A stretch of 64,000 nucleotides of DNA from an uncultured Armatimonadota bacterium (GTDB lineage Bacteria > Armatimonadota > Fimbriimonadia > Fimbriimonadales > Fimbriimonadaceae). The stretch lies in contig CAIUHP010000025.1 in assembly GCA_903899015.1 (NCBI GenBank), positions 1-64,000 on the forward strand, given 5' to 3'. Below the pieces are notes generated by a model. That model was given only the letters and a program-made list of their open reading frames with translations, made no database searches and had not been told where the DNA came from. Positions 1 through 64,000 of the stretch are shown here, in pieces. The position numbers were made by a program, and so were the translations under genes. Numbering within the stretch: position 1 is the first letter of the stretch; each line of letters begins with the position of its first letter.

Positions 1-81
1 CGACGCAATGGCGCCGCCAGCCTCGATTTCCTTGAGCACTTTGAGGATCTCGTCCTCTGTGTAACGCTTGCCTTTTCTCAT
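1..81 (-). CDS. IS3-family transposase OrfA, N-terminal 27 residues (cut by window edge)
   Basis: Reading on minus from the ATG at 81 gives 27 codons that run off the window edge. The peptide begins MRKGKRYTEDEILKVLKEIE, which is the usual N-terminal helix-turn-helix opening of IS3-type OrfA proteins (DNA-binding half of the transposase). OrfB and the other insertion-sequence end lie outside the window, so intactness cannot be judged. With the IS21 element 700 bases away, it shows that this end of the window is a landing zone for mobile DNA. Confidence 0.6.
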   Translation of the reverse strand, partial: MRKGKRYTEDEILKVLKEIEAGGAIAS

Positions 82-140
82 CGATGTGATTCCAGACGGA
101 ATTCACACTCCATGTGGGTCATCCTAAGGGGAACAGGTCA

Positions 141-195
141 CCTTGCCCGCTGGTATCCTTTTCATCCCATTCGCATAGAAATTCTTCGAAACCTT
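141..195. repeat. Dispersed repeat, copy 1 (partner at 3388-3442)
   Basis: A 55-base stretch beginning CCTTGCCCGCTG matches 3388-3442 in the same orientation without gaps, 45 of 55 bases identical by eye. The two copies lie on either side of the IS21 element but not at its ends. Read on minus, one frame of each copy contains ANGMKR and AGK, so it could be a decayed coding fragment or a non-coding repeat family. Confidence 0.55.
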
Positions 196-225
196 TGACA
201 TCTGGATTCCAAACGAGTTCTTAGG

Positions 226-495
226 ATGATATTAAATCAGTTTAAAGAATCAGTGTTGCATGTCAGATCCGAGTTTAGGTCAGACAAGAACCTTCAGCGT
301 GAGTTTGGTATCAGTGCCCTTGGACTAGCTATCAGTTTTTCTATCATAGTCCTTGCTAATCAAGTGGCATCAAGTGTGGCTGTTCGCGCGATGGCAATCA
401 TCTTCAGTTGCTTAGCCTGGTGTCTCATGCAAACAGTCTCGATCCGATACAAAAAGCGCAAATTAAATAAGTCATCCCATGATACGAATAGTTAA
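226..495 (+). CDS. Small two-helix membrane protein, unknown
   Basis: An 89-codon frame. Residues about 28-48 and 51-73 form two hydrophobic stretches, followed by a basic tail (RYKKRKLNK), the arrangement of a small inner-membrane hairpin protein with a cytoplasmic C-terminus. No family is recognised. The start lacks a clear Shine-Dalgarno sequence (only TTAGG directly before ATG). It stands alone between the IS3 fragment and the truncated gene at 553. The membrane-like composition argues for a real gene, but it could be chance. Confidence 0.4.
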   Translation: MILNQFKESVLHVRSEFRSDKNLQREFGISALGLAISFSIIVLANQVASSVAVRAMAIIFSCLAWCLMQTVSIRYKKRKLNKSSHDTNS

Positions 496-552
496 TGTAA
501 GCGCATTCCAATCGAAGTTGAACACAGTTGACTGTTTGGTTTTTGGCTTAGA

Positions 553-796
553 TTAGTCGTTCTTCCGGGGCGATCTGTCACTGGCCCTGTATGGGCTTGG
601 AGGAATGAAACTCCCCGTAATCGTCTCATACAAAATCTCCCACATAGTGAATTTATCAGGAGACGCAGTGCTCAAGTGCTTGCGACAAACTTCCAATGAC
701 CAAGCCTTATCTCGCTTTGAAAGATGCGCACCTGCGAGCACGATGCCGACCGCGGCACGCTGCACGCTGGGGTCTGGGTTTCCCAGAAGCTCCGCG
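553..796 (-). pseudogene. C-terminal fragment of an unknown (possibly HEAT-like) protein, truncated by the IS21 element
   Basis: The minus frame ending at 553 encodes about 80 residues of protein-like sequence (AELLGNPDPSVQRAAVGIVL and following), with the flavour of a HEAT-type helical repeat. The frame runs straight into the left end of the IS21 element at 797, and the only ATG (819) lies inside the element, so the native N-terminus is gone. The DNA right of the element (from 3224) does not continue the frame. The gene was therefore cut, and its other half was lost or moved. Confidence 0.55.
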
Positions 797-815
797 TGTC
801 GGTGCCGGTCGAAAA
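797..815 (+). repeat. IS21 left terminal inverted repeat (L1); second copy at 836-859
   Basis: Begins with TGTC, the TG dinucleotide expected at IS21 tips. The inner copy at 836-859 shares GCCGGTCGAAAA and CAGAAC-like bases, so transposase probably binds twice at this end. Its partners are at 3205-3223 and 3172-3192. Confidence 0.75.
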
Positions 816-881
816 CCACATAACTTCAGCGGTGATTGCCGGTCGAAAAATACAGAACCGTGACTATGGACGGGCTTTCTG

Positions 882-2366
882 GTGCGTCCCGATGAGGTGC
901 ACGGCGTGCAGGTTTATGAGATAGTTCGTCGCTCTGTTCTTGTTCAGGGAAAGAGCATTCGTCAAGTTTCGTTGGATGTCGGCCTAGACTGGCGGACGGT
1001 TAAGAAGATGGTCTTCGAGCCGGTTCCTCCGGGCTACCGTCTTCATTCTTCTCGCCCGAAGCCCAAGCTTGGGCCGTTTCTCGCCGAGATCGAGAAGCTG
1101 GTGTTTCCAGAGGAGCCGTATCCGGCCAAGCAAATTCCGACAGCCCAGCGGATCTACGAGATTCTCGTAGAACATCACGGGTACACAGGTGGCAGCACTC
1201 AAGTTCGCGAGTACGTATCGGAATTGCGCTCACGGCCAAAGGAGGCGTTCATCCCGCTGGTGAGTATTCCCGGTGAATCGGAATCGGACTTTAAGGAGTC
1301 TTGGGTCGAGATCGCCGGAAATAAGGTTAAGGCTCACTGCTTCCTGATGGTTCTTCCTTATTCAGGCGTTTGGTTTTGCGCTTGCTACCCCAAAGAGAAC
1401 GCTGAGAGCTTTGCCGATGGCCATGCCAGGGCGTTTGAATTTTTTGGCGGAGTCAGCCGCCGCTCGCTTTATGACAACGCCGGATACGCTGTCAAACGCG
1501 GATCGGGCCCCATCAAAGGTCGTGAGCGCAGCTTGACGGACTCTTTCACCGAGTTACAATCTCGGTATCTGTTCGAAGCAGTCTTTGCCAACACTTACAG
1601 TGGCAACGAGAAGGGTTCGGTTGAGCGCAAAGTCGCAGTGATTCGCTCGCGCCTGTTCTCTCCAGTTCCCAAGGCGGACTCCTGGGAAGAGCTCAACCAG
1701 ATGCTCTATGACAACGCGCTCAAGGCAAAGGAAGCATCAGAGCGGTTTCACGAAGATGCCGCCAGACTGTTGCCGGTTCCGGATTACCGGCCAGAGCGTC
1801 TAGTGAGCGCCAAGGTCGATAAGCTCTCCCTGGTCTGTTTTGAAACCTGCTTCTACAGCGTTCCAACCCAGTTTGTTGGAAGGAGACTCACTGTAAAGGC
1901 AAGACCATTCGAGATTGAGATCTTTTCGGACAAAGAACGGATCGCTTGCCATAAGCGCTGCTTCAAGAAAGGTCGTTACCGGACGGACTATACGCACTAC
2001 TTGGATCTCTTGGAGAGAAAACCGAGAGCTGCCCGTTGCGCCATGCCAGTGCTTCAGGCTGGATTCCCCGAAGAGTTCGAATCCTTTCGCCAGCGTGTGA
2101 ACGACAACACGAGCGTAGGCGACCGGCGCTTTGTAGCCGTTCTTCGCCTAGCGAGCGAATTCGGCGTCGAAAAAGTTCAAGCGGCTCTTTCCATCGCTCT
2201 TGCTCGCGGCGTCACAGAACCCTCGGACATCCGGCTGCTTATCCTGCGTCAGTTCGACGAAGTCCAGTCAGCCATCAGGTGGGAGAATTCCTCTCGATCT
2301 CTCTCACCGAGTGTTGAACGCCCATCGCTGTCCGAATACGCCAAGCTCATGGAGGTGGCGGCATGA
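882..2366 (+). CDS. istA: IS21 transposase IstA
   Basis: 494 residues, the normal size. Residues about 10-45 form the N-terminal helix-turn-helix (SIRQVSLDVGLDWRTVKKMV). The DDE catalytic core starts near residue 130: first Asp in ESDFKESWVEIAG (D136), second in SLYDN (D198), and the glutamate in the NEKGSVE motif (243-248), all present. It catalyses cut-and-insert transposition with IstB as regulator. The GTG start at 882 lies about 85 bases inside the left end. The gene ends in a 4-base overlap with istB, so the two are translationally coupled. Confidence 0.9.
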   Translation: MRPDEVHGVQVYEIVRRSVLVQGKSIRQVSLDVGLDWRTVKKMVFEPVPPGYRLHSSRPKPKLGPFLAEIEKLVFPEEPYPAKQIPTAQRIYEILVEHHGYTGGSTQVREYVSELRSRPKEAFIPLVSIPGESESDFKESWVEIAGNKVKAHCFLMVLPYSGVWFCACYPKENAESFADGHARAFEFFGGVSRRSLYDNAGYAVKRGSGPIKGRERSLTDSFTELQSRYLFEAVFANTYSGNEKGSVERKVAVIRSRLFSPVPKADSWEELNQMLYDNALKAKEASERFHEDAARLLPVPDYRPERLVSAKVDKLSLVCFETCFYSVPTQFVGRRLTVKARPFEIEIFSDKERIACHKRCFKKGRYRTDYTHYLDLLERKPRAARCAMPVLQAGFPEEFESFRQRVNDNTSVGDRRFVAVLRLASEFGVEKVQAALSIALARGVTEPSDIRLLILRQFDEVQSAIRWENSSRSLSPSVERPSLSEYAKLMEVAA

Positions 2367-3118
2367 ACCCCGGAGAGAGGCTAAGTTTGGAAGCTCATTT
2401 CAAGACCCTACGCTTGCCGAGCGTCAACCGGGAGTACGCAAGGACCGCAGTCGATGCCGTAAACGAAGGCGTCTCCCATGAGCGGTATCTGCTCCGATTG
2501 ATGGAGATGGAACTTGCTGACCGGGACAACCGGGTCTTTGCAAAGCGTCTCAAGGATGCAAGGTTGCCATCCAAGAAGACGCTCGCCGAGTTCGACTTTG
2601 CCGCCATCCCAGCAGTAGATCCGATGAAGGTTCATCGGCTTGCTAGCTGCGAGTTCGTGGCGAGGGCTGAGAACGTTCTTCTTGTAGGCGGCAACGGCAC
2701 TGGCAAGACTCACCTAGCCACGGCGATTGCGGTTGAGGCTTGCAAGCGCAAGCTCTCCGTTCGTTTCTACACGGTCTCGCAACTCGTTGAAGCGCTCATC
2801 GAGGCACGTTCTGAAAGAGCGCTCTCAAGAATGAGGGCGTCTCTCAAAAAGCTCGATCTGCTCATTCTCGATGAACTCGGATTCGTACCGCTCCCGGCAA
2901 CTGGCGCCGATCTGCTCTTCGAGGTGGTCTCCGACCGATACGAAAGGCGCTCTATCGTCCTTACAACCAACCTGCCGTTCGAGGAATGGATATCAGTTCT
3001 TGCCTCAGAGCCGCTCACTCACACAATGCTCGACCGCTTAACACACCACGTTCATATCCTTGAAATGAACGCTAGAAGCTACAGGCTAGCGCAGAGCCTG
3101 CAGGCAAGAACCGCCTGA
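2363..3118 (+). CDS. istB: IS21 helper ATPase IstB
   Basis: 251 residues, typical for the DnaC-like AAA+ IstB/ATPase partner of IstA that selects target DNA. Walker A is GGNGTGKTH (109-117), Walker B is LLILDELGF (166-174), and the sensor-like TTNLPFEEW follows. The ATG lies within the last codons of istA (ATGA overlap). The gene ends about 100 bases before the right end. There is no frameshift or stop, so the element appears capable of moving. Confidence 0.9.
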   Translation: MNPGERLSLEAHFKTLRLPSVNREYARTAVDAVNEGVSHERYLLRLMEMELADRDNRVFAKRLKDARLPSKKTLAEFDFAAIPAVDPMKVHRLASCEFVARAENVLLVGGNGTGKTHLATAIAVEACKRKLSVRFYTVSQLVEALIEARSERALSRMRASLKKLDLLILDELGFVPLPATGADLLFEVVSDRYERRSIVLTTNLPFEEWISVLASEPLTHTMLDRLTHHVHILEMNARSYRLAQSLQARTA

Positions 3119-3171
3119 CCCGGGGAGCGACCGCCGGATTTGTCCCTTCCAAGGCTCACACAAACCTGCAA

Positions 3172-3223
3172 GTTGTGCATAATTCGACCGGCATAGTTCT
3201 GTACTTTTCGACCGGCGCTGACA
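3172..3223 (-). repeat. IS21 right end with outer (3205-3223) and inner (3172-3192) repeats
   Basis: Read on minus, the outer copy is TGTCAGCGCCGGTCGAAAA and the inner copy has GCCGGTCGAA followed by an A/T-rich CACAAC tail. The cores are 24 bp apart, against 35 bp on the left, so the element is asymmetric, as in other IS21 members. Confidence 0.75.
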
Positions 3224-3387
3224 ATAATCCCCTGAACGGTCAAACTATTAACACAATAATTAGTCTCTGCCTCAACAGCCTAGCCAACCGCATCGAAGAA
3301 GGCGCTGGTTCCAAACGTATCGCCCGCACCCTCGCATCTCTCTGCCTAGCCTCTGATACACCCGGATTCCGGCGCATTTCCAGTTAG

Positions 3388-3442
3388 CCTTGCCCGCTGT
3401 TGTCCGTTTCATGCCGTTCGCAGAGAAATCCTCTGGAACCTT
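3388..3442. repeat. Dispersed repeat, copy 2
   Basis: Partner of 141-195 (45 of 55 bases identical). It continues directly into the REP-like hairpin at 3456-3478, so this copy may be part of a longer intergenic repeat unit. Confidence 0.55.
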
Positions 3443-3455
3443 GGCGAGCCTCGGC

Positions 3456-3478
3456 GGCTTTAGCATGATGCTAAAGCC
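3456..3478. repeat. REP-like perfect palindrome
   Basis: Two 11-base arms, GGCTTTAGCAT and ATGCTAAAGCC, flank a single central G, inside a GC-rich context (CGGC before, CGCG after). This is the form of a repetitive extragenic palindrome. It sits just beyond the stop of the minus gene at 3486 and could also cap its transcript. Only one copy was seen in the window. Confidence 0.5.
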
Positions 3479-3485
3479 CGCGAAA

Positions 3486-3947
3486 TTAGCGGTCTGTGTT
3501 CTTCTTGCGAAACACTCGGTCGAATCTTGTATTGAACTTTCTTCGTCCTGTGTGCCAATGCAAAGCTCGATCTTTTTCTGAGAATTCAAAGTACAAGTCT
3601 GGAATTCCGTTAGTCCTGGAGATCACGTCTCCGTTCAGAAAATCGAGGCCGCAATGATAATCGGGCTTCAAGATTAAGGTTCCATTCCGAAACGACCAAG
3701 AGCCTAAATATTTGAACGGTTTAAAGACGAATCGGTGGTCAGGGCTCAAATAAAGTTTTAGTGTTACCGTTTCAGATCCCGAAACCTTCAAATGCGAAAT
3801 ATCATTGAGTTTCGGATCTGCATACAGCTTGGATGGAGGATTAAGTATATGAGGAATTCGCACGGACCAGATCCACTCACCTATGACACCAACCTCTTGT
3901 TTCGAGTACGCGTACTGAATTACACAAACCAACGCGATAATATTCAT
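3486..3947 (-). CDS. Unknown small secreted or membrane-anchored protein
   Basis: 153 residues from the ATG at 3947. The N-terminus (MNIIALVCVIQYAYSKQ) is a short hydrophobic segment like a signal peptide or anchor. The rest is a beta-rich soluble domain with repeated aromatic residues (GEWIWSVRIP, YLGSWSFRNGTLILKPDYHC). The open frame continues upstream to 4091, and a GTG just upstream would add NLVRRIYKC before the hydrophobic stretch, giving a better basic n-region, so the start is uncertain. No family recognised. Confidence 0.5.
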   Translation of the reverse strand: MNIIALVCVIQYAYSKQEVGVIGEWIWSVRIPHILNPPSKLYADPKLNDISHLKVSGSETVTLKLYLSPDHRFVFKPFKYLGSWSFRNGTLILKPDYHCGLDFLNGDVISRTNGIPDLYFEFSEKDRALHWHTGRRKFNTRFDRVFRKKNTDR

Positions 3948-4117
3948 GCACTTGTAGATACGCCTTACTAGGTTCACTATCTTTTCGAAGCACCCTCCTG
4001 GCCGTAAATTTGCTCGTTTTCTAAAGCGTGGCCATTCCGCTGTATCTGGGTTACACGACGAGCGGTTTGAGGTTTTCGCACAGGAACGCATAAGTTCCTT
4101 TGCGAGATGCCAGTTCC

Positions 4118-4549
4118 CTAAACTCCGCTGTAACCGCTTGGCGCATTAGGAGTGGCCCCTTCTTGCTTTCTGCGCTCGACGGCGGCTTTGAAGTCGGATT
4201 TCTTTAGACCGATGAAGCTCTTTTTGACGCCATACTTCTCCAACTCTTTACTTGCCATGGATTGCACGACAAGGTATCCGATAATTCCGCAGCAAAGTGC
4301 GGAGTTGATGGCCATCAATGTAGACGCGAGGATTGCACCCCAGGGAGCCCAGTTCAAGCCTTCGCCAATTTTCTGGTTCGGCTTGAAGGTCATACCGAAT
4401 ACAACACCTAGCACTACGACGAAGCTGAGTCCTAAAACGGCTAAGTTGTCCTTTAGAGCTCCAACTAATCCATTGAGGACGAGGACCATGACAATGTTGA
4501 CGATAAAGGCCGTGTTCAGGCCGAAATAGCCTTCGCCCAGCGCTTGCAT
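4118..4549 (-). CDS. Small multi-pass membrane protein, unknown; N-terminal part apparently cut off by a stop codon
   Basis: 143 residues from the ATG at 4549, with three hydrophobic segments (about 10-33, 37-55, 70-97) and a charged cytoplasmic tail ending SGYSGV. The same reading frame continues upstream through a single TAA (4565-4567) into a 19-codon proline-rich stretch beginning MPDAPPPQFVGYPRGD (ATG at 4624), the kind of leader often found before such membrane domains. Either the protein restarts at 4549, or the stop is a recent nonsense mutation. Function unknown. Confidence 0.6.
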   Translation of the reverse strand: MQALGEGYFGLNTAFIVNIVMVLVLNGLVGALKDNLAVLGLSFVVVLGVVFGMTFKPNQKIGEGLNWAPWGAILASTLMAINSALCCGIIGYLVVQSMASKELEKYGVKKSFIGLKKSDFKAAVERRKQEGATPNAPSGYSGV

Positions 4550-4678
4550 CTTTTCGATCGTCCCTTATCGGTTCATGTCACCACGAGGATAACCAACGAA
4601 TTGAGGAGGAGGTGCGTCTGGCATGTCATTATCATATCCGTTGCCATCGATTCAGGCAACAATTCAACCGATTCATCT

Positions 4679-4703
4679 ATAAGCCATTAAAGAATGGGCT
4701 TAT
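4679..4703 (-). terminator. Stem-loop at the end of the galactosidase operon
   Basis: ATAAGCCATT (4679-4688) pairs with AATGGGCTTAT (4693-4703) around a 4-base loop with one bulged base. It overlaps the stop codon of the GH42 gene, the last gene of the operon. No T-run follows, so it may be an RNA-protecting hairpin rather than a true intrinsic terminator. Confidence 0.4.
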
Positions 4704-6754
4704 ACATCGACACTGAGTACCGCAACTCCGTATGGTCCCAATTCCAAGCTTTCACTGATTACCTGATTGTTCAGGACCTCTCGGTAAGTGCCGGGAAGAG
4801 GCAGCCAGTGAGTTTCGACAGTGGTATTCAAAATGAAGAGAAACTCTCCCTTCTCGGTCGTTCGTTTGGTTGCAGATACTCCCTCCGGAAGATTGAAAGG
4901 AGTTGCACTTTCGATGTCGAGTTGGATGACTAATCGATGTAGCAATGAAGACGTAAAGGCTGCGTCATTACGTGACGCCACGTAAATTGCTTGCCCATTT
5001 CCGACTCGATTCAAAGTGATCGCGGGCTCGCTGGAATACCAAACTCCGGCATATTCTGCGAGCACCTCGGCGGTGGTCGTGTGGATTCGCTCACAGAAGG
5101 TGTTGGCTTGAAATATTCCGTCTAATCCAAGCTCGTTGTAGTCGATTACCACATCGACAGTCTGCTGGGGATACCGAGCATCAATCTCCTCTACCGTGAT
5201 GCCGAACAAATCGCGAAGAGGTCCTAGGAAGCCATTCTGAAAGATAAGATCGTTCTCATCAACATATCCCGAGAAATAAGTCCCCACAAGTGTTCCACCA
5301 CCTTCAACAAACGCCGAAAGCCGCTCGGCCACACCGGGACGAAGCATGTAGAGCATGGGGGCGATGACCAATTTGTAACCCGATAGGTCCGCATCGGCAT
5401 TCACGATATCGACCGAGATTCCCGCTTGCCAAAGGGGCATGTAGTGGTCAAGACAAGTGTCAAAGTAGCCCTTACTCTTTTGAACCGGGCCACAGGCACC
5501 GTCGATCGCCCATGCCACTTCCCAATCATAGATAATCGCCACATCGGCCTTGGTAAATCCACCCACGATTTCTTCGATATAGCGAAGGTCCGTACCAACG
5601 GTCGCGACTTCCTGGAAGATTCGAGAATGCTCGCCCTGATTAATCCCCACGACGGCTCCGTGAAACTTTTCTTGGCCGCCACGGCATTGGCGCCACTGGA
5701 AGTACATCACGCTATCCGAACCATGAGCAACCGCTTGCAGGCCCTCAAGTCGGTGCATTCCTGGAGTCTTGAGGTTCATATAGGGATACCAATTTGAAGA
5801 ACTTGGCGTGCACTCCATGAGCAAGAATGGCTTACCACCCTTCAACGAACGGTACAAATCGTGGACCATTGCTACCTTTGCCCAAGATCGCTCGTTCATG
5901 GGTTCTTGCGAGAATTGCGGATAGCTATCCCACGCCACCACATCCACATGAGGTGCCATCTTCCAAGCGTTCAGCCCACCGTAGAAACCCATGAGGTTCG
6001 TCGTAATGGGAACGTTTGGGGTGATCCGACGCAAAGGTTCCGACTCGTTCATGTAAAAACTCACGATTTCGTCCGTGGTGAATCGATTCCAATCGAGGGT
6101 GAGACCTTGAACGGCTGTCTCACTGTAAGGCGGCCCGGGGATTTGAATCTGATCCCAGTCCGTGTAGGTGTGGCCCCAAAACTTCGTCCAATATGCCGCA
6201 TTGAGGGCGTCGAGCGAGTCGTTGAATTTGTTCTTAAGCCACTGAATGAAGGCTTGGCGACTGGCCTCGGAATAGGACATGCCGCCGTATTCGTTGCTCA
6301 CGTGCCACATCAGCAGTGCAGGGTGGTTGCCATACCGCTCAGCCAAAACCGTAGCAATCTCGCGAGTTTTCTCGCGATAGATGGGCGACGACCAGTCGTA
6401 ATTCACCCGGTTACCATGGAGTTGCTGCACACGATCTGGCCCGACTCGAAGTGTGGAAGGGTACTTCCGAGAGAGCCAAGCAGGTGGGGCTGCGCTCGGC
6501 GTAGCGAGGATCGCAAACTTGCCGTGCTTGTGGAGGGTGTCCATCACCTCATCCAGCCATTCGAAAGTGTAAAAACCTTCTTCCGGTTCCATCGAGACCC
6601 AGTCAAAGACTCCAACGGTTGCCACGTTTATCCCCGCCAAGTCCATCAATCGCATGTCCTCAACCAGAAACTCCTTCGGCCACTGCTCCGGGTTATAGTC
6701 GCCCCCGTGCCAGAAGACGGGAAGTTTGGAGCTGATAGGTAGGAAGGGTTTCAT
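4700..6754 (-). CDS. GH42 beta-galactosidase
   Basis: 684 residues from the ATG at 6754 (KPFLPISSKLPVFWHGGDYN). A GH42 (clan GH-A) enzyme that releases terminal beta-galactose. The acid/base glutamate lies in MWHVSNEYGG (N154-E155) and the nucleophile in LLMECTPS (E314), followed by a trimerisation-like flavodoxin fold (about 400-600) and a small C-terminal beta domain. There is no signal peptide, so it acts in the cytoplasm on imported oligosaccharides. Seven bases separate it from the upstream GH50-like gene. It is last in the LacI operon. Confidence 0.92.
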   Translation of the reverse strand: MKPFLPISSKLPVFWHGGDYNPEQWPKEFLVEDMRLMDLAGINVATVGVFDWVSMEPEEGFYTFEWLDEVMDTLHKHGKFAILATPSAAPPAWLSRKYPSTLRVGPDRVQQLHGNRVNYDWSSPIYREKTREIATVLAERYGNHPALLMWHVSNEYGGMSYSEASRQAFIQWLKNKFNDSLDALNAAYWTKFWGHTYTDWDQIQIPGPPYSETAVQGLTLDWNRFTTDEIVSFYMNESEPLRRITPNVPITTNLMGFYGGLNAWKMAPHVDVVAWDSYPQFSQEPMNERSWAKVAMVHDLYRSLKGGKPFLLMECTPSSSNWYPYMNLKTPGMHRLEGLQAVAHGSDSVMYFQWRQCRGGQEKFHGAVVGINQGEHSRIFQEVATVGTDLRYIEEIVGGFTKADVAIIYDWEVAWAIDGACGPVQKSKGYFDTCLDHYMPLWQAGISVDIVNADADLSGYKLVIAPMLYMLRPGVAERLSAFVEGGGTLVGTYFSGYVDENDLIFQNGFLGPLRDLFGITVEEIDARYPQQTVDVVIDYNELGLDGIFQANTFCERIHTTTAEVLAEYAGVWYSSEPAITLNRVGNGQAIYVASRNDAAFTSSLLHRLVIQLDIESATPFNLPEGVSATKRTTEKGEFLFILNTTVETHWLPLPGTYREVLNNQVISESLELGPYGVAVLSVDV

Positions 6755-6761
6755 GGTTCGG

Positions 6762-8507
6762 TTAGTTCGAAGGTGTTCTAATATTGGACCAACGGATGGC
6801 GTACGCGTTGGATCGAGTTCTGATCTCAAAATCCATTTTCAGCTTTTGCCCTGGTTCAATGCTCTTCAGCCCGAAGGCAGCCGCTGGGATGCGGATAACC
6901 GCCGTGTTCCTCACTCCCATTTTGAGCGAAACAAGCTCAACGGGACCGTCGACAAGAGACTTTCCTTCCATAAATCGAACCGAAGCAGCCCTTTTTAAGT
7001 CGATTATCGATAGGATTGGCTCGTCAACGGTTGGGATCTTACCGTTCCGGTAGAACGCTTCCGAAAAACGATCTTCATTCCAGTAAATCGCGAGATAGGC
7101 GGCCCCGGAGGTCCAAGCAAGGTAGGCATCCCCTCTATCAGAGGGACTAGATGGCTTGACGTAGGCAGTGCTTCTCGGCCATTTTTCTAGATCCTTGGCG
7201 GCCAAAGCACTGATTTCGGGAATCCCCGATGGCTTTTCTTCCGTCAGAACGGAACGATTTTGCAGATCAAGTTCTGAGGCAACTTGCGTCAGCTCTTCAT
7301 AAGGGTCGTTATTGATGTCAACAAGTCCCATATTGTAATTTTCGCCGTCGGGACGACCATTTTTCGGTTCGTCGTAGTATTGAAACCAATGAGCCCCGAC
7401 AATAAAGGGCGTCTCAAGGAAATACTTCGTGGATGCGCGAAAACCCTGGGCTCTCTGCTCTTGAGTTTCCACGACCGGAAAACCCGAGGAATCGTTCTTG
7501 TTACCGGATCGGTTCTGCTTCGCGCTGAAGTAGTACTCACTAATCATCAAGGGCTTGTTCGCAATGCGAAATAGGCTGGGCAAATAGTAAGGTGCAAACG
7601 TTCCATCCTTCCAGTCAGCATTGAAGTTTGTGGACACCACGTCCGCATACTTGCCCGCTACTTGGGCTACTTCGGGATAGAAATTCGAAATAAAGCGGTC
7701 GCCTAAATAGAGAGCCCCAGGGTCGAATTGTTTGATGATTGATCGGCAAAGTGAGTAATAACGCTCCGACAGAGTTTTGATATAGGTATGAACGGCATTG
7801 ATTCCGTTTCCGCCTGGTCGGAGGAAAAGACGTCCTTTACTCTTAAGATCCCCAAAACTCGTAGCTCCCCCGGGATCGAAATCTTTTGTAAGCGCGGTCC
7901 AAGTTCGGTACCTTTCAATGAGCTGATGAACCAAAACCTTTCGAGTATGACTGCCTTTCCATGCCCACTCGAACAGAGCCCCGTTCCACCATCCCAGCTC
8001 GTTATCTGAGAAGTAACCGATGATACGAGGGTCCGCATTAAGGGCTTTGAGCTGGTCGCGAGCAACGTCGGACATCAACTGAACAATCTTTGGATCCCAC
8101 ATATCTCGCCAGGGCGCACCAGCGGAGGAGCCGATATGCAAAATCGGCGTGAAACGCAGGCGAGGCGCTTGAACTGGCAACAAGTTCTTCGTGTCGCTCC
8201 ATGCACCGATGGTATTGAAGTTCCACCTTTCGAACCTTTTGGCGACGTCTTCTGCCCACGCTGTTTTACCCTCGGTGTAGTACTTGAACGCGGAGTAGCT
8301 TGGATTCTTTGGGTCGTAATCGAGATAGGAGGTGCCGGAGTCGACGCAGCAGACGCCAAACGAAAAGAATGGCACCTTGTCGGCACCTTCAATCCACCAC
8401 GCTCCATTTTCCTTTACTAGGTGGTAGCGAGAGATAGATTTAGATGGCGATAAATCAGGAGCGAAGTTTGAGGAGCCCAGCAAGTACATGCATGCTATGG
8501 CGAGCAT
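6762..8507 (-). CDS. GH50-like agarase-type glycoside hydrolase (paralogue 2)
   Basis: 581 residues with an N-terminal hydrophobic segment (about 1-12), probably exported. A clan-A barrel carries the candidate acid/base in GYFSDNELGWW (E170) and the nucleophile in LMISEYYFSAK (E324). GAHWFQYYDEP and the following DGENYNMGLVD resemble GH50 beta-agarases. The last 150 residues (from about 440) look like a CBM9/DOMON-type sugar-binding domain. The start codon directly follows the TAA of the upstream paralogue. The substrate is probably a beta-galactan; agar itself is not proven. Confidence 0.75.
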   Translation of the reverse strand: MLAIACMYLLGSSNFAPDLSPSKSISRYHLVKENGAWWIEGADKVPFFSFGVCCVDSGTSYLDYDPKNPSYSAFKYYTEGKTAWAEDVAKRFERWNFNTIGAWSDTKNLLPVQAPRLRFTPILHIGSSAGAPWRDMWDPKIVQLMSDVARDQLKALNADPRIIGYFSDNELGWWNGALFEWAWKGSHTRKVLVHQLIERYRTWTALTKDFDPGGATSFGDLKSKGRLFLRPGGNGINAVHTYIKTLSERYYSLCRSIIKQFDPGALYLGDRFISNFYPEVAQVAGKYADVVSTNFNADWKDGTFAPYYLPSLFRIANKPLMISEYYFSAKQNRSGNKNDSSGFPVVETQEQRAQGFRASTKYFLETPFIVGAHWFQYYDEPKNGRPDGENYNMGLVDINNDPYEELTQVASELDLQNRSVLTEEKPSGIPEISALAAKDLEKWPRSTAYVKPSSPSDRGDAYLAWTSGAAYLAIYWNEDRFSEAFYRNGKIPTVDEPILSIIDLKRAASVRFMEGKSLVDGPVELVSLKMGVRNTAVIRIPAAAFGLKSIEPGQKLKMDFEIRTRSNAYAIRWSNIRTPSN

Positions 8508-10232
8508 TTACTTTACGCCTATTAGCGCTGTTTTCCATTCCATATGTTCACCTCGCCCATGAGAATCGAGCGATGAGCTTAGAGGTAGTCCGTCAAAAAA
8601 CGATAGCTTTTTGTTAGGGATCTTTAAAATAACCGTATATTTTAATCCTTCAACTTCTTTGACCTCTATACCCGGTACGTTCACCGATGCACGTTGATTC
8701 TTGCCGCCATATCGCACATCGATCTTTAGACTAGACAGCCTAATTTGCCAATGGTTCCGATCAACGTTTGGTATGTGGCCACCCACATACAGACTCTCGT
8801 CCATATAATCCATTGCGTACAAGCCGAGATAGAGACTTTCGTTGTCTTGAGCGACAAACATATCCGCAAAAGGCTGGCCGGTTGTGCATTGAATCACCCC
8901 TTTCTCTCTTGGCCAATCCTTGAGAGCGCTGGAAGGTACCACTGGTAGCGAAGGAACGTATAACCGACCTAGCGGCAGAGGATCTTTTGCTTGTGAGCGC
9001 AGGTTCGAAATTCCTAAGGAACGACACGTCGCAACCATCTCTTCGTAAGGTCGCCCCTCGGTGTCAACCAACCCCATGTTCCAATCTTCTCCGTCTCCTC
9101 GACCATTTGCCGGTTCATCGGAAAATTGGAACCAGTGAGCACCCACTACATATGGAAGCGATGCAAGTGAGCGCACGTACTTACCGAATGCAGCCGCACG
9201 CTCAACTTGGGTTTTCACTAACGGAAACGCGGATCCCGAATTCTTGTTTCCGCTTCGATTTTCCTTCGCCGACATATAGAACTCAGTGACTATGACGGGC
9301 TTCTTGGTGATCGTGTTGAGCGTTCGAAGGAAGAACGGAGCGATCGACCCATCATTCCAATCCGCTCCAAAGTTCGTCGAGATCACATCCACGTATTTGG
9401 ATGCGGCCCGGACAATTGGCATAGAGTAGTACTGACAGTAACGGTCACCCAGAATGAGATGCCGTTTGTCATACCGACGAATCGTCGATTTCATCAGCGA
9501 GTAATAGCGCTCGCCGAGTGCTTGAACGAATGCATTGATCGCTTTGCGACCGGTACCGCCTGGCCGCTGGTGAAGAGTCGTGATCGATTCAAATGAATGA
9601 GTGCTCGTGACCCAATCTTTCTCAAACTTTTGAAAATCACCGCTATAGAACTTCTTGAGCGTCTCGATCAACACCCTGCGACCGGGTGCGGTCGGTTTCA
9701 TTCCTAGATAGGACTTAAACAGCGTGTCGTCCCACCACCCAAGTTCGTTATCGGTGAAATATCCTACAAGGTACGGATCGTTCGCAACCGGAAGGATTTG
9801 CTTCTTGGCAGCCGCGTCGGTCAATCGCTCCATCTGGGGAGAAAACAGATCGTGCCACGGTGCCAAGTCATAGGCACCAAGATGCAGGACAACAAAATAG
9901 GGCATCCGATCTTTTCCCGCGTATTTACGGAACAGATCGTCGTCGGACCAACCACCGGTTGAGTTGAAACCCCACTGCTTTAACTTTTGAGTCGCGTCCT
10001 GGACCCATTCTTGATCGCTGGTAAACAGCCGAAAGGAGGCATAAGACTTGTTCGTCGCTTTGTAGTCCTTCTTACTGGTGCCGGTATCCACGCAGTCGGG
10101 GGCAAAAGACCAAAACGGCTGCCCCGAGGGAGTAGTAAATGACCAAGAAGTGCCTGTCTTATGAACCGTGAAGAAGCCCTGTGGGGACTGTCCCAGGCAC
10201 GTAGTGACGAACCCAATAAGAGGAAGAATCAT
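8508..10232 (-). CDS. GH50-like agarase-type glycoside hydrolase (paralogue 1)
   Basis: 574 residues with a signal peptide (MILPLIGFVTTCLGQS, cleavage after about residue 15). Same architecture as its downstream neighbour: barrel with GYFTDNELGWW (acid/base E163) and VIVTEFYMSAK (nucleophile E317), then GAHWFQFSDEP and DGEDWNMGLVD, and a C-terminal CBM9-like module from about 435. The two are clearly a tandem duplication but diverged, suggesting different linkage specificity. Stop and next start abut without spacing, so they are co-translated. Confidence 0.75.
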   Translation of the reverse strand: MILPLIGFVTTCLGQSPQGFFTVHKTGTSWSFTTPSGQPFWSFAPDCVDTGTSKKDYKATNKSYASFRLFTSDQEWVQDATQKLKQWGFNSTGGWSDDDLFRKYAGKDRMPYFVVLHLGAYDLAPWHDLFSPQMERLTDAAAKKQILPVANDPYLVGYFTDNELGWWDDTLFKSYLGMKPTAPGRRVLIETLKKFYSGDFQKFEKDWVTSTHSFESITTLHQRPGGTGRKAINAFVQALGERYYSLMKSTIRRYDKRHLILGDRYCQYYSMPIVRAASKYVDVISTNFGADWNDGSIAPFFLRTLNTITKKPVIVTEFYMSAKENRSGNKNSGSAFPLVKTQVERAAAFGKYVRSLASLPYVVGAHWFQFSDEPANGRGDGEDWNMGLVDTEGRPYEEMVATCRSLGISNLRSQAKDPLPLGRLYVPSLPVVPSSALKDWPREKGVIQCTTGQPFADMFVAQDNESLYLGLYAMDYMDESLYVGGHIPNVDRNHWQIRLSSLKIDVRYGGKNQRASVNVPGIEVKEVEGLKYTVILKIPNKKLSFFDGLPLSSSLDSHGRGEHMEWKTALIGVK

Positions 10233-10277
10233 GGTTTCAATCCGTAGCCAGGCGCTTTCGCGCCCGACTCCGTAAGG

Positions 10278-10553
10278 TTACTTGCCGCCCACGCCGGGAG
10301 GTTTGATTGGCTTTGCAGGGCCAAGAAGCATCTTGGCGGTCGATTCACTGCCATGGGCAAGATCGTTTACGAGATAGCTCTTATCCGTGTCAGAGAGCTT
10401 GTTCCAATCGCCGTTCGTCTTGGTTTGGATCTGGGTAAGTCGATCGGCTTGCTTGGCGGTTTCCGCCGATGGAGCGGAATCGTCTTTGCTTCCGCAGCCG
10501 CAAACCAGCGCGACTGCGAAAGCCGATCCTAGGATCAAGAACCTTTGCTTCAT
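10278..10553 (-). CDS. Small lipoprotein, unknown
   Basis: 91 residues from the ATG at 10553. The signal is MKQRFLILGSAFAVALVCGC with the lipobox cysteine at about 20. The mature part is short and charged, with a proline/glycine end (PIKPPGVGGK). The start was chosen over an upstream TTG at 10577 because it gives a proper lipoprotein signal and begins right after the prepilin stop. It sits between the prepilin and the GH50-like genes in the LacI operon. Family not known. Confidence 0.75.
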   Translation of the reverse strand: MKQRFLILGSAFAVALVCGCGSKDDSAPSAETAKQADRLTQIQTKTNGDWNKLSDTDKSYLVNDLAHGSESTAKMLLGPAKPIKPPGVGGK

Positions 10554-10554
10554 C

Positions 10555-11379
10555 CTAGTTACCCGTGTAGTTAGCAAGCCAGTGCTTGGGATTATCCATT
10601 TCGTCTGGCTTGTGGAACTTGGCGCTGGTATCTGCCATCACGAAGTTTGATCCACCGTTGAACTTGCGCCACGAATTGTACATTGCTTTCCAGAATGAAT
10701 TGGGGGAAGTTGGTGTGGCCAACCGGATGCCCGTAGGGATCCAGTCACCGTAAATGCCAGGGAAAACGTAGCAGTAATCAATTTCGTTGTTCAGCCATTC
10801 ACCGCACCCGTAAGCATAGTTGTAGTACTCGTCAAATCCGTTTGCGAGCATCACGACATCGGTAGGTGATCCAACTGCAGTAGCCGAAGTGGCACCGGAA
10901 TTCGAGTTAGTGAAGGTGCTTGGAATAGTGAAGAGCCCGGTTGGGTTATTCACACCCCAATCAGCGTATCCAAAGTCAGAGATCGCATTTGGCCAGTAGG
11001 ACATTGCTTTGGGTGGCCGACTGGCAGGAAGGCCATAATAAGCGGCGTTATCGATGTTTGGAAAACTATCGACAGGCGACTTGATCATATCCGTATTTTT
11101 GATATAGGGCTGAGCTACTAGTTGGCTCGACCAAAGAGCTGTGCTTACTGGCCAGTTAGTAAAATCACCCTGAATAAGCCGGGGATAAGTGTCATCCGCA
11201 TCATTCATGTAGATGACGATCCCGGTTGCATACTGCTTCAGATTGGAAAGGTCGGCGGTCTTCTTTGCGGCCAGCTTGGCTTGTGCGAAGACGGGGAAGA
11301 GGATAGCGGCCAAGATCGCGATGATGGCGATAACGACCAAGAGTTCGATAAGCGTGAAAGCTTTATGATTGCGTTGCAT
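10555..11379 (-). CDS. Type IV prepilin-like protein with N-terminal methylation motif
   Basis: 274 residues from the ATG at 11379, preceded by a GAGG Shine-Dalgarno nine bases upstream. After a short basic leader comes the class-III motif AFTLIELLVVIAIIAILAAI, processed by prepilin peptidase and kept as a membrane helix. The rest is a pseudopilin-like globular domain. A late GGSNFVMADTSAKF matches the H-X9-DG processing-associated domain seen in Planctomycetes/Armatimonadota families. It follows lacI directly and shares its transcript, so it is presumably expressed with the hydrolases. Confidence 0.85.
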   Translation of the reverse strand: MQRNHKAFTLIELLVVIAIIAILAAILFPVFAQAKLAAKKTADLSNLKQYATGIVIYMNDADDTYPRLIQGDFTNWPVSTALWSSQLVAQPYIKNTDMIKSPVDSFPNIDNAAYYGLPASRPPKAMSYWPNAISDFGYADWGVNNPTGLFTIPSTFTNSNSGATSATAVGSPTDVVMLANGFDEYYNYAYGCGEWLNNEIDYCYVFPGIYGDWIPTGIRLATPTSPNSFWKAMYNSWRKFNGGSNFVMADTSAKFHKPDEMDNPKHWLANYTGN

Positions 11380-11390
11380 AGAATAGTTCC

Positions 11391-12464
11391 TCATTGACGA
11401 ACAGCAGGGGACGACTTTGTCCCATCGACGAATGGAGCAGAAAATGCTCCGCATGAATTACGAACGGTAAGTGAAACTGGAAGGACCGGCTGGGGATCGA
11501 TGCTGTCATCGCCCTCAAGCCGTGCGATGAGCATTCTTGCCGCCATCTCACCCATCTCTTCAATGGGCATATGGACGGTCGTTAGCGGCGGCTGGGTCAG
11601 AGTGGCGTACCAAGTGTCGTCGTATCCTACGACAGCGATATCGTCTGGGACGCTGAGCCCAGATGCCCGAATGGCCCGGATCGCACCTTCCGCACAAAGG
11701 TCATTTGCAGCAAAAATAGCGGTCGGCATATGCTTCAATCCGCGTTGAAGTAGTTGCTGAGTCGAGTCCATTCCTAGTCGCCAATCGAATCCTGACTGAA
11801 CGATTAACTCTTCTTGAACCTCGATGCCCGCCAGTTCTAAGGTGTCTCGAAAACCACGGGCGCGTGGTTGAGAAGTTGAAACGTCTTGTGATCCCATGAG
11901 GTGGGCTATGCGCTTGTGACCCAGCCTTACCAGATGCTCTGCAGCCATGCGTCCACCGGTGTAATCGTCAGAATTGACCGACCAACTCCCAGCGATTGGG
12001 CGATCGAGAATCGAGACATAGGGGATATTTCGCTTCTTACACTTCAAGAAAATAGCGCTGTCTTCAGGAGGCATAACCAGTAGCAAGCCTTCAATTCGAG
12101 AATCGACAAGCATCGCGGCGCGATCTTTTTGAATTCCACTTGTCGCTGTGTAGAGCATCAAGTTGTAATGCCGGTGAACAACCTCCCGCATGATGCCGGA
12201 CATCACCTGATTACAAAATGGGTTTTGATCAACGAAAGCGTCGGCGTAGGGAAGCATCAAGCCCAAGACTTTGGTCTTTCCGGTGGCTAGGCTTTTTGCA
12301 ATGGGGTTGGATACATAGCCTAGCTGGGCGGCGGCATCATAGATGCGCTCACGAGTGGCTTGGCTCACGCGGATGGTGCTCCCACTGGAATTATTGAGTG
12401 CAGCCGAAACCGCCGTAATCGAGGTTCCCGCTAGTTTTGCGACGTCTCGGATAGTAACTGCCAT
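11391..12464 (-). CDS. LacI-family transcriptional regulator
   Basis: 357 residues. The N-terminal LacI helix-turn-helix is VTIRDVAKLAGTSITAVSAALNN in two parts (residues 3-25), followed by the hinge and a periplasmic-binding-type sugar domain (about 60-340, with VVGYDDTWYATLTQPPLTTV). It probably represses in the absence of an imported sugar. A palindrome of LacI type lies 25 bases upstream of its start (12489-12506) and a near-identical one before the ABC transporter (14263-14280), indicating autoregulation and control of the transporter. First gene of the prepilin/GH operon. Confidence 0.92.
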   Translation of the reverse strand: MAVTIRDVAKLAGTSITAVSAALNNSSGSTIRVSQATRERIYDAAAQLGYVSNPIAKSLATGKTKVLGLMLPYADAFVDQNPFCNQVMSGIMREVVHRHYNLMLYTATSGIQKDRAAMLVDSRIEGLLLVMPPEDSAIFLKCKKRNIPYVSILDRPIAGSWSVNSDDYTGGRMAAEHLVRLGHKRIAHLMGSQDVSTSQPRARGFRDTLELAGIEVQEELIVQSGFDWRLGMDSTQQLLQRGLKHMPTAIFAANDLCAEGAIRAIRASGLSVPDDIAVVGYDDTWYATLTQPPLTTVHMPIEEMGEMAARMLIARLEGDDSIDPQPVLPVSLTVRNSCGAFSAPFVDGTKSSPAVRQ

Positions 12465-12488
12465 TTTTGGAAAGCCTGAAAGCGAATT

Positions 12489-12506
12489 TGATAAACCGCT
12501 TCATCA
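12489..12506. promoter_or_regulatory. LacI-type operator upstream of lacI
   Basis: TGATAAACCGCTTCATCA: the half-sites TGATAAA and TTCATCA flank CCGC, an 18-bp LacI-family style site with a central CG. On minus, a TACAAT box (12515-12520) lies just upstream, so bound repressor would cover the start region of the lacI transcript. It matches 14263-14280 at 15 of 18 positions. Confidence 0.7.
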
Positions 12507-12560
12507 AACGACCTATTGTATGACAGAAGACGGCGTATAATCACAAAATGTTGGTGAGAC

Positions 12561-12577
12561 AGACCAAATAGTGGTCT
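12561..12577. promoter_or_regulatory. Second operator-like palindrome in the divergent region
   Basis: AGACCA-AATAG-TGGTCT has perfect 6-base arms and a 5-base centre. It differs from the LacI site. It lies 24 bases upstream of the -35 box proposed for the SGNH gene, a position fitting an activator or a second regulator. The partner protein is unknown. Confidence 0.45.
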
Positions 12578-12600
12578 TCAAAGCCGGAAATGAGGGCGAT

Positions 12601-12630
12601 TTCGCAATAAATCACAAGAGATCGTATGAT
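12601..12630 (+). promoter_or_regulatory. Putative sigma70 promoter of the SGNH hydrolase gene
   Basis: TTCGCA (12601-12606), 18 bases, TATGAT (12625-12630). Predicted transcript start about 12637, with the ATG at 12684. The same TATGAT box appears before the ABC transporter. Confidence 0.45.
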
Positions 12631-12683
12631 TTCGCAGTCTGCTCAAGCTTCGCCGACACATGCCTTCCGCTTGAGTGAATTTC

Positions 12684-14228
12684 ATGAAACGAATATTCTG
12701 GACTTGCATCGTCGGTAGCGTCATCGGTGGAAGCGTGCATGCTTCCGCTTGGACAACTATGAGTGAAATGTCAAACTTAAAGGCTCAGAAACATCTCGTG
12801 AGTTGGATGACAAAGGGCGATATTCAGCCGGCGGGCGAAAAAACACCTCCCCACGATATTCTTCGTTTTGGGCCTGGAATTGGCTCCGCCAGCCAGAAAT
12901 TCGACATTCCAGGGTCAAGGATTGTCGAATTCAGCGCGAAATCTCGATTTGAAGGGGAAGATGTTGCGGCCAGAATTCGCGCTCAATGTTTTGATGCCCG
13001 AAATCGGGTCGTTATGGACCTCACACAAATCTTTGATTCCAAAAAGGGAGCTACAAAAGAGGGTTCTTCAGCCGGTATTTATTTTAAGACCCAAGCCCAT
13101 ACCGCCTATTTGGTTGTTAGCATCGAAAAGACAGCGAAGTCCGCCGGTCCTATGACGGTTGAGTCTGCCGAAGTACAAGATTTCGACAAAGACCGAGTCG
13201 AGCATAAGCCGGAATGCAATTTGGACGAGTACATGGTGCCCATTTGGCAGGGGAATACTGTCTATAACGAGACCGTTTTGATGGTCTCGACCGGTGGAAA
13301 TCCAGCTTCAGGCTCGTTGCTTTACAAAGCTGGGAAGATCTTGTCGGTCAAAGACAGCCAACTTAAGGTCACTTACCAAGATGGCGTTGACTATGCTGTT
13401 GAGGGCTCCACCCTGACCTGCCTTCCCGGTTCCAAGATGATTTCCCTCAAGGACACCGATTTTCCCAAGGATCAATATCCATGGTGGACCGTTGCAGGCA
13501 AACATGTCGCTGTCACTTACGAGCACACTGACAATTGGAAGGGCCCGTTGCCTGAGTTTCGGTGCGGAAATCTTTCTGCGACGATGCGCAAACTGTCCGG
13601 CAAGAAGCCACTAACGGTCGTGGCTCTCGGGGACAGCATCACCCTGGGTATCGGTGTCTCTGGCTATCGAGGGGAACCTCCCTATATGCCAACGTGGGCA
13701 GATTTGTTTACCGGTCAACTCGCCAAGATTTATGGGGATCATCATATTCAGCTTTACAATGCAGGGCTTGGTGGCATGACCTCTCGGTGGGGGGATGACA
13801 ATGCCGCAAGCGCAGTTGCCTCACTTGATCCTGACCTAGTGATTATCGCTTTTGGGATGAATGATTTTTGGTCCGTGGATGCTGATTCGTTCCGTAAAAG
13901 CATTTTGGCAACGATCCACACGGTCCGGCAAAAGAGGCCAAAAGCCGAGTTCATACTCATCTCATCGATCCGCTTCGACCCGATTTATACCGTTGAAAAG
14001 GACTATGTGGGGCATCTGACATCGTACGCCAAGGAACTCCAATCGCTTGCCGGTCCAGGAATCGGTTTTCTCGACATGACTGGGCTCACCGACTATCTCT
14101 ATAAGGTCAAGAGTTCGAAGGATTTGATGTCAGATCCAATGCATCCCGACGACTTCCTCGCCCGCTGGTATGCCCAAAGTCTCGTTGCAATGCTCGACAA
14201 TAGGATGGTTGGGAGCAGAAGAAATTAA
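12684..14228 (+). CDS. Secreted SGNH/GDSL-family esterase with N-terminal accessory domain
   Basis: 514 residues from the ATG at 12684 (a GTG three codons upstream is the alternative). The signal peptide is KRIFWTCIVGSVIGGSVHASA. Residues about 40-170 resemble a beta-sandwich carbohydrate-binding module. The catalytic SGNH domain has block I ALGDSITLG (Ser about 318), GLGGMTSRWG, FGMNDFW (block III GxND) and the terminal D-x-x-H in SDPMHPDDF. Such enzymes usually remove acetyl or other acyl groups from polysaccharides. It lies between the two operator sites, consistent with de-esterifying the galactan substrate. Confidence 0.85.
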   Translation: MKRIFWTCIVGSVIGGSVHASAWTTMSEMSNLKAQKHLVSWMTKGDIQPAGEKTPPHDILRFGPGIGSASQKFDIPGSRIVEFSAKSRFEGEDVAARIRAQCFDARNRVVMDLTQIFDSKKGATKEGSSAGIYFKTQAHTAYLVVSIEKTAKSAGPMTVESAEVQDFDKDRVEHKPECNLDEYMVPIWQGNTVYNETVLMVSTGGNPASGSLLYKAGKILSVKDSQLKVTYQDGVDYAVEGSTLTCLPGSKMISLKDTDFPKDQYPWWTVAGKHVAVTYEHTDNWKGPLPEFRCGNLSATMRKLSGKKPLTVVALGDSITLGIGVSGYRGEPPYMPTWADLFTGQLAKIYGDHHIQLYNAGLGGMTSRWGDDNAASAVASLDPDLVIIAFGMNDFWSVDADSFRKSILATIHTVRQKRPKAEFILISSIRFDPIYTVEKDYVGHLTSYAKELQSLAGPGIGFLDMTGLTDYLYKVKSSKDLMSDPMHPDDFLARWYAQSLVAMLDNRMVGSRRN

Positions 14229-14237
14229 GATAGGACC

Positions 14238-14266
14238 TTCCCAAAGCACCTAACCCCCTGTATGAT
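14238..14266 (+). promoter_or_regulatory. Putative promoter of the ABC transporter operon
   Basis: TTCCCA (14238-14243), 17 bases, TATGAT (14261-14266). The -10 box overlaps the operator at 14263-14280. The predicted transcript start (about 14273) is only a few bases before the GTG at 14281, so the mRNA would be leaderless or nearly so. Confidence 0.45.
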
Positions 14267-14280
14267 GAAACGGTTCATCA
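14263..14280. promoter_or_regulatory. LacI-type operator upstream of the sugar ABC transporter
   Basis: TGATGAAACGGTTCATCA: perfect 7-base arms TGATGAA/TTCATCA around ACGG. It overlaps the -10 box and touches the start codon at 14281, so bound repressor would block transcription directly. It is the best-conserved copy of the site also seen at 12489-12506. Confidence 0.75.
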
Positions 14281-15630
14281 GTGCGAACGTTCCTCTTCAT
14301 CACCACTGCGGCAATGCTCGCCGCATCTATCCTTGTCTGGAAATTACAGCCACCTCCAACGTCGGACGGCCGGGTTGTATTGACCTGGGTTACCGATGAC
14401 AACCCAGCGCGAAAAGGTCAGGCTGCCCTCTACGAAAAGCTTCACCCAAACATAAAAATCAATATTGATCCCGTAAATGGAGGGGTCGAGAAGGTTATTG
14501 TGCAGTGCCTCGCTGGGGTCGGACCTGACGTTTTCGATGCGTTTGATGCCTTTCAGCTCGCTGCTTACGTGAAATCCGGGGTAGCGCTCGACGTAACTGA
14601 TCGGCTCCAAAAAGATGGAATTGAACTTAATAAGGATGCGTTCCCAGGTGTCTTGGGAACTAGCGTTTATGGTGGAAGAACGTATGGAGTCCCGACGAAC
14701 ATCGCCGCCGACGGCATTTGGTATCACAAGGATTTGCTTAGAGAAGCTGGGGTAGGGCTCCCTCGTGGGGCTTGGACTTGGCAACAACTTATTCCGATTG
14801 CCCAGCGGCTCACCAAGCGGGGCCCTGAAGGTCGAATCACCCAGTACGGCTTGATGTTTGAGTGGTGGAATTGGCGCCACTTCTTTACGATTTTTGGAGC
14901 TCACGTTTTCAATCCCAGCGGTACGATGTGTGATACCGATTCACCCAAAGCTATCGCCGCGATTCAGATGATGGTGGACCTGGTTTACAAGTACCACGTG
15001 TCTCCTACCCCGGTTGAAGAATCCTCAATGGCAACTCAAGGTGGGTTTGGCTCGGGATACATTTCACTTCTGGCCGCTAAACGGGGGGCAATGGCAGTTG
15101 GAGGTCGATGGTGGCTTGGCGAGTTACGTAGCGTTAAGGGGTTGGAGTTAGGAGTAGTCGAGTCCCCTACGGAAAAGGTTCACGCGTCTCATGCTTACGG
15201 TCGCGGCATGCTTGTCAACAAACATTCCGATCATCTCCGAGAATCCTTGGCATTCCAAGAATACTTGTCGTCGGATGCTTACCTTTCACTTGTTAATGAT
15301 CAGGCCGACGGAGCAGGAGCTTTTGTAAGAGCAGACGAAACCTCCAAATTTCTTTTTAATCCTCAGCATCCGAGTGAAAAATCCAACGATGTCTGGCTCC
15401 GCATTATGAAAATGGGAGTGGGGGATGAGGTGAGTCCGTTTGTCGATTCAAGTACCGTCGCACGCTTAATTCAAGTTCAAATCGACCTCGTTCAGACGGG
15501 CCAAAAGAGCCCAAGCATAGCAATGAAGGATGCGTCGAAGAACATAAACGACGCGATTCAGAAATCTATATCCGAGGATCCTGGCCTTGCAGAGAAATTC
15601 GAAGCGGCCAATAGGAATCAGCCGTTGTGA
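14281..15630 (+). CDS. Sugar ABC transporter substrate-binding protein (family 1)
   Basis: 449 residues from GTG at 14281. The N-terminal hydrophobic segment (MRTFLFITTAAMLAASILVW) has no lipobox cysteine, so the protein is either secreted or held by an uncleaved anchor. The fold is family-1 extracellular solute-binding: GPDVFDAFDAFQLAAYV, YGVPTNIAADGIWYHKDLL, then aromatic WWNWRHFF in the sugar-binding region. It delivers oligosaccharide to the two permeases that follow (4-base overlap with the next gene). No Shine-Dalgarno sequence is visible. Probably induced through the adjoining LacI operator. Confidence 0.88.
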   Translation: MRTFLFITTAAMLAASILVWKLQPPPTSDGRVVLTWVTDDNPARKGQAALYEKLHPNIKINIDPVNGGVEKVIVQCLAGVGPDVFDAFDAFQLAAYVKSGVALDVTDRLQKDGIELNKDAFPGVLGTSVYGGRTYGVPTNIAADGIWYHKDLLREAGVGLPRGAWTWQQLIPIAQRLTKRGPEGRITQYGLMFEWWNWRHFFTIFGAHVFNPSGTMCDTDSPKAIAAIQMMVDLVYKYHVSPTPVEESSMATQGGFGSGYISLLAAKRGAMAVGGRWWLGELRSVKGLELGVVESPTEKVHASHAYGRGMLVNKHSDHLRESLAFQEYLSSDAYLSLVNDQADGAGAFVRADETSKFLFNPQHPSEKSNDVWLRIMKMGVGDEVSPFVDSSTVARLIQVQIDLVQTGQKSPSIAMKDASKNINDAIQKSISEDPGLAEKFEAANRNQPL

Positions 15631-16586
15631 AGAAGAATCGGAGTCAGCTTCGGGCGGCAATCGGGTTTCTGGCACCCAACCTTCTTGGATTTTTGTTGTT
15701 TACGGCTGGTCCGGTTGTGTTTTCTCTCGGAGCAAGTTTCACCAATACAAACCTCCAGCAAACAATTCCTTTGCGCTTCAACGGGCTGGCGAATTATTCT
15801 GAGCTGATTCATGACAAAGCGTTTTGGCTGTATTTGGTCAACACCCTCTACATGATGCTTGGGCTTCCATTTGCGATGTTCGGGTCGCTGTGGCTTGCGG
15901 TCTTGCTGAGCCGAAAATTACGAGGAATCTCAATCTTTCGAACGCTTCTCTATCTGCCAAGTTTTGCCAGTGGAGTCGCGATCATGATTCTGTGGAAAGC
16001 CCTTTACAATCCTGATTTTGGACCGATCAACGAGACCCTCCGTCACGTTTTTAACGCTCTGAAGATTCACGCCGATTCTCCGCAATGGCTTCAATCGACC
16101 CATAACATGGCCGGTCTGGATGTTGAACACGTTGGCGTCACGTCAAAGCAATTTGGTCTTGGAGGGCGTGATGCGATGATTCTAATGGGAGTGTGGATCG
16201 CCATTGGCGGCAACAACATGCTTCTGTACCTGGCGGCTCTTTCCAATGTGCCTGAAGAGTTACTGGAAGCAGCTCAGCTTGATGGGGCGGCGCCCTGGAG
16301 GTGCTTCCTGAGCGTGACGTGGCCGCAGTTGGCACCTACGACATTTTTCATCTTGGTCATGTCGATTATCGGAGGATTGCAAGGCGGCTTTGAAACGGCG
16401 CGGGTGATGACTTCGGGTGGACCCGCAGGAACCACAACGACTCTCGCTTACTACATCTACAGCCTCGCTTTCGAACAGTTTCGTATTGGATATGCCTCTG
16501 CCGTCGCGTGGGTTCTTTTTGCGTTTGTCTTTGTTGCCACTCTCATCAACTGGAGGTTTGGAAACCGTGCCGCCAATGAAATGTAA
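15627..16586 (+). CDS. Sugar ABC transporter permease (MalF/UgpA type)
   Basis: 319 residues, six predicted membrane helices beginning LGFLLFTAGPVVFSLGASF. The EAA loop that docks on the ATPase is EELLEAAQLDGAAPWRCFLSVTWPQL (two parts, about residues 212-237). A soluble stretch around residues 150-180 (DSPQWLQSTHNMAGLDVEHV) is longer than usual between helices. It starts with GTG inside the end of the binding-protein gene, so it is co-translated. Pairs with the next gene to form the channel. Confidence 0.9.
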   Translation: MKKNRSQLRAAIGFLAPNLLGFLLFTAGPVVFSLGASFTNTNLQQTIPLRFNGLANYSELIHDKAFWLYLVNTLYMMLGLPFAMFGSLWLAVLLSRKLRGISIFRTLLYLPSFASGVAIMILWKALYNPDFGPINETLRHVFNALKIHADSPQWLQSTHNMAGLDVEHVGVTSKQFGLGGRDAMILMGVWIAIGGNNMLLYLAALSNVPEELLEAAQLDGAAPWRCFLSVTWPQLAPTTFFILVMSIIGGLQGGFETARVMTSGGPAGTTTTLAYYIYSLAFEQFRIGYASAVAWVLFAFVFVATLINWRFGNRAANEM

Positions 16587-16622
16587 CTCTTGGTTTCCGC
16601 TTCTCTTGAGAGGGAGCGTGAC

Positions 16623-17450
16623 ATGAATCGAAGGTTGGTTCTAGGTGCGAAGAATGGAGCGGTTGTAATCATCCTCGTCGTATTTGCAGTGTCAACATTG
16701 GCACCCCTTCTGTGGATGATTTTCACAAGTTTCAAACCTCTTCAAGATGTAGAAGGAGGTTCCCTTGTGCCGAAGACTTGGCATTCAGAGAACTACTCAT
16801 CCGTGTTCCAGCAAGTACCATTTGCCCGCTACTACCTGAACAGCGTGTTCATCGCGGCATGGGTGACATTCCTGACTTGTCTCACTAGTGCGATGGGTGC
16901 GTTCGCTTTTTCACGTCTGGAATGGAAAGGGCGAGATGCTCTTTTCCGGCTCTACTTGGCGACGATGATGATCCCTGGGGTCGTCACGATGATTCCAAAT
17001 TACACGTTGATGGTCAAGCTTCATTTGCTAGACTCTTACACCGGACTAATCATCCCGTCTGCCTTTGGGGCTTTCGGAACTTTTCTCCTCCGGCAGTTCA
17101 TGCTTACGATTCCCAAAGCGCTGGATGAAGCGGCTACGATTGATGGGGCGGGATATTGGAGTGTCTTCGTCGACATCGTTTTGCCACTAGCTCGTCCGGG
17201 CGTGATCGCGTTGGCCATATTTACTTTCCTTGGCAACTACGGCTCCTTCTACTGGCCCTTGGTGCTGATCAAGTCCGACAGTTTGAGAACCCTTCCCGTT
17301 GGAATGATGTACTTCGACACGACTTACGGTCGCCAAACCAACCTCCTCATGGCCGCCAGTGTGATGAGTCTTCTTCCGCCCATTCTCCTGTTCCTCATCG
17401 GCCAAAAACACCTCATCAAAGGCATCGCCTTCGGCGCGGTCAAGGGTTGA
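16623..17450 (+). CDS. Sugar ABC transporter permease (MalG/UgpE type)
   Basis: 275 residues from the ATG at 16623, chosen because GGGAG lies six bases upstream; an in-frame GTG at 16590 would add 11 residues. Six helices. The EAA motif is PKALDEAATIDGAGYWSVFVDI (about 170-191). It forms the heterodimeric channel with the preceding gene. No ATP-binding subunit is encoded nearby, so a shared MsmK/UgpC-type ATPase elsewhere must power it. The operon ends here, convergent with coaBC. Confidence 0.9.
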   Translation: MNRRLVLGAKNGAVVIILVVFAVSTLAPLLWMIFTSFKPLQDVEGGSLVPKTWHSENYSSVFQQVPFARYYLNSVFIAAWVTFLTCLTSAMGAFAFSRLEWKGRDALFRLYLATMMIPGVVTMIPNYTLMVKLHLLDSYTGLIIPSAFGAFGTFLLRQFMLTIPKALDEAATIDGAGYWSVFVDIVLPLARPGVIALAIFTFLGNYGSFYWPLVLIKSDSLRTLPVGMMYFDTTYGRQTNLLMAASVMSLLPPILLFLIGQKHLIKGIAFGAVKG

Positions 17451-17468
17451 CCCGAACGACTCTGAATT

Positions 17469-18644
17469 TCAACTGACAACGATTTTCTGCAACAACCACA
17501 GGGCGCATTGGAGTTTGCTTCTCTTACCGCTAGAGATGGGCTCTTGATCGTGAGTCACGAGGACGAGTTCGTTGTTTTCAGACTCGAAGCCAATGCCGGG
17601 TTGGCTCACGTCGTTGGCGGCGATGGCAAAGACACCTTTGCGAACGAGTTTCTCACGGGCAACCGTGAGCTCCGATGTCGGCTCGGCGGCGAAGCCGATG
17701 ACTTTGGCGGCCGGATACTTGCGCGCAACGTGAGCGATGATGTCGGGATTAGGAACCAGAGTAAGTGTTATAGGTTCCGAACTACGACGCACCTTACCGA
17801 CAACTGGATCGGCGGGACGGTAGTCGGCTACTGCAGCGGCTCCAATTACGATATCGGCGCCTTGGGCGGCTTCAACGGTGGCCTCTAGCATCTGGACCGC
17901 ATCGCGGACTCGAACTACTTTCGCCTGAAGGGGATATGAAACTTGTACCGGACCGGACACTACCGTCACTCTTGCACCCAGTAACAACGCCGCTCGCGCC
18001 AAGGCTGAACCCATCTTTCCGCTGGAGCGGTTCGTCAAGTAACGAACTTCGTCGATCGGCTCTTGAGTCGGTCCACTTGTGATGACCACGTGCTTGCCTG
18101 CCAGCACTTTCTTTCTCACTGCAACCGCATTCACAGTGGCAACAATCTGTTCGTTGGTAGCCAATTTCCCCTGACCGTGCTCGCCGCAAGCGACGTCTCC
18201 CTCTTGGGGCTCGACAATTGCTGTCGCTCGGGTGGCAAGCAATCGAAGCGATTCCTGGGTGACCTCGTTCGCATACATTTGAGGGTTCATCGCGGGAGCG
18301 ACGACCAAGGGACAGGTTGCCGCGAGAACGATTGTGGTGAGCATGTCGTCACCGATCCCAGCGGCTAGTTTGTTGATCGTGTTCGCCGTTGCGGGGGCCA
18401 CAACTATAAGATCAGCTTGGCGAGCCCAATCGATATGCGCCATGCGTCCGACTTGGGGTTCCTCAAAAGTATCGGTGAGACAAGGTTGGCCAGTGAGAGT
18501 TTCAAAGAGAGCGGCGGTGACAAACTTTTGGGCTGCATCGGTAAGGCAAACCCGGACCGTGAATCCCTGGCGCATCAAGTCACGAGCCAAATCAGCCGCG
18601 CGATACGCCGCTATTGAACCGGAAACTCCCAGGACAACGTTCAT
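17469..18644 (-). CDS. coaBC: Bifunctional phosphopantothenoylcysteine decarboxylase / phosphopantothenate-cysteine ligase
   Basis: 391 residues. The N-terminal flavin-dependent CoaC half (1-175) has SGSIAAYRA, HIDWARQADL, APATANTINKLAAGIGDDML and PAMNPQMY, with the substrate-flap cysteine in GDVACGEHGQGKL. The C-terminal CoaB half (185-391) opens with VVITSGPTQEPIDEVRYLTN and contains RSSGKMG. Makes 4'-phosphopantetheine for coenzyme A in the cytoplasm. It overlaps gmk by 4 bases and is last in the holin-like/yvcK/gmk/coaBC operon. Confidence 0.96.
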   Translation of the reverse strand: MNVVLGVSGSIAAYRAADLARDLMRQGFTVRVCLTDAAQKFVTAALFETLTGQPCLTDTFEEPQVGRMAHIDWARQADLIVVAPATANTINKLAAGIGDDMLTTIVLAATCPLVVAPAMNPQMYANEVTQESLRLLATRATAIVEPQEGDVACGEHGQGKLATNEQIVATVNAVAVRKKVLAGKHVVITSGPTQEPIDEVRYLTNRSSGKMGSALARAALLLGARVTVVSGPVQVSYPLQAKVVRVRDAVQMLEATVEAAQGADIVIGAAAVADYRPADPVVGKVRRSSEPITLTLVPNPDIIAHVARKYPAAKVIGFAAEPTSELTVAREKLVRKGVFAIAANDVSQPGIGFESENNELVLVTHDQEPISSGKRSKLQCALWLLQKIVVS

Positions 18645-19186
18645 TCGATGGTGAGATCCTTGAGCTTCTGCACGACGGCCTCGACATCCTCGTTGACGAT
18701 TTGGTGTTGGTAGTGATGGGCTTGAGCGATCTCATCTTTTGCCTTGCCCAGGCGCTTTGCGATGCTCTCGGGAGTATCGGTATTCCGTCCGATGATTCGC
18801 CTCTCTAGCTCTTCGTCACTGGGAGGAAGGAGGAAAACCGTCACGGCATCGGGACGAAGTGGCATAACGGACAAAGCTCCTTGAACATCGATTTTCAGCA
18901 CTGCAACTCGGTCTTCACCCAAGATGCGCTCCATGTCAACAAGAGGGGTTCCGTAGTAGTTTTCGAATACTTTCTTATACTCAAGAAAGAATCCTTGCTC
19001 GACCAGTTCAAGAAAATGCTCGGGCTTTAGGAACACGTAATCAACACCATTGACCTCATGATCGCGTGGTTCTCGGGTTGTCCGAGCCACCACTCGCTCC
19101 ACGCGAGGATCGGCCTGGGTCCAGGCATCAATGACGGTATCTTTGCCCACGCCACTTGGACCGCTGAGGATTACGAGTCGTCCCAT
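18641..19186 (-). CDS. gmk: Guanylate kinase
   Basis: 181 residues, slightly short for the family (about 190-210). The P-loop is SGPSGVGKDT (8-17), with Asp where Gly or Ser is common. The GMP-binding segment is RTTREPRDHEVNGVDYVFL. Phosphorylates GMP to GDP. Translationally coupled to coaBC (ATGA). Gmk-CoaBC order is common in bacteria, often with rpoZ between; rpoZ is absent here. Confidence 0.95.
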   Translation of the reverse strand: MGRLVILSGPSGVGKDTVIDAWTQADPRVERVVARTTREPRDHEVNGVDYVFLKPEHFLELVEQGFFLEYKKVFENYYGTPLVDMERILGEDRVAVLKIDVQGALSVMPLRPDAVTVFLLPPSDEELERRIIGRNTDTPESIAKRLGKAKDEIAQAHHYQHQIVNEDVEAVVQKLKDLTIE

Positions 19187-19197
19187 ACCCTTATAGT

Positions 19198-20508
19198 CTA
19201 GCGCCCCAGAAGCATCATCAGACGTGCGACCACTTTCATTGGGTCGTGACGGACGAAGTCAGTGTCGCTCATAAAATTGCCCTGTAGCACCTTGACCCCG
19301 AGTGGCCGAATGCGATCGATGTCTGGTTCCACCATGTGCTGCCCCACGTCTCGGTACTTACCAAGGAGCGAGTCGTTCGGCGTGGCAGTGTTGACGAGGG
19401 CAAAATCAAAGACCTTTCTTTCGGTGTTATTGATAATCGTGGAGATGTGCTCGGACGCGCTAAACGAGTCGCTCTCTCCCGGCTGGGTCATGACATTGCA
19501 GATATAAACCTTAGGAGCTTTGCTCAACCGGAGGGCTTCCGCGATCTCAGGCACCAGCAAGTTCGGAATGACGCTGGTGTATACACTGCCAGGTCCGATG
19601 CAGATTAGGTCGGCTTGTTGAATCGCTTCTACGGCGGCGTGGTATCCCACGCAGTTGGGTGGATCGAGGTGGATGCGCCGGATCCGTTGCCCAGCTGCGA
19701 CGATTGCGGTTTCGCCGCAGACTTCGGAACCGTCTTCGAGAACAGCTCTCAATCCCACTCGCTCGAGCGTGGAAGGAACGACGCGTCCACGTATTGCAAG
19801 AACGTCGGAAGCGATTTCGATTGCCTTTTCAAAATCACCTTTCGCTTGATCGACTAGTGCGGCGATGAGAAGGTTGCCGATTGCATGTCCACTCAGCGAA
19901 CCGCTGTCGTTCTTAAAACGATGCTGAAAGAGGTCGGTCATCGACTTTTCTGCATCTGCCAAAGCGACCAGACAGTTGCGGATATCGCCAGGAGGGATCA
20001 TCCCCTTTTCTTGAATCAGCTTGCCAGAACTGCCGCCGTCGTCGGTTACGGTGACGATGGCGGTGATGTTGCTGCTCTGCTGTTTGAGACCTCGGAGAAG
20101 GGTGCTGAGTCCGGTACCGCCGCCCATGGCGACGATGCGTGGACCTTGTGCAAGCTGACGGCGGCGAACATAAACGTCCACCTTTCCTGCAGTCAGTCCT
20201 GGGTTGAGGGTCTCAATGATGTGGTTGATCAGCGACCGAACGGCTCGGAAGGTCAGATAGATGCCGAAAAGCAGAAAGACAAGTCCAAGAACCCACTCGG
20301 CCATGTCAATACGGTCTCTCGGGATGAGCCGCGCGAGTCCAACTTCGGTGACTTTTGCTAGCCAGTTCGCAAACGGCTTAACAAGCGGCTTGAAACCAAG
20401 ACCGATGCCCAGGAGCAGGGAGATAACTCCAAGCACGATCATACCTGCCGCTTTCTGTAGCCCTACGGTAGGTGCGAGTAGTCGGCGAAGCCGATAACTT
20501 TTAATCAT
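19198..20508 (-). CDS. yvcK: YvcK/CofD-like protein (gluconeogenesis factor family) with N-terminal membrane helices
   Basis: 436 residues. Two hydrophobic segments (about 20-40 and 70-88) precede the YvcK domain, which begins at PRIVAMGGGTGLSTLLRGLK (nucleotide-sugar-binding loop, 124-142) and continues with TVTDDGGSSGKL and GDIRNCLVALADAE. YvcK proteins bind UDP-GlcNAc and affect cell-wall synthesis and growth on gluconeogenic carbon; several phyla carry this membrane-anchored form. Its start overlaps the preceding holin-like gene by 8 bases. Confidence 0.92.
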   Translation of the reverse strand: MIKSYRLRRLLAPTVGLQKAAGMIVLGVISLLLGIGLGFKPLVKPFANWLAKVTEVGLARLIPRDRIDMAEWVLGLVFLLFGIYLTFRAVRSLINHIIETLNPGLTAGKVDVYVRRRQLAQGPRIVAMGGGTGLSTLLRGLKQQSSNITAIVTVTDDGGSSGKLIQEKGMIPPGDIRNCLVALADAEKSMTDLFQHRFKNDSGSLSGHAIGNLLIAALVDQAKGDFEKAIEIASDVLAIRGRVVPSTLERVGLRAVLEDGSEVCGETAIVAAGQRIRRIHLDPPNCVGYHAAVEAIQQADLICIGPGSVYTSVIPNLLVPEIAEALRLSKAPKVYICNVMTQPGESDSFSASEHISTIINNTERKVFDFALVNTATPNDSLLGKYRDVGQHMVEPDIDRIRPLGVKVLQGNFMSDTDFVRHDPMKVVARLMMLLGR

Positions 20509-20896
20509 CCTTGTCGTCCGGTAAGAAGACCCCCAGAACTCCGTTGATGAAGGAGATCAGAAGGCTCGCCACAAAGGCGGCGATAAATGCTTTCACACCG
20601 GCGTCGGTGATCTTAAAACCTAGGTTGAGCGACGCTGCCACCCATAGAACTAAGGCGTTGATCACCAATGAAAACAGCCCTAAAGTGATGCAACTTAGAG
20701 GGATCGTGATAAATTTCAGGATCCGGCCAAGCGTTGCATTGAGGAAACTCAACACTGCAACTCCGATCAGGAGCTTAAGCGCGCCATCAAGCGATTTGAC
20801 ATCCGCCTCGAACCCAAGCTTAAGCGCGTGAGTGACCAGCGAAGCCGCAAATACGGAGACTGCTAGTACAAACCATCGGAGTAATAACTTTCCCAT
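20501..20896 (-). CDS. Phage-holin-4/YvlD-like membrane protein
   Basis: 131 residues with four hydrophobic helices and the family pattern GVAVLSFLNATLGRILKFIT followed by PLSCITLGLFSLVINALVLW. A chromosomal holin-4_2 superfamily protein, not phage. Function unsettled, possibly membrane stress. First gene of the minus operon leading to yvcK, gmk and coaBC. Divergent from mutS with about 100 bases between. Confidence 0.85.
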   Translation of the reverse strand: MGKLLLRWFVLAVSVFAASLVTHALKLGFEADVKSLDGALKLLIGVAVLSFLNATLGRILKFITIPLSCITLGLFSLVINALVLWVAASLNLGFKITDAGVKAFIAAFVASLLISFINGVLGVFLPDDKDD

Positions 20897-20998
20897 TCTT
20901 TGCCACCCACGAACATTATGATGTAATACGGACGAAGCATCCCACTTTGGTGCAAAGGAATCAAGCTAAGTCGCACGATCCGAAATCATACTATTACC

Positions 20999-23575
20999 GT
21001 GGTTGGAAGCACCCCGATGATGCAGCAGTACTACGCAGCCAAGGCGGAGCACCCTGGCGTGATCCTTGCTATGCGTGTCGGAGACTTCTACGAGTTTTAT
21101 GGAGAGGACGCTGAGAAGGCGGCCGCTGCATTGGAAATCACGCTCACCGGACGTGAAGACGGCACCAATGGACGGATTCCCATGGCGGGTGTGCCTTACC
21201 ATTCGGTTGAAAAATACTTGGCTCGACTGCTTCAAAAAGGCCTTAAGGTCGCTCTTTGCGACCAGCTTGAAGATCCCAAAACCACCAAAGGCCTTGTGAA
21301 GCGAGGGGTCACCCGCGTTCTGACTCCAGGAACATTGGTCGAAGATTCGATGCTGAGTGCGGGCAAGAACAACTACTTGGCCGCGATCTGCGTTCAAGAC
21401 GGCAAGGCGGGTCTGGCGATATTGGACCCAAGCACCGGCGAATTCGCAGTGACCGAAATGATCGGTGAAAGCACTCAGGAACTGCTTCTGCAGGAACTAG
21501 CTCGGGTACGTCCATCTGAACTCCTGGTTGGTCCTTCAGCGGAGGCTTATGGCGATGTCGCCTCCAGCGCATTGGGCTCAGCGATTACTGGAACTCCGAC
21601 CCTCACTGTGGATCGGGCCGTGCGGAAGTTGATCGAGCGGTTTGAAGTCGCCAATCTACAGGGATTTGGATGTGAAGACAAGCCTTCCGCAGTGGTCGCA
21701 GCGTCGATGATTTTGGCTTACGCGGAGAAGAATCACCTTTCTTTGGCTCACGTCGATTCCATCGCGACTTACAGCGTCGATGGTTTCATGAGCTTGGACA
21801 TGGCGACCCGCAAGAGTCTGGAATTGGCCCAGAACATGGTCGATGGCGGTCGCAAATACACTCTCCTCGGAGTGTTGGATGAGACCGTAACTTCGATGGG
21901 TCAGCGTCTGATGCGCCGCTGGATCGAGCAGCCGCTACTGGACATCGCAATCATTCATGCAAGGCAAAATGCAGTCGAGCGGTTTGTTAGCCAGTCGATT
22001 GTGCGAGGAGATTTGCGCGATGCGCTCAAGAAGCTTTCTGACCTTGAGCGGTTAGTCTCGCGTGCAGCAACCGGTTTGGCAGGTCCCCGAGATCTCGCTG
22101 CTTTACGCAATTCGTTATTGGCTCTTCCCCAGCTTTCCGACCCGCTACGCAAAGTCGGTCTAGGACGTATTCAGGAGCTTCGCGAGCAGATTTCTGACCA
22201 CGCAGAGTTGGCTCTTCTACTAGATCGGGCGATGGTTGCCGAACCTCCTCACACGGTTCGAGAGGGCGGGATCATCCGGGAAGAGTACGACATTGAATTA
22301 GATAAGCTTCGCGACTTGAGCCGGAACGGCAAGGGGTACATTGCGAGCTTGGAACAGGCGGAGCGCGAGCGGACAGGAATCAATAACCTGAAAGTCGGTT
22401 ACAACGCTGTCTTCGGTTACTACATCGAAGTCAGCAGAGCCCACAGCGAGAAGGTTCCTCAGAACTACATTCGGAAGCAGACCACCGCCAACGCAGAACG
22501 GTACATCACCGCAGAACTAAAGGATCACGAGTCACTTGTGTTGGGTGCGGTAGAAAAGGCGACTGCGCTTGAGACAGATCTGTTCCAGCGACTCCGGATT
22601 CGGGTTGCGGAGCATGCCAAATCACTTTTGCAGACCGCACGTGCGCTTGCCGAAATCGATACGCTGGCAAGTTTGGGTGAGGTGGCTTCCAAGCGCGGTT
22701 ACGTGAAGCCAGAAATCGTGGCCGAGGACATCTTGGAGGTCAGCAGCGGCCGACACCCAGTGGTGGAAGCCAGTGCACCTGGGTTTGTACCAAACGATAC
22801 TGACCTTGGAACAGGAGAGAACCCGACACGAGTCGTCATTCTCACTGGCCCGAACATGGCTGGTAAATCGACCTACCTTCGGCAAAATGCCTTGATCGTC
22901 TTGATGGCTCAATGCGGTTCGTTTGTGCCTGCGAAGAGCGTCAGGATGGGAATTTGCGATCGAATCTTTGCCCGAATTGGTGCGAAGGATGAGTTGGCGC
23001 TTGGGCAGAGCACCTTCATGGTCGAGATGGTGGAATCCGCCAACATCCTCAACCATGCGCAAGAGCGCTCGCTTGTCATTCTCGACGAAGTCGGGCGTGG
23101 TACTTCGACCTACGACGGCCTCGCGATTGCCTGGGCTATGATCGAGCATCTGGCGGAGCTTGGGGCTAAAACGATGTTCGCGACCCACTATCACCAGCTG
23201 AACGCCCTCGCTGATCAGATTCCTGGCATCGCCAACTTTCGGGTTGCGGTCGAAGAGTTTGGCGACGATATCGTCTGGACCCACCGTGTTCTCGTCGGCG
23301 GCACCGACCGCAGCTACGGAATCCACGTCGCGCGGATGGCCGGTGTTCCCCAACCCGTTCTCACTCGAGCCACGGAGATTCTAAGTGAGTTGGAAGACAA
23401 ATCGGAAGCCCCGAAAGCCATCCCAACCAATACCCAACGCCTCCAAATGACCCTCTTCGACATCGAAGAATCTCCCATGGAGAAAGAGCTCAAGAAGCTC
23501 GACGTAAACCAGCTCACCCCCCTTGAAGCGTTGAAGTTGCTCGATGTGTGGAAGCGCAAGTTCGGTAAGTCGTAG
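20999..23575 (+). CDS. mutS: DNA mismatch repair protein MutS
   Basis: 858 residues, the usual MutS1 length. Mismatch-recognition domain with GDFYEFYGEDA (Phe-x-Glu near residue 35), connector, lever and clamp domains, then the ABC-type ATPase: Walker A GPNMAGKST (617-625) and the signature/Walker B region VILDEVGRGTSTYDG, with a composite C-terminal segment. Recognises mispairs and recruits MutL. Start taken as GTG at 20999 (VGSTPMMQQYY); ATG codons six and seven triplets downstream are alternatives. MutL is not adjacent. Confidence 0.96.
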   Translation: MVGSTPMMQQYYAAKAEHPGVILAMRVGDFYEFYGEDAEKAAAALEITLTGREDGTNGRIPMAGVPYHSVEKYLARLLQKGLKVALCDQLEDPKTTKGLVKRGVTRVLTPGTLVEDSMLSAGKNNYLAAICVQDGKAGLAILDPSTGEFAVTEMIGESTQELLLQELARVRPSELLVGPSAEAYGDVASSALGSAITGTPTLTVDRAVRKLIERFEVANLQGFGCEDKPSAVVAASMILAYAEKNHLSLAHVDSIATYSVDGFMSLDMATRKSLELAQNMVDGGRKYTLLGVLDETVTSMGQRLMRRWIEQPLLDIAIIHARQNAVERFVSQSIVRGDLRDALKKLSDLERLVSRAATGLAGPRDLAALRNSLLALPQLSDPLRKVGLGRIQELREQISDHAELALLLDRAMVAEPPHTVREGGIIREEYDIELDKLRDLSRNGKGYIASLEQAERERTGINNLKVGYNAVFGYYIEVSRAHSEKVPQNYIRKQTTANAERYITAELKDHESLVLGAVEKATALETDLFQRLRIRVAEHAKSLLQTARALAEIDTLASLGEVASKRGYVKPEIVAEDILEVSSGRHPVVEASAPGFVPNDTDLGTGENPTRVVILTGPNMAGKSTYLRQNALIVLMAQCGSFVPAKSVRMGICDRIFARIGAKDELALGQSTFMVEMVESANILNHAQERSLVILDEVGRGTSTYDGLAIAWAMIEHLAELGAKTMFATHYHQLNALADQIPGIANFRVAVEEFGDDIVWTHRVLVGGTDRSYGIHVARMAGVPQPVLTRATEILSELEDKSEAPKAIPTNTQRLQMTLFDIEESPMEKELKKLDVNQLTPLEALKLLDVWKRKFGKS

Positions 23576-23591
23576 TGTGAAAATTCCTTGG

Positions 23592-23612
23592 TTCCCGGAA
23601 TTCATTCGGGAA
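23592..23612 (+). terminator. Weak stem-loop after mutS
   Basis: TTCCCG (23592-23597) pairs with CGGGAA (23607-23612) across a nine-base loop, about 17 bases after the mutS stop. There is no clear T-run, so termination is only suggested. Confidence 0.3.
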
Positions 23613-23634
23613 ATATCTACTTGGGCCCACTCCG

Positions 23635-23945
23635 CTAATATCGCCGAGTTCCATCCTCATGGAGAGGCGTGATGGCAATTACGGTGATTTCCCCGTCGTC
23701 GGGACCGTAGTGCCAAAAAACCCGGTAAGCGCCTGGCGTTTTGTTTTCGACGTAGGATTCCCAAATCTTCTCCCCGCGTACATCGTCGAAATCCTCATAT
23801 CGATGCGAGTTCAGACCGGGATATTTGGGATCGAGCTCAAGCAATCCAAAACACTGAGCACCTTCCGGAGCTTCTTAGGATTCTGTCCTCGCATCTCTTC
23901 TAGCTTCTGCTCAGCTTGGGGTTGGAAGTGCAAGGAAAACCGCAC
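23635..23945 (-). pseudogene. RelE/HigB-like toxin gene with a one-base deletion
   Basis: From GTG at 23945 the frame reads RFSLHFQPQAEQKLEEMRGQ and NPKKLRKVL, then shifts; the other frame continues GLLELDPKYPGLNSHRYEDF to the end NKTPGAYRVFWHYGPDDGEI and ITPLHEDGTRRY. Together they make one RelE-superfamily ribosome-dependent RNase-like protein of about 103 residues. The interval is 311 bases, one short of a multiple of three, and restoring one base near 23857 (GTGCTCAGTG to GTGCTCAAGTG) would repair it. Its GTG overlaps the antitoxin stop (TAGTG). Confidence 0.75.
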
Positions 23946-24258
23946 TAGTCTAACTCGTCGATTTCAAGATTCGCAAACTGTGCAAAGGATCCGAGTGACT
24001 TTCCTTTGCCTTCTCGGGATTGCTGGATTCCTTCTACAACCATTGCTTGAGCTGGAGCATTTCGGTAGAGCCAAACCTCGCGCTCATGAACCGCTAACAA
24101 CGGTTCCAGCAACAGGTTCCCATCCGGTTGCTCCGAAATTCGAACATTTTGTTCGCGAACTTGGGACCCAAAACAACCCGCCCCTTGGCATCTGAATTGC
24201 TTGTTTCCTTCAAGACCACTCGGGCCTGGTTCAGAACGTGAGTCTCGTATTTAGCCAT
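23945..24258 (-). pseudogene. Partner antitoxin gene, also with a one-base deletion
   Basis: From ATG at 24258: AKYETHVLNQARVVLKETSN, then GRVVLGPKFANKMF, after which the frame breaks. The next frame continues RISEQPDGNLLLEPLLAVHE and REVWLYRNAPAQAMVVEGIQ and ends FAQFANLEIDELD at a TAG. The interval is 314 bases, again one short of a multiple of three, and adding one T at ATGTTCGAAT restores a 104-residue antitoxin. It precedes the toxin, as in type II modules of this kind. The pair is presumably dead as a stress switch. Confidence 0.7.
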
Positions 24259-24587
24259 GTTGAGTACGCCATAAGTGGCAACTTCCCACTATACAATTCC
24301 ATTACAGGATAGATCAGAGGTTTTCGCGAAGTCCGATTTGGACGAACGGTTGTGATTGACCTCCTAGGCTCGAAGAAGAGAAAGAGCTTCCTACAATCCT
24401 TGATCGATGGTCTCCCTTATACAACCATTTGAACTCCTGGACGCGGCAAATCCGTTTTGCTTGGAGCTACAGAAGATTCGGTAGCTCAATGTGGATTTTC
24501 CACAGCCGACCCAAGGAAAAACACTTGCAAATTGGCTCGCACCACGAACTACTTGAGCCTACAAGTACTCGTTTGAACGTATGAACG
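24259..24587. other. Gene-free stretch with degenerate coding-like patches
   Basis: 329 bases without an intact gene. On plus, patches read like protein but are interrupted: FREVRFGRTVVIDLLGSKKR ends at a TGA near 24432, and an overlapping frame from ATG 24407 (SLIQPFELLDAANPFCLELQ) meets a TAG at 24481 and then continues VDFPQPTQGKTLANWLAPR. No family was recognised. Looks like the wreck of a gene beside the broken toxin pair. No RNA gene seen. Confidence 0.35.
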
Positions 24588-25940
24588 CTAAGAGACTGGT
24601 TCCGTATCCGATTGGTCGTCCGGGTCAGCGTAAAGCAGCCTTGATGACACCGAGTAGAACTGGCGATTGCCCCAGAAGATGAGGTTTCGGTCCGAGGGCT
24701 TTGACAACACTTTCGCCCACGATGGACGGGTAAATGTCAGGAGACGCCCATCTGGCTTCCAGACTTGAAGCCGATCTCCATCGACCTCGACCTCGACCAA
24801 GTCACGCAGATTACTTATGGAATTCTTGATCCCTCGGTACATCAGGATCGAAAAGGCGACAGCAAAGACTCCGATATTCAAAAAGGGTCTTCCACGCTTC
24901 ACGTCTCCGAACAGGACGTGCCAAAGCCCAACTGGTAAGGTCAGGTCGTAAAGTGCGAGCATAATGCCGAAGGTAAAGCCATTTGCGAGAAGGCTGTTCT
25001 CCTGCGCTTCAACATGGACTCGCCGGTATTTCACCCCGGGGATCAACTTGGGAACAGTGTTTGTATCCCCCAATTCAACCATGTGTTCCGCATAGGATGG
25101 TCCCTGGTTAGGCTCGGAAATAGTGGACACAGACGAGAGGAAATTGGGACGTTTACGATGTGCGATATCGGAGACTGCCGTAATGAGGAGGAAGATGGCT
25201 AAAGAAATGAATCCGATGCTTCCTAGAGCGACCCATGGAGTCATTGCCCAAGATTCCGGTCCATGCATTGGATCTTCTGATTTGCTTGCCAAGATATATG
25301 CCCTAACAAGAAAAATCCCCATGGGGGCAGAGATCGCAAATCCAAGGAATTTCAATACCGTGGCGAGAAGAGTCTGGGGAGGCCGCTCTTTAGGCTGAAC
25401 CGGCAAGATCTTTGGACCTCCCTCGGGAACATGCGCGTCGAGGCGCTTAAAGAAGACGAGGCGCTTGAGGTGAGCACTGCCTGCCCCGCCTGATCCTCCT
25501 TGGTTCGAATGTGTTCGGATCAACATCAAAGTTCCACGGGTTTCCCCGGCTCGATCAATAACTTCGATTGCTTTGCCTTTTTCCGACCCTCCATTCGCTT
25601 CTCGATATCCGCCGAACTGATCCCAGGGCAAGAACCAAACGGTCTCGTCGTGATCGATTGCTCCTACGCCTTCGTCGGTAAGGATCGCTCCCTTGCCGAA
25701 ATACGGCTTCATCGTGAGCGGAATGACCCAAATGAAGGCAATCAAGAAACCACCCAAGCCGGTGATCAACCAAAGGGCATCTCGATCATTCTGGGCATAA
25801 CTCGGTGGTCGATGACTTTTCGTCAACGAGAACACTAGCCAACACAATACGATCAATCCCCCACAAAACGCGGTGATTTTCCACATCGCTTTTAGGAATG
25901 TTCTTCGATCGGAATACGTGATTCTGAGTGGCTTTGGCAT
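24588..25940 (-). CDS. Unknown polytopic membrane protein
   Basis: 450 residues with about six hydrophobic segments (near 20-40, 57-78, 190-212, 232-255, 318-340, 350-372), separated by a soluble domain of about 100 residues between segments 2 and 3 (GKGAILTDEGVGAIDHDETV, with a run GGSGGAGS). A C-terminal beta-rich domain of about 70 residues has a DUF-like PH-domain look (EVEVDGDRLQVWKPDGRLLT). The N-terminus MPKPLRITYSDRRTFLKAMW is not a cleavable signal. No function assigned. It stands alone between degraded DNA and the APC permease. Confidence 0.7.
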   Translation of the reverse strand: MPKPLRITYSDRRTFLKAMWKITAFCGGLIVLCWLVFSLTKSHRPPSYAQNDRDALWLITGLGGFLIAFIWVIPLTMKPYFGKGAILTDEGVGAIDHDETVWFLPWDQFGGYREANGGSEKGKAIEVIDRAGETRGTLMLIRTHSNQGGSGGAGSAHLKRLVFFKRLDAHVPEGGPKILPVQPKERPPQTLLATVLKFLGFAISAPMGIFLVRAYILASKSEDPMHGPESWAMTPWVALGSIGFISLAIFLLITAVSDIAHRKRPNFLSSVSTISEPNQGPSYAEHMVELGDTNTVPKLIPGVKYRRVHVEAQENSLLANGFTFGIMLALYDLTLPVGLWHVLFGDVKRGRPFLNIGVFAVAFSILMYRGIKNSISNLRDLVEVEVDGDRLQVWKPDGRLLTFTRPSWAKVLSKPSDRNLIFWGNRQFYSVSSRLLYADPDDQSDTEPVS

Positions 25941-26078
25941 CCAATTGTACGTTGCAAGGGAGACTACTCAGCTCCGCCCATCTGGGTTTCGAAGCGTCTC
26001 ATTTCAGCTTCGCGTCCTTTTCCGTAGACGACTCAAGGTCCTAAGGACGTTGATCCACATTGCCATCAGCATCGACAG

Positions 26079-26183
26079 CTAAGCGATATTTATCCGACCC
26101 AGCAAAGTATCCACATCTCCAGCCTGTTCTTCGAACTCCTCGTTCTCATCTAAAGGCACCCTTCTGGTCAGTAGAGTCTCCAC
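26079..26183 (-). CDS. Possible 34-residue acidic small protein
   Basis: GTG at 26183 opens METLLTRRVPLDENEEFEEQ followed by AGDVDTLLGRINIA. It is strikingly acidic and lies 33 bases after the APC permease stop on the same strand. No Shine-Dalgarno sequence is visible. A second frame just downstream also looks coding-like (YFAGSDKYRLAVDADGNVDQ), so this could equally be the frameshifted end of a lost gene. Low confidence. Confidence 0.25.
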   Translation of the reverse strand: METLLTRRVPLDENEEFEEQAGDVDTLLGRINIA

Positions 26184-26215
26184 TCAAGAGACGAAGTAAC
26201 TAGGACATTCATGCA

Positions 26216-27559
26216 CTAACCCAATGGTCCGCGCTCTTTTCGTCGCAACAACGCTCCCATCCCATAAACCAGTGGCCCTGAACCTAACGCGATAACGGAT
26301 GACCAGACGGCGAGACTCCCTTTTTCTTGGAAGCGGCTGAAGCAGGCGAAGAGGATGAGTGCGGCAGGAGCTAGAGACACGGCGATCACAACTGGCCAGC
26401 CTCCCGGAATTTGAAAAGGTCGAGGAAGTTCTGGCTCCTTTTTCCTTAATACGATCAAGGCGACGAATTCAAGTAAGAGGGCAGAGCTGTACAGAACCAC
26501 GTCAACGACCGTAAGATCGCTGAACTTCTCGTAGCTGAAGGCTGTGTAAAAGAATGCGCTGATAAGGATTGCAACCCATGGGGTATTCCATTTGGGATGC
26601 AGTCGCGACAACACTTTTGGCAATCGCCCTTCTTCTGACATGACGAACGGAATTCGCGAGCTTGCCAAGAGAGTCGCTGAGAATAATCCTGCGCTCGAAA
26701 CAATTCCTGCTGCGGTCGTCGCCACCGCGAGCCACTTTCCGCCTACTGCCATCGCGATTTGCACCCACGCTCCCTCCTTCCACTGTTCAGGATCCTTGAT
26801 GACGACAAGGCCGACAACTGCTGGCAAAAGATAGCTAAGGGCTACGATGGGAACGCCATAAGCAAGTGCCTTTGGAAACGTCTTTTGGGGATTTTCGACC
26901 TCACCTGAAACAGTCGACATTGAATCCCACCCGAGGTAATTCCACATCACCGCGAAGAGCCCCACGCCAAATGCACCACTTGCCCCTTTGCCGGTAACAA
27001 CAAACGGGTGGACGATCGCACTTGGGTGAGCGATGACACGGGACATTCCAAGAGCCACCAAAATCACGAACGGAATCAATAACACGACGAAGAAAGAAAC
27101 CGAGCCTTCGCCAACGGAACGCGTACCTCTTAGGTTCAAAAGTGTGAGTGGAACGATGATGATCAATCCCACCAGCCACTTCACCCAAGGGTTGGAGTCG
27201 ATAACGGTGGAGTATCCGATCAGCTCAAGGAATTGCCCGAGGTAGGCGGCGAACAAGGTGGGGTAGATCGCAGAATCGACCCAGGAATACACCCAAGTCC
27301 ACCACCCGCAAAGGAAACCCCACGGCTGCCCCAGTGCTCTTCGAACCCAAATGTAGTAGCCGCCTTCCTCAGGAATGGCGCTGGAGAGTTCGGCAGTCAT
27401 CAGCGCGGCAGGAGCGCTCCAAATCAGTGGGGTGATCAACAGAAGCAGCACAGCCATGCCAGCACCCGCTTGCATAACCGGCTCGAGTCCAAATGGTCCG
27501 CCGCTCACACAAAAATAGATGCTCGCCAATAGGGGCCAAAACCGCAGCGACCGCTTCAC
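26216..27559 (-). CDS. APC-superfamily amino acid permease
   Basis: 447 residues if started at GTG 27559 (VKRSLRFWPLLASIYF); a longer frame to 27778 exists, but its first 73 residues are not transporter-like and would overlap glcD. Twelve membrane helices with the APC helix-1 motif SGGPFGLEPVMQAGAG, helix-2/3 EEGGYYIWVRRALG and YLGWDSMSTVSGEVENPQKT. Likely imports an amino acid or polyamine by cation symport. Divergent from glcD with about 110 bases between. Confidence 0.88.
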   Translation of the reverse strand: MKRSLRFWPLLASIYFCVSGGPFGLEPVMQAGAGMAVLLLLITPLIWSAPAALMTAELSSAIPEEGGYYIWVRRALGQPWGFLCGWWTWVYSWVDSAIYPTLFAAYLGQFLELIGYSTVIDSNPWVKWLVGLIIIVPLTLLNLRGTRSVGEGSVSFFVVLLIPFVILVALGMSRVIAHPSAIVHPFVVTGKGASGAFGVGLFAVMWNYLGWDSMSTVSGEVENPQKTFPKALAYGVPIVALSYLLPAVVGLVVIKDPEQWKEGAWVQIAMAVGGKWLAVATTAAGIVSSAGLFSATLLASSRIPFVMSEEGRLPKVLSRLHPKWNTPWVAILISAFFYTAFSYEKFSDLTVVDVVLYSSALLLEFVALIVLRKKEPELPRPFQIPGGWPVVIAVSLAPAALILFACFSRFQEKGSLAVWSSVIALGSGPLVYGMGALLRRKERGPLG

Positions 27560-27668
27560 TGGACCATTATGATTCTGAAGCGCGGTACAGACAGATTTTG
27601 AATCCGAATTTGAAGTTTGCCCAAGTGGAGCACCGTACAAGATGGAATGGCTACGGTAGCATTCCGGT

Positions 27669-29102
27669 ATGTCATTTTCGGACGCTGATCTAGCTCGTAA
27701 GCTGGAAGCGTTGCTTGGTCCAGAGGCTGTTCTCAGTGGTTCAGCAGCGGGCCGAGCATACGACTGCGATTCGTACACGGTCGAGAAAAATAACCCGGCC
27801 GCGGTGGTGCTCCCTCGTACAACCGAAGAAGTCGCAAAGGTCGTCCGCTGGTGTTACCAAAACAATGTGCCATTCACGGCGCGAGGGGCCGGTACCGGAT
27901 TAAGCGGAGGGGCTTTGCCAGCCATGGGGGGAGTGATTATCTCAACCAAAAAGATGGCAAAGATTCTCGATATCGATCTCCCCAATCGATGCCTTCTCGC
28001 TCAAACGGGCATCGCGAACAAGAAGATTTCGGATGCAGTGAAGGAAAAAGGGCTCTACTTTGCTCCGGACCCCTCCTCTCAATCAGTTTCCACGATCGGC
28101 GGCAACATCGGTGAAAACTCGGGAGGACCTCACACCCTCAAATACGGCGTAACCGTCCAGCATATTCTCGGGATCACCATGGTCGACCCAACCGGTGAAA
28201 TCCTCAAACTTGGAGGCAAGATCGAAGGAGCTCCTGGTTACGACTTTATTGGTCTCATCGTGGGTAGCGAAGGAACGCTCGGAATCGTGACCGAAGCGTG
28301 GGTCAAGCTAAACGTCCTTCCTAAAACGGTCTCCACTGCGCTCATCGCTTACCGAACAATCGCCGATGCAACGAAGACGGTGGCCGATATCATCGCACAA
28401 GGAACGATCCCGGCTGCGTTAGAAATGATGGACCGAGGAATCCTCCGCGCGGTCAATATGGCCTTTGGATTTGAATACCCCGCCAACACGGAAGCCATGC
28501 TTCTGATCGAATGTGATGGCGAGCCTGATCAAGTGGCGCGCGAGATGGAGGCGGTTCAACAGGTTTGCCAACGAAATAAAGCCATAGAAATTAGAGTCGC
28601 GGAAGACGAAGTGGAACGAGCGAGGCTGTGGGTCGTACGCAAAAAAGGAATCGGAGCGATGGGCCGAATTGCGCCCAGTATTGTTACTCACGACGGAGTC
28701 ATTCCTCGCTCCAAACTGCCCGAAATGCTCGAATTTGTCTATGACGTGTCGTTCCGATATTCCATCGGCGTCGCCAACATTTTTCACGCAGGCGATGGCA
28801 ACTTGCACCCATGTTTTTACTTTAACGATCGCGATCCAAACCAAGTTCAGAGAGTGGTTGAGGCGGGTGAGGAGATCATCCGACGATGCATCGAATTGGG
28901 TGGAAGCGTTAGTGGAGAACATGGAATCGGTGTGGAAAAGATCGACTTAATGCCCCTCATGTTTTCCCCAGCCGATCTCGAACTCCAGGCCCTTTCGAAG
29001 CGGATCTTCAACGACGGCATGCTGTGCAATCCGTGCAAAGTTCTCCCCAACCAAAAAGGATGTGTGGAATATAAGAAGCATTGGAAAGGAGCCGCATGTT
29101 GA
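27669..29102 (+). CDS. glcD: Glycolate oxidase subunit GlcD (FAD-linked)
   Basis: 477 residues. FAD-binding type-4 (PCMH) domain: VVLPRTTEEVAKVVRWCYQN, ARGAGTGLSGGALP, DPSSQSVSTIGGNIGENSGG. C-terminal FAD-oxidase domain with GDGNLHPCFYF and SGEHGIGVEK near 340-420. Oxidises glycolate (or D-lactate) to glyoxylate, passing electrons through GlcF to the membrane pool. First of three coupled genes: its TGA overlaps the glcE ATG. Confidence 0.93.
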   Translation: MSFSDADLARKLEALLGPEAVLSGSAAGRAYDCDSYTVEKNNPAAVVLPRTTEEVAKVVRWCYQNNVPFTARGAGTGLSGGALPAMGGVIISTKKMAKILDIDLPNRCLLAQTGIANKKISDAVKEKGLYFAPDPSSQSVSTIGGNIGENSGGPHTLKYGVTVQHILGITMVDPTGEILKLGGKIEGAPGYDFIGLIVGSEGTLGIVTEAWVKLNVLPKTVSTALIAYRTIADATKTVADIIAQGTIPAALEMMDRGILRAVNMAFGFEYPANTEAMLLIECDGEPDQVAREMEAVQQVCQRNKAIEIRVAEDEVERARLWVVRKKGIGAMGRIAPSIVTHDGVIPRSKLPEMLEFVYDVSFRYSIGVANIFHAGDGNLHPCFYFNDRDPNQVQRVVEAGEEIIRRCIELGGSVSGEHGIGVEKIDLMPLMFSPADLELQALSKRIFNDGMLCNPCKVLPNQKGCVEYKKHWKGAAC

Positions 29103-29971
29103 AAACTTACGAGCCTTCGTCAATCGAAGAGATCGCAAACTTTCTTGGAGCGGCCACCGAACCCGTAGTCTTTGATAGCTCCGTGCCATCCCACCCGTTC
29201 GCACTCCCGATCAAGGCTTCGTGTTTACTCTCACTCAAGAACTATCGCGGTGTCATCGAGCACGATGTGTCCGACCAAGTGGTAGTGGTGCGGGCAGGAA
29301 CACTTCTTTCTGAACTGCAAACGGAGTTGGGAAAGCAAGGTCAGTGCTTGCCATTTGCTCAACTCGATCCTCATCAAGCGACCGCGACCTCAACGTTCGA
29401 TACTTCGTTAGTGGATGCGATCGCGTTCAACCTTCCCCACCCACTCCATCGCCAATGCGGATCTTGGCGCGATTGGATCATTGGGGTGCGCCTGGTGCAA
29501 TCGGATGGCACGATCGCTAAATGTGGAAGCAAAGCGGTGAAAAATGTTGCCGGATACGACGTTCAGCGGCTGATGATAGGAGCCCGCAACTCGCTTGGTC
29601 TAGTTGCGGAAGTTACCTTCAAGACTTTTCCCCTCAAAGGATTGCCTAATAGCGGAGTCCAAGTTTCAAGCGATCATCTCGGAAAGGCTCCAACATGGAT
29701 TCAGCGCGTTCAGCCTTCCGATTTTGAAAGTGCCGTTCAAGCAGGTGGCCGTAATCTCACCGCTTTCGACTACGCATCTTCAACGCTCTGGGCCACAACG
29801 AGACCGAATGAAGGATTGAAACGCTTTCCCGGCGACTGGATCCTACGATCGAATGCTGAAACAAAAAACCTTGAGTTTGCCGATCCAACGGTGGTGAGAT
29901 TGATCAAGCGGACCAAGGAATTATTCGATCCGACCAACAAACTTAACCCCGGAGCCATGGGAATCGTTTAG
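29096..29971 (+). CDS. glcE: Glycolate oxidase FAD-binding subunit GlcE
   Basis: 291 residues from the ATG at 29096 (MLKTYEPSSIEEIANFL), supported by an AAGGAG four bases upstream. Shorter than GlcD: only the FAD_binding_4 domain (VVRAGTLLSELQTELG, ATATSTFDTS) and GCGSKAVKNVAGYDVQRLMI-type FAD contacts, with a C-terminal LFDPTNKLNPGAMG tail. Forms the GlcDEF complex. Some position-specific shortening compared with the E. coli protein (about 350 residues). Confidence 0.88.
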   Translation: MLKTYEPSSIEEIANFLGAATEPVVFDSSVPSHPFALPIKASCLLSLKNYRGVIEHDVSDQVVVVRAGTLLSELQTELGKQGQCLPFAQLDPHQATATSTFDTSLVDAIAFNLPHPLHRQCGSWRDWIIGVRLVQSDGTIAKCGSKAVKNVAGYDVQRLMIGARNSLGLVAEVTFKTFPLKGLPNSGVQVSSDHLGKAPTWIQRVQPSDFESAVQAGGRNLTAFDYASSTLWATTRPNEGLKRFPGDWILRSNAETKNLEFADPTVVRLIKRTKELFDPTNKLNPGAMGIV

Positions 29972-29989
29972 GCCATCCACGCAAAAGCA

Positions 29990-31219
29990 ATGATGAAAGA
30001 CCTCCTTGAATTAACGACTCACTGCATTCGCTGTGGATTTTGCCTTGAAGCTTGTCCAACGTTTGTCACCACCGGCAACGAAATGGAATCACCTCGTGGT
30101 CGAATCTATCTTGTACGAAGCGCCTTAGAAGGAAGAGTCGAATGGCAAGAGGATGTCCGGCCCCATTTGGATCATTGTCTGGGCTGTCGTGCATGCGAAA
30201 CGGCTTGTCCAAGCGGAGTCGAATACGGAACAATTCTCGAGCTAGCACGAGATAAGGTCGAACAAGATAAGCCACAGTTCACGAAGCTCACTCTTCTGAA
30301 CAGCACGACCAAACCGAGCGCGCTCCGAGCTCAACTCGCGTTGGGGAACCTACTTCCCGGCAAGCGTATGCCGGGATTCATCTCAAAGGTACTGAGTGGT
30401 CATTCAGCGGAGGCCGATCTTCCAACGCCGCAAAAGGCGGATACCCTTCCGCCTCTCAATCTCGCCAATTTAACTCCGATTCGGGGTCAGGTCTATCTGT
30501 TGGAAGGATGCGCGATGCGCGTACTCTATCCTCGTGTACATGAAGCGACTCGCCGTTTACTGAGGCGGGTCGGTTATGAGGTTCTCGACGTGGAACAAGG
30601 GTGTTGTGGAGCGTTACACGCACATAACGGTTACGTCGACAACGCCAAGCGCTTGGCCACCGAACTGCTACTTTCGATGCCGAAGGAAATACCGGTGATC
30701 GTAAATTCGGCTGGTTGCGGAAGCACCATGAAGGATTACGAAAACCTCCTGCCAGATACTGCGGGAGCGCCCAAAATGGCTAAGCGAACGTTTGACGCAT
30801 CCGAGTTCCTATTCAACAACGGACTTCAAGACGTGCTTCAGACTGCAAATGGAATAGCGGTTCGGGCAACCTACCACGATGCCTGCCACTTAGCCCATGG
30901 CCAGAAGATTACTTCCCAGCCTCGAGCGCTTCTCGAAGCAATTCCTCATCTCGACCTAGTTCCGCTTCCGGAGGCTGATATGTGCTGCGGCAGCGCGGGC
31001 ATCTACAACGTTCTTCAGCCTCAAATGGCTCGTTCGCTGGTTGAACGAAAATACGCCAATATTGCATCGACTCTTGCTAATGTGGTCGCTACCGGTAATC
31101 CTGGGTGCCACTCGTGGATCGCTCAGGCGAGCAAGGAACACGGCCAATCGGTGCTCGTCTTGCATACATTGGAACTCCTTGAAGCAGCATTTATAGGCCT
31201 AGAGCACTTTGGAAACTAG
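29990..31219 (+). CDS. glcF: Glycolate oxidase iron-sulfur subunit GlcF
   Basis: 409 residues. Two [4Fe-4S] motifs: C12xxC15xxC18xxxC22 and C63xxC66xxC69xxxC73. Two CCG domains (GCCGALHAHNG and MCCGSAGIYNV) that carry a further cofactor in heterodisulfide-reductase-like proteins. Transfers electrons from GlcDE to quinone at the membrane. Starts 18 bases after glcE with two possible ATG codons in a row. Completes the glycolate oxidase operon. Confidence 0.93.
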   Translation: MMKDLLELTTHCIRCGFCLEACPTFVTTGNEMESPRGRIYLVRSALEGRVEWQEDVRPHLDHCLGCRACETACPSGVEYGTILELARDKVEQDKPQFTKLTLLNSTTKPSALRAQLALGNLLPGKRMPGFISKVLSGHSAEADLPTPQKADTLPPLNLANLTPIRGQVYLLEGCAMRVLYPRVHEATRRLLRRVGYEVLDVEQGCCGALHAHNGYVDNAKRLATELLLSMPKEIPVIVNSAGCGSTMKDYENLLPDTAGAPKMAKRTFDASEFLFNNGLQDVLQTANGIAVRATYHDACHLAHGQKITSQPRALLEAIPHLDLVPLPEADMCCGSAGIYNVLQPQMARSLVERKYANIASTLANVVATGNPGCHSWIAQASKEHGQSVLVLHTLELLEAAFIGLEHFGN

Positions 31220-31263
31220 ACTTTTGAGAGTCAATCTCAGATGCAATCGTAGAAAGACGAGTA

Positions 31264-32085
31264 ATGTCGTCTATCAGTCCCGAAATTGATGTGAAGAAGC
31301 TCAACGAAGACACTCAGCTAGTAGACATCCAGAGTTCTCTGGATGGTCGGAACATTCCTATCGATAAGGTGGGAGTCCGGAATGTTAAGTATCCGATTAC
31401 TGTTCGCAATCGAGCAGGCGGATTTCAGCAGACTGTCGGCAATTTCACCCTTACTGTTGACCTGCCGCGCCAATTTAAGGGCACGCACATGAGTCGGTTT
31501 TTAGAAGTTCTTGGGGAGTTTAATCACGAGATTAGTGGCAACACGATCCCTCGAATCTTGACTCGTTTGAGAGAAAAGCTAAAAGCCCAAACGGCTCACA
31601 TCGAAGTCAAATTTGTCCTGTTTCGAGAGAAGGCCGCCCCGGTCACCGGCAAAGTCGGCATGATGGGATACGAGTGCGGATTCATTGCCGCGGGTGGCGA
31701 GACTGAGGAGTTCATGGTGTACGTGAACGTCCCGATTACCACGCTATGCCCGTGCTCTAAGGAGATTTCTGCTTACGGCGCCCACAATCAGAGGGGTTAT
31801 GTGACGGCTCGAATCGAGTCTCGGGGACTTCTGTGGCTGGAAGACGTCATTGATATGATTGAAGCTTCTGGTAGCGCGCAGCTTTATCCTGTTCTCAAGC
31901 GTCCAGATGAAAAGTTCGTGACTGAGCAAGCCTACTTGAACCCTCGATTCGTAGAGGATATGGTTCGCGAAGTGTCGCTGGCCTTTGACGGTCATGAGAA
32001 TGTCGGAACCTACGAGGTTGAGGTTGAGAATCATGAATCGATTCATGATCACAATGCCTACGCCTTCGTGCGGCGCGAGAAGTAG
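31264..32085 (+). CDS. folE2: GTP cyclohydrolase FolE2 (type IB)
   Basis: 273 residues. Type IB enzymes make dihydroneopterin triphosphate for folate or queuosine and tolerate metals other than zinc. Metal/catalytic region TTLCPCSKEISAYGAHNQRG (C162, H174), with HMSRFLE (H75) and the GMMGYECGF segment. No type IA FolE in the window. 44 bases after glcF, so possibly read through from that operon, but functionally separate. Confidence 0.94.
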   Translation: MSSISPEIDVKKLNEDTQLVDIQSSLDGRNIPIDKVGVRNVKYPITVRNRAGGFQQTVGNFTLTVDLPRQFKGTHMSRFLEVLGEFNHEISGNTIPRILTRLREKLKAQTAHIEVKFVLFREKAAPVTGKVGMMGYECGFIAAGGETEEFMVYVNVPITTLCPCSKEISAYGAHNQRGYVTARIESRGLLWLEDVIDMIEASGSAQLYPVLKRPDEKFVTEQAYLNPRFVEDMVREVSLAFDGHENVGTYEVEVENHESIHDHNAYAFVRREK

Positions 32086-32147
32086 CTCTCCTGCGTAAGC
32101 GCGTGGAAGGGAGTGTCGCACAACAGGATAATTTGAAAAGAATCAAA

Positions 32148-32645
32148 ATGCGAATATCGACCCTCCTTTTCCCGCTCGCGGCACTCCTTCTGGCCTTGGG
32201 ATGTTCTAAACGGGCAACCACCCTCATCACCAACAAGGAAGATGGTTGGACGTACGCGATGCCCGCCGAATTTGTTCAGCGATCCGTTCCGTTGCCAAAA
32301 GGAATTTCGCAATACATTGGGCCGGAAGATGACGGCTACAAAGTCAACCTTGTTATCGAATCGATTCCCGGCACGGAAAGTCCCGAAGCGGTCGGCAAGG
32401 AGATCGCTCAGAAACCACCTCCCGGTTTGATTGTTCAAGAACAGGCAAGCTACGGCGTCGGATCATTGAGCGGCTACACCGTACGTGGCACAAGAAACAA
32501 CGGGCAAGAGGTCCAGCGTCAGGTTTACATCACCGATCACGGGATTTGCGTCATCTTCACACTGACCGCAAATGCCAAAACGTTTGACACCTGGGATCAG
32601 GTCTTCCACGAAAGCCTGGCTGAATTTCACTGGACGAAAAAGTAA
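32148..32645 (+). CDS. DcrB/PsbP-like lipoprotein 1
   Basis: 165 residues from the ATG at 32148. The signal MRISTLLFPLAALLLALGCS has its lipobox cysteine at 19. The mature domain (about 145 residues) has an alpha/beta sandwich pattern of PsbP/DcrB type: DGWTYAMPAEF, then LVIESIPGTESPEAVGKEI and TWDQVFHESLAEFHW. Start chosen for the lipoprotein signal. A tandem relative follows 42 bases later. Role unknown; members of this fold often sit at the outer membrane. Confidence 0.78.
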   Translation: MRISTLLFPLAALLLALGCSKRATTLITNKEDGWTYAMPAEFVQRSVPLPKGISQYIGPEDDGYKVNLVIESIPGTESPEAVGKEIAQKPPPGLIVQEQASYGVGSLSGYTVRGTRNNGQEVQRQVYITDHGICVIFTLTANAKTFDTWDQVFHESLAEFHWTKK

Positions 32646-32687
32646 CTCGAACCCAACTCATCCGTGAAACGTAAAAAGGTTGGTCCC

Positions 32688-33248
32688 ATGCAAGTAAAGA
32701 GCCTTTCTATCCTGGTCGTTGTTGCGCTTGTCCTTTTTGGCTGCTCCTCGTCTCAACCCAATGGTCCCGCATCTCCCGATGCCCCAGCTAACCAGGGAGC
32801 AATGAATGTTGCTGGATCACCCAAAGATGCGTCGGATTGGAGCTACACGCCTCCGGAAGGATTTCAGCAGCAATCGCAAATGGACAAGGGCGACACTGTT
32901 TTCAACGGTCCGAAGGAAGATGGTTTTCAAACGAACCTTCGCGTTAAAGGAGGCACGAACCCCAAGCAAAGTGCCGAACAAATTGGAAAAGACATCTTGC
33001 AGAAAATTTCGAGTCAACCTTCCATCACGGTGAAGGAACAGGAACCTTACACGCTTGCCGATTCCGATTGTTACACTTGGCTGGTCGCCAAAAAAGGGAA
33101 AAGCGGCAAGGTTGCCGAGCAAAGGCAGTTCATAGTTGTGAAAAACGGAGTCGCGGTGCTTCTCACGATGACCGCACCAGAAAGCACGATGAGCAAGTGG
33201 GATCAGGCACTAGCAGACAGCTTGAAGTCTTTCCATTGGGGCCGATAA
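32688..33248 (+). CDS. DcrB/PsbP-like lipoprotein 2
   Basis: 186 residues from the ATG at 32688 (AAGG eight bases upstream; an in-frame GTG at 32664 is less likely). Signal MQVKSLSILVVVALVLFGCS, lipobox cysteine at about 19, then a Pro/Ala/Asn-rich linker and the same domain as gene 1: SDWSYTPPEGF, NLRVKGGTNPKQSAEQIGKD, KWDQALADSLKSFHW. A clear tandem duplication with an added linker. Monocistronic sdhA follows. Confidence 0.78.
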   Translation: MQVKSLSILVVVALVLFGCSSSQPNGPASPDAPANQGAMNVAGSPKDASDWSYTPPEGFQQQSQMDKGDTVFNGPKEDGFQTNLRVKGGTNPKQSAEQIGKDILQKISSQPSITVKEQEPYTLADSDCYTWLVAKKGKSGKVAEQRQFIVVKNGVAVLLTMTAPESTMSKWDQALADSLKSFHWGR

Positions 33249-33341
33249 GGCAAAAAGGACCCTCAACTTTCGTTATTTTACGATCCTGGTAGTTGAACTC
33301 GACAACGACTTACCTCGCCCCCTAGTAGAATAGGTAAAGCA

Positions 33342-35246
33342 ATGGCAGCTCAACGTACCGTCGTCGTTGTGGGCGGAGGCTTGGCCGGCCTCATGACCAC
33401 CATGAAGCTTGCGGAAGCAGGACACAAGGTCAAACTGATCAGTCTTGTTCCGGTTAAGCGCTCGCACTCTGTTTGTGCCCAAGGGGGTATCAACGGAGCA
33501 GTGAACCTTAGAGGTGAGGGGGACTCTCCATACCTCCACTTTGAGGACACTATTACCGGTGGAGACTTCCTCAACCACCAACCGCCCGTTATGCGTATGG
33601 CAGAACGCGCACCTGCGATCATTTACCTGCTCGATCGTATGGGTGTTCCGTTCAACCGTACCAATGAGGGACTGCTTTCCTTCCGCCGATTTGGTGGAAC
33701 ACTCAAGCACCGAACCGCCTACGCCGGTGCTACCACCGGTCAGCAGTTGCTTTATGCCTTGGACGAGCAAGTTCGCCGATGGGAATCGGTTGGGCTCGTC
33801 GAGAAGTACGAAGGCTGGGAGTTCCTTGGCATCATCAAGGATGAAAATGGTGCCTGTCGCGGAGTTACTGCTCAGAATCTTCGCACGATGGAGATCGAAT
33901 CGTTCGCCAGCGACGCAACCGTTATGGCGACGGGCGGCAACGGACTGATCTTCGGTCTCAGCACCAACTCCATTATCAACACGGGTAGTCCAGTTAGCAT
34001 TTGCTATCAGCAGGGTGTTCAGTACGGCAACCCAGAGATGGTTCAGATTCACCCAACCGCCATTCCTGGCGAAGATAAGTGCCGACTCATTTCTGAATCG
34101 GTTCGTGGTGAGGGTGGACGCATTTGGGTTCCACGCAATCCGATGGACGCTCGCAAGCCGGTCGAAATTCCGGAAAGCGATCGTTGGTATGTTTGCGAAG
34201 AGTTGGACCCGGTTTACAAGAACCTGCTCAGTCGAGACATTGTAAGTTTCATCATCTACTGCGTTTGCCGCATGGGCAAAGGCATCAAGGGTGGCCAGCA
34301 AGTATATCTCGACATCACTCAGCTTCACGAAAGCCGTGGCGGTCCTTACACGCGCGAAGTCATTAATGACAAGCTTGAAGGCGTTTTGGAGATCTACGAG
34401 AAGTTCATGCGCGAGGATCCGATTGAGACTCCAATGCGCATCTACCCGGCAGTCCACTACACGATGGGCGGACTGTGGGTTGATTACGAACTGAATGCGG
34501 ATGGTAGTTGGAACACCGACTCCCATCGCAATCAGATGACCAATATTCCGGGTCTCTACGCGGCTGGTGAGTGTGATTATCAGTACCACGGTGCAAACCG
34601 CCTCGGTGCAAACGCACTCTTGACGTGCTTGGTCGCGGGAGAAATTGCTGCTCAAGGTATCGAGGCTTATATGCGCGGTATGTCTGCCAGCGGCGAAGCG
34701 GTCAATGCAACCCTTCTTCAGGAAGCCCAAAAAGAAAAGCAGGCTGAGTACAACAAACTCAAGCAGAGCAACGGTACCGAGAATCCATATAAGCTTCACG
34801 CCGAACTGGGCGATGTCATGTGGAACAACTGCGGTATTTGGCGCGTTCAAAAGGATCTCATTTCGGCGAGAACCAAGTTGGACGAGCTCACGAGCCGCGC
34901 TCAGCAGTGCAGCCTCCTGGACGACACCGGTTGGAACAACCAGGCGGTTCCGTTCACGCGAGCTCTTGTTCATATGATTGAGCAAGCCAAGGCGATTGTC
35001 GGTGGTGCGATTGTCCGCGACGAAAGTCGAGGCGCTCACTTCAAGATGGATACGCCTGATCGCGATGACACCGGTTGGTTGAAGACCACCATGGCGACGT
35101 ACACCCCGCAAGGGCCTACGTTCTCATTCGAGCCGATCGACGCTCGCTACATCGCTCCCCGACCCCGTAAGTATCGAATCAATCAGAACTCGATCGTCAA
35201 AGAGATCATGGGCGAGGAATACCTGGCCGGAATCGGCAAAGGCTAG
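33342..35246 (+). CDS. sdhA: Succinate dehydrogenase / fumarate reductase flavoprotein subunit
   Basis: 634 residues, Bacillus/epsilon-type length. FAD-binding VVVVGGGLAGLMTTMKLAEA near the N-terminus; the covalent-flavin histidine in RSHSVCAQGGINGA (H42); substrate residues in HPTAIPGEDKCRLISESVRG and MGGLWVDYE. Oxidises succinate to fumarate in the TCA cycle, normally with SdhB (Fe-S) and SdhC (membrane). Neither partner gene is next to it: upstream are lipoproteins, downstream a strong terminator and a convergent peptidase. Catalytic motifs are intact, so partners are expected elsewhere. Confidence 0.95.
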   Translation: MAAQRTVVVVGGGLAGLMTTMKLAEAGHKVKLISLVPVKRSHSVCAQGGINGAVNLRGEGDSPYLHFEDTITGGDFLNHQPPVMRMAERAPAIIYLLDRMGVPFNRTNEGLLSFRRFGGTLKHRTAYAGATTGQQLLYALDEQVRRWESVGLVEKYEGWEFLGIIKDENGACRGVTAQNLRTMEIESFASDATVMATGGNGLIFGLSTNSIINTGSPVSICYQQGVQYGNPEMVQIHPTAIPGEDKCRLISESVRGEGGRIWVPRNPMDARKPVEIPESDRWYVCEELDPVYKNLLSRDIVSFIIYCVCRMGKGIKGGQQVYLDITQLHESRGGPYTREVINDKLEGVLEIYEKFMREDPIETPMRIYPAVHYTMGGLWVDYELNADGSWNTDSHRNQMTNIPGLYAAGECDYQYHGANRLGANALLTCLVAGEIAAQGIEAYMRGMSASGEAVNATLLQEAQKEKQAEYNKLKQSNGTENPYKLHAELGDVMWNNCGIWRVQKDLISARTKLDELTSRAQQCSLLDDTGWNNQAVPFTRALVHMIEQAKAIVGGAIVRDESRGAHFKMDTPDRDDTGWLKTTMATYTPQGPTFSFEPIDARYIAPRPRKYRINQNSIVKEIMGEEYLAGIGKG

Positions 35247-35251
35247 ACCTC

Positions 35252-35287
35252 AAACGCCCTTCTGAACACCTGTTCGGAAGGGCGTTT
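35252..35287. terminator. Strong bidirectional intrinsic terminator
   Basis: AAACGCCCTTCTGAAC (35252-35267) pairs with GTTCGGAAGGGCGTTT (35272-35287), a 16-bp stem with one G-T pair and a four-base loop, flanked by A-run and T-run. It lies between the sdhA stop and the end of the convergent M13 peptidase gene and can serve both. Confidence 0.85.
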
Positions 35288-35303
35288 CTACGTCTCCTCG
35301 GGG

Positions 35304-37355
35304 CTACCAGATGTTCACTCGGCCGCTGGCGGGGCGCCACATGGATTGACCGGGTTTTACGTGGAAAGCTTTGTAGAACTCGGGAATGTTTGAAAGTGGA
35401 CCCAGGACCCGCCATTTAGCCGGGGTGTGAACATCGCTGAGTAGCTGCTGACGGAGAATTTCAGGCCGTTGCTGGTCGAGCCAACTGAGTGCGTAGGCGA
35501 GGAAGAAACGCTGCATCGGAGTGAGACCTGCGATCTTCTTTCCCTTCTTGTATTGTTCGGTCTTCTTGAATGCGTCAATTCCCAATAGAAGCCCGCCGTA
35601 GTCAGCGATGTTCTCACCAAGGCTTGCTTTGCCATTGACGTGCAAACCAGGAAGAGGTTGGTAGGCGTTGAATTCCTTAACCATCAACTGCGCTCGTAGC
35701 TTAAATTTCTTCGCATCTTCCTTTGTCCACCACTCTGCTAGGTTGCCTTTCGAGTCGAATTGACGTCCGTTATCGTCGAAGCCGTGCGTCATTTCATGAC
35801 CGATTGTAGATGCTCCGGCGTATCCATAAATGATCGCGTCGTCCAGTTCGGAGTCCTTCACTCCTGGAATCGCAAACGCGGTTGCTGGCAGAACGATCTC
35901 ATTATTCGACGGGTTGTAATAGGCGTTATACGTCTGAGGAGTCATGCCCCACTCCGTTCGATCCACCGGTTTTCCGTATTTTGAAACCATGTCGTCAAAT
36001 TCCCAAATCGACGCGTTTTTGACGTTCTCGCAGTAGGAGTTTGTGCCGACAACAAGCTTGGAATAATCCTTCCATTTGTCTGGATAACCGACTTTCTTGA
36101 TGAGTGAGTTGAGTTTCTGATGAGCCTTCGCTTTCGTTGGTTTGCTCATCCAGTCGAGCCGATCAATTCGGTGACCGTAGGCAACTCGAAATGCCTCAAC
36201 CAGATTTTCATATCGCTTCTTTGCCGAGGCGGGGAAATACTGTTTCACAAACACACGTCCCAAAATAAATCCGATCACTCGATTCTCGGTGTCGATGACA
36301 CGCTTCCAACGTGGCCGTTGTTCCTTTTGCCCGGAGAGCACTTGATGGTTGAAGCGGAAGTCTTCCAACTCCGCTTCTTTATTCAAGTAGGCGGCATAGC
36401 GGTTGATGAGGTGCGACTTCAAATATTCCTTGAGTACATCGACGGAAGTGTCCTTTAGGAGCGACTCAAGTCCGCTAAAGAATTCCGGCTGTCCCACAAT
36501 GACGTAAGACGGATGGAGGCTCCAGGAACTCAGGTGTGAGTTCCAGTCAATGGACGGCGTCAGCTTTGTCCGAATCGACTCGGCGGTCATCTTGTTGTAG
36601 TTCGCAATCGGATCCCGAAGATCTTCGAGTTTTCTGGAGACTTTTGCGAGATCCGTCTCAAACTCCATTATCTTTCCTGCCGCCGCATGAGCCGCTTCTT
36701 CAGACTCGCCTGATAGCTTCAGAAGGGTCGCAACATGCTTCACGTATTCACTGCGAATCTTGGTAACGCCCGCTTCCTTATTAAAGTAAAAATCTCGATT
36801 GGGCAAACCCAGCCCACCTTGGTCGAGGTGAACGGACATCACATCACTCTTTTTCTCGTCCTGCCCTACATAGAAACTGAATAGAGTGTCAATTCCCTTG
36901 CGTTGGAATTGGAACGCAACTTCCAACACATCATTGGGGCTAGCGATCGCATCAATTTGATCGAGTTCAGCAGTAAGCGGAGTGATGCCAAGCTCCTCGG
37001 CCTTGGCTTCGTTCATCGCAGTCGACCAGAAGTTGGCAACTTTCATCTCGTCACTTCCTGACTTGGGTTCAGAAACTGATGGGTGCTCACTTATTGACCG
37101 GAGTTTCAGTCGGAGGTCCTCGATAATGACCGACCCAATCCCCCATGATGATTCCGTCGCCGGAATGGGATGTCTCTTCAGCCAACCTCCGTTGGCGTAG
37201 GCAAAGAAATCCTCACCTGGATTAACCGAACGATCCAAGTTGGTTGCCAGAACATCACCCTTAACCCCGGATAAATGCTTTCCTTGATTTCCCTCAGGAG
37301 CAGGCGAACCCGCTTTTAGGCATGAATAAGCGATGAGGATTCCAACGACTGACAT
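35304..37355 (-). CDS. M13-family (neprilysin/PepO-like) metallopeptidase
   Basis: 683 residues, normal for M13. N-terminal hydrophobic signal (MSVVGILIAYSCLKAG) with a cysteine at 12 that could be a weak lipobox. The zinc site is HEMTH (H520-H524) with the third ligand in GENIADYGG (E581), and the substrate-binding NAYYNPSNNEIVLPA precedes it. The protein ends SGRVNIW, the family's aromatic end, with Asn in place of the usual CxVW cysteine. Cleaves small peptides outside the cytoplasm. Monocistronic. Confidence 0.92.
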   Translation of the reverse strand: MSVVGILIAYSCLKAGSPAPEGNQGKHLSGVKGDVLATNLDRSVNPGEDFFAYANGGWLKRHPIPATESSWGIGSVIIEDLRLKLRSISEHPSVSEPKSGSDEMKVANFWSTAMNEAKAEELGITPLTAELDQIDAIASPNDVLEVAFQFQRKGIDTLFSFYVGQDEKKSDVMSVHLDQGGLGLPNRDFYFNKEAGVTKIRSEYVKHVATLLKLSGESEEAAHAAAGKIMEFETDLAKVSRKLEDLRDPIANYNKMTAESIRTKLTPSIDWNSHLSSWSLHPSYVIVGQPEFFSGLESLLKDTSVDVLKEYLKSHLINRYAAYLNKEAELEDFRFNHQVLSGQKEQRPRWKRVIDTENRVIGFILGRVFVKQYFPASAKKRYENLVEAFRVAYGHRIDRLDWMSKPTKAKAHQKLNSLIKKVGYPDKWKDYSKLVVGTNSYCENVKNASIWEFDDMVSKYGKPVDRTEWGMTPQTYNAYYNPSNNEIVLPATAFAIPGVKDSELDDAIIYGYAGASTIGHEMTHGFDDNGRQFDSKGNLAEWWTKEDAKKFKLRAQLMVKEFNAYQPLPGLHVNGKASLGENIADYGGLLLGIDAFKKTEQYKKGKKIAGLTPMQRFFLAYALSWLDQQRPEILRQQLLSDVHTPAKWRVLGPLSNIPEFYKAFHVKPGQSMWRPASGRVNIW

Positions 37356-37514
37356 AGGTCTTTTATGTTAGCCGATTGAACGAGTCCTACTTAAAAAGTG
37401 ACCTTTTGGGCTAGTCAGAGCTTGGAGCATTCATATTTATCTATCCAAGCCAAGAGTATCGCGCTAAGATATATTCTCTGATCTCACTTGTTTTGCTCGA
37501 CTAGGCGCTTATTT

Positions 37515-38846
37515 ATGAAGAACGAAGCCATCCTCGTAACACTGCTTATTCAGCTAATCGTGATCGTCTTAATCGCACGAGTAGCGGGGCAAATTGGCCG
37601 ACGACTCGGACATCCGATCGTGGTAGGCGAGATTCTCGCTGGCCTTATTCTCGGCCCATCGTTCCTTGGTAGGGCTTTTCCGGGCTTCTTCCATAGCTTG
37701 TTTCCCCCCGATGGCCAACCTGGGTCAACGAATGAGATCATTTATATGATGAGCCAGATCGGGCTCATCTTCCTGATGTTCCTGATCGGTTTGGAATTTG
37801 ACTTTGGCAATGTGAAGGCACATGGAAAAAGTGCTGGACTCGTCTCAGTTTCGGGCATTGTTTTGCCTTTCGCATTAGGCATCGGTTTTGGAATATGGCT
37901 CCATCCTCAATTCCCAACCACAAATGAAACGGCCTTCTGTCTCTTCATCGGCACCGCCGTTTCCATCACCGCGATTCCCATTCTCGGACGAATACTGATC
38001 GAATTCAATTTAACGCGAACGGATGTTGGCGTGTTGACCATCACGGCAGCGGCAATTGACGACGCGCTTGGGTGGATTTGTCTTGCGGTAGTAAGCGCCA
38101 TTGTCAGCTCGCACGTCAACCTACTTGCGACTCTCCAGATGGTCTCTTTGACAGCGCTAGTCGCGGTCGTCCTCATCATGGTTGTCCGACCATTAGCTGC
38201 GAAGGCGATTAAAAAGCAGATGGCGAATGGTGGATCGCTCGGCTTAAACGGACTCGCAATCTTGATCGTCGCGATCATGACTTGCGCAGCCGTAACCAAT
38301 AAGATTGGAATTTCCTCTCTCTTTGGCCCCTTCATGCTCGGTGCTGCCCTCTTTGATCAGGTCGAGTTCCGTGAAAAAGTTTTCCATCATATGAAGGACT
38401 TCATCACGGCGTTCTTCCTTCCAATCTTCTTTACATTCACGGGTCTCCACACCGATATGGGAAGTCTAGGAAGTCAACTGATGTGGATCGCGTTAGGTTT
38501 GCTTTTATTTGTCTCGTTCTTCGGAAAGCTCGTGGGTTGCTACTTTGCAGCTCGACTGAGTGGATTCAAACATCGTCAAGCGGCAGCAATTGGAATCATG
38601 ATGAATACTCGTGCGCTCATGGGACTCATCGCCGCCAACATTGGCAGAGAAATGGGAGCAATCACTCAACCCGTTTATTGCATGCTCGTGCTCATGTGCG
38701 GCCTCAGCACGATCATGGCCTCGCCCGCACTGCGACGTTACATTAAAGGGACGGAAATGGAAGAGCCCTATGGCGATTCCGAATATGTGAACAGTCGACG
38801 CAAAATGGGATTGGGTATTCGCGAATTAGATGAAGTGCTTGTCTAA
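37515..38846 (+). CDS. CPA2-family cation:proton antiporter
   Basis: 443 residues from the ATG at 37515 (MKNEAILVTLLIQLIVIV); an upstream TTG would add nine. Twelve to thirteen hydrophobic helices with CPA2 landmarks: GRRLGHPIVVGEILAGLILG, FLIGLEFDFG, ITAAAIDDALGW (ion-binding Asp-Asp) and MMNTRALMGLIAANIGREMG. No KefC-type TrkA-N domain. Exchanges Na+ or K+ for protons. Alone on its strand. Confidence 0.92.
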   Translation: MKNEAILVTLLIQLIVIVLIARVAGQIGRRLGHPIVVGEILAGLILGPSFLGRAFPGFFHSLFPPDGQPGSTNEIIYMMSQIGLIFLMFLIGLEFDFGNVKAHGKSAGLVSVSGIVLPFALGIGFGIWLHPQFPTTNETAFCLFIGTAVSITAIPILGRILIEFNLTRTDVGVLTITAAAIDDALGWICLAVVSAIVSSHVNLLATLQMVSLTALVAVVLIMVVRPLAAKAIKKQMANGGSLGLNGLAILIVAIMTCAAVTNKIGISSLFGPFMLGAALFDQVEFREKVFHHMKDFITAFFLPIFFTFTGLHTDMGSLGSQLMWIALGLLLFVSFFGKLVGCYFAARLSGFKHRQAAAIGIMMNTRALMGLIAANIGREMGAITQPVYCMLVLMCGLSTIMASPALRRYIKGTEMEEPYGDSEYVNSRRKMGLGIRELDEVLV

Positions 38847-38864
38847 TTCACCTGCTGTAATTGC

Positions 38865-40427
38865 TTAGAATCTGGGTTCATTTGAACCCAGATAGGGCAC
38901 AAAGCCTCCGTTGAATTTCGCGTGGTACTCAACTTTTTCGAGCTTGGGACCATCAGCAGCCACCCGAATCGCACCCGATCTCAAGGTAGCTCCCGGACCA
39001 AGATAAAAGCTCTTGAGGATGAGCGCATTTGCATGAGGCAACGCACAAGGTTGAAAACTTCCTTCCGAAGAGACGATTCCAGGAATAACTGAGTCGAACG
39101 CCCCCAATTCCGCCAAATCGATGCCTTCTCCCGAGAAGCGCAGGAGAATTCCAAGTGCATGCGGCGAAACATCCGTTGGCACGTCACCGAGCGAGCGAAG
39201 CGTCAAATGGTATTCATAGGGAGGCACTTTGGCAGTTTTCTCCGTCCCAATGAGCGACCAAGGAACGGCTTTTCGAGTCATTTTGATGTCAAGAGAGGGT
39301 TGAGTTTTCTCCCCTAGGATGGCTGCGCGTACGGTTGGAAGCGGCAGGCTCAGCGCGTCGGTTGGTTCAGGAAATCGATATAGAATCACGCCCTGACAGT
39401 TAGAAGGGCGTGAAGTCCGTACGATATTCAACTCGCGGCGAAGCATTTCTGCGGTTGGCACCCAGTAGGCAATCTTCACCCCGAGACCCTGACCAAACTG
39501 ATCAGGCTTCATTGCCCGAAGCACCAGCAGGTTTTCTCCGATGTATTGTTTCGGATCCGCTTGGTGTCCCCTATCGTCGAGCGCTATTTCCGATTGAGTT
39601 TCTAACGAGGGGTGTCGGAGAGCTTCTTCAGGCTTTAGGCCGTGATAGGTTCCGATTAATTTCCCCTTAGGACTGAAAAGCAAACTGTGACCGTATATTC
39701 CTAAGCCAGCAAAAAAGGGATGCCCGGTGCGATCCGCTCGATTCATGCCAGGAACTAAGTTATCGGTATCCGAAATTGGATGAATTCGGTCTATCGAACG
39801 ACCGATCTCGCCTTCGTAGAATTGCGGTACGACAAAATCGCACGCGTCAGCAAGATCTTGGTAATGACGCGAATTTAGCCAAGTTTGGAGGGCAGTTGCC
39901 GAGAAACTTTGGCCCGGTTGCAGATCGCCGTTGGCCACTAATCGCTGACGAATCTTGACGAGCAACTCGGCATATTTGGGCAAGAGCCGCGTTGGACAGT
40001 CAACGTCCATCTGAAAACCGGAGACTTTGATTCCCTGCGCCACCGCTTCCTTTCGTGAACGACCGATGCCGGCTGCAACATCTCGTGCCATGGTTTCGAC
40101 GGGTAGTTCTGATAGGTGCGACCGCAGTCCACCATCAAAATTAAAGGTTAGAACGACCTTCTGAGATCCAGATTGTGCTCCCCAGGTTTGGGGAACGGAG
40201 CGTTTCAGTCGCTTGCCGTCAGTGGTAAAAGTAGAGGTGCGCACGTAAAGCGTGGTAACTCCGATTTCATCGAGTAGCTTTGCCTGGGATGGCATGATTG
40301 CGAACGGAGTGTTCCAGTACCACATGCCGATTTGCATGGGCGGTGGCGGCTTCGACCGACATCCTGACAGCAAGATAACGATCAAGCCAAGCAATCCACC
40401 GCCGATGCGTCTCAAGGCTAGTACCAA
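38865..40427 (-). CDS. DUF3142-like lipoprotein with TIM-barrel signature
   Basis: 520 residues from TTG 40427 (TTG 40415 also possible). Lipoprotein signal GLLGLIVILLSGC (cysteine about 23). Then a DUF3142-type domain: MWYWNTPFAIM, GFQMDVDCPTRLLPKYAELL (about 135-154) and FVVPQFYEGEIG, which in this family resembles a glycosidase barrel but without proven activity. A second part (about 370-520) is a beta-sandwich. It overlaps the upstream TPR gene's end (frame +1), so the two are co-transcribed. Confidence 0.82.
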   Translation of the reverse strand: MVLALRRIGGGLLGLIVILLSGCRSKPPPPMQIGMWYWNTPFAIMPSQAKLLDEIGVTTLYVRTSTFTTDGKRLKRSVPQTWGAQSGSQKVVLTFNFDGGLRSHLSELPVETMARDVAAGIGRSRKEAVAQGIKVSGFQMDVDCPTRLLPKYAELLVKIRQRLVANGDLQPGQSFSATALQTWLNSRHYQDLADACDFVVPQFYEGEIGRSIDRIHPISDTDNLVPGMNRADRTGHPFFAGLGIYGHSLLFSPKGKLIGTYHGLKPEEALRHPSLETQSEIALDDRGHQADPKQYIGENLLVLRAMKPDQFGQGLGVKIAYWVPTAEMLRRELNIVRTSRPSNCQGVILYRFPEPTDALSLPLPTVRAAILGEKTQPSLDIKMTRKAVPWSLIGTEKTAKVPPYEYHLTLRSLGDVPTDVSPHALGILLRFSGEGIDLAELGAFDSVIPGIVSSEGSFQPCALPHANALILKSFYLGPGATLRSGAIRVAADGPKLEKVEYHAKFNGGFVPYLGSNEPRF

Positions 40428-42754
40428 GTCCAGTCGGTTTCAGGCTGTCCCTTCTTAAACTCTTTCTTGCGCTCGGTGTCCATTTCCTGGAAAGCCTGAA
40501 GTTGGCTTTCGCGACTCTCGGCAAACACTCGAGCGTATTTCTTTGCCTTCTTTGCGAGTTCTTTTTCAGGAGACTTTCGCGCAATAGCCATGAGATTTAC
40601 GGCCTGCCCCATTAAGTCTTTCTGCCGTGCCTGCCATCGCCAATACCGATTCATGTGGCTCAATTTTTCAGCTGCGCACGCCGCTCGGTAGGCAACTTCA
40701 AACCTCAAGGGGCTTTTTGGATAAGCCTTGAGGATCTCTTTGCAAAGCGTCAGAGTGCGAGCATAGCACTCGTGCTCCCAGTGGTGGCGCTCAATGGCCT
40801 GGAAATCCTGCCTGGTTGCGATGCTTGCATTCCACTGAAATCCGATCGCTAGAGACCTCGCCATGTGCCATACGGCGGGATTGTAGAGCAACAAGTTTCG
40901 ATGAGTGTAATAGTAATTTGCGGTCTTCCACTTGACGACTGCCTTCTCGTTCGGGGTTTTGGCGGCCCGAAACTGCACCGCTAACGTCCCCAGCTCTTGA
41001 GCGGTTTGGAGAGGATCTTGAATGAGATCGGTATTCGTTCCTTTTTCCTCAACTTCATTCTCGTAAAGTTGACGTCGGAAGTTCTCTCGGGTCTTAGCGG
41101 ATAACGTCCTTAACTCCTCGGCCGCAAGATGAAATTGTTCGTCGCGCAAATAGCGCATCGCGAGACTAAATCGCAGCAACTTGGAATGATCGGAATACCG
41201 CGGGTTCTTGATCGTCTCGGCAAGTTGGGCGGTACTCATCCTGATATCAATGAGATAAGCGACGTCATACGGATAGTTCAGCTTCCAATACATCTCAAGC
41301 GCCTTGTCAAACCGATTCTGGCGCTCATAGATCAGAGCAAGATTTTCTCGCGTACCCCCAGCCAAGTAGTTCGTCGGATAATTCTTAAGGACGGCTTCGT
41401 AACTTGCTTGCGCTCCTTTCCAATCGTCTTGTCGCTTTGCGATCGAAGCGAGTAAGTAAGTTGCGAGGGCCCGATCATCATCGGTTCGACTTAATGAGAG
41501 CGCTCTCTCAGCCATCTTCTTCGCATAACCTGTCTTCTCAAGTACGTAAGCCGCTTCGGCGATTCGGGCAAGGATATGCCCACCATAGGGGCTATTGATG
41601 GCTTTATCGATTCTTTGAGTTGCCATCGAAATTAGGTCGGGACTTGGCTGGTCCATTTCCTGTCGAAAGTCGAGATAGGAGGATAGTTGGCGGGGATTTC
41701 CTCGAATGCGTTTCCAGAAATCCTTGGCCTCATTCCCATTGATATGGCCCAAGGCCAATGAGACTTGATTGAAGTATTTGGCTCGCCCCGTCCCAGTCGA
41801 CTCGTTGGCGTAAGCATCCAACAGAGTGGCGACCATCGCTGGTCGGTAGCCTAACCGCTTGTAACAGAGAACGATGGAATTGAGAGCATCCTGTTTATCT
41901 TTCAGATCCTCCGCAAATTGACCTTGATTTCGGTACGTGCGTATCGCGTCCACAAAGTGCTTCTTCACGTATTGGATACGACCCTGCCATCCAAGAATTT
42001 GGTATCGATGCGCACGGGAGGGATAGCGCGTTTGTAACTGGTGCAGAGCGTTGGCAGACGCATTGATATCGGCAGCCGAAACCAAATCGGGAGTCACACC
42101 CAATAACAGGTCGGGCACACAAAGGAGTGCCACGGGTGCGACGGGCGAATTCGGAAACTGCTTCGCTAATTTGAGGAAGCCATCTGCTTTTGTCCGTAAA
42201 TTGAGTTTCGAGTGGTCGATCCTCTCATATCGGGCATAGGGTCGGAGTTCTTTTCCGAATTTGCTTTCTTCAGGGAACTTGCCTTTCGGACCATAAGGTG
42301 CGGTCGCGGAAAGCAGTTCGATAGCATGGGAGCGATCCTTCGCGTCAAGGATCGCGTTGAGCAACCAATTCCGGTCATTGGACACACATTCGTCTCCAAT
42401 TTCTTTCGATTTAGCCCATTCCCACTTTTTCAATGCTGAGCGGAACTGTCCTTGAGCCTCGAGCTGATTTGTCTTTTTGTAAAGGTAGTTCGGATCGAAA
42501 TCGAGGTAAACGTCGTTTCTCGTTTTCCTCTCTCCATCAAGGTATTCGGTACCAGGTCGCCAATCGCTCATCCCACCCACGTCGGTGTAGCCACCGCTAT
42601 AAATGCCGTATCTCAAAGGAGGTGCGCCAAAGTCAGGTCCACTCGCTTTGAAGTGAACCGTTTCGTTTGTGGACCAGATGTGGGCAAGGGCGACGGGGCC
42701 GAAAAAAGCGGCTGTCACAACAAAAAAATATGCCGAACGAATACGAGATTTCAC
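40418..42754 (-). CDS. Secreted TPR-repeat protein, unknown
   Basis: 778 residues with signal peptide MKSRIRSAYFFVVTAAFFGP-VALA (cleavage about 24). Most of the chain is helical repeats: for example ALKKWEWAKSKEIG near 105, KMAERALSLSRTDDDRALAT and AQASYEAVLKNYPTNYLAGG (about 460-500) match the TPR consensus. Likely a periplasmic scaffold. No enzymatic motif seen. Upstream gene of the two-gene operon with the DUF3142 lipoprotein, suggesting a joint role in an envelope complex. Confidence 0.78.
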   Translation of the reverse strand: MKSRIRSAYFFVVTAAFFGPVALAHIWSTNETVHFKASGPDFGAPPLRYGIYSGGYTDVGGMSDWRPGTEYLDGERKTRNDVYLDFDPNYLYKKTNQLEAQGQFRSALKKWEWAKSKEIGDECVSNDRNWLLNAILDAKDRSHAIELLSATAPYGPKGKFPEESKFGKELRPYARYERIDHSKLNLRTKADGFLKLAKQFPNSPVAPVALLCVPDLLLGVTPDLVSAADINASANALHQLQTRYPSRAHRYQILGWQGRIQYVKKHFVDAIRTYRNQGQFAEDLKDKQDALNSIVLCYKRLGYRPAMVATLLDAYANESTGTGRAKYFNQVSLALGHINGNEAKDFWKRIRGNPRQLSSYLDFRQEMDQPSPDLISMATQRIDKAINSPYGGHILARIAEAAYVLEKTGYAKKMAERALSLSRTDDDRALATYLLASIAKRQDDWKGAQASYEAVLKNYPTNYLAGGTRENLALIYERQNRFDKALEMYWKLNYPYDVAYLIDIRMSTAQLAETIKNPRYSDHSKLLRFSLAMRYLRDEQFHLAAEELRTLSAKTRENFRRQLYENEVEEKGTNTDLIQDPLQTAQELGTLAVQFRAAKTPNEKAVVKWKTANYYYTHRNLLLYNPAVWHMARSLAIGFQWNASIATRQDFQAIERHHWEHECYARTLTLCKEILKAYPKSPLRFEVAYRAACAAEKLSHMNRYWRWQARQKDLMGQAVNLMAIARKSPEKELAKKAKKYARVFAESRESQLQAFQEMDTERKKEFKKGQPETDWTWY

Positions 42755-43016
42755 TCAAAGGCTCCAGTAGGCGAAAAGCATCGGGCCGCCTCTGGTTCCG
42801 AGTGCTCTAGGGTTGAAGGAGAGCACCTAAGCGCCCATTAGGGGCACGATTCTCAACGCATATATTAGCGTGGAAAGTGAGATTTTAGTGAAGGAATTTC
42901 GAAAGATTTTTGAGCCATTTTTCTGACTCACATCCTCATCGAAATCGGCCCAAATGCTACGTAGATAGGCTGATTTCGATGGCGGGCATTTTGATGTTCA
43001 ATTCGGTCAAATCTGT

Positions 43017-43034
43017 TCATCATCTGGATGATGA
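43017..43034. promoter_or_regulatory. Perfect operator-like palindrome
   Basis: TCATCATC-TG-GATGATGA: perfect 8-base arms around two bases. It contains TTCATCA when the preceding T is included, like the LacI half-site, but with different spacing, so it is probably a site for another protein or chance in a low-complexity stretch. Confidence 0.35.
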
Positions 43035-43036
43035 CG

Positions 43037-43074
43037 AGCGGTTTTAATCGCGCAGGAGCGTTCAGAAAACCGCT
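43037..43074 (-). terminator. Stem-loop after the MFS gene
   Basis: AGCGGTTTT (43037-43045) and AAAACCGCT (43066-43074) form a 9-bp stem that starts at the base next to the MFS stop codon (43075). The loop is 20 bases and no T-run follows, so it is a weak terminator or mRNA-end hairpin. Confidence 0.4.
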
Positions 43075-44313
43075 TTACGAATCATGTTTTGGCACCGGAA
43101 TAAAGAGCGCGAGAATCACACCCGGAATATAGAGGAAACCAGCGTAATAAATGGCAAGGCTCGGCGAGACCGCGCTTGAAGTTGCCATACCAAAAACGAA
43201 AGTTGCAACGCCGGCCACTAGCCGACCAATGTTATACGAGAATCCCGCTCCCGTCGTTCGAATCAATGTCGGGAAAAGGGGTGGAACGTAAAGTGGGAAT
43301 AGCGCGAAGATGCCACTACTAAAGAAGAATGCGACGTTAAGCCAAGTCCGAGTTTCGGCAAGCGTGTGGATATCTCGGAAGCCGAAATAATAGGCAACAA
43401 ACGAACCTGCCATGAGGAGCGCGAACGCCTTTCGATACCCAAGGAATTTCGCAAGAACCGCCGAGGCATAGCAACCGGCGATATTCCAAAGACAATAGAT
43501 AACGGTTACGGTTCGAATGAGAGATGCCTGATCCGGCTTACCCATTGCCTTGACTTCTGGGAGTGCTCGAACCACCTGCGAGCTGAAGTAGAGGAGCGCC
43601 CAAACACTTGCGAGGCAGACACTCGTGAGACACAAGGTAAAAATCGTTGTCGAGCGAATTTCTCCCTTGAAGAGATCAGAGATTTTGGGCAGCTCTTTTT
43701 TGTGCTGTCGCTCGGATTCCCACTCTTCCGTCTCGGGCACCGCCTTACGAATCCACACGGTGGCGAAAGCGGGGATCACGCCAATAAGAAACACGTAGCG
43801 ATTAGGAAGCCCACCTAGCATGCCAACCGTCAGTGCGGCACCAATCATCCCAAGGATGTAGCCGTTCTGAAGCGTGGCGCTGGCGAAATGGCTGTACTTT
43901 TTCGGGAGGGTCTCTGAAACCAAAGCCGATCCAGCCGCCCATTCTCCGCCAATGCCGAGCGCGGCCACAAATCGGAAGATGAGCAAGTGCCACCACGTTC
44001 CGGAAAAGAACGCCAATCCCGTAAAGGTGGCATACAACAGGATCGTCAAATTTAAAGTCTTAGTTCTGCCAATTCGGTCCCCAACTCGACCAAAAACGGC
44101 CCCTCCAAGCGCCCACCCAATTAAGAAAACACCTTGAATGAGAGACGCCTTTGTTGCGGCTTCCGACTTCGGTGCCCCGGAACCGAGTAGTTCCGTGACG
44201 AATGGCACCGCGATCAAGGCATAGAGGTATCCATCGAGACCATCGAAACCCCAACCTAACCATGCCGCAAAAAATGCACGCCCCTGTGCTTTTGTGAGCC
44301 CCTGTGTTTTCAC
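43075..44313 (-). CDS. MFS transporter
   Basis: 412 residues, twelve helices. Signature loop motif after helix 2 GRVGDRIGRTKTL (about 75-87) and helix-4 RFVAALGIGGEWAAGSALVSE, typical of the MHS/AAHS branch carrying organic acids or aromatic acids with protons. Substrate not determinable. Starts at ATG 44313. Divergent from the HIT-like gene by 36 bases. Confidence 0.9.
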   Translation of the reverse strand: MKTQGLTKAQGRAFFAAWLGWGFDGLDGYLYALIAVPFVTELLGSGAPKSEAATKASLIQGVFLIGWALGGAVFGRVGDRIGRTKTLNLTILLYATFTGLAFFSGTWWHLLIFRFVAALGIGGEWAAGSALVSETLPKKYSHFASATLQNGYILGMIGAALTVGMLGGLPNRYVFLIGVIPAFATVWIRKAVPETEEWESERQHKKELPKISDLFKGEIRSTTIFTLCLTSVCLASVWALLYFSSQVVRALPEVKAMGKPDQASLIRTVTVIYCLWNIAGCYASAVLAKFLGYRKAFALLMAGSFVAYYFGFRDIHTLAETRTWLNVAFFFSSGIFALFPLYVPPLFPTLIRTTGAGFSYNIGRLVAGVATFVFGMATSSAVSPSLAIYYAGFLYIPGVILALFIPVPKHDS

Positions 44314-44349
44314 GGGGAGATTATAAGCCTAAGTCGGTATGATCCATAC

Positions 44350-44796
44350 ATGACTGGAACCGAGCGACTCGAACTTCTTGCACGGGGCGAAAACCCAAAG
44401 ATGCTTTTAAGAATGAAAAGTGGATTCGCAGTCATTGGCGATTCCCAGTTTCTTCCCGGATATTGCTTGCTTCTGGCCTACCCGGAAGCCGGACAGCTCA
44501 ACGAACTTTACGGTGCTTCAAGGGAGCAGTTCTTACACGATATGAGTGTGTTGGGCGACGCGGTTAAGGCAGCTACCGGCGCTCTACGGATTAACTACTC
44601 GATCTACGGAAACCTTGATCCGTTCCTTCACGCGCATATTTGGCCCCGCTTTGCGTGGGAAGATGATGCCTATCGCACGTTACCGCCATTCAACTACCCT
44701 GCGTCCATTCGTGAAGACTCTGCAAATTTATTTGATATGGGAAAGCACGGAGGCCTCATGAAGAAGATTCGTGAAGAGTTGGAACGACGAATTTAG
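44350..44796 (+). CDS. HIT-superfamily-like protein
   Basis: 148 residues, HIT-fold pattern with INYSIYGNLDPFLHAHIWPR. The HIT loop is H94-A-H96-I-W98: two of the three triad histidines are present, but the third position is tryptophan. NxxxxGNxxPHxHxH-type Ap4A/nucleotide hydrolases need the middle histidine as nucleophile, which is kept here (H96). Likely a nucleotide-phosphoryl hydrolase/transferase of altered chemistry. Single gene upstream of the promoter at 44838. Confidence 0.65.
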   Translation: MTGTERLELLARGENPKMLLRMKSGFAVIGDSQFLPGYCLLLAYPEAGQLNELYGASREQFLHDMSVLGDAVKAATGALRINYSIYGNLDPFLHAHIWPRFAWEDDAYRTLPPFNYPASIREDSANLFDMGKHGGLMKKIREELERRI

Positions 44797-44837
44797 GTAA
44801 CTCTCTATCAAATTCCAGATATCACACTCCCACCACC

Positions 44838-44866
44838 TTGGCAGTGTTAAGAAGCTCCCTTATACT
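44838..44866 (+). promoter_or_regulatory. Sigma70 promoter of the ATP-grasp operon
   Basis: TTGGCA (44838-44843), exactly 17 bases, TATACT (44861-44866). Predicted start near 44873, 34 bases before the ATG at 44907. Among the best promoter matches in the window. Confidence 0.6.
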
Positions 44867-44906
44867 ATCTGAGCCGTAGAATCAGCGTCGACGATCGGCT
44901 TCCCTT

Positions 44907-46475
44907 ATGAATCAGGAGCAGTTTCAGACGACTTCATCCGGTCTTTTTACCGGATACGATACCGGCGGGTTCTTTGACGAGATGTTTGACTCGTCTGGTC
45001 CGCGAGCCCACTACGCCAAATTGGCCAAAACGCTTGGCAACTTAAGTGCCAAGGAATTTCGAGCCCGTTGTGAACTTGCCGACATCACCCTTATCAATCA
45101 AGGCATCACGTTTACGGTTTACGGTGATAACAAAGGCGTCGAAAAGCCTTTTCCGGTCGATCTAGTCCCCAGGGTCCTACCCTCTGATGAATGGGCATTT
45201 TTGGAGCGGGGCCTCGCTCAACGCGTCCGAGCCTTAAACCTGTTTCTTCACGATGTTTATCACGAAGGCAAAATCCTAAAGGATGGAGTGGTTCCACGGG
45301 ACCTCATCGTGAATGCTCCTAACTACCGCCGGAGTTTTGTTGGAGCCGATGTACCCGGCGACATCTATGTTCATATTTGTGGGACCGACCTGATCCGCGA
45401 CTATGACGGCACCTATCGCGTTTTAGAAGACAACTGCCGCACTCCGTCGGGCGTCTCCTACATGCTGGAAAATCGAATCATCTTGATGCGCGTTTTCCCA
45501 AGTTTGTTTGGGGAGAACCGGGTTCGTCCGATTGACCACTATACGACTCAGCTCCTCCATAACCTCCGGCAACTAGCACCCGCCGGACGCGACGAACCCA
45601 ACGTGGTTTTGCTTACCCCTGGCGTTTATAACTCGGCGTATTTCGAGCACAGCTTTTTGGCTCAACAGATGGGAATTGAGTTGGTCGAAGGACGCGACCT
45701 ATTTGTTGAAGACAATATCGTGTTTATGAAGACCACCCGGGGTCCTCAGCGGGTCGACGTGATCTATCGGCGGGTGGATGATGACTTCCTAGACCCTCTG
45801 GTCTTCCGACCGGATAGTGCACTAGGTGTGGCAGGTTTGGTAAATGCCCACCGAGCGGGCAATGTCTCGCTGACAAACGGGATTGGAACCGGAGTTGCCG
45901 ACGATAAGGCGGTTTACCCATATGTGCCCGCCATGATCCGTTACTACCTTGATCAAGACCCGATCCTTGAGCAAGTCGAGACGTTCATGGGTTGGAAGTC
46001 GAACGATTTGGATTACATGTGCGACCACGCTCACGAGTTGGTACTGAAGGCAACCAATGAATCGGGGGGATATGGAATGCTCATTGGCCCTCAGGCATCA
46101 AAGAGCGAAATTGCCGATTTCGTGACCACAGTTCGAGCGAATCCACGAGGCTTTATTGGTCAGCCGTTGATCTCCCTCTCGCGTTCACCTTGTTTCTTTG
46201 ACGAAGGTTTTGAAGGGAGGCACGTCGACCTAAGGCCCTACATCCTTTGCGGAAAGGACGATGTCACGATCGTTCCCGGTGGTCTTACCCGAGTGGCCCT
46301 ACGCAAAGGTTCCTATGTCGTCAATTCGTCCCAAGGCGGTGGCAGTAAAGACACCTGGGTCCTAGCGGGCGAAATACCTTCCGAGATGCAACAAAGCCAA
46401 AGTCAGAGCAGTTCGTCGCAAATTCAGAATCAACTAGGGCAGATTCAGACTCAACAAGTTGAGGTGGGTCAGTAA
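44907..46475 (+). CDS. Circularly permuted ATP-grasp type 2 protein
   Basis: 522 residues. Family features: [19 protein letters not shown] at the N-terminus, VFGDNKG-like [40 protein letters not shown] (ATP-grasp binding), [20 protein letters not shown] and the closing [10 protein letters not shown]. These proteins form a peptide/amide-bond ligase set with alpha-E and transglutaminase proteins. The last 35 residues are a Gln/Ser-rich tail ([20 protein letters not shown]) not usual for the family. Overlaps the alpha-E gene at TAATG. Confidence 0.9.
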
Positions 46476-47470
46476 TGCTTTCTCGACACGCAGACGCCTC
46501 GTTCTGGATTGGTCGGTACGTTGAGCGTGCAGAAGCGACCGCGCGAATGATTGACGTTCACTATCATTTTGGACTTGAAAGCCCTCTCGTTGGCGACGCC
46601 ATGCGGTGGTCCTCCATCCTTGCGATTTCGGGCCAAGAAGACCTCTATCGTAAGCGTGGATATGCCGAAGATGAGCGAAGCATCCTTCAGTTCTTTGCAT
46701 TCGATGAAGAGAACAGTTCCTCGATCTACTCCTGTATTCGGCTTGCCCGCGAAAATGGCCGAAGTATTCGGGATCAGATTTCCAGTGAGATGTGGAAGAG
46801 CCTCAATCAGATGTATCTTCGCTTCCAAGACTGGAACGTCGACCGGGTTCTGGATGGCTCGCCGTTCGCCTTTTTTGAGACCGTGAAAGAAGGCTCTCAA
46901 CTTTTCCAAGGCATCACGAACCGGACACTCATGATGGGAGAGGCCCGAGATTTTCACGATGCGGGTCGGTTCCTAGAAAGAGCCGATCAAACCGCTCGGA
47001 TCCTGGACGTGAAATACCACGACTTGCTTCCAACGTTCGCAAATGCTCCTGAGAAGAAAGAACTTCCGAAGGTTGTTGCGGATGCAGGATCGATCGGCGG
47101 ACCGGTCGACGTTCATGGTTGGATCGCCGTTCTAAAGTCTGTCGGTGCATTCGAGGCTTTCCGAAAGACTTACCACCAAGGCGTTACACCGGCCCGAGTT
47201 GCCCAGTTTTTACTACTCAACCCTCAGTTCCCGGCATCGGTCCGACACTCGATTGGCCGAATAGATGGTTGCCTTCGTCGAATCAGCGGCAACCGAGACG
47301 TCGCTCCGGTGAACAGTGCGGAGTGCGAAGTTGGGCGTTTGTATAACGATTTGAACTACATGCAAGCAGGAGATATCATCACTGGTGGCCTCCATGAGTT
47401 CCTTGAGGACGTCGAAGATCGGTGTACGGCGATAGGTGACGCAATTTATCGCACATACCTGAGTTATTAG
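46475..47470 (+). CDS. Alpha-E domain protein
   Basis: 331 residues, nearly all helical, covering one alpha-E domain: [33 protein letters not shown], and near the middle FHDAGRFLERADQTARILDV. The repeated R-x-x-ERA-x-xTAR motif is diagnostic. The biochemical role is unsettled; it always travels with the permuted ATP-grasp and transglutaminase genes, proposed by comparative genomics to build and trim peptide tags. Start codon shared with the ATP-grasp stop, so expressed in fixed ratio. Confidence 0.9.
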   Translation: MLSRHADASFWIGRYVERAEATARMIDVHYHFGLESPLVGDAMRWSSILAISGQEDLYRKRGYAEDERSILQFFAFDEENSSSIYSCIRLARENGRSIRDQISSEMWKSLNQMYLRFQDWNVDRVLDGSPFAFFETVKEGSQLFQGITNRTLMMGEARDFHDAGRFLERADQTARILDVKYHDLLPTFANAPEKKELPKVVADAGSIGGPVDVHGWIAVLKSVGAFEAFRKTYHQGVTPARVAQFLLLNPQFPASVRHSIGRIDGCLRRISGNRDVAPVNSAECEVGRLYNDLNYMQAGDIITGGLHEFLEDVEDRCTAIGDAIYRTYLSY

Positions 47471-47498
47471 GCTGATTCCCTCGTCTTAACTAGAGCAG

Positions 47499-48368
47499 AT
47501 GATTCTTCGAGCCATCCATCGTACGGTTTATCACTATTCAACGCCATCGTTTGATAGCCATAACGAAGTACGTCTGATGCCACTAACGGATGACTCGCAA
47601 GTCTGCCAAGAGTTTCATCTGCGGGTGAGCCCAACAACCAAGGTTTTCGAATATAACGAACCGGGCGGTTCCGTTCATCATTTTGGATTGCGTGAGCGCC
47701 ATCCTTATCTTGAGATAGTGGCCGAGGCGCTCGTTGAGACGACACTTGAAAATCCTTTCGCCGGGCTAAACCTCCTTGATCCGGATTGGGCATTTTACGA
47801 TCAGGAACGAACCAAACAGGATTACGCCGAATACTTATCGGAAAGCCCCTATGTCTCCTTTGGGGAAGAGGTGGATCGGATCGCTCTCAGGGCAAAAGCC
47901 GATTCCAATGGGTCGGCGGCTGACTTCTTACGCAAGCTGACTCACTGGATTCATGAGGAGCTAGATTACGATACCGACGCGACCCATGTTCATTCGAAGC
48001 TTCATGAAGTGCTCGAAGTCAGGGCTGGCGTTTGCCAAGATTTTGCCCATCTGATGATTGCATGCTGTCGAACAGTTGGGATTCCAGCCAAGTATGTGAG
48101 TGGGTATCTCTATGTTGGCGGCGAAGGCGGCTTGCGCGGCGATCATGCGACACACGCATGGGTGGACTGCCTTTTACCGGATGGTCGGTGGCTTTCATTG
48201 GACCCAACAAACGATCTGCTCGCGAACGATCGATATATTCGCATTCACACAGGGCGAGACTACAGCGAAGTGACACCGACAAGAGGCGTTTATGTCGGTA
48301 CTCCAGCGAAGGACCTGCAGGTATCCGTCCGAATCGATATGGTCTCTCAAACCTCGACGATTTCGTGA
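47499..48368 (+). CDS. Transglutaminase-like cysteine protease
   Basis: 289 residues. N-terminal beta domain of the bacterial transglutaminase family (MILRAIHRTVYHYSTPSFDS), then the core with catalytic Cys179 in RAGVCQDFAHLMIACC, His219 in DHATHAWVDC and Asp235 in WLSLDPTND. No signal peptide, so cytoplasmic. Probably hydrolyses or transfers isopeptide bonds made by the ATP-grasp partner. Third gene of the operon. Confidence 0.92.
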   Translation: MILRAIHRTVYHYSTPSFDSHNEVRLMPLTDDSQVCQEFHLRVSPTTKVFEYNEPGGSVHHFGLRERHPYLEIVAEALVETTLENPFAGLNLLDPDWAFYDQERTKQDYAEYLSESPYVSFGEEVDRIALRAKADSNGSAADFLRKLTHWIHEELDYDTDATHVHSKLHEVLEVRAGVCQDFAHLMIACCRTVGIPAKYVSGYLYVGGEGGLRGDHATHAWVDCLLPDGRWLSLDPTNDLLANDRYIRIHTGRDYSEVTPTRGVYVGTPAKDLQVSVRIDMVSQTSTIS

Positions 48369-48380
48369 AACAGCGATAAG

Positions 48381-49292
48381 ATGAAGTCGATGACTCGTCG
48401 AGAACTTCTCCATTACGGATCGTTGGGTTGCCTTGGGATCCTAACCTCATCCGCTCTTACCACTCCGTTTAGCTGGTTACAACAGGAGAACAAGCAGTTT
48501 GACGGTCAGGAAATTCTCGATCGGATTCTCAATAAAGCGAGTGCGGAAGATTGGGTCCGATTACCGATTGGGGAGTTGATGGGCAAAATTGCCCTCGAAT
48601 TTCGAGGCACTCCTTACAAAGGCTTCACCCTAGAATTATCGAAGGACCTAGAGTATTGCGTGGTGAATCTCAAGGGGCTCGACTGCGTTACCTTTTTTGA
48701 GGACACCTTGGGAATAGCTCGCATGCTCAAGAAGGGGCATTCCCATCCAGACGATCTGCTCGACGAAGTCCGACTTACGCGATATCGAAGTGGGCGGATG
48801 GGCTCTTTCCCTAGTCGTCTCCATTACACCACCGACTGGTTTGTCGATAACGAAGAGAAGGGAGTGGTCCACATTGTGACGCCCGATCTTCCCGGTGCCG
48901 TGCCCTTTACTCAGAAAGTTGGCATCATGACTCAGCATCCCGAAATGTATCGCCAACTCGCTACCCACCCGCAATATGTTAGTGAGATGAAGCTTATCGA
49001 AGACACGATCAATGAGCGGACCTTGAAATATCTGCCCATGGACAAGCTTGAAGCCGCTGAGCCCTTGCTCCAAACTGGCGATATTATCGGAGTCTGTACG
49101 ACGGAGGAAGGGATCGACATCGCTCACACCGGCTTGGTCATTAAAGATGAAAGCGGAGTCGCCCACTTCATGGATGCTTCATCCGTGCGATCACGCATGC
49201 AAGTAACTCTCGAACCCCAAATCAGCAAATGCCTCAATTGGTCCAACAAAATAACCGGCATCATGGTCGCAAGGCCACTTGAGTTGAAGTAG
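48381..49292 (+). CDS. DUF1460 N-acetylmuramoyl-L-alanine-amidase-like protein with Tat-type signal
   Basis: 303 residues. The N-terminus MKSMTRRELLHYGSLGCLGI has a twin-arginine RR followed by LL and a hydrophobic stretch, a Tat-like export signal. The DUF1460 domain has the NlpC/P60-type cysteine in LKGLDCVTFFEDTLGIAR (C102) and the histidine in IAHTGLVIKD (H249). Proposed to cut amide bonds of muropeptides. It follows the transglutaminase by 12 bases, so it belongs to the same operon; this fourth member is not part of the usual set. Confidence 0.82.
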   Translation: MKSMTRRELLHYGSLGCLGILTSSALTTPFSWLQQENKQFDGQEILDRILNKASAEDWVRLPIGELMGKIALEFRGTPYKGFTLELSKDLEYCVVNLKGLDCVTFFEDTLGIARMLKKGHSHPDDLLDEVRLTRYRSGRMGSFPSRLHYTTDWFVDNEEKGVVHIVTPDLPGAVPFTQKVGIMTQHPEMYRQLATHPQYVSEMKLIEDTINERTLKYLPMDKLEAAEPLLQTGDIIGVCTTEEGIDIAHTGLVIKDESGVAHFMDASSVRSRMQVTLEPQISKCLNWSNKITGIMVARPLELK

Positions 49293-49605
49293 CTGCTCAA
49301 CGTTTTCTTGGGAGGAGGGTGCCAAGGTTTCTGCAACCCACACTCAACGGCCTATTCGCGTTCGAGTTCTGAAGACCGTAACGATTTGATGATTGTTCAT
49401 CATTGGCTGGCACCACTGGGAAGAAGCCATATCGATACGTTGATAGGGCGGGACGCGATCGTGATTGTCGACAAATGCCTAGCCTCGAACGTGGACATGT
49501 GCGCTGACGATACTGAGCACTCATGACTGACGAAGGTCGGCGGACGAATCTGCATAAGCAAGAACCGTCCGCTTCACTACGTTCCGTGATCCTAACTTGG
49601 GCTCC
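49293..49605. other. 313-base intergenic stretch with a gene remnant and an inverted repeat
   Basis: On minus, ATG 49498 opens MSTFEARHLSTITIASRPIN before the frame decays. The pattern ARHLSxxIxxRPxxVY resembles the beginning of SRPBCC/START-fold proteins, but the rest is broken by stops. TGATGA-TTGT-TCATCA (49387-49402) is an inverted repeat related in sequence to the LacI site but two bases shorter. No intact gene or RNA was found. Confidence 0.3.
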
Positions 49606-50178
49606 CTAGCGCTTGAGGAGCTTCCAAGCGGATGGAAGGGCGAGGATGACGACGGCTGCTTTCATGGCTTCTGGAATCAAGAATGGGACGACTCCGTGAA
49701 GAAGGGCGTTAGGACCACCTATGAATGAGGAGAGCCAAATCGCACCGAGACCGAGGTTGATCGCGCTTCCCACTAGCATCGCCGCCGCCGTTTTCCAGAC
49801 GTTTTGAGTCCAACCTAGTTCGGATAGCTTTCCGAGGAGGGCGGACACGATCAGGAAGCTGAGGATATAGCCGCCGGTGGAACCAAAGGTCGTTTGAAGT
49901 CCGAACTTGCCTTCCGCAAACACGGGGATGCCAGCTGCTCCTACACCCACGTAGAGAAGTTGGCTGAGAAGTCCTTTGCGTGTCCCTAAAGTGAGCCCAC
50001 AAAGCATCACTGAAAGAGTTTGAAGCGTAAAAGGAACCGGTTGCCAAGGGATGGAGATTTGGGCTCCCGCGAAGGTGAGCACAGCGCCGCCCAGTACGAG
50101 AAGGCTGTCTCGCAGGACTCCGGTGCCAGGAACAATGGCGTCAACGATGGGGGCTTTTCTTAGGGCTGTCGAACTCAT
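49606..50178 (-). CDS. bioY: Biotin transporter BioY
   Basis: 190 residues, six helices. Signature of the BioY S-component: GAQISIPWQPVPFTLQTLSV and LLYVGVGAAGIPVFAEG, then GGYILSFLIVSALLG. Takes up biotin alone or with an ECF module, none of which is nearby. Starts two bases after the DedA stop, so co-transcribed with it. The first 25 residues are a non-membrane extension. Confidence 0.93.
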   Translation of the reverse strand: MSSTALRKAPIVDAIVPGTGVLRDSLLVLGGAVLTFAGAQISIPWQPVPFTLQTLSVMLCGLTLGTRKGLLSQLLYVGVGAAGIPVFAEGKFGLQTTFGSTGGYILSFLIVSALLGKLSELGWTQNVWKTAAAMLVGSAINLGLGAIWLSSFIGGPNALLHGVVPFLIPEAMKAAVVILALPSAWKLLKR

Positions 50179-50180
50179 CC

Positions 50181-50855
50181 CTAGTGTGGTACCTGCTTTT
50201 GATTCTCGCTCGCTTGAGCCTGCTTCTTCACGTGAGCACGGTGATTCACGACTTCAACCGTAAGCGGAATCAACGACAAAAGCAACATTCCAAGCGCTGC
50301 AAGTCCAAAGTTGTCGCGTACGGCGGGAATGCCTCCAAAGAGATATCCGGCCATGGTACAGATGCCAACCCACAGGAGTGCGGCAACCAAGCTAAACACC
50401 GTGAAAAGCTTATGCTCCATCGTTCCCATTCCCGCGACGAATGGGGCAGTTGTTCGAACAATTGGAATGAACCGAGCAAAGATGATTGTGGATGGTCCCC
50501 GTCGCTCGAAATATTCGTGGGTTTTGTCCAAGTTTGACCGCTTGAATATCTTCGAATGCTCGTTCTTAAAGAGCCGAGCCCCAAAGAATTTGCCCATATG
50601 ATAATTCACTTGGTCACCCGTCAGAGCGGCCATGATCAGAATAAACAGTGCCAAAGGCAAGCTCAGCGAACCTTTCGCCGCGAATAATCCAATCGCAAAC
50701 AGCAACGTATCTCCGGGCAAGAAGGGAGTCACCACCAGTCCCGTTTCGGCAAAAATGATCAGGAAAAAGATCAAGTAAGCCCAAGGACCATATTGATGCA
50801 ATATGCTCGAGATGTTGGCATCCAGGTGAAGAAGGAAGTGTAAGATCTTGGACAT
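50181..50855 (-). CDS. DedA-family membrane protein
   Basis: 224 residues. DedA/SNARE-associated domain with FAETGLVVTPFLPGDTLLF (acidic and glycine residues of the reentrant loop), GDQVNYHMGKFFGARLF, and FARFIPIVRTTAPFVAGMG (key arginines). Flippase-like protein for undecaprenyl phosphate or phosphatidylethanolamine. Two-gene operon with bioY. Confidence 0.94.
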   Translation of the reverse strand: MSKILHFLLHLDANISSILHQYGPWAYLIFFLIIFAETGLVVTPFLPGDTLLFAIGLFAAKGSLSLPLALFILIMAALTGDQVNYHMGKFFGARLFKNEHSKIFKRSNLDKTHEYFERRGPSTIIFARFIPIVRTTAPFVAGMGTMEHKLFTVFSLVAALLWVGICTMAGYLFGGIPAVRDNFGLAALGMLLLSLIPLTVEVVNHRAHVKKQAQASENQKQVPH

Positions 50856-50889
50856 GAGCTAGAGCAGTCAAGGTACCCGAGCATTGAGG

Positions 50890-51104
50890 TTTCCAGAGGC
50901 TGATTTTCTTGAGACCTTCGTTTGGAAGGTCAATGTTTTCGAGTGATGCAGCCTTTACACGGATCCTCGATCTTCAATAAACGCTTGTCGAGCCCGATCG
51001 ATAGCCACGGTGTATGCGTGCACTTTCCCGTCGAGTTCAATCCCAAGTCGAGTGGTCGAGCAATAGGAGTCAACGAAATAGGGACCTAGCGGCTTGTGGG
51101 ATTG
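50890..51104 (-). pseudogene. DUF559 endonuclease-like remnant, frameshifted and N-terminally truncated
   Basis: On minus, the frame from 51104 reads QSHKPLGPYFVDSYCSTTRL, then GIELDGKVHAYTVAIDRARQ and AFIEDRGSV, ending at a TAA (50955-50957). This is the DUF559/Vsr-like core (PxGPYxVDFYC and ELDGxxH). Shifting frame at GGATCC would restore RGIRVKAASLENIDLPNEGL, the expected next strand-helix. No start codon precedes it (a TGA at 51105-51107 stops the frame). A dead fragment between DedA and DinB. Confidence 0.55.
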
Positions 51105-51161
51105 TCATCGGTGGTAACGGTCCCAACTGTCCCATAAGCAGATCGTTGGGGCCTGGTATGG

Positions 51162-51650
51162 TTGAAGGATATGGCTTATCCAGCGGCTGCTCGAAGTTAT
51201 CTTTTGAAGGCTTTGGCGGGGACACCTGAGGTTCTTGCCAAGCTCCTTGATGGGATTGACGGGTCGGATCCTGTATGGGATCTCCGACCAGATCCAGATC
51301 GATTTACCTTGCGTGAAGTCCTCGCTCATCTGGCGGATTGGGAACCGATTTGGAAGCTTCGATTTGAACGGATGCGTGATGAAGATCATCCTTTGCTCGA
51401 GAGCATTGATGAAGAGCAAATGGTCATCGACAACGATTACGCTCATCAGGACCCGATTGCTTCGATTGAGAGATACCGAAGCGGACGAGCGGAACTCGTG
51501 GCACTCTTAGCATCGCTCGACGAACCGGTTTGGGACAAAACGGGTAACCGAGAGTTCGTGGGAGAACTGACCGTCCAGATGCTTGCCAGCCTCATCCAGA
51601 GCCACGACGGATATCATCTCCATCAAGTTGTGCAGTGGCTAGATGCCTAA
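51162..51650 (+). CDS. DinB-superfamily protein
   Basis: 162 residues, four-helix DinB fold. Metal-site histidines are expected in REVLAHLADWEPIW (about 49) and in SHDGYHLHQVVQWL near the C-terminus (HxxxHxH pattern). Such proteins are often thiol-dependent transferases, or unknown. Start uncertain: TTG 51162 or ATG 51171 (GAAGGA lies only one base before the latter). The stop overlaps the convergent gene at 51647 by four bases. Confidence 0.8.
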   Translation: MKDMAYPAAARSYLLKALAGTPEVLAKLLDGIDGSDPVWDLRPDPDRFTLREVLAHLADWEPIWKLRFERMRDEDHPLLESIDEEQMVIDNDYAHQDPIASIERYRSGRAELVALLASLDEPVWDKTGNREFVGELTVQMLASLIQSHDGYHLHQVVQWLDA

Positions 51651-52219
51651 TCGGAAAGGGTGATCAGCGGGGACGCAATGACCCGCTGAATAACTTTGCC
51701 CTGGACGAGAAGGATGACGCCGTCTCGGCCAATTGCTTCTATCGTCTGGGGCATTTGTCCCACTTCTTTCTGCAGTTGAGAAAGAAACTTCTCCTCTTTC
51801 AGCCAATAATCATTTGCCGCACCAGATTTGCCAGGCTCATCATCTTCCTCGTCGGCCCATTTGTCCTTTCCAACGAGAAGCCGCACCTGGTCGGGAACGA
51901 CGGACTTCTCGAAGATCTCAACCTGTCCTTCTCGAATGGCGCGACGATACAGCAACGTCTTGGCTTCGCACGGATTCACCCGTGAGAATAGCCAAAGAAA
52001 CGCGACTACAAGGGCGATAAAAACAGGAAACGCAAATCGGGGCTCACTGGCGAGAACCGCGATGCTGATGAGGCTAATGCCCCCAAGAAGGACGGAAGCG
52101 ACCGCGACCAATCGAGTGACCAAGCTTGCTCGAAGGGCCACTCGCCTGAGCTCTCGAAGTTCCTGATCAGAGAGCGACCGGGAACCTCGAGACTCAAAGC
52201 CATAGATCCAGCGAGCCAT
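51647..52219 (-). CDS. Unknown two-helix membrane protein
   Basis: 190 residues. Hydrophobic segments near 34-58 and 62-82 (VAVASVLLGGISLISIAVLA; FAFPVFIALVVAFLWLF) are followed by a cytoplasmic domain of about 105 residues with an acidic stretch (DKWADEEDDEPGKSG) and a possible coiled coil. No family recognised. Starts three bases before the M29 aminopeptidase end, presumably downstream in the same transcript. Confidence 0.65.
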   Translation of the reverse strand: MARWIYGFESRGSRSLSDQELRELRRVALRASLVTRLVAVASVLLGGISLISIAVLASEPRFAFPVFIALVVAFLWLFSRVNPCEAKTLLYRRAIREGQVEIFEKSVVPDQVRLLVGKDKWADEEDDEPGKSGAANDYWLKEEKFLSQLQKEVGQMPQTIEAIGRDGVILLVQGKVIQRVIASPLITLSD

Positions 52220-52222
52220 GAA

Positions 52223-53344
52223 TTAACCCAATTGGTCAGGGTTCAAGCCAGCTAATTCAGGTAGGACGAAGAGACCGTCTTTTCGGATGAGTTTTCCGTC
52301 AAACCAGATCTCCCCTCCGCCGTAATCGGGTCGCTGAATGCAAACGGTGTCCCAGTGAATAGCCGACTTGTTGCCGTTTCCTCCGGGCGGGTCGTAAGCA
52401 TTGCCCGGTGTGAGGTGGAAGCTACCGGCAATCTTTTCATCAAAGAGCGTGTCCTTCATCGGATGCAGAACATACGGGTTGTATCCGATAGCCCATTCTC
52501 CAAAGTATCGTGCTCCCTCGTCGGTATCCAGAACTTCGTTCAATTTGTCGGTGTTGGCACCCGCAGTTGCCTCCACGATCTTTCCGTTCTTAACGACGTA
52601 TCGGATGTCTTTGTATTCAGTGCCTTGATAGAGAGAGACGGTGTTGTACTGAATGACTCCGTTCATGCTGTCCTTGACCGGTGCAGTAAAACATTCGCCA
52701 TCAGGGATGTTGCGATGGCCCGAACAAGGCACCGAGCCGATGCCCTTAATGCTGAACTTAAGGTCGGTGCCAGGTCCAAGGATGTGAACCTGATCCGTGC
52801 TATCCATCAAGTCCTTTAGCGGCTGGGCTGCGCGCTCCATTCGCTTGTAGTCGAGGGTGCAAACGTCGAAGTAGAATTTTTCGAAAGCTGCAGTGGACAT
52901 GTTGGCCTGTTGAGCCATGCCTGGAGTCGGCCATCGAAGCGCCACCCACTTAGTTTTAGGAACCCGAATTCCGAATACAACCGGAATGGAGTAGACCCGT
53001 TGCCACATGCTCATGATGTCACCCGGGACATCTGACTGCTCGGCGTAATTGTCGCTGCCTCGCAGTGCGATATAGGACGTCATTTGCTCCATCTCGAATT
53101 TCTCGATGTCAGCGTAAAGGGCCGCATTCGGTTCAGACATCCCAATCATCAATTGACGTCGGACGATGCCACTTTCGAGTCGAACAACGACTTTCGCACC
53201 GCTTGCCTGACATACGCGGACCACTTCTGCGACCGCTTCATCGGGGATATCGAAAGCATGGACAAGAACGCTGTCACTCGGTCCGAGTTCACAGCAGTGA
53301 GTGGAGAGGAGGTTCGCGAGTTTGGTAACGCGAGGGTCTAGCAT
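52223..53344 (-). CDS. M29-family aminopeptidase
   Basis: 373 residues. Metal-ligand pattern of thermophilic M29 aminopeptidases: E217 in NIPDGECFTAP, E283 in RYFGEWAIGYNP, H310 in AGSFHLTPGNAYD, and H330/D332 in AIHWDTV. Removes N-terminal residues from peptides in the cytoplasm. Ends three bases before the next minus gene, suggesting a small operon. Confidence 0.92.
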   Translation of the reverse strand: MLDPRVTKLANLLSTHCCELGPSDSVLVHAFDIPDEAVAEVVRVCQASGAKVVVRLESGIVRRQLMIGMSEPNAALYADIEKFEMEQMTSYIALRGSDNYAEQSDVPGDIMSMWQRVYSIPVVFGIRVPKTKWVALRWPTPGMAQQANMSTAAFEKFYFDVCTLDYKRMERAAQPLKDLMDSTDQVHILGPGTDLKFSIKGIGSVPCSGHRNIPDGECFTAPVKDSMNGVIQYNTVSLYQGTEYKDIRYVVKNGKIVEATAGANTDKLNEVLDTDEGARYFGEWAIGYNPYVLHPMKDTLFDEKIAGSFHLTPGNAYDPPGGNGNKSAIHWDTVCIQRPDYGGGEIWFDGKLIRKDGLFVLPELAGLNPDQLG

Positions 53345-53388
53345 GGTCGAAGGTTACCCACCAACACGCTAAATCCGGGTGAGAGATT

Positions 53389-55509
53389 TCACCACTTTAG
53401 AGTCGGTTGATCGGCTAGCTCAGGAACTTCTAGCTGGATATAGCCGACCGCATCGCTAATATCTCGGAAGACACGCATCCCTTCCGGCATGTTAGCCAGG
53501 ATTTCTTCCCCATACATTTTGGTTTGAACCCTTGGGTCGAGAATCGCAATCACACCCTTGTCTCCCGCCCGCCGAATCAGTCGACCGGCACCTTGACGCA
53601 TCATCATCTTTGCTAGTGGCAGCGTGTGCTGTGCAAAGGCATTCAAACCTTGAGTTTGAAGATAGGCAAGTCGAGCAATTTGAGGTGGATCGATCGGAAC
53701 TTCGAACGGAACGCGCACCAAGACCACGCAAGACAATGTCTCTCCGGGGGCATCAAATCCCGTCCAAAACGAGCGAAGAGCAAACAGTGAAGAACGGTTG
53801 TTCTCAATGAATCGCTCACCTACTTCCGCGGTTCCTTGCTTTGTTTGTGCATAGATTGGAAGCTCAGGCGGAAGGTTCATAAAGGAGAGCACGCCCTCCA
53901 TCTCTTTTCGAGAATGGAAGAGCGCAAGAGTTCGGCCCCCGACGGTTCGGATGATATTGGTTAATTCGATCGCGACTCTTCTCCAATAGAGCTCCTCATT
54001 TCCATCACGCCGGGCGGTCGATGGATCAGGAATGGAGTCAATCGGTGGCAAATAAATGGCCGCGTTAGTGGGATAGTCGAAGGGAGTTGGGAGCACTTCT
54101 TCAAATTGGGGTTCTGCGCCGGTGGTTCGCCGAAAGAATTCGAAATTTCCGTCTAGGGCAAGCGTCGCTGACAAGCACGCGTAAGGCGTTCGGTTCCAGA
54201 TAAGCTCGCGTAAAGGTTCTGCTAATCCAATAATGTCCTGTCGAAGCATGGCATCGACACCTGATCGACCGACATAGCTTACGGCAACCCCTTGGGGTTG
54301 GAAAAGCGTGTGACACCCTAATCCGTACTCGCGGATGTAGCTTCCATAGTTACGCGTAGTCTCAGTAGCTTGCCGGGCCAGTTCGGGTTCCTGCTCGCGC
54401 CACCCAACCATCTTCGCTTCCATCGATTGTACAAATTGATCGCAAAGCTCACTGACTCGGTCCGCAAGGTCACGCGCTCCTCGCATGTCGTCACCAGTAC
54501 GGTTGTTCTGAACTTGGGGGTGATCGTAAACATCGGCGGGTGAAGCTGTGAGGATGCCGGGACGTCCGAGAGATAGGCTGTACGCAACCAAGCCCTTTAA
54601 ACAGCGATCGATGGCCTCCCGAAAGTCGGCACAGCTCTTGGCCCAAGCAACGCCGTCTCCATTGCGCTGGGCTAGAGGTTGGAGTGCTGACTCTAATCGA
54701 TTGCAGATCCCTTCGAGAGCGCCGAGTTTGGCGGGACTCAGCTCAAACTCCATGCCATTAAGCGCCGCTTGCGGGAAGTCATGCGCTTCATCGAGAATCA
54801 GGAAGTTGAACTTGCCCAGCAATCCTTCATCGTCATCATTGATCCGCGCCATCAGCGCGTCTTGAACAACCACACTGTGATTCGTAATAACGATCTCCGC
54901 CTTTTCGGCGGCTTTTCGAGAATTGTAATAGAAGCAGTCATCGTAGGCCGGACACAGTCTGCCTGGGCAAACCGGTGGGGTTGCGACCTTTTGCCACAAG
55001 AGATTGAGTTCCCGCATCGGCCGCTTTACAACTCGGCGAAATTCAGTTTCGATACCGAGCTTCGCTTGATGCCGATAGTCGTCAATCAAAGTCGGCATAT
55101 GCTCGTCCATCGCGACCAGACAGGCATAGCGCTGGCGACCCATCAGCATTTGAGAGCGGATATTGAGCAGCATTCCCGCTTGTGCAACCGACGAGACCTG
55201 AACGCCATCTTCAAGAAACAGGCTCAGAGCGAGGGGGAGGTCGTTTCTCCAATATTGCTCAGCAAGGACGTTTGTGTAGGTCGCTACGACTGTTCGCTTC
55301 TTGTGTACAATGGCGTGCGCGATGGCAGGAATAAGCGCGGCAAGAGATTTTCCAAGACCGGTGGGTGCCTCAAAAAAACCTGAAGAACCTTCCCCGATGA
55401 TGTCAGATAGGAGTAAGGCTAGTTGTTGCTGGTCCGGTCGCTCGGTAAATCCATTGCGCTTGGCAAGGTTAGCAAACGCCTGATTGATTAACTCGGAAAC
55501 AGTAGACAC
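53389..55509 (-). CDS. dinG: DinG-family (XPD-like) Fe-S DNA helicase
   Basis: 706 residues. Walker A FFEAPTGLGKS (45-55); four cysteines C130, C181, C186, C192 arranged as in the XPD/DinG [4Fe-4S] domain; VITNHSVVV; DEAH box at 240-243 in FLILDEAHDFP; C-terminal motif VI MRQGAGRLIRRAGDKGVIAI. Unwinds DNA 5'-3', often at R-loops or damage. Start GTG 55509 has no Shine-Dalgarno sequence. A CATAAT box lies close by, so it may be leaderless, while a terminator sits 27 bases upstream. Confidence 0.9.
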   Translation of the reverse strand: MSTVSELINQAFANLAKRNGFTERPDQQQLALLLSDIIGEGSSGFFEAPTGLGKSLAALIPAIAHAIVHKKRTVVATYTNVLAEQYWRNDLPLALSLFLEDGVQVSSVAQAGMLLNIRSQMLMGRQRYACLVAMDEHMPTLIDDYRHQAKLGIETEFRRVVKRPMRELNLLWQKVATPPVCPGRLCPAYDDCFYYNSRKAAEKAEIVITNHSVVVQDALMARINDDDEGLLGKFNFLILDEAHDFPQAALNGMEFELSPAKLGALEGICNRLESALQPLAQRNGDGVAWAKSCADFREAIDRCLKGLVAYSLSLGRPGILTASPADVYDHPQVQNNRTGDDMRGARDLADRVSELCDQFVQSMEAKMVGWREQEPELARQATETTRNYGSYIREYGLGCHTLFQPQGVAVSYVGRSGVDAMLRQDIIGLAEPLRELIWNRTPYACLSATLALDGNFEFFRRTTGAEPQFEEVLPTPFDYPTNAAIYLPPIDSIPDPSTARRDGNEELYWRRVAIELTNIIRTVGGRTLALFHSRKEMEGVLSFMNLPPELPIYAQTKQGTAEVGERFIENNRSSLFALRSFWTGFDAPGETLSCVVLVRVPFEVPIDPPQIARLAYLQTQGLNAFAQHTLPLAKMMMRQGAGRLIRRAGDKGVIAILDPRVQTKMYGEEILANMPEGMRVFRDISDAVGYIQLEVPELADQPTLKW

Positions 55510-55533
55510 TAGTTCACATTATGCCAGTCCCGG

Positions 55534-55580
55534 GCAAAATAAAACCCGCCTGAGGCCTGACCCTGATCAGGCCCTCGGCA
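55534..55580 (-). terminator. Intrinsic terminator reading toward dinG
   Basis: On minus, a GGCCTGA...TCAGGCC stem (55554-55573, six-base loop), extended by GCC/GGC arms, is followed by GGGTTTTATTTT (T-run 55536-55544). This is a full intrinsic terminator in the same direction as dinG but 27 bases before its start, with no gene upstream on this strand. Confidence 0.65.
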
Positions 55581-55600
55581 GGAAGTGGCATTAGAATGAC
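55536..55600 (-). ncRNA. Candidate small RNA or dinG attenuator leader
   Basis: A promoter (55607-55635) and a terminator (55534-55580) bracket about 65 transcribed bases with no convincing gene. The short reading frame MPLPAEGLIRVRPQAGFILP from 55590 passes through the hairpin and ends at 55514, so a leader peptide acting on the terminator is possible. Either a small RNA made alone, or readthrough that controls dinG. Confidence 0.4.
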
Positions 55601-55606
55601 ATGAAA

Positions 55607-55635
55607 ACTATAACACGCTTTTCCAAAGATGCCAA
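55607..55635 (-). promoter_or_regulatory. Sigma70 promoter facing dinG
   Basis: On minus: TTGGCA (complement of 55630-55635), exactly 17 bases, TATAGT (complement of 55607-55612). Predicted start about 55600. Same TTGGCA/17/TATANT form as the ATP-grasp operon promoter. Confidence 0.55.
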
Positions 55636-55706
55636 ATAGTTTTGAGGGCGTAAAAATGCGGTTCTCAGCACTTAAATGATTACCCTGCAACCAGGTATCC
55701 ATTTGC

Positions 55707-55835
55707 GTGAGTACGACTAATAGGTCGCAACAACAGGAATACTATGGGGTGATGCACCTCAGCAATGGTTTGAAAGCGGATGAAATGAATCAGATTATGT
55801 TGCTTGCCAATCATTTCAGCCAGGTGCGTTCGTGA
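55707..55835 (+). CDS. 42-residue small protein coupled to the CPBP protease
   Basis: GTG at 55707, with AGGT ten bases upstream, opens a frame (V)STTNRSQQQEYYGVMHLS then NGLKADEMNQIMLLANHFSQ and VRS. The TGA (55833-55835) overlaps the ATG of the CPBP gene (TGATG), the classic sign of translational coupling. The second half is a plausible amphipathic helix. No family recognised. It could be a substrate, an immunity-like partner or a regulatory leader of the membrane protease. Real coding is likely but unproven. Confidence 0.5.
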   Translation: MSTTNRSQQQEYYGVMHLSNGLKADEMNQIMLLANHFSQVRS

Positions 55836-57247
55836 TGGATTCATCCGATATGGTGCCTCCCGTCATTATGGTTGAGCCTCCGGTAGTCCAAGAGTCGGGT
55901 CGTAATTACTTGGGTTGGGCGTCCCTCATCGTTCTGATGTTTCTGACTCTACTATCAGCGGTAGCCGGTTCACTTTCTCCGACCGGAGTAGGCGCAACCA
56001 GCCACGAAGAAGAACAGATTCTGCTGAAGACAACGATGCAACTGGAAGTGAAGTCAACTTCCGGCCCGGCCGATGCTCGAAAGGTCGCCAAAGAGGCACT
56101 CGGCAAGAACATCAAGAACATGCAGAAAGTGCTTTCTGATTTGAGTAAGCAACCTAAAAGTGATCTGATGGCTGTCCGGCTAACAGCAGCTTTTCAAACT
56201 GAACTGCACCTACCAATTTCAACCCAATCGCTAGCCCTGCTGAAAAAAAGCAAATCACCTTCCGATCGACTTTTGCTCCAAGTTTATGGTTCGGAGAAGC
56301 TGACGGCGGCCCAGGCGAAAGAGATCGGATCGCTCTTGCCCGACTATCCGTTCCTTTACGAGGCAGCTAAGGTTCATGCCCTTCAAAAGTCGGGCGACAC
56401 CCATGCGATTTCACGACTCGTTAAGCCCAGAAATGCTTTAGCAACTGGAATTGCGTGTTTTTGCACGGTCGTCGGACTCATGCTTAGCTATTTGGTGTGG
56501 GTGAGTCTCTACCAAAGATACAAAAACGGAACGTTGGAAATTCTTGGACTTCCGATGGCGAAGATCACGCTACTCGACGCCGACCGTTTGGCGGTCCGAG
56601 CCGCTCAGATTTTTGGACTCTACATCGTGATCGAAACAGTTGTGAGCTTATTGCCCCATATTGAGGTCAACCTCTTTCTGCGGACAGTGCTGATGCTAGG
56701 TCTGATGGTCGGAGCAATCGTCCTTCTGCAACGGGTTCCGATTGACGGCAAGCGTATCTCCCTTGACATGCTTGGCGTATCGAAGAGAAACCTCAAGCAA
56801 GACATTCTTCTTGGCTTCCAAGGATTTTTCGCAGAATTCCCAGTTGCAATCATTCTTGCGTTGGTTGGGTCAGCGATTTTCAGCTTCTTACCCAAGGCAT
56901 CTCACCCTGCTTCCGAAGCCATCGCCCGCGATCAGAGTTTGAAGACGGTTATTCCGGTGATCATTCTCGGTTCCGTGCTTGCCCCCATTTGGGAAGAGTT
57001 GGTTTTCCGAGGATTACTGTTACCTGCGCTGAATCGGCTTACCGGCAAACTCATACCCTCCATCCTCATTTCAAGCTTCCTCTTTGCGTCTATGCACCCT
57101 CAAGGGATCTCCATTTGGATGTCTCTTGCAAGCGTTGGCGCCGCTAGTTGCTTGCTGTCGTACAAGAGCCGATCCATGGTCCCCAGCATCGTGATGCACT
57201 GCCTACATAACACTTCGATTTTTGTGCTGGCACTTTTGGTTCAGTAA
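55835..57247 (+). CDS. CPBP (Rce1/CAAX-like) intramembrane metalloprotease
   Basis: 470 residues from the ATG at 55835. One helix near 27-47, then a soluble helical domain (about 50-200), then about eight helices. CPBP motifs: WEELVFRG (E387, E388, R392), FASMHPQG (H421) and VMHCLHN near the C-terminus. The family includes prenyl-protein endopeptidases and bacteriocin-immunity proteins. The start is fixed by overlap with the small protein's stop; the soluble insert is larger than in most CPBP proteins. Confidence 0.88.
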   Translation: MDSSDMVPPVIMVEPPVVQESGRNYLGWASLIVLMFLTLLSAVAGSLSPTGVGATSHEEEQILLKTTMQLEVKSTSGPADARKVAKEALGKNIKNMQKVLSDLSKQPKSDLMAVRLTAAFQTELHLPISTQSLALLKKSKSPSDRLLLQVYGSEKLTAAQAKEIGSLLPDYPFLYEAAKVHALQKSGDTHAISRLVKPRNALATGIACFCTVVGLMLSYLVWVSLYQRYKNGTLEILGLPMAKITLLDADRLAVRAAQIFGLYIVIETVVSLLPHIEVNLFLRTVLMLGLMVGAIVLLQRVPIDGKRISLDMLGVSKRNLKQDILLGFQGFFAEFPVAIILALVGSAIFSFLPKASHPASEAIARDQSLKTVIPVIILGSVLAPIWEELVFRGLLLPALNRLTGKLIPSILISSFLFASMHPQGISIWMSLASVGAASCLLSYKSRSMVPSIVMHCLHNTSIFVLALLVQ

Positions 57248-58689
57248 AGTCGGACGCGGTAGAGTCCGGTTCGACAACCCACCCAAAGATCGTTACCGAA
57301 CTCGATAACCGCTTGGACCTCAGTGAGGTCAGTTGGTAGCTTCGGGCCGGACATGGACTCAACTCCCGTCGCGGTAATGAACCATAGGCTTTTGCCGGCG
57401 AATATTCCACGGACGGCATTGCTATGGGTTGGAACCTTCGAAACGCGCCCCTGGACAATTTGAACGACTCCGCCGCTAAATGTGCCCACGATTGGAACTC
57501 CGGTTCGAGCCACGATGCCTGTCACCCAGTCGTCCTTCAATCCCGCGCCGAGCCCAAGACGGATTGCCGAGCGATCTGGAAGGACATGAACGAGCCCTGC
57601 CCCTTGGGTGCCTATCCAAGTACCCTCTCGGGTCTCGGCCAAACAAGTGACAGGTTTCCCTTGGAGCGATTTGATTCCTAGCTCATGGGTCCATTCTTGA
57701 CCATCGAACTTGCTGAAACCGCCCCACTCTCCAAAGAGCACTCCAGAGCCCGACACCGCAAGAGCCGAGCACTGAGGTCGACGAAGGTTCTTTTCGATGC
57801 CATGAGTCCAACGGACTCCATCAAAACAATCCACCACACCATTGCCGTTTCGCAGGTAAAGACGCCCGCGGAATTCAACTGCTTGACGAGGTGCCTGAGT
57901 AGAAGGTCCAATTACGGCGGACCAATGTTCTCCAGTCCATCGAGCCAGCCCATCTTCCAGCGAGCATGCGTAGAGAACTCCCAGGTATTTGAAAAGCGAG
58001 ACGACAACGTGAGAAGGAATCTCAGACTCATCGTTGGATGGCGTAACCGTACCGTTTGAGGAAATGGAATAGGCTCCCTCTCGACGTGTCCCAACCCAAA
58101 GATTTTCATTCACGTAGCTTAAAGCCGTGACCTCCCTTGAGTGGTTATCCACTAATTCCCATTTGCTTCCAACCCACTCGCAGATGCCCAAGCCAAACGC
58201 GGCAATCCACAATCGTTTGCCATCGGTGGCGACACCTGTGAGGAGAGCCGAACCCTTCGGGCCTTGAATATTCCGACCTTGCGAGACCAGTCGGTCGCTT
58301 TGAATCGACCATTTTCCTCCTTGCCAAAGAACATAAGGCGAAAAATCGAGTGGTCTAGCACTGTCTATCGGAACCATTTTCCCTTCGAGAATTTCTGTCT
58401 CCTGCGGAGAGCCGGAGGAGGCAAATCTCACAAAGATATGACCTCGTATGTTCACCATTCCCGTTACTTCGTTGGAAGGTAATCCATTTGCTCGAGTCAG
58501 CTTTCGACGGATTCCATTTGGGGATACAAAAACGATCCCTCCCGTCGTGCCTAAGACGACAGAGCCATATGTTGCCGGTGCGATCGAGGTGATTTCCCGA
58601 GTGCTCGTAAATTCAGTGACACGGGGACCGAGGCTCGGTTCGGTCCCTTGAGCTGCGAAGAGAATGGATGCGAGAATTACTCCCCGAAT
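57241..58689 (-). CDS. Secreted beta-propeller protein, apparent ATT start
   Basis: 482 residues if begun at ATT 58689-58687. The conventional ATG (58456-58458) would cut off the first 77 codons, which have no stop and encode a signal peptide (RGVILASILFAAQG) and an intact propeller repeat (TGGIVFVSPNGIRRKLTRAN, GLPSNEVTGMV). No ATG, GTG or TTG lies in that stretch; GGGAG seven bases before ATT is an ideal Shine-Dalgarno sequence. The rest is about ten propeller blades (VGTRREGAYSISSNG, IGTQGAGLVHVLPDR). Overlaps the VIT gene by 13 bases. Confidence 0.7.
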   Translation of the reverse strand: MRGVILASILFAAQGTEPSLGPRVTEFTSTREITSIAPATYGSVVLGTTGGIVFVSPNGIRRKLTRANGLPSNEVTGMVNIRGHIFVRFASSGSPQETEILEGKMVPIDSARPLDFSPYVLWQGGKWSIQSDRLVSQGRNIQGPKGSALLTGVATDGKRLWIAAFGLGICEWVGSKWELVDNHSREVTALSYVNENLWVGTRREGAYSISSNGTVTPSNDESEIPSHVVVSLFKYLGVLYACSLEDGLARWTGEHWSAVIGPSTQAPRQAVEFRGRLYLRNGNGVVDCFDGVRWTHGIEKNLRRPQCSALAVSGSGVLFGEWGGFSKFDGQEWTHELGIKSLQGKPVTCLAETREGTWIGTQGAGLVHVLPDRSAIRLGLGAGLKDDWVTGIVARTGVPIVGTFSGGVVQIVQGRVSKVPTHSNAVRGIFAGKSLWFITATGVESMSGPKLPTDLTEVQAVIEFGNDLWVGCRTGLYRVRLY

Positions 58690-61628
58690 CGTCCTACTCC
58701 CTCACCCACGTTATGGGCTTTGTCGATCAGTACTACGCGAACGCTGAACTTCAACTCCGACGGCATGGAAACTGTCGCAGCGAAGTTGCCGTCTCGCACT
58801 TTTGTGAGCGAAACTGACTGGCCGTCTGGCATAACCGCTTCTGCTCGAGCCACGTCAGAAGTACATTCGACTACGATTCGCAGCCCATTTGGAGTCTCCA
58901 ATAACTTGACACTCCCAGTGGGTGGAGTCATGTCGACAACATAAGTAAAGACTTCTGATTTTCGAGTTCCATCCTTTAGAACAGTTATCACGGGAATCGA
59001 GTAACTCCCTTCCCTTGCATAGGCTGGAATCTCGAATCGAGCTTCCCACCGATGGTTCTCAGCGTTCCATTCAAGTCGCTTCATTGTCCCATCCGGAAGC
59101 TTGGTAACAACCATTTGAGCGTCTTTGGGAGAGTTACTGGTAACCAAAGGGTCTCCCCACTGCCCCCGTAGCTCGCTATCTTTCGCTTTAAGCATTTCGA
59201 TTCTTTGCTTGGTCGCATCCGTCTGAGGCTCATGTTCAAGCTGATCGAGCTCTACTTGAACTTCAATACGCTTTGGATGATTGTTGATCCAAGTTTGCCA
59301 ATATTCGTTTGATCCACGCTCCTTAAAGTCGGCATCAACTAGTGCTTGTCGACGATTCGAAAGAACTGATTTGGGAGTGCTTGGGTCTCTGAGCGCTTGA
59401 ATATATTCGTAACGTGCCCGAGCGCTTCCGCGTTCCGTCACTTCTCTAAAAATCTTCTCTCTCAATTTCGCGGGATCGAAATGTCCTACCTTCGAGAGAC
59501 GTTCAAGTTGATTTTCGAGATCCTTGATCTGTGCTGGATCACGTTTGATCAGCTGTTCTTGCCATGCAAGACCATAGGCAACTTGTGAAGCTACATTTTG
59601 CGCAGAACTAGCCAATTCAGCATCAAAACTTAATTCGAATGTCTTTTCAAATAACTGAAGTCGCCGATAAGCTTCTTTGAGCCGATCGCTATCTAGATCA
59701 CCCGTTCGAATTGCTTCCACCATGGGTTGAATGGTTTCCCACTCGGCATAGCTTCGTGAAATGGCTCTCGATCGATCCAGTTTTGTGTAATGCGCTTGAT
59801 CAGAAACCTGGAAATACTCTTTGATTGCTTCTTTCACTTCAGGTGAATCAACCGGATGCTTGAGCGCAATTTGGTTTGCCTTCATGTAAGCGGTTTGAAG
59901 TTTCGCATCGAAGAACTGTTGATAAACAGCCCGATAGGTCTGCCCCTTCGGCTCGTTTACCGCTGCTTCAAGCCGATGAAACTTCTGAGCCAACTCACTT
60001 AAGTTCTCACCTGAGCCAAGTGGAGTCTGACCATATCTAATTTCAACGATTTTGCGAGCAAGACTGTAAATGTCACCGGTTAGCTCATTCGTCAGAAGTT
60101 GGCGGGCCGGGACACCTAAGAGTTTTGCCCACCGACCTAGAGCAACGAGATGTTCGCGGGCTTGTTGCCCGGTATTGCCTTCCCTTACATCGTCGGCGGC
60201 CTGATCGGCTGCTTCGTGAAACGCAGTCGTATTTGCAAGGCACTGCTCAACGAGGCGAGGAGTTTTGAAGTAGGCCTCGATCCTATGGACTCTACTTAGA
60301 GCATTCTTTGCTTCACGGCTCTCATAACGCCCCGCAACGGCTTCCTTTCCGTAGTCGGACGTAAATTCAGTTGCTACGTCATAAACAAGAGTCGGTATGG
60401 CATAGTCCAGTGGATACCCAGCCACCTTCGAGAGGCGACTAGCCTCGGCCAGCTCGACGCTATGGGGATGACCGTCCGCGATCGCCCTGATGTATTTCTT
60501 GATGGCCATGTTCAGGTCGGCCATATTTTTTTCTCGATGATAACGCTCACGTTCTTCGTTAGGTATTGCTAGCCACGAAGTCGCTTTGCTTGGAATGCCA
60601 AATCGTTCGCTGAGCTCCACCATTTGCTTTCGACTTCCGTTGCCAAAATGTTCGAGCTTTTCGACCGCCCACAATTTGGTTGCAAGATTGTTTGGCTCTG
60701 GCTGCCCCGAGAATAGGAATCGGCCCAGGTCGAGTCGTTTCCCACTTCTGTCCACGAGAGCAACATCGCTCATGCCGCTTCCGGTGTACCTTCCCACGAT
60801 CAGCGTGTCTTGATTAGGCTTCAAATGGGGAACGCTAGGGGGCAAGAGTTGACTCAGTTGGATGCCAGGGGCCACGAGTTTGGATGGCCCCCACTTCGCA
60901 CCGTTAATCGTCAATGCAAAGAACCCAACCGCACTCCCTGATGGGGCTGCAAAAAGAGCCGCTCGTATTGGTTTTGAAGCTAGTTTCAGGCTCAATCGGA
61001 GATCTTGCTCCGGTCGATAGTTGGAAGCATTGAAGTGAACATCTGCCGCCGACCCTTCAACCGGATAGTTGGAAATGATCTTTCCATCAGGTCTATTTCT
61101 CAACTGAGCATGGATGTTAAGCGAATCGAGAATCTCTCCTTTGGGAAGCTTGATAGGGAGTTCGATGGTCGTACCGTTGACCAAGGGCTGAACCATCTTG
61201 ATTTCAACCTTGAGGTCGGCATTGGGCATGACCGGGAAAATTCGGGCGCGAAAGGTTCTTTTGCCGATCAGCTCAACCAAGGCGGGGTCGCGCTGTCGAG
61301 TTGTGATTGCTTTATAGATCTCTGCGGCTCGTTCTTTCTCAACAATCTGAGCAGCTACCTTTTCTGATCCGTACCAGTAGGCAAAGGCAGTTGCGCGCAT
61401 GCCACGGCGCAAAGTGTAAATAAAATCGGCCTCAATCCGGCTATTTTGCTGGTTCGCGAAAACGATCGTTAGAGTAGTTTCCGCAAGACCACGGTCAATA
61501 ACGGAATCGACTTGAACCGATTTTTCCCGCAAGGATTCATACGATCCTTCTGTGGGTTTCAGAAAAATCTGAGCGTTCGAAATAGTCCCTAGGCACAATC
61601 CAACCAAGACCGCAAAAAGCTGGCGCAT
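58677..61628 (-). CDS. VIT-domain protein lacking the vWA domain, with a long helical region
   Basis: 983 residues with signal peptide MRQLFAVLVGLCLGTISNAQ. Residues about 25-165 form a VIT domain (DRGLAETTLTIVFANQQNS, GMRATAFAYWYGSEKVAAQI, RTFRARIFPVMPNADLKVEI). The post-vWA segment is kept (DTLIVGRYTGSGMSDVALVD, KLWAVEKLEHFGNGSRKQMV), but no DxSxS vWA metal site lies between. Residues about 480-830 are helical and charged, followed by Ig-like beta domains. GAGAGGGA precedes the ATG. Probably an envelope or matrix protein working with the propeller protein. Confidence 0.78.
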   Translation of the reverse strand: MRQLFAVLVGLCLGTISNAQIFLKPTEGSYESLREKSVQVDSVIDRGLAETTLTIVFANQQNSRIEADFIYTLRRGMRATAFAYWYGSEKVAAQIVEKERAAEIYKAITTRQRDPALVELIGKRTFRARIFPVMPNADLKVEIKMVQPLVNGTTIELPIKLPKGEILDSLNIHAQLRNRPDGKIISNYPVEGSAADVHFNASNYRPEQDLRLSLKLASKPIRAALFAAPSGSAVGFFALTINGAKWGPSKLVAPGIQLSQLLPPSVPHLKPNQDTLIVGRYTGSGMSDVALVDRSGKRLDLGRFLFSGQPEPNNLATKLWAVEKLEHFGNGSRKQMVELSERFGIPSKATSWLAIPNEERERYHREKNMADLNMAIKKYIRAIADGHPHSVELAEASRLSKVAGYPLDYAIPTLVYDVATEFTSDYGKEAVAGRYESREAKNALSRVHRIEAYFKTPRLVEQCLANTTAFHEAADQAADDVREGNTGQQAREHLVALGRWAKLLGVPARQLLTNELTGDIYSLARKIVEIRYGQTPLGSGENLSELAQKFHRLEAAVNEPKGQTYRAVYQQFFDAKLQTAYMKANQIALKHPVDSPEVKEAIKEYFQVSDQAHYTKLDRSRAISRSYAEWETIQPMVEAIRTGDLDSDRLKEAYRRLQLFEKTFELSFDAELASSAQNVASQVAYGLAWQEQLIKRDPAQIKDLENQLERLSKVGHFDPAKLREKIFREVTERGSARARYEYIQALRDPSTPKSVLSNRRQALVDADFKERGSNEYWQTWINNHPKRIEVQVELDQLEHEPQTDATKQRIEMLKAKDSELRGQWGDPLVTSNSPKDAQMVVTKLPDGTMKRLEWNAENHRWEARFEIPAYAREGSYSIPVITVLKDGTRKSEVFTYVVDMTPPTGSVKLLETPNGLRIVVECTSDVARAEAVMPDGQSVSLTKVRDGNFAATVSMPSELKFSVRVVLIDKAHNVGEGVGRFGE

Positions 61629-61675
61629 GTTAAAGTCCCTCTCAAGGCATGTAAGAGAGTGACGCTTAAGTTTCT

Positions 61676-62701
61676 TTAAGGTTTCTGTAAACCGATCGTT
61701 GGATCAGTCGGTTCGAGTGTTGCAAGGGGATGGCGCTCAGGTGTTTCGGTTCGACCAAACGAAGTCCAAAAGATGGCCCATACGACGATGCTTACGCACG
61801 CGACCGCCGCCTTTAGCCATTGGGGAACTGCCGGTTGAAAGCTGAAGAACCCTTCAATGGGAGCGGCGATGAACATCAGCACTACGGAAGTCGAAAGGAG
61901 GACAATTGCATCCTTACCCACCGCCTTCAGAGCATCGGATCTCCTCCTACGCCCCGGGTTGATCAGTGCGTAGCCCAGCAATAATCCGCAGCCGCCGGAA
62001 ACGATGATGCCACTCAACTCAGGAACTCCGTGAGGGGCAATGGACGAAATCAAAAACGGTAGTTTTCCTACGACGGCCATCTCATGACCGAGAGCACCCA
62101 ATATCGCGCCGTTATTAAACAGGAAGTAGACGGAAACAACCCCAAAACTGCCCGCTCCCACTGCTCCCGTAATAATGGAAGTTCGCGGGTTATTCGATGC
62201 ATAGAACCCAGCCATCATTCCCGATTCGGTGCTCGATCGTTCGTCAAATTTCCCCGATCGCCAGCTATCAAAAAGCTTATCCATCTGAGGCGGAATGACC
62301 TTGTCCTTCGCATCCGGAACGCAAGCCAAAATCCCGGCAACGAAAAAGGCTGAACCAAAGAAGATCGCTGCACTCACGAAGATGAACCAACGATTTCGTC
62401 GAACGGTTTGAGCGCTAAGTTCGACCGCTTCTTGAAGCGTTTTTAAAAACGGCTTTCCGGGTGCGCGATAGAGAATCCCGTAAGCTCGACCAGAAAGATC
62501 ATTTAAGAAGGCGATGAGTGGGACGTTTGTCGACTTTGTACGCGCAATCGAGAGATCGGTGGAAGCGCGTCGATAAAGTTTGACGAGTTCACGAATCTCG
62601 GCTCCTGAAAGGTTTCTTAAGCCTGACTCGCCCTTATCACAAAGCGCAGTTAGGCGTTGCCAGTCTGATTCGCGACGGTCGACGAAACTCTGTTCATTCA
62701 T
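61676..62701 (-). CDS. SpoIIM/DUF95-family membrane protein
   Basis: 341 residues from the ATG at 62701 (MNEQSFVDRRESDWQRLTAL). N-terminal soluble helices with the family start, then about seven hydrophobic segments from 105 onward. The stage-II-sporulation-M pattern is SVYFLFNNGAILGALGHEMA followed by PHGVPELSGIIVSGGCG. The organism is not expected to sporulate; such proteins occur widely with RDD proteins. 47 bases upstream of the VIT gene on the same strand, so the three may form an envelope operon. Confidence 0.85.
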   Translation of the reverse strand: MNEQSFVDRRESDWQRLTALCDKGESGLRNLSGAEIRELVKLYRRASTDLSIARTKSTNVPLIAFLNDLSGRAYGILYRAPGKPFLKTLQEAVELSAQTVRRNRWFIFVSAAIFFGSAFFVAGILACVPDAKDKVIPPQMDKLFDSWRSGKFDERSSTESGMMAGFYASNNPRTSIITGAVGAGSFGVVSVYFLFNNGAILGALGHEMAVVGKLPFLISSIAPHGVPELSGIIVSGGCGLLLGYALINPGRRRRSDALKAVGKDAIVLLSTSVVLMFIAAPIEGFFSFQPAVPQWLKAAVACVSIVVWAIFWTSFGRTETPERHPLATLEPTDPTIGLQKP

Positions 62702-62746
62702 AACTATTTGAAATATTATAGAGTGGAACGGAACGTGAAGACCCAT

Positions 62747-63002
62747 AGGATCGTCAGAACGTTGATGGTTGATCGGAATTCGTGATGTTCCGGTAGACTA
62801 ATTTTCCAATTCGTAAAGATGACTGTAAAAAGTCCTCAACCGAAATGGAATGAAATCGTCTTAAAGAGCGTCTGTCGATTGTTGGCCAGATTGTGAGGAC
62901 TTGTGAACGCATGAGAAATCCATTAGTCGAGCCCCAGTTGCCAGCGCGACATCATCAACATCATTCCGTAATTGCCACTAGTGGTTTTCAAAGGCCCGTT
63001 GG
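62747..63002. other. Leader of the sigma-factor gene
   Basis: 256 bases without a firm gene. It holds a possible 31-codon frame starting at ATG 62911 (listed separately). No confident promoter was found. Several GATGAAATC-like repeats occur but no clean operator. Confidence 0.35.
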
Positions 63003-63006
63003 ATGA
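62911..63006 (+). CDS. Possible 31-residue peptide overlapping the sigma-factor start
   Basis: ATG 62911, with GAGGA eleven bases upstream, opens MRNPLVEPQLPARHHQHHSV followed by IATSGFQRPVG. Its TGA overlaps the sigma-factor ATG (ATGA). The sigma gene also has its own AAAGG eight bases upstream, so coupling would modulate rather than be required. Composition is His-rich and unlike a typical protein, so confidence is low. Confidence 0.3.
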   Translation: MRNPLVEPQLPARHHQHHSVIATSGFQRPVG

Positions 63007-63857
63007 GCTCAAACCCGCACTCGTCGGATCCCGAAGACGGCATACCTAGTTACCTAAGCCGTTTGACGCAGGCCCCTCTCCTTAAACCTGAGGAGGAGGT
63101 GGAATTAACACGCGCGGTTCAAGCCGGTGATAAGAACGCCAAGCAACGACTTATTGAGTCAAATATGCGCTTGGTTATCAACATCGCGAAGACCTACCGC
63201 AATCGTGCCATTCCGCTGGAAGACCTGATACAAGAGGGCGCAATTGGTCTGATGCAGGCGGCTGAGCGGTTTGACCCTGAAAAGGGATTTCGATTCTCCA
63301 CTTACGCCACTCACTGGATCCGGCAGGCAATCGGTCGCGCGATTGACAACAAGTCAAAAGCCATTCGCCTTCCAGCCCACGTTTCCCAATCGCTTAGACG
63401 AGTAGAAAAAGAGCGACTCAGGCTCGCCCGTGAGCTTGGATATGATCCCGGGCCCGAGCAGGTTGCAGCGGCAATGGGCATCAGCGCCAAGAAACTTCTG
63501 ACTCTACTTCAATCCTCGCAAGATCTCCTTTCCTTGGATATGGCGGTTGGAGATAGCGGAGGGATGACTCTCGGCGGAATGCTCAAAGACAACACCAACG
63601 CCGATCCCGAGACTTTGATGCTCAGTCAGGAGATGATTACTGAACTCCAACGCATCCTGCTGGAACTGAATGACCGAGAGCAGCGCGTGATGCGCCTGAG
63701 ATTTCGCCTTGACGGCAATGAAATGCCGCTCCAAGAAGATATTGCCAAAGAGATGAAGCTCTCTCGAGAACGAGTTCGACAAATCGAAGTTCAAGCGATC
63801 AAAAAACTGCGTGCACTTGCTCAGAGAAGACGCTTGAAAGATATGCTCAATAAGTAG
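63003..63857 (+). CDS. Sigma-70 family sigma factor (RpoD/SigA-like, short form)
   Basis: 284 residues. Region 1.2 SYLSRLTQAPLLKPEEEVEL; region 2 (NAKQRLIESNMRLVINIAKT, EDLIQEGAIGLMQAAERFDP, FSTYATHWIRQAIGRAIDNK binding the -10 box); region 3 (about 118-180); region 4 with helix-turn-helix LQEDIAKEMKLSRERVRQIE binding the -35 box. It lacks region 1.1 and the acidic insert of a full RpoD, so it is a group 2 (alternative, primary-like) factor, or the primary factor of a lineage with short sigma. It ends in RRRLKDMLNK. Confidence 0.92.
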   Translation: MSSNPHSSDPEDGIPSYLSRLTQAPLLKPEEEVELTRAVQAGDKNAKQRLIESNMRLVINIAKTYRNRAIPLEDLIQEGAIGLMQAAERFDPEKGFRFSTYATHWIRQAIGRAIDNKSKAIRLPAHVSQSLRRVEKERLRLARELGYDPGPEQVAAAMGISAKKLLTLLQSSQDLLSLDMAVGDSGGMTLGGMLKDNTNADPETLMLSQEMITELQRILLELNDREQRVMRLRFRLDGNEMPLQEDIAKEMKLSRERVRQIEVQAIKKLRALAQRRRLKDMLNK

Positions 63858-64000
63858 GATCGCAAACAACAGAGCTTGCTGGCGATCCATTCTCGAACTG
63901 CTTCGAGCGTCTCTCGTACTCCCTATCTTGGTGACCATTCCTGTTGCCTGCTAACGATCTCGCTAACCCCTTAAAGTTCGTCCGGTAATCTAAGCCATGA

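Follow-up and report, generated by a model that had tools for sequence, protein, structure and literature searches.

Predicted operators of one LacI-family repressor at a glycoside hydrolase operon and the neighbouring ABC importer

Genes, promoters and palindromes of the locus

The stretch of DNA that was analysed, here called the window, is 64,000 nucleotides long. It contains a one-strand run of genes for a LacI-family repressor, a prepilin, a small lipoprotein, two GH50-like enzymes and a GH42 β-galactosidase, with the genes of an ABC importer on the other strand (Table 1). The gene after the importer permeases encodes a flavoprotein of pantothenate metabolism, so there is no ATPase gene directly after the importer. 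On the left side of the window, at 882-3118, lies a gene pair for an IS21-type transposase and IstB. The repressor has both the helix-turn-helix and the sugar-binding core domain of its family. Characterised GH50 members are agarases, not galactanases. Neither GH50-like enzyme was matched by a Pfam or NCBIfam model; enzyme a aligned over approximately 330 residues with β-agarase 4bq2 and has DNE and EF in common with it, motifs that we take to hold the GH50 catalytic residues. The SGNH/GDSL hydrolase, which has its own promoter-like sequence upstream, is probably a functional partner.

Table 1. Positions of genes and predicted regulatory features in the window
Feature	Position	Strand	Basis or remark
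GH42 β-galactosidase	4700..6754	-	E 1.8e-141; start reset to ATG at 6754
GH50-like enzyme b	6762..8507	-	β-agarase 4bq2, E 6.1e-26
GH50-like enzyme a	8508..10232	-	β-agarase 4bq2, E 4.4e-29
Small putative lipoprotein, 91 aa	10278..10553	-	lipobox by eye
Prepilin	10555..11379	-	N-terminal methylation motif
LacI-family repressor, recognition helix IT-AVSA	11391..12464	-	PF00356 E 5.9e-12, PF13377 E 2.5e-43
Operator 1 (lacI promoter), predicted	12489..12506	.	TGATAAACCGCTTCATCA; kept upstream of lacI orthologues
Probable -10 box of lacI, TACAAT	12515..12520	-	by eye; 8 bp before site 1
SGNH gene promoter-like TTCGCA-18-TATGAT	12601..12630	+	promoter scan
SGNH/GDSL hydrolase	12684..14228	+	between lacI and importer
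Importer promoter-like TTCCCA-17-TATGAT	14238..14266	+	promoter scan
Operator 2 (importer promoter), predicted	14263..14280	.	TGATGAAACGGTTCATCA; immediately 5′ of start codon
Importer solute-binding protein	14281..15630	+	
Importer permease 1	15627..16586	+	
Importer permease 2	16590..17450	+	TTG start set mechanically

The two palindromes are 18 bp long, differ at 3 of 18 positions and are both even with a central CG. Site 1 is 24 bp upstream of lacI, and the last base of site 2 directly precedes the GTG start of the importer. Site 1 lies just past the TACAAT box; on the lacI strand a stricter promoter scan gave no full promoter match and a -35 box was not recognisable. Site 2 overlaps the TATGAT (14261-14266) that forms the -10 element of the importer promoter match. 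Similar boxes were seen by eye before or overlapping the site in relatives. An earlier, sequence-only reading had claimed that two 18-bp palindromes at these positions agree at 15 of 18 bases, that the second overlaps a TATGAT box and that both sit where a repressor would block transcription; the positions, the agreement and the overlap were borne out, and the blocking placement was supported.

A search of the window with the shared pattern, allowing up to 3 mismatches, gave four strand-matches, all at the two sites, and none of 100 dinucleotide shuffles reached four (mean 0.35 matches). Since the two sites themselves had supplied the pattern, this shuffle test alone is circular. A matrix was also built from eight sites of five relatives (two each from G018, G071 and G068, one each from G025 and G023); nothing from the window or from its closest relative, G020, went into it. 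Scored over the 64-kb window, this relatives-only matrix placed site 1 first (score 28.4) and site 2 second (26.3); the third score was 13.97 and the best of 20 mononucleotide-shuffled windows reached 18.3.

Site 2 might also be read as coding, with ATG ATG AAA CGG as the true start of the signal peptide, since ATGATGAAACGGTTC translates as MMKRF. That frame, however, stops soon without any binding-protein sequence. In G018 and G020 as in the window, an in-frame TGA TGA within site 2 closes the importer frame, which excludes a mis-called start, and the similarity of the binding protein to its relatives starts immediately after the site. On this evidence the coding reading was rejected as almost certainly wrong. 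Only four of 24 hand-listed gene starts in the window have a Shine-Dalgarno-like motif, so an importer start that lacks one is usual here.

Recurrence of the sites and class of the repressor

We searched for the repressor across 85 genomes, took 14 stretches with 14 of the best lacI relatives and sought the lacI site in the 150 bp upstream of each. The site recurs 5′ of orthologues at 50-92% identity, with 0 mismatches in G018, G020, G025, G023 and G068, 1 in G071b, G001, G021 and G002, 2 in G018b and G015, and 3 in G007 (probable Fimbriimonas ginsengisoli), the genome with which the window was placed in the same genus. It was not found in two of the 14 orthologues, G071a (8 mismatches) and G084 (6 mismatches). 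For each of G018, G020, G025, G023, G068 and G071b, 0 of 300 shuffles were as good. No more than 1 of 300 shuffles matched the score of any of the twelve relatives with up to 3 mismatches; the pattern was widened after the sister sites were known, and the values for G001, G021, G002, G018b, G015 and G007 are descriptive. In G023 a single copy of the operator precedes a one-strand run of lacI, prepilin, lipoprotein, GH50-like, SGNH and GH42 genes and an importer of another subfamily. G071 has two divergent lacI-prepilin-GH50 runs (L053, 830-19876) that face each other around an importer and a GH42 gene, with the operator at one lacI gene but not at the other.

In the window's own genome (4.94 Mb, 119 contigs), exact matches to the pattern occur at the two sites only. 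At up to 3 mismatches there were 22 forward matches versus 7 for the reversed pattern. In whole-genome scans of seven genomes, with 1 mismatch allowed at most, 0-mismatch matches were confined to these clusters, and the reversed pattern gave no match. The sequence-only reading had named random occurrence of the palindrome across the genome as grounds for abandoning the idea. This is not what we see: beyond the two sites there is no exact match in the own genome, and the six near-matches examined (L003-L007, L075) all lie within open frames of more than 100 aa. A wider exact regulon in this genome was rejected. The L075 near-match falls inside a gene that by eye resembles rpsG, and the same look-alike is present in G025. 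Three near-matches in G018 (L073, L074, L076) lie outside open frames of more than 100 aa. One of these, TGGTGAACCGGTTCATCA (L076, 1501-1518), is between a prepilin gene and a FAD-oxidoreductase-like frame and is a possible further regulon member there.

In LacI-family recognition, Arg at AA-20 is paired with G at NT-6, as given in the available text of Camas et al. (PMC2978694). The window repressor has AVSA at AA-17 to AA-20 and so lacks the Arg that is usual there, while NT-6 of its operator is T in place of the G found with Arg-type proteins; this puts it outside the TVSR class (T-V-S-R at AA-17 to AA-20, G at NT-6). In loci of this family, proteins with AVSA or AASA have half-sites of the TGATRAA type in six of eight cases, the window included, all with T at NT-6, and where AVSV and VVSV proteins have a palindrome, its half-sites are TGATTAA-like. 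The palindromes of TVSY proteins are different ones, one kind with T and another with C, and the own genome's single TVSR protein has G. In this survey 45 of 102 loci gave no helix and some of the 68 hits are spurious. As a control we took 80 loci of named genomes, where the best upstream palindrome was G-G in 14 of 19 Arg cases and in 22 of 24 Lys cases, with some pattern hits not being LacI. One motif for all LacI proteins was rejected, as other helix classes have other palindromes. The helix class thus tracks the operator sequence and the AVSA helix is in none of the other ten of the own genome's 11 LacI proteins, so the site and this repressor class belong together, although AA-20 alone does not explain NT-6. 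Compared with the TVSR class as far as PMC2978694 describes it in the text available, the window system shares the half-site core AAnC, the central CG and the AA-20/NT-6 pairing, and it differs in the AVSA helix, in T rather than G at NT-6 and in conservation out to NT-9 (TGAT).

For the importer site we compared 15 binding-protein genes from 13 of the 85 genomes (E 1e-40 or better). The site stands 0-3 bp before the start codon with 0 mismatches in G000, G020 and G018, 1 in G068 C13, 2 in G084 (a divergent variant) and 3 in G071; the remaining nine genes have at least 5 mismatches. If genomes with a repressor relative at 45% identity or above are counted as bearing the repressor, the site is present in six of eight genes from such genomes versus none of seven from genomes without it (28/5005, about 0.006, in a one-sided Fisher test calculated by hand; the identity cut-off was drawn after the fact). 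It is absent from the G025 importer and from the second G068 copy, both in repressor-bearing genomes. At the G084 importer (L223), two copies of a variant palindrome around TTAACCGNTTAA, the nearer one 3 bp and the farther one about 111 bp from the start, are perhaps a drifted operator. The LacI tree did not discriminate between an importer that had been split off and one that had been joined.

The position of site 2 is unusual. More than 75% of LacI-family sites fall between 140 and 30 bp upstream of the start codon in the local regulons treated in the available text of PMC4052901, whereas operator 2 abuts it. This would favour a view where only operator 1 is real and serves autoregulation, with site 2 being a chance look-alike or the site of another LacI. 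Against this, site 2 recurs 0-3 bp from the start in six genomes and is missing where the regulator is missing, no other LacI of the own genome shares the helix, and the relatives-only matrix ranks site 2 second in the window. We consider a single real operator very unlikely.

Pairing of lacI and prepilin genes

In the own genome, which has 80 prepilin-motif matches and 11 LacI genes, 7 of the 11 lacI genes have a prepilin gene of the same orientation as their direct successor (pairs are in the window at 10555-11379 and on contigs C18, C56, C107, C66 and C113). In G007 (5,231,762 bp in one contig, 103 prepilin matches) this is the case for 15 of 24 lacI genes; 2000 circular shifts gave a mean of 0.10 pairs and a maximum of 2. 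The window regulon is one case of this wider pairing. A small lipoprotein gene comes next after the prepilin in several loci. The structure predicted for the prepilin (mean pLDDT 38.8) was too poor for use. For F. ginsengisoli, 79 pseudopilins have been reported and attachment proposed (PMC4072686); the word LacI is absent from the main text of that paper, in the part of it available. Within the literature searched, no paper brought together prepilins, LacI and armatimonads, and the titles and abstract starts among the papers listed named no lacI-prepilin pairing; a further search gave one paper, on vent-sediment hydrolases.

A tentative and rather doubtful extension is that across the family sugar-specific LacI proteins each control their own prepilin, with the small lipoprotein beside it in the loci inspected, and that a pseudopilin matched to the substrate would be exchanged along with the enzymes and importer for the same glycan. 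The operator pair of the window would then be one instance, run by an Arg-less LacI class. If this were true, the pseudopilin would be a device dedicated to one glycan, for its capture or for secretion. The pairing makes it possible to ask whether the many pseudopilins of this lineage, whose abundance is unexplained, are sugar-induced parts of glycan use.

Proposed regulation, substrate and known systems

The conserved footprint upstream of lacI, the exclusivity of the site in its own genome, the co-occurrence of site and regulator and the match of helix and operator class together favour control of both promoters by one LacI. Judged from sequence comparison, the two palindromes are very probably the operators of this repressor, which would exert autoregulated local control of galactoside use in a GanR-like role. 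On this point the sequence-only reading, which had put regulator, prepilin, lipoprotein, GH50-like enzymes, GH42 and importer under one LacI, holds; its list omitted the SGNH/GDSL gene. We infer binding, repression and inducer as follows. Without inducer, the repressor would occupy operator 1, immediately after the -10 box of lacI, as well as operator 2, which spans the importer's -10 box and the point where its transcription probably starts. Both the run from lacI to GH42 and the importer would thus be shut off. A galacto-oligosaccharide from a β-galactan-type polymer would probably relieve repression. The repressor is presumably dimeric; a leucine-heptad tail was not seen by eye.

A GH53 endo-galactanase lies between lacI and GH42 in sister operons of G001, G002, G007 and G021, which points to a β-galactan-type substrate by family resemblance. 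β-1,4-Galactobiose is the inducer of GanR, the galactan repressor, and the GH53/GH42 neighbourhood of the sister repressors is what bears on such an inducer here. It is distinctly possible, if less probable, that the repressor senses another sugar, such as agaro-oligosaccharides or an arabinogalactan fragment, and that the regulon does not serve galactan use. The likeness of the GH50-like enzymes to β-agarases speaks for this, and the GDSL esterase suggests a decorated polymer. Against it, the operons of the sister repressors encode a GH53 endo-galactanase and the same GH42. Galactoside control by one LacI, as proposed here, would give a well-bounded, testable regulon with two operators in a phylum whose gene regulation has been little studied, one where relatives without the regulator and without the site serve as a control set and where the repressor represents a recognition class that the published TVSR code does not cover.

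The operator pair is a system of a familiar kind. As in the LacI-family local regulons covered by the available text of PMC4052901, an even palindrome with a central CG goes together with autoregulation and adjoining carbohydrate genes. The closest likeness we draw is to GanR of the Bacillus subtilis ganSPQAB operon, as far as the accessible text of PMC5472308 describes it. GanR is also a LacI-family local repressor with a site at its own gene and at an importer and hydrolase operon, and its regulon likewise joins a GH42 type β-galactosidase with galactan oligomers. The sites of GanR are pairs of AGTAAA-N4-TTTACT beside the -35 box, a sequence from which the window site differs, whereas each window promoter has one CG-centred 18-bp site at the -10 box or start. 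The window also has two GH50-like enzymes in place of GH53, and it carries a prepilin and a lipoprotein gene in the operon.

Follow-up and report, generated by a model that had tools for sequence, protein, structure and literature searches.

How does translation begin in a gene whose N-terminal coding region holds no normal start codon? The question is raised by a gene for a secreted beta-propeller on the reverse strand of the window, the whole stretch of 64,000 nucleotides analysed here, which comes from an uncultured bacterium of the Fimbriimonadaceae. As judged from sequence, the normal start of this gene has almost certainly been lost and its place taken by ATT. It is proposed, with a probability of roughly 0.7, that initiation at this ATT (58689) would be coupled to translation of an overlapping upstream gene for a VIT-domain protein, the G of the start codon having been lost to a conflict with the VIT reading frame and a strong Shine-Dalgarno site compensating for the loss.

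Start Region of the Propeller Gene

A preliminary description of the locus had reported that the frame of the ATG at 58458 stays open further upstream, that it lacks ATG, GTG and TTG there, and that an ATT at 58687-58689 with GGGAG seven bases ahead is the first sensible codon. These observations were reproduced: the frame reaches 58701, none of the three codons occurs in it between 58701 and the ATG at 58458, and the GGGAG occupies 58701-58697. The near-cognate candidates ahead of that ATG are ATT at 58689, 58677 and 58665, several ATC codons and one CTG (58500). The start at 58689 lies 13 nt within the end of the VIT gene, an overlap absent from the preliminary description. Its first base closes a VIT Arg codon (CGA), and its bases 2-3 are part of a VIT Phe codon (TTC). 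The features of the locus are as follows:

57241-58701, reverse strand: open frame of the propeller gene, 486 codons, preceded by TGA (58704-58702) and closed by TGA (57243-57241)
57241-58689, reverse strand: gene for a secreted beta-propeller (Reg_prop-like), 482 aa counted from ATT 58689, identified by its open frame and Pfam Reg_prop
58687-58689, reverse strand: ATT, putative start codon of the propeller, aligned with the ATG of G002 and G010
58697-58701, reverse strand: GGGAG, Shine-Dalgarno site of the propeller, 7 nt 5' of the ATT
58636-58689, reverse strand: probable signal peptide, the hydrophobic N-terminus IRGVILASILFAAQG... of the propeller, near-universal at the same place in homologues
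58498-58593, reverse strand: first blade of the propeller (residues 33-64), four predicted strands, 5' of ATG 58458
58456-58458, reverse strand: ATG, first in frame (Met78), rejected as propeller start
58677-61628, reverse strand: VIT-domain gene, 983 aa (Pfam VIT, E 2.6e-18), the same neighbour in homologous loci
58677-58679, reverse strand: TAA stop of the VIT gene, 7 nt 3' of the ATT

RNA structure at the start gave z-scores from -2.1 to +1.0, with nothing consistent or unusual. At its other end, the propeller gene meets a convergent gene of the CAAX-protease type (55832-57247, forward strand) in a 7-nt tail-to-tail overlap (window positions 57241-57247).

Protein Fold and First Blade

The propeller matches Pfam Reg_prop (PF07494) with an E-value of 1.3e-6 (28.3 bits against a cut-off of 20.4). 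The profile of its family matches the extracellular propellers of the HTCS sensors 4a2l, 3v9f and 3ott, the last of these over profile positions 30-99. The AlphaFold2 model shows an all-beta propeller fold at moderate confidence (mean pLDDT 62), and its best Foldseek matches are HTCS propellers. The likeness to the HTCS Reg_prop propellers thus covers both blade sequence family and predicted fold. Unlike those sensors, however, the window protein appears to stand alone as a secreted protein, lacking kinase and membrane parts and having a VIT-domain protein as its partner. In the model, the strands of the first blade span residues 33-38, 44-48, 51-56 and 59-64, and Met78, encoded by ATG 58458, sits within a predicted strand (75-81).

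Homologues and Their Start Position

Propeller homologues were found in 18 of the 85 genomes of the same family with a protein query, and in 38 of the 291 genomes of the phylum with a profile query; a scan of genome contigs for propellers gave three distant propellers and nothing more. The VIT gene lies immediately 5' of the propeller in nearly all homologous loci, wherever the contig extends far enough, and usually overlaps it. Both genes are on the same strand and most loci show overlaps of 13-22 nt or of 4 nt, a conserved geometry expected of a coupled pair. Two loci (L071 in G019 and L072 in G012) hold natural VIT-propeller gene fusions, with open frames of 1265 and 1311 codons, and the hydrophobic segment is missing from their junction. 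These fusions suggest that the VIT protein and the propeller work together; a literature search of limited extent found no paper linking the two.

The preliminary description had looked to homologues for conservation of the signal peptide and first blade and for the codon used at the start. Both elements are kept in the aligned homologues, the signal peptide as a hydrophobic N-terminus in nearly all, and translation begins at the position aligned with ATT 58689, where most use ATG, GTG or TTG and five others ATC or GTC. The overlap in two genomes of the same genus (G002 and G010) is an identical 13 nt, with ATG exactly at the position of the ATT. The homologue of G068 (L024/L048) has a TTG start with a GGGGAGG Shine-Dalgarno site and an in-frame TGA mid-gene, which marks either a pseudogene or a sequencing error.

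Two other start sites in the frame have to be weighed against ATT 58689. ATG 58458, with the upstream stretch left untranslated, is what gene callers restricted to NTG would choose. Since a full blade is predicted upstream of it and Met78 lies inside a strand, a start there would split a blade; moreover, no homologue found starts at that position, an arrangement that would have spoken against ATT, and this site merits hardly any credence. The second candidate, ATT 58677, is in frame and overlaps the VIT stop (TAATT); contact of this kind with a stop codon is frequent in coupled genes. Its nearest GGGGAG, however, is only ~2 nt away, the hydrophobic segment would drop its only basic residue, and the homologous starts align with 58689, down to the shared 13-nt overlap of G002 and G010. 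Initiation at 58677 is very unlikely because of this Shine-Dalgarno spacing and alignment.

Coding Conflict with the VIT Gene

All six non-NTG starts lie in overlaps of 13-22 nt, with base 1 of the start in third position of a VIT codon, and the long-overlap homologues share this one phase without exception (12/12). In it, any NTG start obliges VIT to carry TGN, read as Cys, Trp or stop. The VIT residue at this place is Cys in five and Trp in one of the six long-overlap homologues with ATG or TTG, whereas it is Ser in five and Phe in one of the six without NTG. Where the spacing is different, the start is NTG in 12 of 12 homologues, seven of which have 4-nt NTGA overlaps whose TGA is the VIT stop. 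Among these homologues, non-NTG starts are confined to the overlap phase that creates the conflict. The start codon would thus not be NTG because, in this phase, any NTG forces TGN into VIT. The preliminary description had suggested translational down-control; the coding conflict appears to explain the non-NTG pattern at least as well.

Distribution of Non-NTG Starts

The aligned start codon is ATC in G030, G086, G063 and G015 and GTC in G033, none of which has a usable NTG. These five genomes form one clade with 100/100 support that spans several genera. ATT, a single base away from ATG, is found at the aligned start only in the window genome (G000), whose branch in the tree is long (1.53). 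Two origins of the non-NTG start are needed because the window genome falls elsewhere in the tree than the five-genome clade. Comparison of the propellers of G030 and G086 gives a dN/dS of 0.15 overall and of 0.19 over codons 8-60, which shows purifying selection on the gene.

The change from ATC to GTC in G033 is silent in VIT (Lys AAA to AAG), and the VIT Lys-Ser codons are kept. Since the A was lost while VIT stayed Lys-Ser, what is being conserved seems to be the VIT residue and not the start codon. The GTC of this locus (L075, 5139-5141), a codon known for Streptomyces sigR, has GGAGGT 6 nt ahead and should be a very weak start. No in-frame NTG lies further upstream in G000 or G063. The only upstream TTG codons of G030, G086, G033 and G015 were considered as starts and rejected: they lie deep in the VIT coding sequence and would prepend 17-29 mostly charged residues to the hydrophobic segment.

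Shine-Dalgarno Strength

The 16S gene was searched for and not found in the window assembly, and an assumed anti-Shine-Dalgarno sequence was used for all duplex energies. Against it, the site of ATT 58689 gives -8.4 kcal/mol; in the same genome, this strength is reached by 6.6% of 226 predicted starts, compared with 0.9% of random internal sites. For the propeller homologues, values of -7.3 kcal/mol or stronger were obtained at each of the six non-NTG starts and at the two TTG starts, whereas none of the ATG starts in the family and order pairs more strongly than -6.7 kcal/mol. This contrast has a one-sided p of 0.003 over all 26, with relatedness ignored, and strong sites also occur at some ATG homologues outside the order. 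The site of the five-genome clade is GGAGGT in four and GAGGT in G015; the GAGGT motif as such is partly due to the conserved VIT residues Glu-Val. The same trade-off between start codon and Shine-Dalgarno site has been described by Belinky et al., who counted one switch from AUG to AUU in 61,358 ancestral AUG starts (PMC5622118).

Genome-Wide Control and infC

As a control, 456 kb of stretches of the window genome with 271 predicted genes were ranked by the coding signal lost ahead of the first NTG. The propeller came second of the 271, behind a gene broken by an in-frame stop, so non-NTG starts are rare in this genome, although the screen is insensitive to short losses. A universal-stress-protein-like gene on contig C16 (L145, 18015-18539, forward strand) has an in-frame TAA after 29 codons (MKILVGVDTARHYQAVINLAARMKFLEPH*ILANSVEV...) and is open on either side. 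On contig C9, an open frame of 2075 aa (L134, 9966-16190, reverse strand) shows coding signal ahead of its first NTG and lacks a normal start, the result of either a rearrangement or another odd start.

Among the readable infC genes of the family, that of the window genome included, almost all have an ATA start behind GAGGTGA. Since infC starts at ATA, cells of this family initiate at near-cognate codons given a good Shine-Dalgarno site. The infC of the window genome (L030, contig C80, ~9.2-9.6 kb, reverse strand) starts at ATA (AGAGGTGAACGAACATAGCAGG...) and has no ATG, GTG or TTG ahead of the conserved INQR motif. In G065, infC has ATT at the start position and ATG three codons on.

Alternative Explanations for the Missing NTG

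A sequencing or assembly error, hiding a true ATG and an ordinary gene in the window genome, would fit an ATT that departs from the ATG of G002 and G010 at a single base, and a Cys at that VIT residue would agree with the relatives. However, a consensus error at exactly base 58687 is improbable a priori, the Shine-Dalgarno site matches those of the other non-ATG starts in its unusual strength, and five other genomes independently lack NTG at this site. An error is unlikely, and because of these five genomes the non-NTG phenomenon would survive even if the base in question were wrong. Synthesis of the propeller as a VIT-propeller fusion by -1 frameshifting would agree with a propeller frame that is -1 relative to VIT in the long-overlap class, and true fusions are known in G019 and G012. 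The crossing-point sequences of the six non-NTG members (GGACGATTC, CGGAAATCG, CGAAAATCG, CGGCGATCG, CGCAAGTCG and CGCCTATCT) nevertheless share no slippery heptamer, the hydrophobic segment is missing where the two parts of the natural fusions join, and most homologues have NTG at the start, all of which argues for a very low probability of frameshifting.

Two further explanations concern why the start changed. Early decay of a dispensable gene could be read into the long branch of the window genome and the in-frame TGA of the G068 homologue, but the 482 intact codons, the strong Shine-Dalgarno site and purifying selection in the ATC pair G030/G086 make it quite improbable. More weight is due to the proposal that the weak start is an adaptive regulatory device, an IF3-controlled down-tuning, and not a by-product of the overlap. 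It would account for the retention of ATC in a clade with long branches; IF3 autocontrol is plausible in a family whose infC uses ATA, and precedents exist in infC, pcnB and sigR (PMC5472188, PMC13009471). Nevertheless, in G033 the A of ATC is gone although VIT still reads Lys-Ser, and non-NTG starts are seen only in the conflict-creating phase, so that a regulatory device is regarded as doubtful.

Proposed Mechanism

The preferred reading, coupled initiation at ATT 58689 after loss of the G to the VIT frame, draws on what can be read from the sequences: the start position, the conserved N-terminus, the Shine-Dalgarno site, the overlap phase and the two separate non-NTG lineages. Translation of the propeller would begin with fMet at ATT 58689, on ribosomes recruited by the strong Shine-Dalgarno site. 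VIT translation probably also delivers ribosomes, and the VIT stop 7 nt further on would allow coupling or termination-reinitiation. Such an overlap geometry fits coupled or re-initiating translation (PMC6728339, PMC12548453). In E. coli, matching mutants of the initiator tRNA have allowed re-initiation at non-AUG codons, and re-initiation is a step on which IF3 acts (PMC2268962).

In evolutionary terms, a change to Phe (window genome) or Ser (ATC/GTC clade) in VIT may have cost the start codon its G, a loss that the strong Shine-Dalgarno site and coupling would have made tolerable. Gene overlaps are known to arise through stop or start loss (PMC3887535). A possible route is that an NTGA overlap loses its TGA stop and Cys or Trp then changes to Ser or Phe; alternatively, TGA could become TCA in a single step, with loss of the G of the start codon. 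Lower propeller output relative to VIT, as well as sensitivity to IF3, may follow.

Overlap with an upstream gene could also be a more general route to stable non-NTG starts, with selection on the upstream protein driving ATG to ATC or ATT and a strong Shine-Dalgarno site plus coupling sustaining the downstream gene over long evolutionary times. This generalization is plausible, though put at somewhat less than even odds; a limited literature search found no earlier description of an overlap-phase explanation of non-NTG starts. If it is true, such genes would be systematically mis-annotated, truncated to the first internal NTG, and standard gene callers would remove the signal peptide and first blade from proteins of this kind. 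Others might be sought in long overlaps in the -1 phase with strong Shine-Dalgarno sites. The propeller case also makes it testable whether coupled (re)initiation relaxes start-codon choice.

Comparison with Known Non-Canonical Starts

We know of very few chromosomal genes with an AUU, AUC or GUC start, and the majority encode regulators or translation factors. This set would be widened by a structural protein that is secreted, whose non-NTG starts belong to two separate lineages and have a simple coding explanation. The best-known member, infC, encodes IF3, an autoregulated translation factor, and starts with AUU, AUC or AUA. The propeller and infC have in common a near-cognate start with a good Shine-Dalgarno site, as in the ATA and GAGGTGA of infC in the same family; unlike infC, the propeller gene encodes a secreted protein and has its start within the gene ahead of it.

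The preliminary description names infC as the main known case of an ATT start, which is broadly correct but incomplete, since pcnB and cvfC1 (AUU), ccpN (AUA) and sigR (GTC) have been described (PMC13009471, PMC5472188). The AUU start of E. coli pcnB is described as limiting expression (PMC13009471). An AUU start is what pcnB and, putatively, the propeller have in common. To our knowledge, pcnB is not an overlap-phase case. In Streptomyces, the regulator gene sigR has a GTC or GTT start that is conserved across the lineage and accompanied by the extended Shine-Dalgarno site AGGAGGTG, and its repression by IF3 has been shown by experiment (PMC5472188). The counterpart in the propeller family is the ATC or GTC kept in the five-genome clade, with GTC itself in G033, whereas ATT is seen only in the window genome; IF3 repression of sigR is experimental, but for the propeller it is a prediction. 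The staphylococcal genes cvfC1 (AUU) and ccpN (AUA) have conserved non-canonical starts with extended Shine-Dalgarno sites, mapped by ribosome profiling (PMC13009471). They share with the propeller family non-canonical starts backed by strong or extended Shine-Dalgarno sites, although cvfC1 is first in its operon and the propeller stands behind the VIT gene. Non-canonical starts backed by a Shine-Dalgarno site are therefore of a kind already known, and the secreted propeller is a new candidate member.
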